A stretch of DNA of 41,638 nt from contig JABEVK010000008.1 in assembly GCA_013044245.1 (NCBI GenBank), positions 1 to 41,638 of the forward strand, in the 5' to 3' direction. The notes below the pieces were generated by a model. The model saw only the letters and a list, made by a program, of their open reading frames with translations, was not told where the DNA came from and ran no database searches. The translations under genes were made by a program, and so were the position numbers. Positions 1-41,638 of this stretch are shown piece after piece. Origin of the DNA: Spirochaetales bacterium. GTDB taxonomy: Bacteria; Spirochaetota; Spirochaetia; JABEVK01. The stretch's first letter is position 1; every line of letters starts with the position of its first letter.

Positions 1-169
1 ACGAGACACTGGCACCCCAAGCCTGCAGGTCGTGTGCCGTTTGTTCCAAGGTAAGCGGGTTACGGGCGGTTAACAACAGCTCGGCACCTTGGCTGGCCAG
101 ATGACGGGCCAGCGCCAAGCCAACACCCCCCGTAGCACCGGTTACCAACCAGACGGGTTTTAAACTCAT
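1..169 (-). CDS. Short-chain dehydrogenase/reductase, N-terminal part only (runs off the left edge)
   Basis: Minus-strand translation from ATG at 169: MSLKPVWLVTGATGGVGLALARHLASQGAELLLTARNP..., the Rossmann TGxxxGxG motif of SDRs; not in the ORF track because it is truncated by the window edge. Confidence 0.8.
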   Translation of the reverse strand, partial: MSLKPVWLVTGATGGVGLALARHLASQGAELLLTARNPLTLEQTAHDLQAWGASVS

Positions 170-174
170 CATCG

Positions 175-1056
175 TTAAACCTCACTTCGCCAGTCGCGGC
201 CGTGTGTACGAAACAAATCCCGATAATGCTCATACTCGGCTGGCGCCAGGGGGCCATCGTTAAGCCATGCCAACTGCTCGTCGAAGTGAGCTTGGTTTCC
301 TGTTCCAGCAATCGCTGACGTGACCCCCGGGGTAAAGGCGGCAAACCTAAGGGCTGTGTTGCCTCGTTGAAAGCCTTTCTCGTTTAAGAGTCCCATCGTG
401 GTCATTCGTTCCCAATACGTCTCGGCATAGTTACCCACCGGCCTCTGGTCAAACCGCCAGGGTGCGTTACCCAAGGGCCGTTTGGCGATAAAGCCCCTAC
501 CATCCGCCTTCACTTGGGGCAAAAGCGGTATCTTGTCTTGATCAAACAGGTTCACCGAGCCTTCAAACACGTCAAGGTCAGCCAGCCCCAGGGCAAACGC
601 TAAGTCGTCATTGTCCCCCGAATAGCCTATAGCCCGCACCAAGCCCCTCTGTTTGACATTCAAAAGAGCGTGCACCACATCGTACCGCTCAAGCGTCGAG
701 GCCGGACAAGTATGCAAAAGAACAATGTCCAAGTAGTCCGATTTTAAGACCCCCAGGGCTCGTTCTACCCCGCGCACCACACAGTCATAGGTCCAATCAG
801 GAATACCCTCAACCCCGTAGCCCACCTTGGTGCACAACACCGCTTTTTGACGCTGACCATGCAAAAACTTTCCGATTCGCTCTTCGGACAGCCCATAGCC
901 TCGGGCTGTATCCCAAAAGGTTACGCCCTGATCGAGTAAATGCCCTAAAAGAGCGTTAACCTCTTTTTCGGAACGGTCAGACGCGCCGATGTGCCCCGCG
1001 CCAAAACCTAAAGCCGAAAGTTCAATTCCCGTTCGGCCCGTACTTCGGTATTCCAT
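175..1056 (-). CDS. Aldo/keto reductase
   Basis: MEYRSTGRTGIELSALGFGAGHIG..FWDTARGYGLSEERIGKFL..VLCTKVGYG...; start moved to the internal ATG preceded by GGGAGA. Confidence 0.85.
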   Translation of the reverse strand: MEYRSTGRTGIELSALGFGAGHIGASDRSEKEVNALLGHLLDQGVTFWDTARGYGLSEERIGKFLHGQRQKAVLCTKVGYGVEGIPDWTYDCVVRGVERALGVLKSDYLDIVLLHTCPASTLERYDVVHALLNVKQRGLVRAIGYSGDNDDLAFALGLADLDVFEGSVNLFDQDKIPLLPQVKADGRGFIAKRPLGNAPWRFDQRPVGNYAETYWERMTTMGLLNEKGFQRGNTALRFAAFTPGVTSAIAGTGNQAHFDEQLAWLNDGPLAPAEYEHYRDLFRTHGRDWRSEV

Positions 1057-1211
1057 AGTTTCTCTCCCCATCTAAGTTTCTCTTCCCCACGGCATTTCGT
1101 AACCGCCACAAAAAAATTGCCAAAATTTGAAAACTTTTTTGAAGCAGAACCCCCTTAACTCCAGTTCTTGGGTTTGATCGCGATCAGGAAAGTGCGTTGC
1201 GCTTACCACCA

Positions 1212-1227
1212 CCGGCAGACGTGCCGG
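1212..1227 (+). promoter_or_regulatory. Perfect 6-bp hairpin (CCGGCA-GACG-TGCCGG) in the leader of the HU-like gene, just upstream of AGGAGG
   Basis: Read directly; AGGAGG lies about 16 nt downstream, followed by ATG at 1256. Confidence 0.45.
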
Positions 1228-1255
1228 GCGAAACCAAATTGTAGGAGGTACCACC

Positions 1256-1954
1256 ATGGTACATGTCGCTTATTTTAAACGGGATTTTGGAAAAGGGGAA
1301 ACCTCTTTTGCCCGCCAAATCAACAAGAACAAGATGGCCTTTGAGGACGTCTTGACCCTCATGAGCAAGCAGACGGGCTTGTCCGAGGCTGATATGAGGT
1401 CGGTGTTTGACCATTTTTGCGAACACCTTGCCCTATTTTTACCTCAAGGCCATACGATTCAAACGCCGCTGGGAATCTTTTCACTATCAGTACGTCAGCC
1501 CGTTCCGGTGCCGGGAGCCTTTGTTGATAGTCAAAACATCAGTACCGAAAAAGTGCAAGTTCGCCTGCGGTGCGATCAAGCACTCCTTAACCGTCTCAAG
1601 GCGGAGACAACCTTGCAGGTTGTCGACACGCCTTCTGTTACGTTGCCTACCCTTCTTCGCGCCGAGACTACCGAAAGTGGGGGCTTTAACCGGGGGGTTC
1701 CTGGCGAAGTGCTTCACCTTGTCGGTTCTCGCCTAAAGTTTGCCCCCGAGGATACCAAATCCGGGGTCTTTTTTATCGACAACACGGGCAATCAGACACG
1801 GGCCACCGTTTACAGCCGCGTTGGAAGCAAGCGCATCGATGTCAAAGTGCCTACCCTTTCAGCCGGTGAGTACCACTTGGAAGTCCGAACAACGACGACT
1901 GCCGGCGAGGTTCGTGCCGGTCGACTGGGCGAAAGCTTCACGGTTTTGAGCTGA
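1256..1954 (+). CDS. HU-like DNA-binding domain protein with C-terminal DUF4469/Ig-like domain
   Basis: N-term MVHVAYFKRDFGKGETSFARQINKNKMAFEDVLTLMSKQTGLSEADMRSVFDHFCEHL..GHTIQTPLGIFSLS resembles the HU-like fold; C-term GEVLHLVGSRLKFAPEDTKSGVFFI..GEYHLEVRT resembles DUF4469; consensus SD. Confidence 0.75.
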   Translation: MVHVAYFKRDFGKGETSFARQINKNKMAFEDVLTLMSKQTGLSEADMRSVFDHFCEHLALFLPQGHTIQTPLGIFSLSVRQPVPVPGAFVDSQNISTEKVQVRLRCDQALLNRLKAETTLQVVDTPSVTLPTLLRAETTESGGFNRGVPGEVLHLVGSRLKFAPEDTKSGVFFIDNTGNQTRATVYSRVGSKRIDVKVPTLSAGEYHLEVRTTTTAGEVRAGRLGESFTVLS

Positions 1955-1996
1955 CGTTTGACCTAACTTTACCCGGACAGGGGAAGTTCAAACAGG

Positions 1997-2027
1997 GCGT
2001 CGCGGGGAAACTCGCGGCGCTTTTTTT
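1997..2027 (+). terminator. Rho-independent terminator
   Basis: GCGTCGCG-GGGAAACT-CGCGGCGC followed by TTTTTTT, about 40 bp after the HU-like stop. Confidence 0.85.
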
Positions 2028-2057
2028 GGGCGAACAAAGCTGGCGACCGAAAAATTT

Positions 2058-2157
2058 GTGTCACAAAACCGCCAAGATCGTGTCTATAACATCACAGGTT
2101 TGTGACTATAACACGTCGTGATGGTGACTTAAACAGGACAAGATCGTGACTTAATCG
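2058..2157 (+). repeat. Five direct-repeat units at exact 22-bp period, consensus GTGWCTWTAACA plus 10-bp spacer
   Basis: Units start at 2058 GTGTCACAAAAC, 2080 GTGTCTATAACA, 2102 GTGACTATAACA, 2124 GTGACTTAAACA, 2146 GTGACTTAATCG. Confidence 0.85.
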
Positions 2158-2245
2158 TGGGGAGATTCAGCCTGCTCCGGACGGCCGCCGCTGAAGACCT
2201 ACACCTCAAGTCTTGAGGTCAAAGTCCCTGCTTAAGCAAGCCTAA

Positions 2246-3206
2246 AAAGGGCAAATTTTATGTATTGACAATGGGGTCCACTATACAGAAGGAAGGGTCC
2301 GGTTCGACGAACAGCTCAGGCAGGAAATTGACTGGAAAAAAGAAATAGACAACACACATGTTAACAACTTTCTTTCGATGGCGCGCCTCTCACCGCGCGA
2401 AGACCTGCTGAGTTTGCTTTTTAACCTTGGTGCGGGAGAATATCGGAACGAAGATTTTTACCTCAACAATGCCGGCTGTCTTTTTTTCTCCAAAGAGCCG
2501 TCTGTTCGTTTTATCCATACCGGAGTAGTCTGTGGACTTTATAAAGGCACCGGGAAAACGACGATACTTGACCGGAAAGAATTTAACGGCACCCTCACCG
2601 AAAACGTGGATGCTTCCCTTCTGTTCCTCAAGCAGCACCTCAAACTTCGCTTCGAGATAACCGGAGTGGACGCACGGCGCAGGGAAAAACTGGAAATCCC
2701 AGAAGTTGCCCTCCGGGAAGCAATCATCAACGCCGTAACGCACCGCGATTACTTTGAAAAAGGCGCACAGGTCATGATCGAAATATTCGATGACCGGGTT
2801 GAGATTTCAAATCCCGGCGGACTTCCCCGCGCCCTGCCTCCCGACCAGTTCGGCAAACGCAGCGTCTGCCGGAATCGACCGTATCCGCAATGCCCTCGCC
2901 GAAGCCGGATGCAAACCGCCTGAAATCAAAACGCAGGATTACTTTGTCATCACCTTTTTACGGGAACTTACCCCTCAAGTTACCCCTCAAGTTACCCATC
3001 AAGTCGCTGAGTTAGTGGCAGTTTTTACGGATGAAGAAACATTAACCCGTTCTGAAATGATGGAACGACTCGTTCTAAAAGACCGTATGCATTTTATGGC
3101 TGCATACATCGAACCGGCATTGGTTGCTGGCTTGATAGAGATGACTATTCCCGAAAAACCAAACAGCAGATTTCAAAAATACCGCCTCGTCAAGGATAAA
3201 ACATGA
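2246..3206 (+). pseudogene. Decayed AlbA_2 / RecG-C-like ATP-binding protein (5' truncated, internal deletion/frameshift)
   Basis: Frame 1 (open from about 2246): YTEGRVRFDEQL..MARLSPREDLLSLLFNLGA..PEVALREAIINAVTHRDYFEKGAQVMIEIFDDRVEISNPGGLPRALPPDQFGKRSV; continues in another frame as AGIDRIRNALAEAGCKPPEIKTQDYFVITFLRELTPQVTPQVTHQV...; the TPQVTPQV repeat is typical of the family. Confidence 0.8.
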
Positions 3207-3225
3207 CACTTTCGATTTTTGTCCG

Positions 3226-4692
3226 GTGTATGACCAAGAAAGAAAAATTGCTAATGTATACATTAGCAAAATATCGGCTCACGGTTTATCTGGACTTGCC
3301 CAATCAAAACAAAGCGGAGGCCAATGCCAGATTCAGTTCGCCGGATTGAGTGCCTGTGCAAACCCGGCATCTTCGTCCCCAACCAGTGTCACAACTCTAA
3401 ACTTGAGCGCTACAAAGGCAAGGTTGCTGATCGGCGGAACGCCTTTCCAATTGTCGGCAACCGTCACACCCACGACCAATGCTGTTTCCTGGACAAGCAG
3501 CAACAGTGCCGTTGCCACAGTCTCCAGTAGCGGAGTGGTAACTGTCCTTTCTGTTGGCTCAGCCACCATTACCGCTACCAGCGGTTCGATATCGGCAACC
3601 TGTGATATTACCGGCAATGTCTTGTTCATTACCGGTTCCATCATAACCAGCAGTGGCAATCAAGTTCCCGTCTATTGGAGAAATGGCGTTCAAACAATCT
3701 TAACTACCACCCCAGACCAACCCAATGGAACAACCTGCGGCCTTTCAACCAGCGGCAATGACATTATTGTTTGTGGATATAAAGCAAATGCAGATTGGAG
3801 CTCGGTCACCCCTGTTTATTGGCAGAACGGGAACAGTCATGCTTTGGCAATCCCAACGGGCTACTACAGCACTGGCGGGGAATGGATAGACCAATCAACC
3901 GACGCCGCGGGCAATAGCTATATCCGTGGAACATTGGTCTCTCGTGCCAATCATAATAATATTCCCGGATACTGGTTGAACGGAACCTGGACACCGTTGT
4001 CCATGACATTAGCGCCAGGAGTTACAGCCAGTTCCGGTGATATCAACACCACCTATTGGGACAGTACCACCAAATATTGGGGAGGATGGTTAGTCGATCC
4101 AACAACCAACAAACAGGTGCCGGTTTATTGGGCGAATGGAGTTGTATCAGTTGTATCCTTAGGCACGGGGCAAATTGCAAGCGATGCAGCCACCTACAAT
4201 GGAGCTTTCATCTCTTCCATCGTCGGTCCCCCAGACCTACCCAGTGTTACTTTTTTCCTGAGCGCAAATGATTCCAACTATAGACCAATGGACCCCACGA
4301 TGTTGACTAACGGAATGTATACGCCCGTATCAACTGGCGGGACATCTAACGGCGTGATCTGGTTTGCTTCTACTCTCAAAAATGGAACAATCATCGCACA
4401 AGGTGGCATAGGGTCATCGGTCAATTTCTATAATGCCGCTCCAATGTATTGGAAAAATTGGCAGGTTATTCAGCTTACTACTCCAAATGGCTACCCCTTT
4501 GGTAACGCCGGAAGTTGGCAGTATACCGACTCCGCTGACCTGGTGTTTACTGGGAATATCGGATCGACCACAACAGAACAGCTTCCGGTGTACTGGCTAA
4601 ACAATTCTATCGTTTCCCTTCCTTTAGGTAGCTATAATGGTATATCTAATATCAGCGGGGAGGCGAAGAACTGCACTCTAGTCAATTATTAA
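3226..4692 (+). CDS. BIG_2 (bacterial Ig-like) domain protein with repeated P-V-Y-W-x-N-G motifs; putative surface/lipoprotein with uncertain N-terminus
   Basis: LSATKARLLIGGTPFQLSATVTPTTNAVSWTSSNSAVATVSSSGVVTVLSVGSATITATS is BIG_2; then PVYWRNG, PVYWQNG, PGYWLNG, PVYWANG, PMYWKNW, PVYWLNN. A lipobox-like LSAC near residue 43 has no clean signal peptide in frame. Confidence 0.75.
   Translation: MYDQERKIANVYISKISAHGLSGLAQSKQSGGQCQIQFAGLSACANPASSSPTSVTTLNLSATKARLLIGGTPFQLSATVTPTTNAVSWTSSNSAVATVSSSGVVTVLSVGSATITATSGSISATCDITGNVLFITGSIITSSGNQVPVYWRNGVQTILTTTPDQPNGTTCGLSTSGNDIIVCGYKANADWSSVTPVYWQNGNSHALAIPTGYYSTGGEWIDQSTDAAGNSYIRGTLVSRANHNNIPGYWLNGTWTPLSMTLAPGVTASSGDINTTYWDSTTKYWGGWLVDPTTNKQVPVYWANGVVSVVSLGTGQIASDAATYNGAFISSIVGPPDLPSVTFFLSANDSNYRPMDPTMLTNGMYTPVSTGGTSNGVIWFASTLKNGTIIAQGGIGSSVNFYNAAPMYWKNWQVIQLTTPNGYPFGNAGSWQYTDSADLVFTGNIGSTTTEQLPVYWLNNSIVSLPLGSYNGISNISGEAKNCTLVNY
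3248..3269. promoter_or_regulatory. Perfect 22-bp palindrome TTGCTAATGTATACATTAGCAA
   Basis: Read directly; identical to its own reverse complement. Confidence 0.7.
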
Positions 4693-4727
4693 GCCTTGGA
4701 CATCACAATTTGCCCCCTACTGACAAT

Positions 4728-4838
4728 AGTGGACAGTATATCGAACTGACGAAGTATGCGGTAGCTTTTTTTAAAATCTCTTTCCGTGTCCCCTCGGCTT
4801 TCAGTTCGTCTGAAATAAGTTAGGAACCGCTGTCCACT
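4728..4838. mobile_element. MITE-like / internally deleted IS remnant with 9-bp terminal inverted repeats
   Basis: AGTGGACAG (4728-4736) and CTGTCCACT (4830-4838), plus subterminal GAACTGA/TCAGTTC inverted pair; no coding content. Confidence 0.45.
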
Positions 4839-4907
4839 GAAACCAGTATGGTTTATTTTTCGTTGGCTTCTTGAAAAAGATCTTACCGTTGTCCTAGACT
4901 TACCTCC

Positions 4908-5516
4908 GTGGGAAAAATCACCAGATCAAATGAGGACTGGCTTGCGGCCTTAAGCCAAACCGGTCAAACCCGTGACCGGGCCCTGCGGGATCTTAGGTAC
5001 CTCCTCCTCAAAGGCCTTAACTTGGGCTTTCGAGGGCAACCTCCCCAAAAAGACCGCGAGTTTCACGCCCTGTTTGAGGATTTTGTCCAAGATGCCATGA
5101 TAACCATTCTTGAGCACTTAGCCGATTTTAAAGGGAATTCTAGGTTTACCACGTGGGCGCACAAAATTTGCCTGCGTAAGGCTTTTTCCGAGTTACGACG
5201 GCGACGTTGGAAAGACGTCTCGCTACAAAGCATGGTCGATATGGGGCATGAGCCGGAGGCTAAAAGGGAAGATTCCACCCAAGCTGTGCATACCAATACC
5301 ATGATGGAATGGCTTCACAAAGTCATGAACGATGAATTGTCCGAGAAACAGCGAATCGCTTTGCAAGCTGTTGCTTTACAAGGTATGCCCCTAGAAGAAG
5401 TAGCTCGGCGCATGGATTCTAACCGGAATTCGTTGTATAAATTATTACATGATGCTCGACTAAAGCTAAAGAAATGCCTAGAACGCGATGGCTTTAGCAC
5501 AGGGATGTCACCATGA
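4908..5516 (+). CDS. RNA polymerase ECF-type sigma factor
   Basis: FEDFVQDAMITILEHLADFKGNSRFTTWAHKICLRKAFSELRRRRWKDVSL (region 2) and LSEKQRIALQAVALQGMPLEEVARRMDSNRNSLYKLLHDARLKLKKCL (region 4); GTG start. Confidence 0.88.
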   Translation: MGKITRSNEDWLAALSQTGQTRDRALRDLRYLLLKGLNLGFRGQPPQKDREFHALFEDFVQDAMITILEHLADFKGNSRFTTWAHKICLRKAFSELRRRRWKDVSLQSMVDMGHEPEAKREDSTQAVHTNTMMEWLHKVMNDELSEKQRIALQAVALQGMPLEEVARRMDSNRNSLYKLLHDARLKLKKCLERDGFSTGMSP

Positions 5517-5737
5517 AAGAAAATTCCATTCAAAAAATCTCCCAGATGATCGCCAACACAGCACCCCAAGAACTGACTTGCGATGAGGTTTTTCAAGTTC
5601 TTCATCAATACGCAGATATCGTCAGCCGTGGTGAAGACGCCTCACAGCTTCTGCCTGATGTTCACCGTCATTTAGAGAGCTGTCCCGATTGCCGTGAGGA
5701 ATATGAGGCCCTCTTAAGAGCCATAAAAGCCAAGTAA
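5513..5737 (+). CDS. Small zinc-finger (ZAS-like) anti-sigma factor, no transmembrane segment
   Basis: HRHLESCPDCREEYEALLRAIKAK gives HX3CXXC; start overlaps the sigma stop. Confidence 0.75.
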   Translation: MKENSIQKISQMIANTAPQELTCDEVFQVLHQYADIVSRGEDASQLLPDVHRHLESCPDCREEYEALLRAIKAK

Positions 5738-5836
5738 GAGCTTCTCGTGGGCCTACCCTACGGCCGTCTCGGACCTCAAGTACATGATTCAAGTACAGGA
5801 TTAGTACAGACTAAGAAAAGGGCAAAATGAGACCAC

Positions 5837-5869
5837 CCCGTTGATTCCAACGATTAGGGAATCAACGGG
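5837..5869. terminator. Bidirectional terminator-like stem between convergent genes
   Basis: Perfect 12-bp inverted repeat CCCGTTGATTCC / GGAATCAACGGG, followed by TTT on the plus strand. Confidence 0.6.
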
Positions 5870-5880
5870 TTTCAGAAGCT

Positions 5881-7581
5881 TTAGCCAAAGGTAAAAGAGT
5901 AGACTTTCACGGGGCCTTGAAATTTCAAGGTTACGGTTCCCGAAATCTCGTGCGTACCCGAGTAAAGTTCATAGAGGCGGTCTTGATCGAGAGTAAGTAC
6001 TCCTCGGTGAACGTCTGGAGTACTCACGTTTTGTCCATTGACACTTACAAAAACAGTCTTTGAAGCGTCTTTGATAGGATTGATCACCAGATACACCTTT
6101 TGGGCGCGAAACTTGAGGGTGAGCGAAGCAGAGCCACGGTTCTCGGCGAACTGTTTACCGACCCGCCATTCGCCTGTTAGACCCCAATTCGAGCTCACCA
6201 TGCCCTGGGGAAGTCCGTAGTGAGCAAACTGATTGGGTACCATCGGCCCGGTTCCCACAAAGCCCGAGGCCCTTGCCCAGCCGAGGTAGGTTTCAGGAGT
6301 TCTATCGGCGCTTTGTGGCAGCGTTGACGGGATGGTCGTCGCTGCCAAAGTTTCGTGAGTCCCCAAGAGTTTCTGAATATTTCGTTCTGTCGCCGCATAC
6401 CCCCCCTCGCCAAAATGACTCTCGATAAGATTCCCGTCTTTATCAAAAAGGTATTCGGCCGGCCAGTATTGGTTATGGAAGGCATTCCAAATTCCGAACT
6501 TGTTGTCTTGGACAACAGGCCACCTCACACCAAGGTCTTTCACAGCCTGACGGACATTAGACTCCTTGTGTTCAAAGGCAAACTCGGGTGAGTGAACACC
6601 GACAATCACCAGACCTTTGTCTTGATACTTCTGGTACCAGGCTTTCAAGTACGGTAATGTCCGCAGGCAGTTGATGCACGAATACGTCCAAAAATCTACC
6701 AACACGACCTTTCCTCGCAGAGAGGCCATCGTTAAGGGCGGTGAATTGATCCAAACGCCCGAAGCATGGCTGAATGCACCCGCCGGAACCTGTGCAGAGC
6801 TTGCCGTCAGACTCATCTGTCGTTGCTCTAGCTCTTTTTTGACATCCTTTTGATTTTCGATGGCTGTGAGACCAGCTCCGTAGCTGGGGAACGTTTTCAA
6901 AAGCCACGTCTCGACACCACGGTCCCACCCCGCCAAGATCGCGATTCCGGTGACCAGCATGAGCACCCCAAAAATCCGCTGTATAGACCCCGAATGGCGG
7001 GTAAAAAAGGGAAAACGGTTCAGTAAGCTTCTTCCCCCTTGCAAGATCAGGAAGAGAGGGACCGCCGTTCCGGCTGAGTACGCCAATGTGATAAAGATGC
7101 TCCCCGCATCAACGGTCTGGCTGAGCGCCAATGAAACCACAGAAGCCATGATGGGGCCGACACAAGGGGTCCAGACCAAACCCAAACTGGCACCTAAAAG
7201 AATACCGCTAAAGAACCCGCTGGGGGTTTTCTTTCCAAACTTTGGGGCAGATTGCGAAGCGAACCGTCCACTGACCGCTGTGGCTGCCCTCATGAACCCG
7301 TCTTTAAGAACCGGTATAACTAAGACCAGACCAAAGAGTGTGATTAGCCCCGCGGCTATCCAGCGAAGCAGATCGGGGTCAAAATGCAACGCTTGGACCA
7401 AGGCTGACAGGGTTAAAGTAAACACTGTAAAGCTGGCAATAAAGCCCGTGACGACACCCCAAGGGCGGGCTTTGCCTCCCCCTGCCGAACTCCCCAGGAC
7501 GACGGGAAGGACGGGGAGGATACACGGCGAAAGGATCGTAACGATACCGGCCAAGAACGCGAAGCCAATCAACACTCCCAT
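5881..7581 (-). CDS. dipZ: DipZ-type fusion: CcdA-like membrane domain + TlpA-like thioredoxin + C-terminal beta-rich domain
   Basis: MGVLIGFAFLAGIVTILSPCILPVLPVVLGS...; VDFWTYSCINCLRTLPYLKAWYQKYQDKGLVIVGVHSPEF...; C-term LTLKFRAQKVYLVINPIKDASKTVFVSVNGQ. Confidence 0.88.
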   Translation of the reverse strand: MGVLIGFAFLAGIVTILSPCILPVLPVVLGSSAGGGKARPWGVVTGFIASFTVFTLTLSALVQALHFDPDLLRWIAAGLITLFGLVLVIPVLKDGFMRAATAVSGRFASQSAPKFGKKTPSGFFSGILLGASLGLVWTPCVGPIMASVVSLALSQTVDAGSIFITLAYSAGTAVPLFLILQGGRSLLNRFPFFTRHSGSIQRIFGVLMLVTGIAILAGWDRGVETWLLKTFPSYGAGLTAIENQKDVKKELEQRQMSLTASSAQVPAGAFSHASGVWINSPPLTMASLRGKVVLVDFWTYSCINCLRTLPYLKAWYQKYQDKGLVIVGVHSPEFAFEHKESNVRQAVKDLGVRWPVVQDNKFGIWNAFHNQYWPAEYLFDKDGNLIESHFGEGGYAATERNIQKLLGTHETLAATTIPSTLPQSADRTPETYLGWARASGFVGTGPMVPNQFAHYGLPQGMVSSNWGLTGEWRVGKQFAENRGSASLTLKFRAQKVYLVINPIKDASKTVFVSVNGQNVSTPDVHRGVLTLDQDRLYELYSGTHEISGTVTLKFQGPVKVYSFTFG

Positions 7582-7584
7582 AAT

Positions 7585-8043
7585 TTACGCCTTTGCCAAA
7601 ATGCTTTGTACGGTCGTCGTCCCCGACCAAATCTTCTTTTGGTTCCCCTGGGCGTCGATCTCAACGAAGGTATGTTGTTGCGTGATACCGTACTTTGTCT
7701 TAAGGGCCGAAGCCGTGTCGTAATTCACAACGACCAAACGAACGTTGTCGGGAATATCCTGATAATGGGCCTTGAGGTTTTTGTACGTTGCTTGGCAGGT
7801 CGGGCACCAGCTGGCGGCAAAAAAGTAAATCACCGTATGGTCCTTAGCCATGGCTTCGGCAGACGCCTGGGTCGTGAACGGGACAACCTCGGGAGCCATT
7901 CCCGAAAGATCATAGAAAGGCGAGGACCCGTTAGACATCGAATTGTTCGACATCGAGCCGCCCGAGGATTCCTGCTGGCCATTGGCCCAAGCCAGGCCAG
8001 CCATGGTTAACGCTACCAAGGTAGCCATCACCAATTTTTTCAT
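7585..8043 (-). CDS. Exported thioredoxin-like protein
   Basis: Signal MKKLVMATLVALTMAGLAWANGQQESSGG; FFAASWCPTCQATYKNL (CPTC). Confidence 0.8.
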   Translation of the reverse strand: MKKLVMATLVALTMAGLAWANGQQESSGGSMSNNSMSNGSSPFYDLSGMAPEVVPFTTQASAEAMAKDHTVIYFFAASWCPTCQATYKNLKAHYQDIPDNVRLVVVNYDTASALKTKYGITQQHTFVEIDAQGNQKKIWSGTTTVQSILAKA

Positions 8044-8187
8044 TTTAACCTCCTAAGGTTGCGCCTTTTTCAAAAGGCGAGTTAAGAAGTAATGTATAGC
8101 AGGTTTTACAAAAAGACAAGTTTAGTTTACATTTTTCTTAAAAAGGAACCCCAATCGTTGGAGCCCTAGCTGTAGCTTTTTTGAGAC

Positions 8188-8547
8188 TTAGCCGCGGATC
8201 TGGAGAATCTTGAGAACAATAAGCTTCACAATGATCATTAAGGCTAGAACCCCACACAACCAAGGATCAAGAGTGTGGGTCAGGTCTTGGATCACCAGAA
8301 GTACCGAGAGTGCCGTAACCCCCGCCAGGTAAGCTACGCGGCTGGACACCGCCAAATGGTGAACGTCACGTTCGTCCTTCGGGTGTTCGCGAAAGACGAT
8401 CCCCGCATAGACAGCCATTGCTGCTGCAAAGATTCCTAGGACGAGCATTTGAAGTGCTGTAGGCATCAGCCAGTGAAAAGGATCGACCTTCAGTCCTAAG
8501 GTAATTAGAACAGCAAGGGCTACGAGAATTTCACTCGCCTTCTTCAT
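8188..8547 (-). CDS. Small membrane protein (DUF2178-like) partnered with the adjacent HTH regulator
   Basis: MKKASEILVALAVLITLGLK...four hydrophobic segments with FREHPKDERDVHHLAVSSR between; start set at MKKASE. Confidence 0.6.
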   Translation of the reverse strand: MKKASEILVALAVLITLGLKVDPFHWLMPTALQMLVLGIFAAAMAVYAGIVFREHPKDERDVHHLAVSSRVAYLAGVTALSVLLVIQDLTHTLDPWLCGVLALMIIVKLIVLKILQIRG

Positions 8548-8743
8548 AAAAGAGTTCCTCCACGGTAATTCCCAATACTTTGGCCAGGCGTAAGGCAAGC
8601 TGTACGGATGGGGTGTAATTGCCTTTCTCAATCGAAATAATTGTCTGCCTTGTTACACCCGTCTTCTGTGCCATTTCTTCTTGCGTCAGACCAACCTGAG
8701 AACGAAAGATTCTTAACTTATTCAAAAGCGCCGTATCTGGCAT
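8531..8743 (-). CDS. Xre-family HTH transcriptional regulator
   Basis: LRIFRSQVGLTQEEMAQKTGVTRQTIISIEKGNYTPSVQLALRLAKVLGITVEELF. Confidence 0.9.
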   Translation of the reverse strand: MPDTALLNKLRIFRSQVGLTQEEMAQKTGVTRQTIISIEKGNYTPSVQLALRLAKVLGITVEELFYEEGE

Positions 8744-8758
8744 TTCGTAAATGTAAAG

Positions 8759-9496
8759 TCAAGTTGACAAACTTGTCAAGGTGAACGGTATAGCCGTGCC
8801 AACGGGCTTCTTATGCAAAGCCAACACCCAATCGGCCAACAAAGCCAAAACCCCTGCCGTTAAAGCCCCCTGCAACAGATAACTGTAATTAAACTCACTG
8901 ATTCCGGCCAGAATGGGACGTCCTAGTCCCCCCGCCCCCATGGTGGCCCCCACCGTAGCGGTACCGATATTGATCATCACCGATGTTCTTAAACCCGAAC
9001 GAATTCCCGGCAAAGCCAAGGGGAAATCAACCTTGATCAGCTTTTCCCACCGTGAAAAGCCCAGGCCTGAAGCGGCGTCCTGGACCTCGACGCTCACTGA
9101 GTCAAACGCTGATAAGGCTCCGTGAAAAATGGGAAGGATTCCAAAGGCTACCAACGCCCAAAACACAGGGACTGTCCCGAAGCCCAGAAAAGGAACCATG
9201 AGGGCCAAAAAAGCCACGGGGGGTACCGTCTGCAAAAGTGTTCCCGTAGCGCCAAGCAAAGTTCTTGCACTGCCAGGGCGCCAATGAGCCCAAACAGCTC
9301 CCAGTAAACCAACCACCAGGGCCACGGCACTGGTTGAGGCGACCAAGGCGATGTGTTCCCCTGTAAGACCCCAGGGGGCTTCCAAAGGATACATCGCGGC
9401 CTGGGGGTCACCCAGAAGGAGCCTTAACGTGGCATTTAACGTGAAAGGGACCGACAAAACGCCCAGCAGGAGTGCCAAAACTAAACCCCGAAGCAT
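8759..9496 (-). CDS. ABC transporter permease, OpuCB/OsmW (osmoprotectant/betaine) family
   Basis: GATGTLLQTVPPVAFLALMVPFLGFGTVPVFWALVAFGILPIFHGALSAFDSVSVEVQDAASGLGFSRWEKLIKVDFPLALPGIRSGLRTSVMINIGTATVGATMGAGGLG. Confidence 0.88.
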   Translation of the reverse strand: MLRGLVLALLLGVLSVPFTLNATLRLLLGDPQAAMYPLEAPWGLTGEHIALVASTSAVALVVGLLGAVWAHWRPGSARTLLGATGTLLQTVPPVAFLALMVPFLGFGTVPVFWALVAFGILPIFHGALSAFDSVSVEVQDAASGLGFSRWEKLIKVDFPLALPGIRSGLRTSVMINIGTATVGATMGAGGLGRPILAGISEFNYSYLLQGALTAGVLALLADWVLALHKKPVGTAIPFTLTSLST

Positions 9497-10458
9497 CAGG
9501 ATTGATCCTCGGCCGCGAGTTTTTCAATGGCCTTTTTATAAAGTTGTCCCAGAACTTGGCTACCGTCGACCACATATAAGCTGTCTTTTCCCAAGGCGAC
9601 CATTAAGGAAAAGGCATCACGGAGATTCGTATTGTGTTGAACCTGGTCTAGGGAACCGACTTCGACCCCAGCCCCAAGAGGTTCCATTACGTCCTGCGCA
9701 CGGTAACGGATCAAACGTTTTAACGCGCGGTCAGCACCCAGAAACTCCTGAACAAAAGGGGTGGCCGGTGAGCGCAGAACCTCCGAAGGTGAGGCGTGCT
9801 GAACAAGCCTCCCTTGCTGTAAAACGAGGAGTCTGTCGGACAGCAGTACGGCTTCATCAAGATCATGGGTTACCAACAGAATAGTTTTTTTGACGTGTTT
9901 TTGAATCGACAGTAAAACTTTTTGAAGCCGATTTCTTTGAAGGGCATCAACAGCACCAAAAGGTTCGTCCATCAACAACAGAGGGGGGTCCCCAGCTAAG
10001 GCCCTGGCGATTCCCACCCGTTGAGCTTCCCCCCCTGAAAGTTCCGCTGGGAACTTTTTGCGAAAACGCGAAGGTTCTAACCCTACTAAATCCAGAACCT
10101 CGTCAATGCGGCTCTGTGTTCGTGCCGCTGGCCATTTTAAAAGCTGGGGAACTGCGGCCACGTTTTGAGCCACGGTCCAATGGGGAAAAAGCCCTACCCC
10201 TTGGATGCTGTAGCCCATCGATCGTCTCAAGGTTTCGGGCTCATACTGACTTAAAGGCTGATCCTGATAAAAGATCTTCCCCGTTGTCGGGTTAAGAAGT
10301 CGATTGACCAGACGGAGGGTTGTGGATTTTCCACAACCCGAGGGTCCTACGAGAACCGAGACTTCTCCTTCCTGCAAGGCAAAACTCAGATTCTGGACGG
10401 CGGGAATACCCTGGTAAAGAACCCCAACGTCTTCAAACTGCAGAACTGGCACGCACAA
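9496..10458 (-). CDS. ABC transporter ATP-binding protein, OpuCA/OsmV type with degenerate CBS-like tail
   Basis: LVGPSGCGKSTTLRLVNRL (Walker A), LSGGEAQRVGIARALAGDPPLLLMDEPFGAVD; C-term QHNTNLRDAFSLMVALGKDSLYVVDGSQVLGQL. Confidence 0.92.
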   Translation of the reverse strand: MCVPVLQFEDVGVLYQGIPAVQNLSFALQEGEVSVLVGPSGCGKSTTLRLVNRLLNPTTGKIFYQDQPLSQYEPETLRRSMGYSIQGVGLFPHWTVAQNVAAVPQLLKWPAARTQSRIDEVLDLVGLEPSRFRKKFPAELSGGEAQRVGIARALAGDPPLLLMDEPFGAVDALQRNRLQKVLLSIQKHVKKTILLVTHDLDEAVLLSDRLLVLQQGRLVQHASPSEVLRSPATPFVQEFLGADRALKRLIRYRAQDVMEPLGAGVEVGSLDQVQHNTNLRDAFSLMVALGKDSLYVVDGSQVLGQLYKKAIEKLAAEDQS

Positions 10459-11602
10459 GCCTCCTTTGGCTGGTTTTTACCAAAAGTTTGAGCAGTTGAT
10501 CAGCAACCCCTGAAACGATCAGAACGAGTAAAACTCCCAGCACGACCATATCTTGCGAAGTCTGTCCAATGCCTTGAAATATAAACCACCCCAACCCTCC
10601 ACCACCGATCAAGGGGGCAAGTGTCGCATTCCCTACGGTTTGCACAAAAGCTAATCGAAAGCCGGCGAGTGCCGAGGGCAAAGCCAAAGGAAGTTCAACC
10701 TTCCAAAAAACATTTGAAGAAGAGAACCCGAGACCATAAGCGGCGTGAATGACCTCGGGGGGAACCATAGCCAGACCCGCTTGAACGGCCGAGGCCAGGG
10801 GTAAGATAGCCCATAAGGTGAGCGCAATTTCGGCGGGAGTTGGCCCGATGCCCCCTACTCCCCACACTTGAAGGCCGGGAAAGGCCCGAACAAGGGCCGC
10901 CAAAGGGATCATTAAAAGCCCAAACAGAGCGATCGAAGGAATGGTTTGAATCACTGAGGCCATTTGGAGCAAGACTTTTCCCCAGCGGAACCTAAAGCTC
11001 GCCACGCCTAAAGGGAAGCCCAAGATCACGGCCCCAGCCATTGCCCCTGCGGTCAAACTCAGGTGTTGCCACAGCTTCTGGCCAACCAGGGAGGGGTCTG
11101 CCTCTTTAACTACAGATATAGCCGAACAACCGCCCATCACGAAAGTAATCGTTGCCACACCAAGAACAACCAGTCGTAAAAAGATACCAAGCCGCGAAGC
11201 TTTTGTGTTGACCAGGGCCCGGTAAACGGCAAGCCCTTGAACAAGCCAAAAGCCCAAACTCGGTGAGATCCACAGCTCTTGTGACAGCCCGGTGCCCCCA
11301 GGCCAGGTCAGGGTGGGCAAACACCACAGCAGAAAGGCGAGAAGAAATAAAAAAAACTCCTGAAAAACTCCCGCCAAAAAGATCAAAACTATTACCACCA
11401 GCAGACCTGACCAAAGGTTGGGGTAAGTGGTCAAAAGCTTGAAGAAATACACGGGGGGACCGCTGGTGACACGATTAGGGTCAAGCTGGTAAAGCGGGAG
11501 AAAAACAAAAATCAAGGCAACGGCAATGCCCCAGACTGCCGTACGCCCGTTCAATAAAGTGAATTGCCCGTTCAGCGAAGAAAGCCTTTCTCTGTCAGCC
11601 AT
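10433..11602 (-). CDS. ABC transporter permease, OsmY/YehY type with N-terminal transmembrane extension
   Basis: Long hydrophobic N-terminal half, then ASVIQTIPSIALFGLLMIPLAAL..IHAAYGLGFSSSNVFWKVELPLALPSALAGFRLAFVQTVGNATLAPLIGGGGLG. Confidence 0.88.
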   Translation of the reverse strand: MADRERLSSLNGQFTLLNGRTAVWGIAVALIFVFLPLYQLDPNRVTSGPPVYFFKLLTTYPNLWSGLLVVIVLIFLAGVFQEFFLFLLAFLLWCLPTLTWPGGTGLSQELWISPSLGFWLVQGLAVYRALVNTKASRLGIFLRLVVLGVATITFVMGGCSAISVVKEADPSLVGQKLWQHLSLTAGAMAGAVILGFPLGVASFRFRWGKVLLQMASVIQTIPSIALFGLLMIPLAALVRAFPGLQVWGVGGIGPTPAEIALTLWAILPLASAVQAGLAMVPPEVIHAAYGLGFSSSNVFWKVELPLALPSALAGFRLAFVQTVGNATLAPLIGGGGLGWFIFQGIGQTSQDMVVLGVLLVLIVSGVADQLLKLLVKTSQRRLVRASSAV

Positions 11603-12522
11603 TGCCTAGCCACTGTACCAGAATCCTGGCCTTCGACGACGATTTTTGCGTTCAGAGTTTGAAGAGTTCTTAAATCCAAAAGGGCAAAAACGGGGGCAAG
11701 GTCTGCGCTCAGGTCGGGATACTTCAACAGCACCGCTTGCCTCACCAACGGTGCTGGCTGATACACGGGCTGAACGTTTTTATCATCGGTCAGAACAACA
11801 AGATGAAAAGCTGCCAGTTGGCCATCGGTACCGTACGCCATAGCCGCGTTGACCCCGTTCGTTCCCTCGGCACAGGCTTTCTCGGTCGTCGCCGTGTTAC
11901 CTCCCGAAAGGGTCAAAACTTGTTGGGGTTCAAGGTGAAAGCCGTAGGCGGCCTCAAATGAAGGCAATGCCGCAGGACTGTTGACGAACTCATCAGATCC
12001 AGCCAGTTTGAAATACCCGCCCTTGTTGACGTAGGCGGCTAAATCAGAAAGCGTCGCAAGGTGGGCCTTTTGCGCCAGTTGGTCACTGACAGCAATGGCC
12101 CAGGTATTATCTGCAGGGGCCGCTGGCAACCACACAAGCTTGTTTTGTGCCAAATCCAGGTCGTGGACTCGTTGCCAGGCTTGAGAAGCGTTTTTCCACA
12201 CCGACTGGTTGGCCTGATGGAAAAAATAGGCACCATTTCCCGTGTATTCGGGATAGATGTCGATTTGGCCTTCGAGTAAAGCTTTGCGAACAATCGCGGT
12301 ACCACCCAACTGAAGACGGTCAACGACGTGGTAACCATGCTGAATCAGAACCAAACGAATCATCTGCCCCAGCAGTCCACCCTCGGTATCCATTTTTGAC
12401 CCTACGACGATCGTTTTGTTCTGGACAGCCGATTGACAGGAAGTTAGGGCCAAGCCCAGAACCGCCATCGTTAAGCTTAAGGCCAGCACGGATGCATGAA
12501 GTTTGCCAACAGTCTTGCTCAT
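11572..12522 (-). CDS. ABC transporter substrate-binding lipoprotein, OsmF/OpuCC (quaternary amine) family
   Basis: Lipoprotein signal ALSLTMAVLGLALTSCQS; IVVGSKMDTEGGLLGQMIRLVLIQHGYHVVDRLQLGGTAIVRKALLEGQIDIYPEYTGNGAYFF; start at MSKTV. Confidence 0.88.
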   Translation of the reverse strand: MSKTVGKLHASVLALSLTMAVLGLALTSCQSAVQNKTIVVGSKMDTEGGLLGQMIRLVLIQHGYHVVDRLQLGGTAIVRKALLEGQIDIYPEYTGNGAYFFHQANQSVWKNASQAWQRVHDLDLAQNKLVWLPAAPADNTWAIAVSDQLAQKAHLATLSDLAAYVNKGGYFKLAGSDEFVNSPAALPSFEAAYGFHLEPQQVLTLSGGNTATTEKACAEGTNGVNAAMAYGTDGQLAAFHLVVLTDDKNVQPVYQPAPLVRQAVLLKYPDLSADLAPVFALLDLRTLQTLNAKIVVEGQDSGTVARQWLTEKGFLR

Positions 12523-12563
12523 GGGGGTAACTCCCGTCTTGATATTTCCCTTTCTTATAAACA

Positions 12564-12845
12564 TCAGGGTTGAATGTCGACACCTTTCCAAAAGGCGTAG
12601 TACCCGCGAATCTCGCTTGCCGCGGCCTTGGGATCGGGATAATACCAACACGCATCAATATTCTGACCCTCGGCAATTTTAACCGTCTTGTAGCTGGCAA
12701 GCCCCTTCCAGGGACAAATCGAGGTCGTTGAGCTATCGATAAAGTGTTGGGCTACTAAGGATTCTGGGGGAAAGTAATGATTTCCCTCCACCACGATGGT
12801 TTTGTCGCTTTCTGCCAACAAAACACCTTTCCATAAAGCTTTCAT
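12564..12845 (-). CDS. DUF427 domain protein
   Basis: MKALWKGVLLAESDKTIVVEGNHYFPPESL..TSICPWKGLASYKTV..ACWYYPDPKAAASEIRGYYAFWKGVDIQ. Confidence 0.88.
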   Translation of the reverse strand: MKALWKGVLLAESDKTIVVEGNHYFPPESLVAQHFIDSSTTSICPWKGLASYKTVKIAEGQNIDACWYYPDPKAAASEIRGYYAFWKGVDIQP

Positions 12846-12873
12846 GATCCGCTCCTTTTGTTAAGCATTTTTT

Positions 12874-14124
12874 TCAAAGTTCACGAGCCAGACGAATTCC
12901 TGAAAATTGCCAGCAAGCCCAGGTCGGGAAAAAGTTTCTGTACGTTTTGCGGATATGGCCTTCTGGTGTCGCACACGACCCCCCGCGCAAAACGTACTGA
13001 TTGACCATAAACTTACCGTTGTATTCGCCCACAGCTCCGGGGGCCGCTTGGTAGCCCGGGTATGGGGAATAGCTCGACGAGGTCCATTCCCAAGCGTCTC
13101 CCAGCATTTGAACCAATTCTCCTTCGGGAGCGGGACGGGGGTGATACTCGCCGCTATCGGCAAAATGGCCAGTTAAAGGCACCGATTGGGCGGCATTTTC
13201 CCATTCGGCTTCTGTGGGCAAGCGGGCGTGAGCCCAACGGGCAAAAGCGTCAGCTTCAAAGTATCCGACGTGGACAACGGGCCTAACGGGGTCTAATTCC
13301 CCTAACCCCCAAAGGGTGAACTCATACCATTTTCCGTCTTGCTTGCGCCAGTATAAAGGTTGGGTTCGTTTTGATTTTTGACACCAATCCCAGCCTTCGG
13401 CCAACCAATACTGAGGGTCTTGATACCCGCCTTGGTCAACAAACTGGGCATACTCGGCGTTCGTTGTCAGCCGTGACGCCAACTGATAGGCGTTCACAAA
13501 CACCCGATGCTGGGGTGTTTCATTGTCAAAAGCAAACCCCTCTCCCGTGTGCCCTAGGTGCACCATCCCTTCGGGGAAGCTTTTCCAGCTCAAGGCGGCA
13601 CCTTGCGTTCGAGAAGGTGTCCGAGACAAGTCCACCTCGTGGTAAGCCGGGGCCAAAGGGTTGTACGAAAAAAGGAGCTTTTGGTCGGTCAAAAGAAGTT
13701 CTTGGTGCTGCTGTTCGTGGTTTAAACCCAATTCCAACAAATTATGAAACTCAGGATCTTTCCACACCCGTTCAGGAAGGTTTAAAAGTCGCTGATCGAC
13801 GTTCCGACGGTAGTGAAGTACTTGGTCAAGACTGGGGCGTGTCAACATTCCCCGCTGAGGCCTGGGGTGTTTTTCACCAACGGCGTTGTAATAGGAATTG
13901 AACAAAACCCGAAAGTTTACATCAAAAGGGTGAAAAGGCTTTTCCCATCGTTCCAGTAAAAATGTTTCAAAAAACCAGGTGGTGTGAGCCAGGTTCCATT
14001 TGGTGGGACTGGCCTCTTCGGCAGGTTGAACACAGCAGTCTTCGGCAGAAAGCGGGCTGGCTAAGGCTACCGACTGGGAACGAACCTTCCGGTAAAACTC
14101 TTGGGCTTTTTCAAAGCTTAGCAT
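12874..14124 (-). CDS. egtB: EgtB-type iron-dependent sulfoxide synthase (ergothioneine biosynthesis)
   Basis: DinB-like N-term NLAHTTWFFETFLLERW; LELGLNHEQQHQELLLTD; FGE-sulfatase-like C-term RLPTEAEWENAA..MLGDAWEWTSSSYSPYPGY..VLRGGSCATPEGHIRKTYRNFF. Confidence 0.92.
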   Translation of the reverse strand: MLSFEKAQEFYRKVRSQSVALASPLSAEDCCVQPAEEASPTKWNLAHTTWFFETFLLERWEKPFHPFDVNFRVLFNSYYNAVGEKHPRPQRGMLTRPSLDQVLHYRRNVDQRLLNLPERVWKDPEFHNLLELGLNHEQQHQELLLTDQKLLFSYNPLAPAYHEVDLSRTPSRTQGAALSWKSFPEGMVHLGHTGEGFAFDNETPQHRVFVNAYQLASRLTTNAEYAQFVDQGGYQDPQYWLAEGWDWCQKSKRTQPLYWRKQDGKWYEFTLWGLGELDPVRPVVHVGYFEADAFARWAHARLPTEAEWENAAQSVPLTGHFADSGEYHPRPAPEGELVQMLGDAWEWTSSSYSPYPGYQAAPGAVGEYNGKFMVNQYVLRGGSCATPEGHIRKTYRNFFPTWACWQFSGIRLAREL

Positions 14125-15080
14125 GCCAGTCTCCCCACTCTCCTGGGCATGGAACTCGGCCGAGCCAAGACCATCGTGTACCAGTTTTTTTGATCCGTCC
14201 AGGGAGTTTGACTGTCAAAGCCCGCACGCTTTAACAAGCTAGCAAAGGCATCAGGGGTGTACTTGTAGCTGTTCTCCGTGTGAATTCTTTCTCCTTTTGC
14301 AAACGCGCGTTGCCCCCCTGGCCACGAGATACTGTTTTCACGCCGTGCTTCAAGGTGCATTTCTATGCGCGACTGGGCTTGATTGAACCAGGCGACATGA
14401 CGCCAATCCTCCAACTGAAAATTGGCACCGATTAACTTGTTCACGTGCGAAAGGATATTCAAATTGAAGGCGGCAGTGACCCCTTCCTTATCGTTGTAGG
14501 CGGCCTCAAGAACGCTGACAGACTTAACTAAATCTACCCCAATCAATAATGATCCTTGCTCGTCTAAATGCTTTCGTAACTGAGACAAAAGTTTCACGGC
14601 TTGATCGGGATCAAAATTCCCAATCGAAGAACCCGGGTAGAAGATTAACCTGCGGTCACGAGGAATATCGCTGGGAAGGGTGATTTCTTTGGTGATATCC
14701 CCGGCGATGGCACGGGCCTCGGTTTCTGGTAGAACTTTTTTGAGCCGATTGACACCCGCCGTCAAGTAATCAGCAGAAATATCGACGCCAACAAAGCGGT
14801 GGGGGCGAAGCAAGCGGCAGAGGTGTTCGGCTTTTTCACACCCCCCCGCGCCAGGCTCTATAACAGTGGCGCATTCACCAACAGCCTCTGAAATGGCCCC
14901 TGAGTTTTGCTCCAAGATTTCTCGTTCGGTTCTTGTGGGGTAGTATTCCGTCAAACCTGTAATTTTATTGAAAAGAACTGAGCCCTTTTGGTCGTAAAAA
15001 AACTTGGGGGCCAGGCTTGCCAGGGGGTTTTTTAAGCCTTTGACAATCTCAGTTGCAATACCAGTGTCAAGATGTTTCAT
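14118..15080 (-). CDS. egtD: L-histidine N-alpha-methyltransferase EgtD
   Basis: LFNKITGLTEYYPTRTEREIL..VIEPGAGGCEKAEHLL-type motif, FVGVDISADYL, LIFYPGSSIGNFDP, IHTENSYKYTPDAFASLLKRAGF. Confidence 0.93.
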   Translation of the reverse strand: MKHLDTGIATEIVKGLKNPLASLAPKFFYDQKGSVLFNKITGLTEYYPTRTEREILEQNSGAISEAVGECATVIEPGAGGCEKAEHLCRLLRPHRFVGVDISADYLTAGVNRLKKVLPETEARAIAGDITKEITLPSDIPRDRRLIFYPGSSIGNFDPDQAVKLLSQLRKHLDEQGSLLIGVDLVKSVSVLEAAYNDKEGVTAAFNLNILSHVNKLIGANFQLEDWRHVAWFNQAQSRIEMHLEARRENSISWPGGQRAFAKGERIHTENSYKYTPDAFASLLKRAGFDSQTPWTDQKNWYTMVLARPSSMPRRVGRLAC

Positions 15081-15274
15081 GTGGCCTCCTCTTACAGGTT
15101 ACTTCACTTAGACGCTGGAGAAAAGGAATACCTTACAAAAAAATTAAGAATACAAATAAAGGACCATCAAAGGTTCGATAGGTCGCTAGAGAACTTCTTG
15201 GATTCATCTGGGCTATAGGTATAGCAGTTGAACGAAATAAAGCAGCCTAGGTAAGGAGGAAAGGTCAATTCATA

Positions 15275-15610
15275 TCAAATGTTAGATTCTTGGTACTGAA
15301 ACTGAAATCTTGTGATTTTTGGAAGAATATCAATGAGACGGTTGGATTCCTCCTCCAAATCAAAATCGTCCTGGAGTCCGAGCCAGAATTCTGCAGAGGT
15401 TCCAAAGAAACTCTTAAGGCGAAGAGCTGTATCGGCGGTAATTCTCCTACGACCGTGAATTATTTCAGAGATTCTTGTCTGAGGAATACCCGTTTCTTTC
15501 GAAAGTTTATAGGCGGAAATATTCATGGGTTCAAGAAATTCTTTTAGCAGAATTTCTCCAGGATGAATATTCGGTAGTTTTTCGTCAGTGATAGTCGCTA
15601 ATTCTGACAC
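15275..15610 (-). CDS. higA: HigA-family antitoxin (HTH)
   Basis: LPNIHPGEILLKEFLEPMNISAYKLSKETGIPQTRISEIIHGRRRITADTALRLKSFFGTSAEFWLGLQDDFDLE; probable GTG start overlapping the toxin stop. Confidence 0.85.
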   Translation of the reverse strand: MSELATITDEKLPNIHPGEILLKEFLEPMNISAYKLSKETGIPQTRISEIIHGRRRITADTALRLKSFFGTSAEFWLGLQDDFDLEEESNRLIDILPKITRFQFQYQESNI

Positions 15611-15866
15611 GATCGGCCTCCCCGTTCTTCCATTCAAATACTATTCTCCATTGGCTGGTTATTCGAATGCTGTATAACCCAACCAGATTACCTTTTAGCA
15701 GTTCCAGCCGATTGCCAGGTGGAACTCTCAAGTCCTCGACAATTTGCGCATTGTTGATCATTCTAAGTTTCCGACGGGCGGTGTCCTGGATCTCGACCGG
15801 AAATCTTCGGGAACGCATACCATTCCAGATTGATTCAATTTCTTGGTCGTCAAATGAACGAATCAC
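15585..15866 (-). CDS. higB: HigB/RelE-family toxin
   Basis: VIRSFDDQEIESIWNGMRSRRFPVEIQDTARRKLRMINNAQIVEDLRVPPGNRLELLKGNLVGLYSIRITSQWRIVFEWKNGEADRVRISDYH; probable GTG start at 15866. Confidence 0.87.
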   Translation of the reverse strand: MIRSFDDQEIESIWNGMRSRRFPVEIQDTARRKLRMINNAQIVEDLRVPPGNRLELLKGNLVGLYSIRITSQWRIVFEWKNGEADRVRISDYH

Positions 15867-15922
15867 GTATCCTATACTAACGCATGGCGTAAGTAAGGTC
15901 AAGTTCGAAGCGTTTTCCTCTC

Positions 15923-15944
15923 TGTCAACATAGAAGTCACCTGA
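15923..15944. repeat. 22-bp dispersed repeat copy A: CTGTCAACATAGAAGTCACCTG
   Basis: Second copy at 33733-33754 differs at 2 of 22 positions. Confidence 0.75.
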
Positions 15945-15961
15945 CAACGCCAGCAGTCATA

Positions 15962-16048
15962 AGCGAGTTAGTTAAGCTTATTGACGAGGCCGTGACGGCT
16001 GGCGCGTGCGTTAAAATATCCTGTCAAACTGTCGAGATATCCTTTTGA
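15962..16048 (+). mobile_element. IS3-family orfB N-terminal fragment (pseudogene)
   Basis: SELVKLIDEAVTAGACVKISCQTVEISF* resembles the ELIDEAVxAGARxxKACExLGIS helical N-terminus of IS3-type OrfB. Confidence 0.5.
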
Positions 16049-16203
16049 TCCTATCTGAAGAGGAAAGCAGAAAACCTTTTACAGTGAGGCTAACGCTTCG
16101 CACTTTATCGAATCTTAAATGATAAACAGGCTGTAGTTTCCGTAAGCGTCAAATGATCCAAACTTAAAGCAGGGTTTAGTATTTATGCACGAGGAGAACC
16201 AAA

Positions 16204-16330
16204 ATGCGTCCAAGAAACAAACCAGCCCAGGAATGGAAATCGATCGTTTCAGGTCAAAACCAAAGCGGACGTAATAACAAAGAGTATGCCGAACAGGATT
16301 GAACCGCCGGTTCTGGTTGATGGGTGGTGC
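16204..16330 (+). mobile_element. IS66-type TnpA N-terminal fragment (frameshifted pseudogene)
   Basis: MRPRNKPAQEWKSIVSGQNQSGRNNKEYAEQ then, after a frameshift, GLNRRFWLMGG; matches the EWRxIVxxxxxSGxxxxxFCEQxGLNxRxFxWW pattern of IS66 TnpA. Confidence 0.5.
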
Positions 16331-16361
16331 GGGGGGTGGTTAATAACCCTACTTAGGACGG

Positions 16362-17768
16362 TCACTGCTGCTTTTCGAGAATAGGGACTGGTTTTGGAAA
16401 GGCCAGTTTTCGGTCAGCTATGGTCAGGAGCAACACAAGCACACTGACCGCAATCAGTATTGTGGCTATCGTATGCAATCCAGCATCGTCTACCTTGGAT
16501 TCAAAAACGATTCCGGTGAGTGCTGAGGAACCAATCGAGCCAAGATAGCCAAACGTCCTCATAAGCCCTGCCGCCGTCCCTATCTGGTTTTCTGGGGCTT
16601 GCGAGTAAAGCGCCGTTTGATTGCCTACTGTGAACAGGCCCATGCTCATACCAAATACAAGCGTCACCAAGGCTATCAGGAAAATGGAGGACTGAGAATC
16701 CAGCAGAAGAAGCCCGACTGACCCTAGTATTAGTGTTATTCCGGTTAACACCAGCGGACCACGGACCAGATTTCGCCGTGATACCGGGAACGAAATCAGC
16801 GGAGCAATGACTGCCATAGGGAGGAGAGCAAGCCCCGTCTGCTCTGGAGTCAGGTGCCGCCCGGCCTCGAACCACTGACTTGCGCCATACATAACCCCGT
16901 AGACCACTAAACCCGAGAGCGCGAATCTGAGATAGGTCCTCGTCAACGCAAGGTTTGATGCCAAAATGCGAAGGTCAATGAACGGATGGGCAGCCCGAAG
17001 TTCCCAGAAAATGAACCCTATCAAGCCGATGACGGCGGTACCAAGCGTGATCCCTTGAAACTGAGGAAAAGAAAGTAGAAAGGAGAGAAGACTGGTAATC
17101 GAAGCGCCGAATAGCAGAATGCCTCCCACATCGACGCTGGACATAAGTTCGCGAAAACCACCTTTTACTTTCACTGGTTCATCTTGGGGAAGCCAAAGAT
17201 AGGTCAGAACAAAAGCGACCACTGCAACCGGAATGTTTATGAGGAACGTGCCACGCCATCCCGCCGAGCCCACGATTAAACCACCCAGAGGCAGTCCCAC
17301 GGCGGCAACTGCCATGCCGGTTATTGCCAGACCACCGAGCACTCCCCCTGGCGGCTGAAGCAACCCCGTCAGAGTAGCCCGTCGTTTGATAAGAAGCATT
17401 GCAGAGGGATAAGCTGATGAAGACCCCAGTCCAATAAAAACGCGGGCAAGAACGATCGCCGCGAAGCTGTGCCCGAGCCCTCCTATCAAGCCAGCAAGAA
17501 GGATGAAAATGATGCCAATGGCAAAAATGCGACGGGGACCAAACACTTCAGACAGTTTCCCCGCAACAGGTTGCCCAATTGCGCTGGCCAAATAGACTGC
17601 TGCGACCAAAGCGGCGGTACTACCCACCGAAACATGCAAATCTGCTGCGATGGGTACGAGCGCTGTGGCTATAAGAGAACTGTTGATAGGATTGAGAGTA
17701 CTGCCCAGATACAGTGGCAAGACAAACTTCCAAGGAAACGCTTTTTCTTGACCAGGAATTGAGTTCAT
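16362..17768 (-). CDS. MFS drug-efflux transporter (DHA2-like)
   Basis: LYLGSTLNPINSSLIATALVPIAADLHVSVGSTAALVAAVYLASAIGQPVAGKLSEVFGPRRIFAIGIIF; about 14 hydrophobic segments. Confidence 0.88.
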   Translation of the reverse strand: MNSIPGQEKAFPWKFVLPLYLGSTLNPINSSLIATALVPIAADLHVSVGSTAALVAAVYLASAIGQPVAGKLSEVFGPRRIFAIGIIFILLAGLIGGLGHSFAAIVLARVFIGLGSSSAYPSAMLLIKRRATLTGLLQPPGGVLGGLAITGMAVAAVGLPLGGLIVGSAGWRGTFLINIPVAVVAFVLTYLWLPQDEPVKVKGGFRELMSSVDVGGILLFGASITSLLSFLLSFPQFQGITLGTAVIGLIGFIFWELRAAHPFIDLRILASNLALTRTYLRFALSGLVVYGVMYGASQWFEAGRHLTPEQTGLALLPMAVIAPLISFPVSRRNLVRGPLVLTGITLILGSVGLLLLDSQSSIFLIALVTLVFGMSMGLFTVGNQTALYSQAPENQIGTAAGLMRTFGYLGSIGSSALTGIVFESKVDDAGLHTIATILIAVSVLVLLLTIADRKLAFPKPVPILEKQQ

Positions 17769-17810
17769 TTGATTACCTGCAAAAATATCTTGGCATACTG
17801 AAGATAGAAA

Positions 17811-18113
17811 TTACTCACCTTTGGCAACAGGGTCGTTCTGCCAGACCGCCGTATTAAAGATTCCAATGAGAAACAAGCCTACAATCGCCAGAGTTCCCGC
17901 AATAGGGAAAGGAACCGAGAATGTCGAACCCCAGACCACAAGCCAAAACCCTCCGAGTAGATTGACAGCACCCCAAATAACATTTACGAGAGCCGACGAT
18001 GGCTTTCCAAACGGAGTCTGATGTTTCGAGCCCACCCCGCCCTTCACAAGGTGAGGCACTCCATTTCCCAAGACAATCCCGGCAAAAAGAAAAACAACGT
18101 AACCAATTATCAT
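17811..18113 (-). CDS. Small conserved membrane protein
   Basis: MIIGYVVFLFAGIVLGNGVPHLVKGGVGSKHQTPFGKPSSALVNVIWGAVNLLGGFWLVVWG... Confidence 0.6.
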   Translation of the reverse strand: MIIGYVVFLFAGIVLGNGVPHLVKGGVGSKHQTPFGKPSSALVNVIWGAVNLLGGFWLVVWGSTFSVPFPIAGTLAIVGLFLIGIFNTAVWQNDPVAKGE

Positions 18114-18161
18114 AGATAGCTCCTATCAATCTGCATCAATTGCGGTCATACGACAGCAACT

Positions 18162-18740
18162 TTATTCCCGTGCACCAAGTGTCGAAATGAAACCCTTGAC
18201 GAGGAGCCGAAAGCTCTTGTCGCGGTCGCCCGACTTAAAAAAACCCACCTCTTCCAAGGAAACAAAACCGTGGACAAGGCTACGAAACCCACGCGCATAA
18301 TGGCTCTGGTCTTCCTCGGACAACCCATAGCGCTCCAACACTTGGTAGATAATTCTCGCCACTGCCATCCCCGCTTCTTTGACATTTGAATCAGCTGAAC
18401 CCGGAAACAAGAGCATGCTTTTGTAAAGTTCCGAATTTTCCAGAGCAAACTTTCGATAGGCTTCTGCGATTCTGAGGAGTGCTTCAGCCCCTGATTTGCC
18501 CACAGCCGCATCTCGGACAGCAACTTCAAGGCACTGAAGGGAAAAAGCTGCAACTTTTTCTTGCAGTTCCTTTATTCCGGAGAGGTGGTTGTACAACGAG
18601 GGTGGTCTGACACCCAGTTTTTCAGCGAGAAGATTGATGGTGAGATTTCCCAGACCAATCTCTCGAACGAGTTCAACGGCAGCGTCTCGAATCACATCCC
18701 CACCAAGGCGAAGTTTATTTCCCACAAATCTCCAATCCAA
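18162..18740 (-). CDS. TetR-family repressor (WHG-type C-terminal domain)
   Basis: DVIRDAAVELVREIGLGNLTINLLAEKLGVRPPSLYNHLSGIKELQEKVAAFSL; adjacent MFS gene. Confidence 0.88.
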   Translation of the reverse strand: MDWRFVGNKLRLGGDVIRDAAVELVREIGLGNLTINLLAEKLGVRPPSLYNHLSGIKELQEKVAAFSLQCLEVAVRDAAVGKSGAEALLRIAEAYRKFALENSELYKSMLLFPGSADSNVKEAGMAVARIIYQVLERYGLSEEDQSHYARGFRSLVHGFVSLEEVGFFKSGDRDKSFRLLVKGFISTLGARE

Positions 18741-18762
18741 TACTAATTGTAGTATATATTAG

Positions 18763-18777
18763 ACTAATCTAATTAGT
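18763..18777. promoter_or_regulatory. Putative TetR operator ACTAAT-cta-ATTAGT, with a second ACTAAT half at 18742
   Basis: Perfect 6-3-6 palindrome in the tetR/imuA intergenic region. Confidence 0.55.
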
Positions 18778-18820
18778 TTGACAAGACTAACCGCTAAGGG
18801 GACCAATGAACCCCCAGCTC

Positions 18821-18850
18821 TTGACGATTAACTAGTCAAATGTTTAGTAT
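18821..18850 (+). promoter_or_regulatory. Candidate imuA promoter overlapped by a dyad TTGAC-N9-GTCAA
   Basis: TTGACG, 18-bp spacer, TAGTAT; the dyad TTGACGATTAACTAGTCAA (18821-18839) overlays the -35. Confidence 0.45.
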
Positions 18851-18856
18851 ATTCTC

Positions 18857-19456
18857 ATGCACGACCTGGCTTGCGTTCAGAAAGCCTCCAGCCTCCTTCG
18901 TCCCGTTGACGATTTACCTGACGTTCTGACGCTCGACCGTATGCGTGCTAGACTCACCGAAGTTTCAACCAGCACATCGGGAGGGGGTCTGAGCGCCCTG
19001 GCCCCTGTCCTTCTGGTGGCCCAGAAAAACGGACATCTGACTGGGTGGGTCGAAGCTGGCCCAACAATCTTCTTTCCGCCTGATCTGTCCTTTTTGGGGG
19101 TGGACACGTCGGCCATCGTTGTCGCGATGATCCGCCCTGACGAAGCCCTTCTTGCGGCAGACTGGCTGTGCCGCTCTGGGGCGTTCGGTGTGCTCATTAT
19201 CGACAACCCACCAACCCTGGTCAGCGAATCAGCCCTAGGACGGTTGGCAAGGTTAGCTGAAAACCACGATGTAGCCTTAGTCTTTCTCACCCGCAAAACT
19301 CCCGACACCCCGTCGCTGGGCTCTTTAATTTCTTTGCGGATTGCCGTCGATCGTCAGCCCGACGATCGGGTGGTAGCGACCATTCTTCGCGATCGAAGGT
19401 ACCATTCCCATAACCGACAGAGGTGGGATTTATATGGCCCGCATATCTTGTTTTAA
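18857..19456 (+). CDS. imuA: ImuA-like RecA-fold translesion accessory protein
   Basis: Position upstream of imuB-dnaE2; SALAPVLLVAQKNGHLTGWVEAG..VDTSAIVVAMIRPDEALLAADWLCRSGAFGVLIIDNPP..GPHILF. Confidence 0.78.
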   Translation: MHDLACVQKASSLLRPVDDLPDVLTLDRMRARLTEVSTSTSGGGLSALAPVLLVAQKNGHLTGWVEAGPTIFFPPDLSFLGVDTSAIVVAMIRPDEALLAADWLCRSGAFGVLIIDNPPTLVSESALGRLARLAENHDVALVFLTRKTPDTPSLGSLISLRIAVDRQPDDRVVATILRDRRYHSHNRQRWDLYGPHILF

Positions 19457-20852
19457 TATCCCGTCGCTTCCTTTGCAGATTGCTCTGCAACGGTATCCTC
19501 CAGGCCAGATCCCTGTGGCACTGGTTAAAGATGACAGGCCCTCGAGCCCTCTGCTCCAGCTCAACCGTGAGGCACGACGCCAAGGACTTCGGCCCACGAT
19601 GAGGTACGGCGAGGCGCTGGCCTTGGTTCCAGACCTCAAAGCCGAGGTAGTTTCACACACCGACCTCGAAGAAGCTGAAAAAGAAATCTTTCGAGTTTTG
19701 TCACGCTGGAGCCCTAGCATCGAGCCTTGCCCTATCGAACGGGGAACCTTCTGGTTGGACCCTTGTGGTCTTTCGGGTCTTTTTGGAACAGAAGTCCAAT
19801 GGGCTCGTTCGGTGGTGTCAGCGCTGGGAACACGCCGATACCGTGCGCATTTTGCCATCGGAAGTTCGCGAGGGGGAACCTTCGTTTTAGCGAGAACCCA
19901 ACAGGAGTCCCTGACGAAGTCTGCCACCGAAGAGCGCAGAGCGTGGAACCTAGCTTCATTAGCTTTACTCCCCTTGAGCCCAACCGATCGACGTCGAATG
20001 AAGCGACTCGGCATCCGCAGTCTTGGGGACCTTGCCAAGCTCAATCCCGCCGAACTTCTGAGACGGTTTGATCCTGCACTCGTCTCGGTTCTGAACGAGA
20101 TGAGTACTACCGATAACCTTCCTCTTCAACCGATCGCTTTAGAACGACCCAAGCTGGTGCGCTGTCGCTTCGAACCCGCCGAGTCTCAGGTCGAACGGAT
20201 GCTCCAAGCCATCGTGACGCTACTAGAACCCGAGCTTGAGCGGCTCCGGCATCGAGGTCAGCTTATGTCGGAACTGAAGCTTCTCTTCGTAGCAGAATCG
20301 TCCCTGGAGCCCGAAGTGCTTCGCCCGGCGACTCCCAGCTCTGAGCTCAAGCTTTGGAAGCGTTTTTTAAACCTGCGTCTTGCTGAAAAAGAATTTTCTT
20401 CGGCTATCACAGAAGTCCGACTCTTATGGTCCGAAGCTCCGCTTCCCTCTGTTTCTGAAGATCTGTTCTTGGTTCCCGACCGTGATCTCAAAAAAGGAGA
20501 ACAGGCCCTAGCCCTGATTCGGGCCAAATGGGGGAACGCTTGCGTACTCCATGCCGTACCTGCCGACAGTCACGTCCCTGAGCTCTCGTTTCGTTGGGAA
20601 CCTGTCGAAAAGCTAAGCCCTCCGAATCCGCAAGAGCCTCAAGCTAAGGCTTCCGTACGACGCCTGTTTAGGTCACCTCAACCAGGGGATCCTGCTGGAC
20701 GACCCATCAGCCCTCCACTTCGGCTAACGCAGACGTTAGCCAGCGTGACCATCGATCGCGAATACTTTTTTCTGCGTCATGGCCGGCAAATCGTGTGGAT
20801 CACCAAAGACCTCAAGACCAACGAAACCACGATCCTGGGAGTCCTCGACTGA
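19434..20852 (+). CDS. imuB: ImuB, Y-family polymerase-like protein
   Basis: MARISCFNIPSLPLQIALQRYPPGQIPVALVKDDRPSSPLLQLNREARRQGLRPTMRYGEALALVPDLK...; RLGIRSLGDLAKLNPAELLRRF. Confidence 0.87.
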   Translation: MARISCFNIPSLPLQIALQRYPPGQIPVALVKDDRPSSPLLQLNREARRQGLRPTMRYGEALALVPDLKAEVVSHTDLEEAEKEIFRVLSRWSPSIEPCPIERGTFWLDPCGLSGLFGTEVQWARSVVSALGTRRYRAHFAIGSSRGGTFVLARTQQESLTKSATEERRAWNLASLALLPLSPTDRRRMKRLGIRSLGDLAKLNPAELLRRFDPALVSVLNEMSTTDNLPLQPIALERPKLVRCRFEPAESQVERMLQAIVTLLEPELERLRHRGQLMSELKLLFVAESSLEPEVLRPATPSSELKLWKRFLNLRLAEKEFSSAITEVRLLWSEAPLPSVSEDLFLVPDRDLKKGEQALALIRAKWGNACVLHAVPADSHVPELSFRWEPVEKLSPPNPQEPQAKASVRRLFRSPQPGDPAGRPISPPLRLTQTLASVTIDREYFFLRHGRQIVWITKDLKTNETTILGVLD

Positions 20853-23800
20853 TGCCTACCCCCGCGTATTCGGCGCTTTGGTGCAAATCGAATTATTCGT
20901 TTCTGGAAGGAGCCAGTCATCCCGAAGAACTCATCAAAACGGCGGCTGACTTAGGCTTGAAAGCCCTAGCTCTCACCGATCGTAACGGCGTTTATGGTGT
21001 GGTACGTGCCCACGAAGCGGCCAAGCAGATTCCCTTTCCCCTCATCATCGGAGCAGAACTCGGCGTGTCACCCCACTACAACCTGATGCTCTTGGCAACA
21101 AGCCGCCAAGGGTATGCGAACCTTTGTTCGTTGATCACTCTGGGGCACCACCAACAGCCCAAGGGGCAATTTGCTTTGACCGCCGCTCAGATGGCGGCCC
21201 ACCTTGCCAACAAGTCGCCTGAGCTGGTTGCGCTTTGGCACCCCCGGGTGCTGGGAGTCGATCTCTCGGCAGAGCTTTCCCCCTTTGCCGAGGTGTTTCA
21301 CAAAAGTCTCTATTTGGTCGCCAGTCGCCATCGCTGGGTCGAGGACCATAGGCGGGAACGGGATGTTGTGCGCTACGCCGAGAGCTTCAACCTTCCCATC
21401 GTTGCCGCCCCTGAAGTGTTGTACCATACCCCGGCCCGTCAGGAACTCCAGGATGTTATGACCTCGATTCGGCACGGTGTTCGGCTGGCGGAAGCAGGCA
21501 CGAAACTCCGTCCCAACGCAGAGCATGCTCTCAAACACCCCGCAGATTTCGCCTCGCTGTACAACGACCGTCCGCAGTGGGTCCGTACAACTCTCGAAAT
21601 CACCGAACGCTGTCAGTTCAGCCTTTCTGAAATCCAATATTTGTACCCTGAAGAAGGTGTCCCTGACGGGTATTCCACGTCAGGGTGGGTTCGCCACCTT
21701 ACCTTTCAAGGGGCACGCCAACGTTATCCCCAAGGCATCCCCCAACAGGTCAAGGCTCAACTCGAGAAAGAACTGCAAATCATCGAACAGCTCCAGTATG
21801 CCGGTTACTTTCTAACCATGTGGGAGATCGTCGAGTTCTGCCGGCAGAACGGCATTCTCTGCCAAGGCCGAGGGTCTGCGGCCAACTCGGCGGTCTGTTA
21901 TTGTCTGAGCATTACGGCCATCGACCCGGTAGCTATGGATCTTCTATTTGAAAGGTTTCTTTCGCTGGAGCGGAACGAGCCCCCCGACATCGACCTCGAC
22001 ATCGAACACAACCGTCGCGAAGAGGTGATTCAGCACATGTACGCCAAGTACGGTCGGCACCGTGCCGCCATGGTTGCCAACGTGGTTCGCTACCGAAGCC
22101 GTTCGGCGCTTCGTGAAGTGGGAAAAGTTCTGGGGTTTTCAGAGGTGGACCTTGATCGCAGTTCGAAGCTTCTTTCGCATCACGACGAAGGCATAGTGGG
22201 TGCTACCCAGGATGCGGGTATGGACCCGGATAATCCGACCAACCAGCGGCTGTTCCGCTTAGCTAACCAGCTTCGCGGCTTTCCTCGGCACCTCTCGATT
22301 CACCCAGGCGGTTTTCTTTTGGGGAGCGAACCTCTTGAAAGAATCGTTCCCGTCGAAGCCGCGACGATGAAAGGTCGAACCATCATTCAATGGGACAAGG
22401 TCGACGTCGAGGCTATGAACCTGTTCAAGGTCGACCTTTTGGGCTTAGGGGCCTTAACACACCTCGATTACGCCTTCCGTTTACTCAAAAAGGCCTATAG
22501 GATCGACCTGGATATGGCCAAGATCCCAGCCAAGGACGAAAAGGTTTTCCAGATGATCCAACACGCCGACACAGTGGGGGTGTTTCAGATCGAAAGCCGG
22601 GCTCAGATGTCTATGCTCCCCCGGTTAAAACCCCAAACCTACTACGACTTGGTTGTTGAAATCAGTCTCGTCAGACCGGGACCCATTACCGGCGGGATGG
22701 TTCACCCGTACCTACGTCGGCGCAACGGCGAAGAAGAAGTCACCTACCCCCACCCTTGTCTTAAATCCGTGCTGGCCAAGACGCTAGGGGTTCCTTTGTT
22801 TCAAGAACAAGTCATGAAACTGGCCGTTGTGGCGGCCGACTACACTCCCGGCGAAGCCGATCAACTGCGCCGCGATATGGCCGCCTGGAAATCCACAGGC
22901 CGTATCGAAGAACATCACGAACGGTTGGTCCGGGGAATGCTCGTCAAAGGCATTCAACCCGATTTTGCCGAGCGCGTCTTTCAGCAAATCAAGGGCTTTG
23001 GAGAATACGGCTTCCCTGAAAGTCATGCCGCCAGCTTTGCCCTGATTGCCTGGGCGACGGCCTGGATCAAATACCATTTTCCCGACGTGTTCGCGTGTGC
23101 CCTTCTCAATGCCTGGCCGATGGGCTTCTACGCCCCCGGAACCATTATGGCGGACGCTAAACGCCACGGAGTTCCCGTCAGGCCGGTTGACCTGAGGTTC
23201 AGTGACTGGGAATGCACCCTCGAGGACACAAAAGAAGGCCCTTTCGCCCTCAGGATTGGCTTTTGTTACATCCAAGGTCTGATGAGGAGCGAGCTAGAAC
23301 AAATCCTCGCCGTTCGTAGGCAGGGTAAAGCGAAAACTCTTGCAGACTGGAAAGCTCAAGCCCAAGTCTCGGTGGCCACATGGGAACGGATCGCTGTAGC
23401 TGGCGCCCTGAGGTCCTTTGATCAGAACCGCAGGAATATTTTGTGGGCTATGCTGAAAGACGGCCCAGGGGACCCCTTACCGCTTCCTGAGCCCCCCTCC
23501 CACGAGTTTGCCAAGTTTGGTGTTGAAGAGTCCGTGTATTGGGATCATGAGTCAACCGGGTTTAGCCCCACCGCACACCTTTTAGCCTGCCGGCGATCTC
23601 AGCTAGAGTCCTGGGGCTGTCGGTCAGCCAAAGACGTCGCCGCGATGGAAAAGGGAAGCACTCGTTATGTCGGGGTGGTGATCTGCCGTCAGCGCCCAGG
23701 TAACGCCAAAGGGGTACTGTTTATGACGCTCGAAGATGAAACGGGAACTGTCAACGTGGTCGTTTGGGAAAAAACTTGGATCAAATATCGCAAGGTCATT

Positions 23801-23941
23801 TTGACCTCGTTTCTTATCGGCGTTGAGGGTCCTGTTCAGAACGAACAGGGTGTGGTGCACGTCATGGCCCGACGTCTGTGGGCTCCCGAGGGCGTACTAG
23901 CACCGAACGGGGGACCAAAACACGGGCACGATTTTCGGTAA
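20852..23941 (+). CDS. dnaE2: Error-prone DNA polymerase III alpha subunit DnaE2
   Basis: MPTPAYSALWCKSNYSFLEGASHPEELIKTAADLGLKALALTDRNGVYG; GRGSAANSAVCYCLSITAIDP; PPDIDLDIEHNRREEVIQHMYAKYGR; translationally coupled TGATG. Confidence 0.95.
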   Translation: MPTPAYSALWCKSNYSFLEGASHPEELIKTAADLGLKALALTDRNGVYGVVRAHEAAKQIPFPLIIGAELGVSPHYNLMLLATSRQGYANLCSLITLGHHQQPKGQFALTAAQMAAHLANKSPELVALWHPRVLGVDLSAELSPFAEVFHKSLYLVASRHRWVEDHRRERDVVRYAESFNLPIVAAPEVLYHTPARQELQDVMTSIRHGVRLAEAGTKLRPNAEHALKHPADFASLYNDRPQWVRTTLEITERCQFSLSEIQYLYPEEGVPDGYSTSGWVRHLTFQGARQRYPQGIPQQVKAQLEKELQIIEQLQYAGYFLTMWEIVEFCRQNGILCQGRGSAANSAVCYCLSITAIDPVAMDLLFERFLSLERNEPPDIDLDIEHNRREEVIQHMYAKYGRHRAAMVANVVRYRSRSALREVGKVLGFSEVDLDRSSKLLSHHDEGIVGATQDAGMDPDNPTNQRLFRLANQLRGFPRHLSIHPGGFLLGSEPLERIVPVEAATMKGRTIIQWDKVDVEAMNLFKVDLLGLGALTHLDYAFRLLKKAYRIDLDMAKIPAKDEKVFQMIQHADTVGVFQIESRAQMSMLPRLKPQTYYDLVVEISLVRPGPITGGMVHPYLRRRNGEEEVTYPHPCLKSVLAKTLGVPLFQEQVMKLAVVAADYTPGEADQLRRDMAAWKSTGRIEEHHERLVRGMLVKGIQPDFAERVFQQIKGFGEYGFPESHAASFALIAWATAWIKYHFPDVFACALLNAWPMGFYAPGTIMADAKRHGVPVRPVDLRFSDWECTLEDTKEGPFALRIGFCYIQGLMRSELEQILAVRRQGKAKTLADWKAQAQVSVATWERIAVAGALRSFDQNRRNILWAMLKDGPGDPLPLPEPPSHEFAKFGVEESVYWDHESTGFSPTAHLLACRRSQLESWGCRSAKDVAAMEKGSTRYVGVVICRQRPGNAKGVLFMTLEDETGTVNVVVWEKTWIKYRKVILTSFLIGVEGPVQNEQGVVHVMARRLWAPEGVLAPNGGPKHGHDFR

Positions 23942-23958
23942 CGTTGATTCTGCCCTGA

Positions 23959-24945
23959 CTACCAGAGCTGATGGACTAATGGGCGGACATCGCTGTTGTA
24001 GATTTCCCGTACCGCCACCATTTCGGCGTCCGTCAGGGGACGTAACTCTGAAGCGGCTAGGTTGCTAACCACCTGCTCGGGTCGAGAGGCACCAGGGATG
24101 ACCAGAGAAACCTCAGGATGCCTAAGAATCCAGCGCAACGCCCAAGCCGCAAGACTCGGTTGAGCCGGAAAGACAGCCTTAAGCTTTTCTACAACTCTAA
24201 GCCCTGTTTCGTAATCGACCCCAGCAAAGGTTTCACCTTTATCGAAGGCGGCTCCCTGACGGTTAAAGTTGCGGTGATCATCGGCACCAAAGGTGCTCTT
24301 GGTACTGAACTTGCCCGTTAACAGCCCACTAGCCAAAGGAACACGCGCGAGGATTCCCACGTCTTTTTCTCGCGCCAAGGCAAAGAAGCGGTCGGAGGGT
24401 CGCTGGCGGAGCATGTTGAAAATGATTTGAACGGTCGTGACATTGTCGTACTCGACGGCTTTCATCGCCTCTTCTACCTTTTCAACACTGACTCCCAAGT
24501 TTCGAATTTTGCCTTTGGCTTTAAGACGGTCGAACAAATCAAAAATTTCGGGACGATAGAAAACTTCGGTCGGTGGGCAATGGAGCTGGATAAGATCGAT
24601 GGTTTCGACACCAAGACGCCTCAGGCTGTCGTCGACGTACTGCTCCAGCACTTCCGGCGTGTAGCCTGCTGAAACATGAGGTTGAATGCGCCGGCCACAC
24701 TTGGTCGCAACAAGTACCTTTCCTTGGGCTTTTCGGATGACTCGCCCTACAGCCTTTTCGGATTCACCATCCGAATACACATCAGCGGTATCGAGAAAAT
24801 TCACGCCGCGGTCAATGGCTTCGTCAAGAATACGTTCGGCGAGGTTGTGATCAAAGGGCTGACCCCAAACACCACCCACCTGCCAAGTACCCAGACCAAT
24901 TTCATGAACCATGAACCCGGTTTTTCCTAAACGTCGTGTTTGCAT
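23959..24945 (-). CDS. Aldo/keto reductase
   Basis: MQTRRLGKTGFMVHEIGLGTWQVGGVWGQ..GVNFLDTADVYSDGESEKAVGRVIR..VATKCGRR. Confidence 0.92.
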   Translation of the reverse strand: MQTRRLGKTGFMVHEIGLGTWQVGGVWGQPFDHNLAERILDEAIDRGVNFLDTADVYSDGESEKAVGRVIRKAQGKVLVATKCGRRIQPHVSAGYTPEVLEQYVDDSLRRLGVETIDLIQLHCPPTEVFYRPEIFDLFDRLKAKGKIRNLGVSVEKVEEAMKAVEYDNVTTVQIIFNMLRQRPSDRFFALAREKDVGILARVPLASGLLTGKFSTKSTFGADDHRNFNRQGAAFDKGETFAGVDYETGLRVVEKLKAVFPAQPSLAAWALRWILRHPEVSLVIPGASRPEQVVSNLAASELRPLTDAEMVAVREIYNSDVRPLVHQLW

Positions 24946-25004
24946 GCGGGGCCGCCTCCTAAGTTATTGAATTTAACGTTACTCAAAAGACGGCCTCGGG
25001 ACAA

Positions 25005-25018
25005 GGTGTAACTTATAC
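25005..25018. repeat. Left arm of 14-bp inverted repeat bracketing fba (GGTGTAACTTATAC)
   Basis: Exact reverse complement at 26149-26162. Confidence 0.8.
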
Positions 25019-25029
25019 TGATGCAGTTT

Positions 25030-26118
25030 CTACGCTATCGTCACGCCCGGGTTCAAGTAGACATCTTGAATCGTACGGAGAAGTGCAGCACCTTCGGCCA
25101 TCGGGCGCTGAAAGGCTTTACGACCGCTGATCAGGCCCATACCGCCCGCACGTTTGTTGACGACTGCTGTAAAGACAGCTTCGGCAAGGTCAGAATCACC
25201 AGAACTCGCGCCACCCGAGTTGATCAAGCCTGAACGGCCCATATAGCCATTGAGGACCTGGTAGCGTGTCAGGTCTATAGGGTGATCGGTCGCTAATTCG
25301 GTGTACATCCGTTCATCGAGCTTTCCATAGCTGGAACTGCCGGTGTTGAGAGCCTTGAACCCACCGTTTGTGACAGGAAGCTTTTGTTTGACGATGTCAG
25401 CTTGAATCGTCACCCCTAAGTGATTGGCCTGTCCTGTCAGGTCGGCCGAGGTCTCGTGGTTCACTCCCGCCACTTTGAAAGCCGAGTTCCTTGTATAGCA
25501 CCACAACACTGTGGCCATGCCCAATTCATGAGCGTGGGCAAAAGCTTCGGCGATCTCGACAATCTGACGATCGCTTTCTTCAGAGCCAAAGTACACGGTG
25601 GCGCCAACTGCGACGGCTCCCATGTTCCAGGCTTCCTTGACCGTACCAAAAAGGATCTGGTCATGCTTGTTGGGGTAAGTCAACAACTCGTTGTGGTTGA
25701 TTTTGACAAGGAACGGAATCTTGTGAGCGTATTTACGCGCCACGGCGCCCAGGACACCAAAGGTCGAGGCCACGGCATTGCACCCACCTTCGATGGCTAA
25801 TTTAACGATGTTCTCAGGGTCAAAATACGCCGGGTTCTTAGCGAAGGAAGCCCCAGCGGAATGCTCGATGCCTTGGTCTACCGGGAGGATCGAAACATAA
25901 CCGGTCCCGGCAAGCCGACCGGTGTGAAAAATTTGGCTCAGACTTCGCAGAACCTGGGGAGACCTATCAGAAATCGACCACACGTCGTTAATAAAGTTTG
26001 GCCCAGGAATATGAAGCCCCGAAGCGGGTACCTTAGCTTTGTACTGAAGAAGTTCTTGAGCCTTAGCACCAAGATGTTTCGAAATAGCATCGAGAGAAAG
26101 AGCGGGGGAATCTGCCAT
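25030..26118 (-). CDS. fbaB: Class I (DhnA/FbaB-type) fructose-bisphosphate aldolase
   Basis: [117 protein letters not shown]. Confidence 0.93.
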
Positions 26119-26148
26119 GGTGGCCTCCTAAAGACGAATTTCGCCTTT

Positions 26149-26162
26149 GTATAAGTTACACC
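26149..26162. repeat. Right arm of 14-bp inverted repeat bracketing fba (GTATAAGTTACACC)
   Basis: Exact reverse complement at 25005-25018. Confidence 0.8.
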
Positions 26163-26288
26163 CTAAACTACTGAAAGCCAAACGGGATACCGCCCGCTCC
26201 GGAAATTGACCACAAAATCTCGAACTTTTGAGTTTTTGCTTCTTTGGCCGAATTCGCATTAAGTTTCTTCAGGATGACAACAGTTATG

Positions 26289-28355
26289 TTATTTGAAGGT
26301 TTGATCTTCGACACCATCCCACCCGGGGGGAAGGTCTTTGTCTTTTAAGGTAGAACACCTTTGAAGGTAGTACTGGGCGCCGACGTCTGCCGGATGAACG
26401 GCGACGATTTCTTTAAAAGCGCTTTCGGCCCTTGTAATTTCTCCTGATCGGTAGAGTGAAAGGCCGTCTTCAAAGAGATTCTTTGTGGTTTGATAGAGAA
26501 CGCATTTTTCCTCGCTCAGGCCATCCCATATATGCACCACTTCGATCGGTTGTTTTTTTCCGTACATGCGGACCACACCAGCGTACCGCCAGTGGTACTG
26601 GGACTCGTCTTTGAGACTTTCAAGAAATTGCAGGCTTACCATCGTGCCTTCGCCAAGAACTTTCGTCAGGCTTTCGAGGCGGCTGGCTAAATTGACGACG
26701 TCCGAAATGACAGTCGTGTCCATACGGCGATCCTCTCCGATGGTTCCCAAAATCAGAGGGCCAGAATGAATGCCGCAACCCACCTTAACAGGAAGATAAC
26801 CAACGCTCGCGCGGTCATGGTTGTAGACCTCCAACGTACTTTGAAGGTCAACGGCGGCTTGAAGACAAGATTGGGGTTCCTGTTGAAACAGAGCCATAAA
26901 CCCATCCCCGATGTACTTGTCGATAAACCCCCCGTTTTGGCGCACGATCGGACCTACCCTGCCGTAATACGAGTTTAAGAAAAGGAAGGTATTTTCTGGA
27001 CTCATGGATTCGGCAAGAGTGCTGAAGCGTCGAATGTCAGCAAAAAGGACGGCCATGTGAAGTTGGGCCTGTTGTCCCAATTGAATTTCGTTGATATTCG
27101 CCTTTCCGAGGCTTGTCAGAAAGTCTTTGGGAACGAAACGTTCAAAACTTGCATTACTCTTGGCAAGAATTTCGACGTGACGTTCGAGCGTGAAAAAGAT
27201 CTGGTTGGATTGAATGGCCAGGCTTAAAAACATCGAAAACTCTAGGGCGAAGTAGCCGATCCCTTGAAACCAAAGTAAGGGAAGACGGCCTTGTAACTGA
27301 TACCAAACGTCGTGTGAGCCCAAAAGAACGACCACGATAATACCAACGGCCAGCACCCCCGCCTGGGGTTTATGCCTTCTAAGGGCGACGGCAACAAGCC
27401 AGACTGAAAATAAGATGCCCACTTCCAGGGGGATTACCGACAGGGTAAAATGGGTATCTAGCTCAGCGAGGTTTTTCGAAAGAGCGACCCAGAGCGCCGA
27501 AAGTCCAAATACGACCAAAATGACGATCTGTAACCAACGTTTCTTTAAAATTCCAAAATGTTCGATGAGAAAAAAAAGGTAGAAGGCGACGGAAAGGGAC
27601 AAGCACGCTTTGGGAATCGTAAAGCTCATGACCCCCGGTAGGATGGGAACAGGGCTTCCGAGGCTAAAAAAATACAGACCAATTAAAAGTGTTGAAAGAG
27701 CAAAGTACAGACGGTTGAGGGCTCGGCGATTCCCCATCCACAGGGCTAAAAAATACAACCCTGCGAGGGCGTTGATCCCCGCAAAAATTAAAAAGAGCGT
27801 CAAGTTGAGAAAAACTACAACGTTATTCTGAAACTCTGCCTCGTGACGCCCAACGAGCCTTATCGGGTCAAAAAACGTGAGGACTTTAGAGGTTTTCCAA
27901 ATGTGAAGCACCAGCTGGTTGTCTTGGTCTGGCTTCAAGAGGCTACTGGGAAGCATAAAAACGGTGGGCTTGAGGGGTAAAACGAAAGGCGCATCGGGAG
28001 GCGTGCTACCTCGTCTGTTAAAAAAAACCCCATTCACCCAAACCTCCATCGGAAAGGCTAGCCGCCCCAATGAAAGCCACGTTTCGGGAAGGTTACTGCC
28101 GGTGGCTGCAAGAAAAAAATGACTTGAGAGAGTCACCCAACCTTCGGGCGCGAAATCCAGAGTACCGGGGAGGTGAAGCCCCGCGATCGTTTCGACTTGT
28201 CCGTTAGGGAGCTGTCCCTGAAAAGTCCACGTCCCCTTCAAAAGAGTTTGCGGTTCTTTCGGGGTGGCACATGAACTCAGGGCTAGCGCCAGTACGACCA
28301 CGGTGACACAAAACAATTTTCGTCGCAGAGCAAAGAAGCGCAAACGAGCCCCCAA
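26289..28355 (-). CDS. 7TMR-DISM sensor adenylate/guanylate cyclase with lipoprotein-like signal and C-terminal TPR-like tail
   Basis: VVLALALSSCATPKEP (lipobox), extracellular beta domain, multiple TM segments, then HMAVLFADIRRFSTLAESMSPENTFLFLNSYYGRVGPIVRQNGGFIDKYIGDGFMALF..VGCGIHSGPLILGTIGEDRRMDTTVISDVVNLASRLE. Confidence 0.88.
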   Translation of the reverse strand: MGARLRFFALRRKLFCVTVVVLALALSSCATPKEPQTLLKGTWTFQGQLPNGQVETIAGLHLPGTLDFAPEGWVTLSSHFFLAATGSNLPETWLSLGRLAFPMEVWVNGVFFNRRGSTPPDAPFVLPLKPTVFMLPSSLLKPDQDNQLVLHIWKTSKVLTFFDPIRLVGRHEAEFQNNVVVFLNLTLFLIFAGINALAGLYFLALWMGNRRALNRLYFALSTLLIGLYFFSLGSPVPILPGVMSFTIPKACLSLSVAFYLFFLIEHFGILKKRWLQIVILVVFGLSALWVALSKNLAELDTHFTLSVIPLEVGILFSVWLVAVALRRHKPQAGVLAVGIIVVVLLGSHDVWYQLQGRLPLLWFQGIGYFALEFSMFLSLAIQSNQIFFTLERHVEILAKSNASFERFVPKDFLTSLGKANINEIQLGQQAQLHMAVLFADIRRFSTLAESMSPENTFLFLNSYYGRVGPIVRQNGGFIDKYIGDGFMALFQQEPQSCLQAAVDLQSTLEVYNHDRASVGYLPVKVGCGIHSGPLILGTIGEDRRMDTTVISDVVNLASRLESLTKVLGEGTMVSLQFLESLKDESQYHWRYAGVVRMYGKKQPIEVVHIWDGLSEEKCVLYQTTKNLFEDGLSLYRSGEITRAESAFKEIVAVHPADVGAQYYLQRCSTLKDKDLPPGWDGVEDQTFK

Positions 28356-28774
28356 AGAAACGGCCTAACTAGTAGGAACTGTGATTGCGGTGTGAGTGGT
28401 GGTTTTCAGCCGACCAAAGTCAAGTTTGCCGTTACCGTCGATACATCGATCACCCTGTGGTCTTAAATCGGTTCCCACAACCTTGGTAACACCGAGGTGA
28501 TCATATTTTGGTTGCGAACAATGAAGGTGTCAATCCCAAAGTCCAATCGAAATAAGTCGAGAGGATTGTCTGCTGATCTTCGATAAATGCGGTTATCTTT
28601 TTTAGTGGCTTACCCAGCCTTTGGTTACTGCCGTCTTTTCAATTGGAGCTATCAGTTACAGGCCTGACACTGCCGCTTCCGCTGAATATGTTCCATGAGT
28701 AACCAGGCCGGCCTGATGTTGCGATAGGGCAAGAAGTTGGGACAGCGTGTTGCTAGCCAACAATAGCCCGCCGC

Positions 28775-30145
28775 CTAGATGCGCACAAAACGTCGAATTT
28801 TCCCTTTGATGGGAGTACTCGCTAGGGCCTGTTCCAGGCGATCGGCGGCAAGACGATCGCCGGCAATCCAGGTGCCGTAGTCACCGATGCGGATCAGGCC
28901 GATCTGGTCGCGCTTGAATCCAGCGTCCGCCGTCAGCGCTCCCAGAACATCGCCAGGGCGGATTTTTTCCTTGCGTCCGTCCGAAAGCTTAAACATCACA
29001 AAAGGTGGTGGAGTTCCCGTCTTTAAGCCGGCGGGGGGCAAGGGAACCCAGGATATTTCTCCCGTTGTCAGACCAGCGGCCAAGCGCCTGACCAGGGGTT
29101 TTTCGTGCTCACTCACGAGACTGTACGCCAAGCCGGTTTTGCCGGCGCGTCCGGTGCGTCCGATACGGTGCACGTGGACCTCGGGGTCCGGGCTAATATC
29201 AAAATTGATAACCATGTCGAGCGACGAAACGTCAAGCCCTCGGCTGGCAACGTCGGTAGCCACGATGGCGCGGACGCAACGTCCCGAAAAAAGCGCCATC
29301 GCTTCGTCGCGTTCCTTTTGTTCCAAGTCGCCCGAAAGTTCTAAAACTGAAAATCCTTTCGCGAGCAGAAAACCCACCGCGGCCCTCGCCTGAACCTTGG
29401 TGTTGACAAAGATCAGGGCCGTTTCGGGTTGAAATTCCCCTAAAAGGAGGGCCAATGCTTCAAGACGCGTTTCGTTCGTGACCTCGCAAAAGTGCTGTTC
29501 GATGAGCGGGGGGGTTTCGCTGGCGGCAACCATCACGGGATTTTTGAGGAAGGGGGCGGCCATCGCCTCTATCCGTGCCGGGTAGGTCGCAGAAAAAAGC
29601 AGGGTCTGGCGATTTTGAGGACACCGTGCCGTGATCGCTTCCATGTCGTCGTAAAACCCCATGTCGAGCATCCTGTCCGCTTCGTCAAAAACTAAGGTGC
29701 GTAGACCGTTCAGCACAAGGTTGCCCCGGCGCAGGTGGTCCTGAATACGGCCCGGGGTTCCCACCACCACGTGAGCACCGTGCCCCAGCGTGGCCGTTTG
29801 GGACCTTGACGGAACACCCCCGCACAGTGTGACGACTTTAAGGTTGCTCTGAGCCCGTCCTAAACGCCGAATTTCCTGGGCGACTTGTTCGGCGAGTTCC
29901 CGCGTTGGGCAAAGAACAAGGGCTTGAACGCCAAAAAACTGAGGATTCAGTCGTGTAAGAAGCGTAAGCGCAAAAACCGCGGTTTTACCGCTTCCTGTCG
30001 ACGCCCTGGCAATCAAGTCCTTGCCGTCTAAAGCAGGAGGGATGGCCTGAAGCTGTATAGGTGTCGGTGTTGAAAATTTCAACTGCTCAAGAGTTTCAAG
30101 AAAACGTTTTTCCAGGTGGAGGTCGGCAAAGCTTGGGGAAGTCAT
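28775..30145 (-). CDS. dbpA: DEAD-box ATP-dependent RNA helicase DbpA
   Basis: IARASTGSGKTAVF, VFDEADRMLDMGF, LFSATYP, HRIGRTGRAG; C-terminal DbpA RNA-binding fold MFKLSDGRKEKIRPGDVLGALTADAGFKRDQIGLIRIGDYGTWIA. Confidence 0.92.
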   Translation of the reverse strand: MTSPSFADLHLEKRFLETLEQLKFSTPTPIQLQAIPPALDGKDLIARASTGSGKTAVFALTLLTRLNPQFFGVQALVLCPTRELAEQVAQEIRRLGRAQSNLKVVTLCGGVPSRSQTATLGHGAHVVVGTPGRIQDHLRRGNLVLNGLRTLVFDEADRMLDMGFYDDMEAITARCPQNRQTLLFSATYPARIEAMAAPFLKNPVMVAASETPPLIEQHFCEVTNETRLEALALLLGEFQPETALIFVNTKVQARAAVGFLLAKGFSVLELSGDLEQKERDEAMALFSGRCVRAIVATDVASRGLDVSSLDMVINFDISPDPEVHVHRIGRTGRAGKTGLAYSLVSEHEKPLVRRLAAGLTTGEISWVPLPPAGLKTGTPPPFVMFKLSDGRKEKIRPGDVLGALTADAGFKRDQIGLIRIGDYGTWIAGDRLAADRLEQALASTPIKGKIRRFVRI

Positions 30146-30382
30146 CCAGGAAGTCTAGCACAAAAACCTCGTTGTGACGCCCCAGGGCTGAAAGAAGCTC
30201 GTTCGTTGGGGACCGTTCCCACGAGCGACGGGTTGGTGTGGCGTCTAAGGAATTTGATCATCAGTCCTCTTTACTGAACTTTAACTTCAGCAAACGGACT
30301 AGAGTGAAACCCCAAAGGGGACTATCCCCAGAATGAGTGGTGTCTTTTTTACTTGCGTCTGAACGCAACGAGCCGGCCAATT

Positions 30383-30640
30383 TCAACATGAAACGTTCAA
30401 CATCACAATATCATACGGTTCTTCGTATTCGGCACGGGGGACGTAGCCGATGGACGATAGGAAGTATTGGCTTCCCTGGTCACCGTGAAAAACCACGTAG
30501 GTAAAGTCGGCGATCCAGAGCTGAAAGTTCTCATCCCATACCCGTTGAATCTGGCTTTTTAATTCGATATCTCGCCGTCGGCGCCTCAACAACCTTCTCG
30601 GGTCAGCTTGAGTCGCCTTGACTTCGTGATACAGAGAAGA
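30383..30640 (-). mobile_element. Decayed IS3-family (IS51-like) orfB transposase remnant
   Basis: Minus-strand QADPRRLLRRRRRDIELKSQIQRVWDENFQ-LWIADFTYV-VFHGDQGSQYFLSSI: recognisable OrfB blocks joined by internal deletions. Confidence 0.7.
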
Positions 30641-30697
30641 AGTTCACCGAATGTCGGCTTCTCCAGACAGTAATCTAATATTACATTTCTCGAAATG

Positions 30698-31102
30698 TCA
30701 GATAAACACTGCAAGCTCTCTGACTTTGCCGCCAATTTCGTCCCGCATCCTCGTCAGAGCTTCAATATCGGTACCGTCCAGGTCGGGGAAGCCCCAGTCG
30801 AGGCGGTTCTTCTCACCCAAAGGGGGACAATCCACACCCTCTCCCATGAGGACCAGCCAGTCAAGCCCTTGTGGTAGGTCAGCAAGGGGACTGGGGGATT
30901 GCCCCTCCATGGAGCACCCCACGTCAGCCATGAGAGACTTGGTGAGGTCTTTGATACCGCTCCCCGGTCGAGTGCCGGCGCTGAAGATCTCGGCCCGGTC
31001 GCCAAGGATTTTTCGGGCCCAACTTTCGGCCATTTGGCTCCGGCTGGTATTGCCGACGCAGACAAAGGCTATCTTTGGTGTCTTTTCGTGAGTAGGGTTC
31101 AA
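30698..31102 (-). CDS. arsC: Arsenate reductase ArsC, low-MW protein-tyrosine-phosphatase fold
   Basis: IAFVCVGNTSRSQMAESWARKIL (CX5R loop), IFSAGTRPGSG, VLMGEGVDCPPL..RLDWGFPDLDGTD. Confidence 0.85.
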   Translation of the reverse strand: MNPTHEKTPKIAFVCVGNTSRSQMAESWARKILGDRAEIFSAGTRPGSGIKDLTKSLMADVGCSMEGQSPSPLADLPQGLDWLVLMGEGVDCPPLGEKNRLDWGFPDLDGTDIEALTRMRDEIGGKVRELAVFI

Positions 31103-31106
31103 TGAG

Positions 31107-32846
31107 TCACTCCTGGTGCCTAAGGTTCAGAGGAATCACAGCACACCGGGCGCGACTTGTGGTGACGACCTGGCGCACCCACGGAATTTCCGCCTGAGCC
31201 CGAGACCTCAGGAGCGGGTCGGTGGTGTCGGTCAATGCCATGCTCTGGTTGACCACCCACCATCCGTTGCGAATACCTGCCCGCTCGAGGTCTTCCTTGA
31301 GTCGGGTCGCCTCAAAAACGGGCGTAGCCTCGGGAAGGGTGACGATCACCACTTCGGTCTGGTTGGCATCCCGGAGCCGAGGGAGGAGGTTCTGAACAGC
31401 GACGGGCGTCTCTCCCTTGGTTCGCTGGACTTCCTTGTGGTAGCTCTGGGTGGAATCGAGCAACAACAGCGTGTGGCCGGTTGGTGCCGTGTCGATGACA
31501 ACCACTTGGTTATTGGAACGTTCAATAATCTCGGCGAAGGCCCGGAATACGGCGATCTCTTGGGTGCAGGGCGACCGCAGGTCCTCCTCGACATATGACA
31601 AATCATTGGTGTTCATCGTCATCCTGGCCTTGGCCATGACCTCGTCCTGGTAGCGCTGGAGTTCGGCCTTTTCATCAATACTGCTGACCTCAATCGTGTC
31701 CGGTAGATCTTTCCTATACTTCAGATGATTGGCAGGATCTGTGGTGGTGAGGAGAACGGAGAGTCCCTGGTTGGCCAGTCCTTGAGCGATGGACGCCGCA
31801 ACGGTCGTCTTGCCAACGCCCCCCTTACCCATGGTGAAGATCACTTTCTTCTTTGTTGTGACCAGGTCGCTGATCAAATCATCAAGGGATGAAACCTCGG
31901 GAAACGGCAGGGCGTCAGTACCATCCGGCGCCGCTTGGTTGCGGAAGAACGAACGGAGGTTTTCCACTCCCAAGACGTTGTAGTGCCGAAGGGATATCGA
32001 AAACGAGGGATATTGTCTCAGGTCGGACGGCATCCCTTCGAGTGCAGCTTGTTGTTGGGCAAACATCAGGCGAGACAGTGAATCTGTTCCTCGCTCCAGG
32101 ACACCGTTGATGACCACAAGTTGGTTGCGAATACCCAGTGACAACAGTTCAGCACTGGAGCGGCTGGCTTCGGCCAACGAGACGGCCTCTGGCCGAGATA
32201 CCAGAATCAAGGCCGTTTCGTCGCTGTCTGCCAAATTGGTGACCGCCTGGCGGTAGATGTCCTTTTTCTCTTGGAGACCCGAAAGTTGGCCTAGGCACGA
32301 AGCACCATGGGTGCTTTCGCTGATGAAATTGCTCCAGGCCGAAGGCAATTGAAGCATCCGAAGGGTGTGACCAGTCGGGGCGGTGTCGAAAATGATTCGG
32401 TCGTATTGCGCCGAGATCCCCTCATCGGTGATGAACTTGGAAAACTGGTCGAACGCCGCAATCTCGACGGTACACGAACCGGAGAGTTGTTCCTCCATGT
32501 TTTCGACGACAGAGGCCGGGAGCTTACCTATGTAGGGGGCGAGAACCGAGTTCCTGTATTTCGCGGCGGCCTCTTCGGGATTGAGGTTGACCACGACTAA
32601 ACCCGGAACTTGGGGAATTGAGGTTCCGGTCCCGTTCAGTGCCATATCGAAGACGTCTTGAAGATTGGAGGCAGGATCTGTACTCACGAGCAAAACCTTC
32701 TTTCCGGTGTCGGCGAAGGCAACTGCTACAGCACACGCTGTCGAAGTCTTTCCCACTCCCCCCTTGCCGGTAAAGAAGAGATACTTCGAGCCCGGCAGTC
32801 GAGTCGCATCGAAGCCAGGTAGCACCAATGCCTGGTTCAGCAACAT
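31107..32846 (-). CDS. arsA: Arsenical pump-driving ATPase ArsA (two tandem ATPase halves)
   Basis: LFFTGKGGVGKTSTACAVAVAFA and IFTMGKGGVGKTTVAASIAQGLA (two deviant Walker A), two DTAPTGHTLR/L motifs. Confidence 0.95.
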   Translation of the reverse strand: MLLNQALVLPGFDATRLPGSKYLFFTGKGGVGKTSTACAVAVAFADTGKKVLLVSTDPASNLQDVFDMALNGTGTSIPQVPGLVVVNLNPEEAAAKYRNSVLAPYIGKLPASVVENMEEQLSGSCTVEIAAFDQFSKFITDEGISAQYDRIIFDTAPTGHTLRMLQLPSAWSNFISESTHGASCLGQLSGLQEKKDIYRQAVTNLADSDETALILVSRPEAVSLAEASRSSAELLSLGIRNQLVVINGVLERGTDSLSRLMFAQQQAALEGMPSDLRQYPSFSISLRHYNVLGVENLRSFFRNQAAPDGTDALPFPEVSSLDDLISDLVTTKKKVIFTMGKGGVGKTTVAASIAQGLANQGLSVLLTTTDPANHLKYRKDLPDTIEVSSIDEKAELQRYQDEVMAKARMTMNTNDLSYVEEDLRSPCTQEIAVFRAFAEIIERSNNQVVVIDTAPTGHTLLLLDSTQSYHKEVQRTKGETPVAVQNLLPRLRDANQTEVVIVTLPEATPVFEATRLKEDLERAGIRNGWWVVNQSMALTDTTDPLLRSRAQAEIPWVRQVVTTSRARCAVIPLNLRHQE

Positions 32847-33295
32847 CCAGACCCCCCGCAAGCGCTTTCGCCCATGGCGCTCTTGTCAGCATTGGGCTTG
32901 CAACTGATGTCGCAGGAGTTCTTGTTAGAACAGCACGCCTCGTCGGCCTTGGGGGCAACGAACAGAGACAATCCTATCACCTCGGTTCGTAGTTTCACAC
33001 CGGACCAACCAGCGAGTTCCTCGGTCGTCGGGTAGGCTCCCGTCTTTACCACGGAGCCATCAACGAGCGTGATGGGCAGGGCGTCTACACCACCAGTCTC
33101 AAGCTGAGAAGAGATCAGCTTTCGACTCACGAACTCGGAGGTATTGGAGGTGAGGTTGAACCGGGCAACTTGCACGCCCTGGCGGGCCAGTTCATCCATT
33201 TCTGTCGAGACCCTGAGCAGTTCGGGGTCGATACTCGGTCCACAAAGCCCTGTGGAACAGCACATGGCGGGTTCAAAGATCTCAATCGTTGTCAT
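32837..33295 (-). CDS. arsD: ArsD arsenic metallochaperone/trans-acting repressor
   Basis: MTTIEIFEPAMCCSTGLCGPSIDPELLRVSTEMDELARQGVQVARFNLTSN..; Cys-rich tail CCSNKNSCDISC...CGGSGCC. Confidence 0.93.
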   Translation of the reverse strand: MTTIEIFEPAMCCSTGLCGPSIDPELLRVSTEMDELARQGVQVARFNLTSNTSEFVSRKLISSQLETGGVDALPITLVDGSVVKTGAYPTTEELAGWSGVKLRTEVIGLSLFVAPKADEACCSNKNSCDISCKPNADKSAMGESACGGSGCC

Positions 33296-33297
33296 AG

Positions 33298-33657
33298 TTA
33301 GCACTCCTTGGCGGGACACTTGTCCCAAATTTTCTGGCATTCACATTCCTGGTTAGGAAGGAGGATTCTTTCTAAAATCCCTATGAGCTGATCAGCCGCG
33401 AGGCGGTTAATGGAGTAATGCATCCACTTTCCCGTGCGCCGCCCAGACACCAGACCCACCTCCATCAGGAGCGAGAGATGGTGTGACAGCGTCGACTGGG
33501 AAATCGAAAAGTACTCCAGCAGGCTACAGCCACACAACTCGCCACACGACAAAATGTGAAGGATTCGGACCCTTGTCTCGTCGGAAAGAGCCTTGAAGAA
33601 CTTGGTCCCTTGGGAAAAATCCAAGGGGATGGGGGCTTCCCTTAAATCGATGGTCAT
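33298..33657 (-). CDS. arsR: ArsR-family repressor
   Basis: FFKALSDETRVRILHILSCGELCGCSLLEYFSISQSTLSHHLSLLMEVGLVSGRRTGKWMHYSI; Cys-containing helix plus Cys-rich C-terminus. Confidence 0.93.
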   Translation of the reverse strand: MTIDLREAPIPLDFSQGTKFFKALSDETRVRILHILSCGELCGCSLLEYFSISQSTLSHHLSLLMEVGLVSGRRTGKWMHYSINRLAADQLIGILERILLPNQECECQKIWDKCPAKEC

Positions 33658-33672
33658 CGATTTGAAATGTAA

Positions 33673-33702
33673 TCATCATATCGACAAACGTCAATATGAT
33701 GA
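33673..33702. promoter_or_regulatory. Candidate ArsR operator: 30-bp dyad TCATCATATcGACaaacGTCaATATGATGA
   Basis: 9-bp perfect outer arms plus GAC/GTC inner arms, immediately upstream of arsR start at 33657. Confidence 0.7.
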
Positions 33703-33732
33703 CTTAAAATGATGGTTGACAGCCCACCATCC

Positions 33733-33754
33733 CTGTCAACATAGAAGTGCCCTG
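33733..33754. repeat. 22-bp dispersed repeat copy B: CTGTCAACATAGAAGTGCCCTG
   Basis: Matches copy A at 15923-15944. Confidence 0.75.
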
Positions 33755-34086
33755 TTAGGAAGTGATGATGTGCTACAGCGAAGGGTTCCGGAATTCGGTT
33801 TTGACGAGGGGTTTTAACCCCGTCACCGTTAAGACTTGGCTTACCAAGCTTCGGTAAATGGACCAAAAACAGTTGTCCCAAAACCTGTAGTCTAGCTTAA
33901 CAAAAAGGCTTTATAAATGCCAAAGAATACTCAGACTTGGGGGCAACTATGTTGACTATACCGGTGGATGGTGAGAATATTGATAAAATCATTTCTATCG
34001 CAGAACAAAACAGCATGATTAGTTCAACTCTGCGAAAAGCGATTCCCATAGTGGTTTTTTGGAAAATATTTTTATAGGAGATATGT

Positions 34087-34536
34087 ATGAGCAATTCAAG
34101 AAGAGAAATGAAAGTTTTGATTACGGGCGAAAGCGTAAACCCCACTAGAATCGATCTGAAGGCTGGGAAATTTACCATGGTCATCGATGAACCTAAGTCC
34201 ATGGGCGGAACAGACCAAGGGCCTTCGCCGGTACAGGTTCTTTTATTCTCCCTAGCGGGTTGTTTAAATGTTACAGGACACGAGGTGGCAAAACAGAGGA
34301 ATCTGGTTCTCCACGGGATGAAAATAAAAATCGAAGGTGTTATGAACCCCTGCACTTTCCTCGGTTGTTCCTTTGAGGAACGGGCTGGGTTTCAAAAAAT
34401 CAACGTTCAAGTTACCCCGGATTTTGAGAACGGGACTCAGGAGCAAATTAACGCCTGGTTGGAAGAAACCGAAAAGCGTTGTCCTGTCACGGATAATATT
34501 AAAGCCGATACCACGGTGGATGTTCAATTAGCGTAA
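34087..34536 (+). CDS. OsmC-family thiol protein, both Cys retained
   Basis: GGTDQGPSPVQVLLFSLAGCLNVTGHEVAKQR...EETEKRCPVTDNIKADTTVDVQL. Confidence 0.85.
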   Translation: MSNSRREMKVLITGESVNPTRIDLKAGKFTMVIDEPKSMGGTDQGPSPVQVLLFSLAGCLNVTGHEVAKQRNLVLHGMKIKIEGVMNPCTFLGCSFEERAGFQKINVQVTPDFENGTQEQINAWLEETEKRCPVTDNIKADTTVDVQLA

Positions 34537-34602
34537 GGCTCCTCCAGAAATCTAGATACGCCATAAACCGATGGTTTTGATGTATTAGTTAACATGATGG
34601 AG

Positions 34603-35022
34603 TTAACCGAGAACAAAATCGAATTTCGCCGTCAAACCTTCGTTGATGGCATTCGTTGCGGTGCCACTTGAAACGGCTTGTTCCAGAAGTTCGTTCAACT
34701 TTTGTTTATTTTCACCGCTTTTCACCGAAATAGTACACCTCAAGTTTTCGATCCCAAGCGGGTCATCTCGTTTGGTTGCAGTAAAGGTAATCTTTATATC
34801 GTCGATTTTGACTGATGCTTCTTTGGCAGCTTTGCCAATATTCGTCATCACACAAGCTCCATAGGCGGCAATCAACGTCTCGGGGGCTGTAAAGCCATTC
34901 GCTGGATTCATCCCATCCATCGAGATTTTCAGCGCCGTTCCGTGTGCAGACGCGACTGCCGTTTTATCGTTTTCTTTGGTCAACGAAATCTCGTATTTTT
35001 TGACTTGTTTTTGGTCACTCAT
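34603..35022 (-). CDS. OsmC-family protein lacking the second conserved Cys
   Basis: NGFTAPETLIAAYGACVMTNIGKAAKEASVKIDDIKITFTATK..LLEQAVSSGTATNAINEGLTAKFDFVL. Confidence 0.8.
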   Translation of the reverse strand: MSDQKQVKKYEISLTKENDKTAVASAHGTALKISMDGMNPANGFTAPETLIAAYGACVMTNIGKAAKEASVKIDDIKITFTATKRDDPLGIENLRCTISVKSGENKQKLNELLEQAVSSGTATNAINEGLTAKFDFVLG

Positions 35023-35048
35023 AATATTCTCCTTTCTGACTGTTATCC

Positions 35049-36074
35049 TTAAACATTTGCTGGCGGGATCGTTGCCGCTGCATTGGGTCCATTAAAAAAT
35101 CTTCGAATTGTTTTGGCCATATAAACGTAGCCAATAGAAAAAATGATTTGAAAAAGGGGCAAGATAGCCGCGGGTATTGCTACCAAAGGGGTAAAAGCTA
35201 ACATGGCGATGGCAATCGCCGTTCCGTTGTTCTTGCCTGTACTCAAAAACGCGATAGCCATGTGGTCGCCGTAGTTTATTTTCAACATCTTATTCACGAC
35301 GGTCATCAGAACAAACATGATAGCCAAATACACCAGGGTTATAAGGGCTAGATTGATAACAGTTTGCCATTCTTTAACTAAGACAGTCGCCTTTAACATA
35401 AAGATCACTGCCACCATCAAGAGCATAGTTGAAAGTGTTGTAAAAGAAAACAGAGGTTTTACTTTATTAAACCCTTCTTTGCCTTTGAATTTGACGATTC
35501 CATGTCGGGTAAGACCCCCCGCGATCATGGGGAGAATGAGCACAATTATGACCGTCTGTAACAACAATCCTAAGGGAACGGGAACGTTGTAGGCTGTTCC
35601 TAAGAAATGAATGAAAAAGGGAAGTAAAATAGGAATAAGAAGAAACGTAATCCCCATGGCTACCGTGGCGAACTCCATGCTTCCCTCCACGATACCCGTA
35701 TATCCCAAGCTCATAGATGATCCTGGGATCAACATTACAAGCATAAAACCTAGGGCGATTTCCTTGTTATGAATGAACAAAAAAACAATGATAAGACTAA
35801 GAATTGGGGTGATAATAAAATTATAGATAATAGTCGCGATAATCGGTTTTGGTTTTCTCATAACACCGAGAATCTTGCTCAGGTCCATGTTGATCATCAT
35901 GGGGTAGATCATAAAAAAGACAAAAACCGTAACCAGAGTATTCAAAACTGCATGATGTGTTTTTACAAATGAGGGAAAGAGTAGGCCCAAAACCCAGCCT
36001 ACGAAGATAGCACCTAGGGCATACCACAAAAGTTGATTTCTTAAATGGTTCGCCATTTTAGTGATAGTTTTCAT
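35049..36074 (-). CDS. BASS/ACR3-superfamily membrane transporter (putative arsenic-resistance permease)
   Basis: About 10 TM; GAIFVGWVLGLLFPSF, FMIYPMMINMDLSKILGVMRKPKP, LVMLIPGSSMSLGYTGIVEGSMEFATVAMG. Confidence 0.75.
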   Translation of the reverse strand: MKTITKMANHLRNQLLWYALGAIFVGWVLGLLFPSFVKTHHAVLNTLVTVFVFFMIYPMMINMDLSKILGVMRKPKPIIATIIYNFIITPILSLIIVFLFIHNKEIALGFMLVMLIPGSSMSLGYTGIVEGSMEFATVAMGITFLLIPILLPFFIHFLGTAYNVPVPLGLLLQTVIIVLILPMIAGGLTRHGIVKFKGKEGFNKVKPLFSFTTLSTMLLMVAVIFMLKATVLVKEWQTVINLALITLVYLAIMFVLMTVVNKMLKINYGDHMAIAFLSTGKNNGTAIAIAMLAFTPLVAIPAAILPLFQIIFSIGYVYMAKTIRRFFNGPNAAATIPPANV

Positions 36075-36134
36075 TGATACTCCCTGTCGTCCGCAATATT
36101 ACAACCGAACAATTCTCGTTTTTTTTGAAGCCGG

Positions 36135-36159
36135 AAGCTGGATCACTGCGATCCAGCTT
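36135..36159. other. Perfect 10-bp hairpin AAGCTGGATC-actgc-GATCCAGCTT in the intercistronic gap
   Basis: Lies between the flavoprotein stop (36213) and the BASS start (36074); no T-run on the transcribed strand. Confidence 0.6.
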
Positions 36160-36212
36160 ATCTTCGTCTCCTTTGCTTAAATTGTTTCCGTTTGCCCCTG
36201 AAAAACGAAGCG

Positions 36213-37595
36213 TTAACCGCGTAAGGCGGGATCAGCCAGCATCTTAAAAGCCAGGATGCTGAAGGCCTCGCACAGCGTCGGGTGGGGCTGAATCGTTCGG
36301 GCAACTTCCGGCAAGGTCATTTGCTGAGCGACAATGATGGAGGCTTCGCCACTAAGCTGAGCGGCACCGTTCAAAAACAAATGAATCCCCAGAATTTTCT
36401 TGGTCTTTTTTTCAACGATGTACTTCATAAAACCAAAAAGATCCTCGTTGATTTGTGAAGTTGCATCGATTTTGTAGTTATAGACACCGGTAACGACGTC
36501 AAAACCTGCCTTGATAGCTTGTGCCTCAGTCATGCCGGCGGCGGCTATTTCGGGACTTGAAAACAAAACCCAGGCATTCGTAGTAAAGTCTGTTTTAACC
36601 TGATTGCCGCTGATAATGTTTGCGGCGGCAATGTGGGCTTCGTAGGTGGCAACGTGGGCGAACTTGGGGCCACCTTGAATCACGTCGCCTGTGGCATAAA
36701 TGCCCGGTACCGAAGTTTCCAGGTAATCGTTGACGACAATGCCGCCGCGTTCAACCTTGATTCCTGCAGCACTCAGGTTAAGGGCACCAACATTGGCTAC
36801 CTTGCCTGTAACTACTAAAACCTTGTCAGTCTCGACCTTGTGTTCTACACCGCTTTGATCCCGAAATTGCGTCTGAAATCGTGAACCCACACGGTCGATC
36901 ACTTCTACCTTGGATTTAGTAAACACCTGGATGCCACCGTCTTTCATTTCTCGGGTAATTTCCTGAGAGAATTCCGGTTCAACGACACCTGATAAAAGTG
37001 TGTCCATCATTTCGACAATTGTACAACGAACATCGAGAGCCGTAAGCATCTGGGCTAGCTCAACACCAATCGGTCCACCACCGACGATCATCAACGAGGC
37101 GGGGAGTGCCTGAAGGTCAAATAAAACTTCGCTGGTCAAAACATCCTTTGTCCCGCTTCCTTGGAAAGGAGGGACAAAAGACGTCGCTCCTGTCGAGATG
37201 ATGGCCTTGTCAAAACTGTAACGAGTTTGATTGATTTCAATTTCAGAAGACGAGACGAATGTGGCGGTTCCCGGGATAAAACGGATACCTGCTTGTTCGA
37301 CTCCGGCCAAAGCGGCGCTCGATCGTCCCCCTAAAATTTTTTCCATATTCGCTCGAATATCTTTCCACGTTGCCATCGAGTCAGTGTTCGAGCTGACAGT
37401 TTTTTTTAGCCTGAACTTATCGGCGCCGTGCTTGATAATTTTGGAGGGGATGCAACCTACAAACAAACACGCGCCTCCGAGTTTTCCTGAAGCTTCGGCC
37501 AAAAGCACCTTTTTTCCCTGCGCCGCCAGCTGCATCGCCGCTGGGGTTCCGCCTGGACCCCCGCCGATTACGACAACGTCAAATTTTTCGCTCAT
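36213..37595 (-). CDS. Pyridine nucleotide-disulfide oxidoreductase (dihydrolipoyl dehydrogenase/mercuric-reductase-like)
   Basis: FDVVVIGGGPGGTPAAMQLAAQGKKVLLAEASGKLGGACLFVGCIPSK (CX4C), GIYATGDVIQGGPKFAHVATYEAHIAAANI, HPTLCEAFSILA; no NmerA domain, no C-terminal CC pair. Confidence 0.9.
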   Translation of the reverse strand: MSEKFDVVVIGGGPGGTPAAMQLAAQGKKVLLAEASGKLGGACLFVGCIPSKIIKHGADKFRLKKTVSSNTDSMATWKDIRANMEKILGGRSSAALAGVEQAGIRFIPGTATFVSSSEIEINQTRYSFDKAIISTGATSFVPPFQGSGTKDVLTSEVLFDLQALPASLMIVGGGPIGVELAQMLTALDVRCTIVEMMDTLLSGVVEPEFSQEITREMKDGGIQVFTKSKVEVIDRVGSRFQTQFRDQSGVEHKVETDKVLVVTGKVANVGALNLSAAGIKVERGGIVVNDYLETSVPGIYATGDVIQGGPKFAHVATYEAHIAAANIISGNQVKTDFTTNAWVLFSSPEIAAAGMTEAQAIKAGFDVVTGVYNYKIDATSQINEDLFGFMKYIVEKKTKKILGIHLFLNGAAQLSGEASIIVAQQMTLPEVARTIQPHPTLCEAFSILAFKMLADPALRG

Positions 37596-37623
37596 TATGT
37601 ACTCCTTATTCGTTTCATTTCTG

Positions 37624-38598
37624 CTACGGCAGAACGGCATTAAACAGGTACCCTGTTATGATGATCCCAATTCCTACGACACCCGCAAACACCAACAAAA
37701 GGCGAACTTTCATGACTTTGCGTAGGATCATGAACTCGGGGAACGAAAGAGCTGTGACAGCCATCATGAAGGCTAGTGCGGTTCCCATAGACACCCCTTT
37801 TTCCGTCAAGGCTCCAACCAGGGGCAAAACTCCCGCGGCATTTGAGTACAAAGGGATTCCTATCAACACCGCCAAGGGGACAGCATACCATTTGTCTTTG
37901 CTTGCCCACTGGGCTAAAAAGTCAGTAGGAACGTAGCCGTGAATCCAGGCACCAATTCCTACTCCAATCAGAACCCACAACCAGACTTTGCCCAAGATTT
38001 CAAGAACGTAGTTGACAGCGTAGCTCCAACGATCCCCCCAGCTCATCTTGAGTAACGCCTGTTGGCGAACCCCATGATTGAGATTTTTCAGAACAAACTC
38101 CTGTAAGAGTTTTTCAACCTTGAGCTTGCCCAAGACCAGCCCTGCGAGAATGGCGACCACCAAACCGCTTCCGATGTATAACAGGGCGACTTGCCAGCCA
38201 AACAATCCCAAAAGCATGACCAAGGCGACTTCGTTGATCATAGGAGAGGCCACCAAGAACGAAAACGTCACCCCAAGGGGGACTCCCGACTCGACAAACC
38301 CCAAGAAGAGGGGGACGGCACTACAGGAACAAAAGGGCGTGACAATTCCCAACGCGGCTGCCGAAACGTGGGCAAGAAAACGTGGCATTTTGGCAAGGCT
38401 GGCGCGCACCTTTTCGGGGGGAAGGAACGTGCGAAGAAGAGAAACCCCCAAAATGATGATGACTAATAAAAGGACGATCTTTGTGCTGTCAAAAAGAAAA
38501 AAGTCGAGAGCTGAGCCTAGGGGGCTTGTCTTGGCAAGGTGCAAAACACCAAAAACGAGCCAGTCAACCAAGCTTTGTATTGGTGAAAAAGGATCCAT
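37624..38598 (-). CDS. Permease of the YraQ/ArsP (DUF318) family
   Basis: AAALGIVTPFCSCSAVPLFLGFVESGVPLGVTFSFLVASPMINEVALVMLLGLFGW..PLYSNAAGVLPLVGALTEKGVSMGTALAFMMAVTALSFPEFMIL. Confidence 0.9.
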   Translation of the reverse strand: MDPFSPIQSLVDWLVFGVLHLAKTSPLGSALDFFLFDSTKIVLLLVIIILGVSLLRTFLPPEKVRASLAKMPRFLAHVSAAALGIVTPFCSCSAVPLFLGFVESGVPLGVTFSFLVASPMINEVALVMLLGLFGWQVALLYIGSGLVVAILAGLVLGKLKVEKLLQEFVLKNLNHGVRQQALLKMSWGDRWSYAVNYVLEILGKVWLWVLIGVGIGAWIHGYVPTDFLAQWASKDKWYAVPLAVLIGIPLYSNAAGVLPLVGALTEKGVSMGTALAFMMAVTALSFPEFMILRKVMKVRLLLVFAGVVGIGIIITGYLFNAVLP

Positions 38599-38600
38599 GT

Positions 38601-38840
38601 TTAAAGCTCAACCTTGATAAGGTCTGCAACTTGAGCGGCGTTCAAAACTCTTCCTGACGACTTCAAGTTCCCATTGATGGCCAACGCCGGCGTGGACATG
38701 ACACCCATGGCAGCGATTTCCATAAAATCTGTCACCTTTTCGATTTTGGCCTCAATACCCAGATCAGCGACCGCCTTACGGGCACTTGCTTCTAACCGAG
38801 CACAGTTGCTACACCCACTGCCGACAATTTGAATTGTCAT
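38601..38840 (-). CDS. Small thioredoxin-like protein (redox-active disulfide protein 2 type)
   Basis: MTIQIVGSGCSNCARLEASARKAVADLGIEAKIEKVTDFMEIAAMGVMSTPALAINGNLKSSGRV. Confidence 0.9.
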   Translation of the reverse strand: MTIQIVGSGCSNCARLEASARKAVADLGIEAKIEKVTDFMEIAAMGVMSTPALAINGNLKSSGRVLNAAQVADLIKVEL

Positions 38841-38861
38841 AATAAACTCCTTGATAGATTA

Positions 38862-38878
38862 AGTAGTGAATATCTACT
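38862..38878. promoter_or_regulatory. Dyad AGTAG-tgaatat-CTACT upstream of the thioredoxin/permease genes
   Basis: Perfect 5-7-5 inverted repeat 22 bp upstream of the ATG at 38840. Confidence 0.4.
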
Positions 38879-39111
38879 CACATATTAATCAATTTCAGAT
38901 AGTTAGTCAAACCTCGCAAACGAAAATAGGTTAAATTTTCTCGATAAATTAGATCGCACCACGGAGGGGGGGGGCAGAAGCGGGGTTGTGCTTGGTGTAA
39001 GGACCAACTTGGATTAACCTGGCAGTGCCAAAAGATAGGAAGCGACTCATGAAACGTTCCGCTTCGCGCCTTGCCTTGCCTTCTCTTCCCCGGGCGAGTA
39101 TGCTTCGGGCT

Positions 39112-40386
39112 ATGAGCACGGGGCAAAATTTCGCGCAAGAACAGCTTGAAAGTAACCCACAAAAGGCCGGCCTTTTCAAAAAACTCCTCCCTTTTCTTGG
39201 ACCAGCGTTTATCGCTTCGGTGGCCTATATTGACCCTGGTAACTTTGCCACCAACATCTCCGCCGGTTCCAAGTACGGATACCTCTTGGTTTGGGTTGTC
39301 ATTGTTTCGAGCTTGATGGCGATGCTCATTCAGACTCTCAGCGCCAAACTGGGTATCGCTACGGGGAGAAATCTCGCCGAGCTGTGTCGTGAACGTTTGC
39401 CGCGCTGGCTAGTCTGGGTCATGTGGGGGGTTATGGAGTTAGCCGCCATGGCTACCGACCTTGCCGAGTTTTTGGGGGCAGCCCTCGGTTTTAACCTTTT
39501 GTTCGGGATGCCGATGCTGGTAGGGGGGCTACTAACCGCCGTGGTAACCTTCTTAATCCTGGGCTTAGAGAGGTTCGGCTTTCGGCCTCTCGAAGCTGTC
39601 ATCAGTGCGCTGGTGGCTGTGGTGGGGTTAAGTTACCTCGCTGAACTGATCATTGGTCACCCCAGCTGGAGCGGAATCGCTGGCAGTATTCTTCAGCCGC
39701 ACTTTCAAGGTTCCGAGAGTATTTTGTTAGCGACGGGTATTGTCGGAGCCACCATTATGCCCCACGTCATTTACTTGCACAGTGCATTAACACAAAACCG
39801 AATTGTCGTTCGCGACCCTGTCAAACAAAAAAAACTGTTTCATTTCGAGCTGGCCGATGTAGCCATTGCCATGACGATGGCCATGCTTATCAACACCGCG
39901 ATGCTCGTTATGGCTGCCAGCGCCTTCGGGGCTACAGGTCACACGGATATCGACTCAATTCAAGTCGCCTATAAAACCCTCGAACCCCTTTTGGGACCGG
40001 CGGCTGTGGTCTTTTTTGGTGTTTCGTTGTTGGCGTCTGGTTTAGCTTCGTCGAGCGTCGGCACCAGTGCAGGCCAAATCATCATGCAAGGCTTTTTAAA
40101 GCACCGCATTCCTGTTTGGGTACGTCGGTTAGTCACGATGATTCCCTCCCTCACCGTCATTGGCTTAGGGTTAGATGCGACTAAAACCTTGGTGGCTAGC
40201 CAGGTATTTCTCAGCTTTGCCCTACCCTTTGCCCTATTTCCGTTAATCTTTTTTACGGCGAACCGCCCGTTGATGGGCCCCTTGGTCAACCGGCGGCTGA
40301 CCAGCGTGGTGGCCTGGGTGATTACCATTCTCATCGTTTTGTTGAACGTCTTCCTCACAATTCAGACTTTTGGAGGTACCACATGA
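39112..40386 (+). CDS. mntH: Nramp-family divalent metal (Mn2+/Fe2+) transporter; the ORF opens at 39025 but the start is probably internal
   Basis: FLGPAFIASVAYIDPGNFATNISAGSKYGYLLVWVVIVSSLMAMLIQTLSAKLGIATGRNLAELCRE; ATIMPHVIYLHSALTQ. Confidence 0.92.
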   Translation: MSTGQNFAQEQLESNPQKAGLFKKLLPFLGPAFIASVAYIDPGNFATNISAGSKYGYLLVWVVIVSSLMAMLIQTLSAKLGIATGRNLAELCRERLPRWLVWVMWGVMELAAMATDLAEFLGAALGFNLLFGMPMLVGGLLTAVVTFLILGLERFGFRPLEAVISALVAVVGLSYLAELIIGHPSWSGIAGSILQPHFQGSESILLATGIVGATIMPHVIYLHSALTQNRIVVRDPVKQKKLFHFELADVAIAMTMAMLINTAMLVMAASAFGATGHTDIDSIQVAYKTLEPLLGPAAVVFFGVSLLASGLASSSVGTSAGQIIMQGFLKHRIPVWVRRLVTMIPSLTVIGLGLDATKTLVASQVFLSFALPFALFPLIFFTANRPLMGPLVNRRLTSVVAWVITILIVLLNVFLTIQTFGGTT

Positions 40387-41315
40387 CTCCCCTAACTCTG
40401 GACCGCATTCTGGTTCCCCTTGATGGCTCGGTGTTAGCCGAGGCGGTGCTTCCCGCCTGCCGATATTTTCTGGAACACACCTCAGCACACCTGATTCTGT
40501 TGCATATCGTCGAAAAACGGCCTCCCAAGAAAATTCACGGTCAGCGTCACCTTGGTTCTCATGAAGAAGCCCAGTTTTATTTGGAGTCTTTAAAACAATC
40601 GCTGGAAGAACGCTGGCCTGGCCGCCTCGAAAGCATTGTACGACCGGCCACGTCGAACCGTATCGCTCAAGAGATTGCTCAGGTACACAAAGAAGTTCAA
40701 GCCGGTCTTGTCATTCTTTGCACCCACGGACATAGCGGACTCAGTCAATTTTGGTCTGGGTCTATTGCGCAGAAAACTGTCGACCTAGGCAAAGTCCCCT
40801 TGTTAATGATTCATCCCGATCATCAAGACTTTGAACCACACTCGCTTTTGATCCCTTTGGATGGAAACCCTGAACACGAAAAAGTTCTCAACGCCGGGAC
40901 CAATTTGGCGGCGCTACTGCGGCTTTCGGTAAATCTTTTGTTGGTAATCCCCACGCCAGGAACGGTACCCGCCAAGCTTTCTTATGCCCAACGCATGTTG
41001 CCGGGCCTCACGCGCTCAATGCTCGACCTAGAAGAGCAAGCGGCTCGCGATTACCTTAACGAAAAAAAGCTCGGGATATGCCGAGATCTCGAACTTGAGA
41101 AACCAGGCTTGTGTTTGGACTGTGAGTTTTCGGTTCAACGGGGCGACCCCTCCAGTGTGATTACCGCAACGGTTCAAAAGACCGCAGGGAGCCTACCGTT
41201 AATCGCCACCCATGGTCGCACAGGTCTAAAAGCGTTTTGGGAAGGCAGTGTTGCTAACCTTGTAGGCCAGCAGACCAGGTTGCCCCTCTTGCTGTTTCCC
41301 CTTCCCCCTGGGTAG
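40383..41315 (+). CDS. Tandem-domain universal stress protein (UspA-like), translationally coupled to mntH
   Basis: LDRILVPLDGSVLAEAVLPACRYFLEH..LVILCTHGHSGLSQFWSGSIAQKTVDLGKVPLLMI; second half SLLIPLDGNPEHEKVL..LPLIATHGRTGLKAFWEGSVANLV; ATGA overlap. Confidence 0.9.
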   Translation: MTPLTLDRILVPLDGSVLAEAVLPACRYFLEHTSAHLILLHIVEKRPPKKIHGQRHLGSHEEAQFYLESLKQSLEERWPGRLESIVRPATSNRIAQEIAQVHKEVQAGLVILCTHGHSGLSQFWSGSIAQKTVDLGKVPLLMIHPDHQDFEPHSLLIPLDGNPEHEKVLNAGTNLAALLRLSVNLLLVIPTPGTVPAKLSYAQRMLPGLTRSMLDLEEQAARDYLNEKKLGICRDLELEKPGLCLDCEFSVQRGDPSSVITATVQKTAGSLPLIATHGRTGLKAFWEGSVANLVGQQTRLPLLLFPLPPG

Positions 41316-41384
41316 AATCCAGGTTGAAACAAAATTTTCCCTTTGTCCCCTATTCTTTTGAAAAAAGAGGCCGAAACTAACAGT

Positions 41385-41638
41385 ATGTTTGATAAATTAT
41401 CAGGCTTTTCCGCACAACCACCATCCTTCCACCTCCCCGATTTTTCGTCAATGGAACGAAGGATGTCTGACCGGATTAAGCGGTTTGAGCAGTTTTTCGA
41501 CTCACCTGACGCGGTAGTTTCACAATTGACGCGGGCCTTTCGTCCTCACGAAGATACAGCCAGCCCCGTAGCGAAACCCCTAGAACCGGCAACCGAAGCT
41601 GACCTCAAGCTGTTAGCGAAAAAAAGTGCGGACCGTTA
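41385..41638 (+). CDS. Hypothetical protein, N-terminal part (runs off the right edge)
   Basis: Open frame from ATG at 41385: MFDKLSGFSAQPPSFHLPDFSSMERRMSDRIKRFEQFFDSPDAVVSQLTRAFRPHEDTASPVAKPLEPATEADLKLLAKKSADR. Confidence 0.55.
   Translation, partial: MFDKLSGFSAQPPSFHLPDFSSMERRMSDRIKRFEQFFDSPDAVVSQLTRAFRPHEDTASPVAKPLEPATEADLKLLAKKSADR

Follow-up and report, generated by a model that had tools for sequence, protein, structure and literature searches.

The question raised by this locus, which lies in a 41,638-nucleotide stretch of a Spirochaetales genome (the whole of which is referred to here as the window), is whether an ABC importer of the osmoprotectant type, encoded in one operon with the ergothioneine biosynthesis genes egtD and egtB and a small DUF427 protein, takes up ergothioneine or its precursor hercynine, as had been proposed in the original prediction. 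The operon context suggests that the importer and the DUF427 protein also handle ergothioneine. The seven genes, all intact, are in operon order:

14118..15080, minus strand: egtD, histidine N-alpha-methyltransferase (histidine to hercynine), 320 aa (TIGR03438 equivalog)
12874..14124, minus strand: egtB, sulfoxide synthase, cysteine-type (like Chloracidobacterium EgtB), 416 aa (TIGR03440)
12564..12845, minus strand: DUF427 protein (PF04248), short single-domain subfamily, 93 aa (Pfam, 6e-28)
11572..12522, minus strand: substrate-binding lipoprotein (SBP), OsmF/YehZ family, 316 aa, lipobox LTSC29 (NF049931)
10433..11602, minus strand: long permease (YehY-like), 389 aa (PF00528; position and order as in yehZYXW)
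9496..10452, minus strand: ATPase (YehX/ProV-like), about 318 aa, probable GTG start behind AAAGGAGG (PF00005)
8759..9496, minus strand: short permease (YehW-like), 245 aa (PF00528)

Each reading frame is in frame with zero internal stops, and the genes follow one another closely: egtD overlaps egtB by 7 nt, gaps of 28 nt and 41 nt separate egtB from DUF427 and DUF427 from the SBP gene, and the transporter genes overlap by 31 nt (SBP/first permease), 20 nt (first permease/ATPase) and 1 nt (ATPase/second permease). The predicted same-strand operon and the overlaps among its transporter genes were thus borne out by measurement. The other proposed boundaries were correct for the egtD/egtB overlap and the two gaps, but the SBP start has been corrected from GTG 12651 to ATG 12522, that of the ATPase is probably GTG 10452, and a helix-turn-helix (HTH) gene beginning 15 nt after the second permease had been missed. 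Because the terminator-like matches on the minus strand within the operon are weak and their total (12) lies below the shuffled mean (16.7), a single transcript across the seven genes is likely; to this extent the proposal of one transcript without an internal terminator stands, co-transcription being what we infer from it. When the sequences preceding egtD in both sister species were aligned, no convincing common promoter site emerged. An assembly chimera is ruled out, since the independently assembled sister genome carries the same seven genes in the order egtD-egtB-SBP-permease-ATPase-permease-DUF427, with egtDB joined to the transporter and DUF427 moved to the 3' end.

The identities proposed for the two biosynthetic genes were confirmed. 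EgtD scores 359 bits against TIGR03438 (cut-off 291) and, aligned to the solved M. smegmatis-type EgtD (4pim), keeps the histidine/SAM motifs EYYPTRTE, GSSIGN and TENS, and EgtB scores 545 bits against TIGR03440 (cut-off 360). The best solved relatives of EgtB are 6qki, 6o6l and 8qf6 (431 bits), compared with only 135 bits for the mycobacterial EgtB 4x8b, and by this greater closeness to the Chloracidobacterium enzyme it is assigned to the cysteine type. A dedicated C-S lyase, EgtE, was not found in the 94% complete genome, in which the best match to TIGR04343 reaches 40 bits against a cut-off of 400; generic lyases may act in its place.

The assignment of the transporter to the OsmF/OpuC type also holds. 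Its SBP scores 416 bits against the OsmF equivalog NF049931 (cut-off 400), which the sister and family members pass as well, is 52-55% identical to the YehZ structures 4wep, 5teu and 4nd9 (the same entries being its nearest folds), and falls with them into an OsmF/YehZ clade with a support of 100/100, outside of which lie HpEgtU and AfProX. The order SBP-long permease-ATPase-short permease is that of yehZYXW; the best NCBIfam match of the ATPase is the proV subfamily TIGR01186, below that model's cut-off. Judged by these comparisons, the SBP is an OsmF/YehZ protein and not an EgtU. It is the sole OpuAC-type SBP of the genome, from which a BCCT transporter is absent. In published assays, OsmF/YehZ proteins bound glycine betaine only at the millimolar level and no other osmolyte (PMC5894108, PMC8371380), and because this affinity is so low, a non-osmoprotectant ligand is possible.

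The more specific link between the SBP and EgtU did not survive: model score, tree and signature residues all reject its membership, with HpEgtU across a 100/100 split and the EgtU signature G244/F293/Y337 replaced by D45/Y93/A137. It has to be noted that HpEgtU, solved with bound ergothioneine (8dp6/8dp7), also has none of the three, so that their absence does not exclude ergothioneine binding. An aromatic cage (Y93/W141/Y230/Y254/N139) is still present in the pocket, together with K43 and E178, and D45, Y93, N139, W141 and E178 are common to 94/94 OsmFs compared. E178, which matches E375 of EgtU, was rejected as evidence of an ergothioneine pocket, because the glycine-betaine binder AfProX and all 94 OsmFs carry Glu at the same position. 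By its residues the pocket is an ordinary OsmF pocket, compatible with quaternary amines and uninformative about ergothioneine.

This unchanged pocket and the OsmF membership of the SBP speak for a different reading, in which the importer takes up another quaternary amine or another solute and shares the operon with egtDB through stress protection and not through a substrate; we consider this quite possible, while leaning against it. Consistent with that, E. coli YehZYXW is described as a betaine-specific carrier of glycine betaine with low affinity (Lang 2015, as cited in PMC7824335), and its Brucella relative as being under general stress response control (Herrou 2017, according to the citing papers PMC7824335 and PMC8371380). 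OsmF without egt genes is also the rule, and an ECF sigma factor and thiol-redox genes adjoin the operon, the flanking features being:

8531..8743, minus strand: XRE-type HTH regulator (PF01381)
5881..8043, minus strand: extracytoplasmic thiol-redox pair, a Trx-like protein (7585-8043) and a DsbD_TM/CcdA-TlpA fusion (5881-7581) (Pfam)
4908..5516, plus strand: ECF sigma factor (Sigma70_r2/r4)
5513..5737, plus strand: small HxxxCxxC anti-sigma-like protein (sequence motif; no Pfam match)

Near the sister operon the redox pair (51% and 62% identity to the L032 genes) and the sigma factor (47% identity to the L032 sigma) are present as well. The HTH gene, which has its own promoter-like site at 8779-8750 (10/12 match) and a terminator-like site at 8166-8146, is probably a separate transcription unit; an operator-like 16-base palindrome, TTGACAA-N2-TTGTCAA, overlaps this promoter-like site at 8764-8779, and the window contains a single copy where 0 would be expected. 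What tells against stress co-regulation alone is that it predicts neither the independent linkage of DUF427 to egtBD and to OsmF nor a second type of ABC importer beside egtBD-DUF427, both described below; moreover, the published osmolyte affinities are too weak for physiology.

Conservation of the gene order was found within the genus but not outside of it. egtD is present in 2/60 relatives, and egtB together with OsmF in 1/218 sampled genomes of the phylum (co-occurrence p 0.55). In other phyla, for which 50 OsmF-bearing genomes gave the background rates, only 3/79 loci have egtB or egtD 10 kb or less from OsmF, and never in one operon. Three arrangements rejected as operons have egtB-egtD 5.5 kb upstream with dnaK in between (L058), an EgtB/SenA-like match on the opposite strand (L073) and an EgtD match about 5 kb downstream (L095). 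The four transporter genes stand alone at 52/80 OsmF loci, and 79 have no egt operon with OsmF. Relatives, phylum sample and other-phyla loci together reject a wide conservation; the fusion of egtDB with OsmF is restricted to one genus.

Two loci without egt genes, L033 and L034, place the transporter before egtDB in the family, and the first of them, from the same family, carries DUF427-SBP-permease-ATPase-permease. This is exactly the state expected before an insertion and, with 58/60 relatives lacking egtD, it favours an accident in which horizontally acquired egtDB landed upstream of an older DUF427-OsmF operon and shares its transcription without functional coupling. We regard such an accident as rather improbable, given that the unit persists in two species whose proteins have diverged to about 75-78% identity, although DUF427 has moved, and that other families of the phylum also show DUF427 linked to egtBD. 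DUF427 seems in addition to have been kept or regained, because that of G001 (53% identity to the window's protein) groups less closely with it than that of G003 (67%).

The proposal of DUF427 as an extra component is supported, and was strengthened by independent neighborhoods. The protein scores 97 bits against PF04248 (cut-off 22), and its AlphaFold model (pLDDT 98) matches the DUF427 structure 3djm (TM 0.8), with a beta-tent fold. It falls within a clade of the short subfamily that is linked to egt or OsmF: five other genomes that lack OsmF have a member next to egtBD, and in genomes lacking egtB (L033, L060, L043) members stand next to OsmF. Among the 218 genomes of the phylum, DUF427 (19 genomes) and EgtB (15) occur together in 11 (p 9e-11, kinship ignored); the DUF427 gene and egtB are no more than 2 kb apart in 6 genomes, and DUF427 is near OsmF in 4/5 relatives holding both, against 0.02 expected in each case (kinship ignored). 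In one other genus, egtB-egtD-DUF427 and the genes of another OpuC-type ABC importer are arranged divergently. To our knowledge, no function is known for any DUF427 member, and literature searches found no paper for DUF427 with ergothioneine and, for ergothioneine with OsmF, nothing beyond an unrelated nutrition review.

With no EgtE equivalog in the genome, DUF427 might itself supply a missing step, e.g. the handling of hercynylcysteine sulfoxide or oxidized ergothioneine, the transporter being incidental. It shares its fold with the sulfoxide reductase MsrB (PMC4287342), its invariant Cys44 sits in C-x-[WY]-K-G, and in L033 and L060 it adjoins a thioredoxin-reductase-like gene. That reading is nevertheless very improbable, as DUF427 has no known ligand or activity and its presence beside OsmF where egtB is absent means that it cannot be a biosynthetic step only.

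The explanation that we favor, tentatively and at somewhat below an even chance, is that the operon is a module for making or importing ergothioneine (or hercynine), DUF427 acting as a common cytosolic partner and the substrate being deduced from context. EgtD would trimethylate histidine to hercynine, which the cysteine-type EgtB would join with cysteine as the sulfoxide, and, because no dedicated EgtE was found, an unlinked C-S lyase is proposed to finish the pathway. The OsmF/YehZYXW-type importer would bring in a trimethylammonium betaine of the pathway, either ergothioneine or hercynine for EgtB to finish, import being the presumed direction in vivo, and DUF427 may bind or act on that betaine or its oxidized form, as suggested by the same subfamily accompanying egtBD and OsmF separately. 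For the module speak the intact overlapping operon with complete EgtD and EgtB, the sister's retention of egtDB with the transporter, the sole OpuAC-type SBP without BCCT, the recurrent DUF427 linkages and second OpuC-type importer, and the aromatic cage combined with millimolar glycine betaine binding; against it speak the general OsmF pocket, the confinement to one genus, the older age of the transporter in the family and the reported cargo of E. coli YehZYXW. The wider claim, that OsmF/YehZ importers in at least this lineage import ergothioneine or hercynine and that the short DUF427 subfamily handles ergothioneine, is unlikely as things stand. If true, it would give DUF427 its first function and bring the making and the uptake of ergothioneine together in a single organism. 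Importers of the OsmF/YehZ family occur widely, and, several crystal structures notwithstanding, no physiological ligand has emerged from the published assays; a genome with OsmF and DUF427 in an ergothioneine operon offers a specific and cheap ligand test for each.

Compared with the cysteine-type pathway of Chloracidobacterium and Methylobacterium, EgtB here is closest to 6qki and EgtA/EgtC are not needed, but EgtE was not found in this genome and egtDB is joined to a transporter and DUF427. With the low-affinity betaine importer OsmF/YehZYXW of E. coli and Brucella the system shares its four genes, their order and the pocket residues; it differs in that the operon opens with egtD-egtB-DUF427, with no osmotic or general-stress control known here. 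The EgtU/EgtUV importers of S. pneumoniae and H. pylori, described in bacteria that scavenge and do not make ergothioneine, have in common with it the OpuAC/F-III SBP superfamily, the aromatic cage and, should the favored explanation be right, the same job, whereas the SBP here is a separate protein and not a permease fusion, with about 29% identity and in another clade. Finally, the DUF427 protein resembles the known structure 3djm in fold and family, and is set apart by a short subfamily that stands repeatedly beside egtBD or OsmF.

On the reverse strand at 8759-15080, all seven open reading frames are in frame and unbroken, with the spacing that had been described, and curated models identify EgtD, EgtB, DUF427, an OsmF-type substrate-binding lipoprotein (SBP), two permeases and an ATPase, which bears out the layout and gene identities of the original prediction. 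The start codon of the SBP gene is ATG 12522, and the protein carries an LTSC lipobox. Strong terminators are, as had been noted, absent within the operon, and its genes are probably read as one transcript. The HTH gene at 8531-8743 (-), which begins 15 nt after the operon's last gene, is probably a separate unit because it has a promoter-like site of its own, together with a perfect palindrome, and a terminator-like hairpin lies past its partner gene. The palindrome, which occurs once in the window and not at all in shuffled sequence, is likely the autoregulatory operator of this gene. The flanking features, with their counterparts in the sister-species locus L032, are:

8764-8779: the palindrome, TTGACAA-N2-TTGTCAA, which overlaps the HTH gene's promoter-like site
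4908-5737 (+); L032:14663-15674 (-): ECF sigma factor and small HxxxCxxC anti-sigma-like protein
5881-8043 (-); L032:15801-17154 (+): TlpA-like thioredoxin and DsbD/CcdA-TlpA fusion
15275-15947 (-): overlapping genes for a HigB-like toxin and an XRE antitoxin-like protein, just upstream of egtD

The last two genes are likely a HigBA pair. In both window and sister species the sigma/anti-sigma-like pair lies near the egt operon (sigma factors 47% identical) and the thioredoxin and DsbD/CcdA-TlpA genes adjoin it; at locus L144, egtB-egtD is directly preceded by an ECF sigma gene and, downstream of the latter, a small gene with no Pfam match, possibly a redox-stress regulon.

The window's EgtD retains the motifs that, in solved EgtD structures, line the binding sites for histidine and SAM, and the window's EgtB scores 431 bits against the Chloracidobacterium enzyme versus 135 against mycobacterial EgtB. 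The Chloracidobacterium-type class takes cysteine directly as substrate, and EgtA and EgtC are therefore unnecessary. The Methylobacterium case of such direct use is summarised in PMC12689799. No EgtE equivalog was found in the window's genome (94% complete), and a generic PLP lyase is assumed to perform this final step.

Conservation of the gene order holds only in part. It is kept in the sister genome (G001, a Spirochaetales MAG, contig JABEVL010000088), with DUF427 moved to the end (egtD-egtB-SBP-permease-ATPase-permease-DUF427), so that the operon persists in two species; among 79 OsmF loci outside the phylum, none joins egt genes and OsmF in a single operon. Within the family, G003 has DUF427-SBP-permease-ATPase-permease without egt genes, and G005 the transporter genes only, close to a contig end. 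egtD is present in 2 of 60 relatives; of 218 phylum genomes, 15 carry EgtB above the cut-off and 11 carry OsmF, the window's genome being the only one with both. The most economical history has egtDB joining, in the window's genus, an OsmF or DUF427-OsmF operon that was already there. Outside the phylum, egt-type genes lie near OsmF (flanks up to 9 kb) in 3/79 loci (Oligoflexia, Rhizobacter, Polaromonas). In a set of 50 genomes with OsmF, EgtB-like genes occur in 10 (above cut-off in 7) and DUF427 in 22, so enrichment is weak and a wide rule absent. In two Betaproteobacteria (L073:3677-6737, L095:15476-18888), EgtB/SenA-like or EgtD matches sit beside a PhnCD-like ABC transporter, possibly a further pathway-transport pairing.

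The suggestion that DUF427 is an extra pathway component emerges as the best-supported new lead, owing to its recurrent linkage to egt and OsmF genes. We know of no DUF427 member with an established function. The protein is predicted with high confidence (pLDDT 98) as a beta-tent, with Cys44, Trp5, Trp67, Tyr52 and Tyr69 invariant; this fold is common to DUF427, MsrB and cereblon (PMC4287342). Of the 218 phylum genomes, 19 have DUF427, and EgtB is present in 11 of these (p 9e-11, ignoring phylogeny). In five genomes without OsmF (G157, G209, G201, G225, G096) egtB and DUF427 lie within about 1.2 kb, in operon, convergent or divergent arrangement, and in three without egtB (G003, G123, G041) DUF427 adjoins OsmF. 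A 52-domain tree resolves one short-protein subfamily (n=27, support 99/97) holding 5/5 egt-linked and 3/4 OsmF-linked genes together with those of the window and G001; linkage is 10/27 inside it versus 1/25 elsewhere (p 0.005). The window's DUF427 is nearest to that of G003 (67%), the sister-species gene reaching only 53%. DUF427 also adjoins a thioredoxin-reductase-like gene at the same-family locus L033 (10646-13609), followed by a sulfur-transport (YeeE/YedE) gene pair, and on the G123 contig (L060:145-1661), where the reductase carries a fused glutaredoxin domain.

The proposed analogy of the SBP to the ergothioneine importer EgtU is unsupported at family level. The SBP exceeds the OsmF equivalog cut-off and groups with the YehZ proteins of E. 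coli and Brucella and with Agrobacterium ProX in a clade of full support that leaves out HpEgtU and AfProX; its model best matches YehZ-type structures (E 1e-36 vs 1e-26 for EgtUC), and the EgtU residue signature is missing, so that membership of the EgtU family was rejected. HpEgtU likewise lacks the signature, yet PDB 8dp7 is titled as EGT-bound, and the missing signature therefore does not settle the substrate. Mapped through the published EgtU/AfProX residues (PMC9732360), the pocket comprises K43, D45, Y93, N96, A137, N139, W141, E178, S182, Y230 and Y254, of which D45, Y93, A137, N139, W141 and E178 are invariant in 94/94 aligned OsmF sequences, and it retains an aromatic cage suited to a trimethylammonium group. 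YehZ itself, according to passages in PMC5894108, PMC8371380 and PMC7824335 on Herrou 2017 and Lang 2015, has millimolar affinity for glycine betaine and leaves other osmolytes unbound. A generic stress-linked betaine importer is nearly as likely as one for ergothioneine or hercynine; neither a second OpuAC-type SBP nor a BCCT was found in the window's genome. An ergothioneine or hercynine importer would supply a cell also able to make ergothioneine, and DUF427 may act on or hold the imported compound.

A second importer type stands beside these genes in G201 and G225, which belong to one other genus of the phylum:

L138:10441-12803; L139:600-2809: OpuC-type ABC transporter (ATPase and SBP-permease fusion), divergent from an egtB-egtD-DUF427 operon

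Counting the window, two lineages thus have a quaternary-amine importer next to egtBD-DUF427, and the two transporters are not orthologous. By its gene neighbourhood the L138/L139 transporter is a second candidate ergothioneine importer; its SBP belongs to an OpuC-type group other than OsmF, closest to AfProX and HpEgtU.
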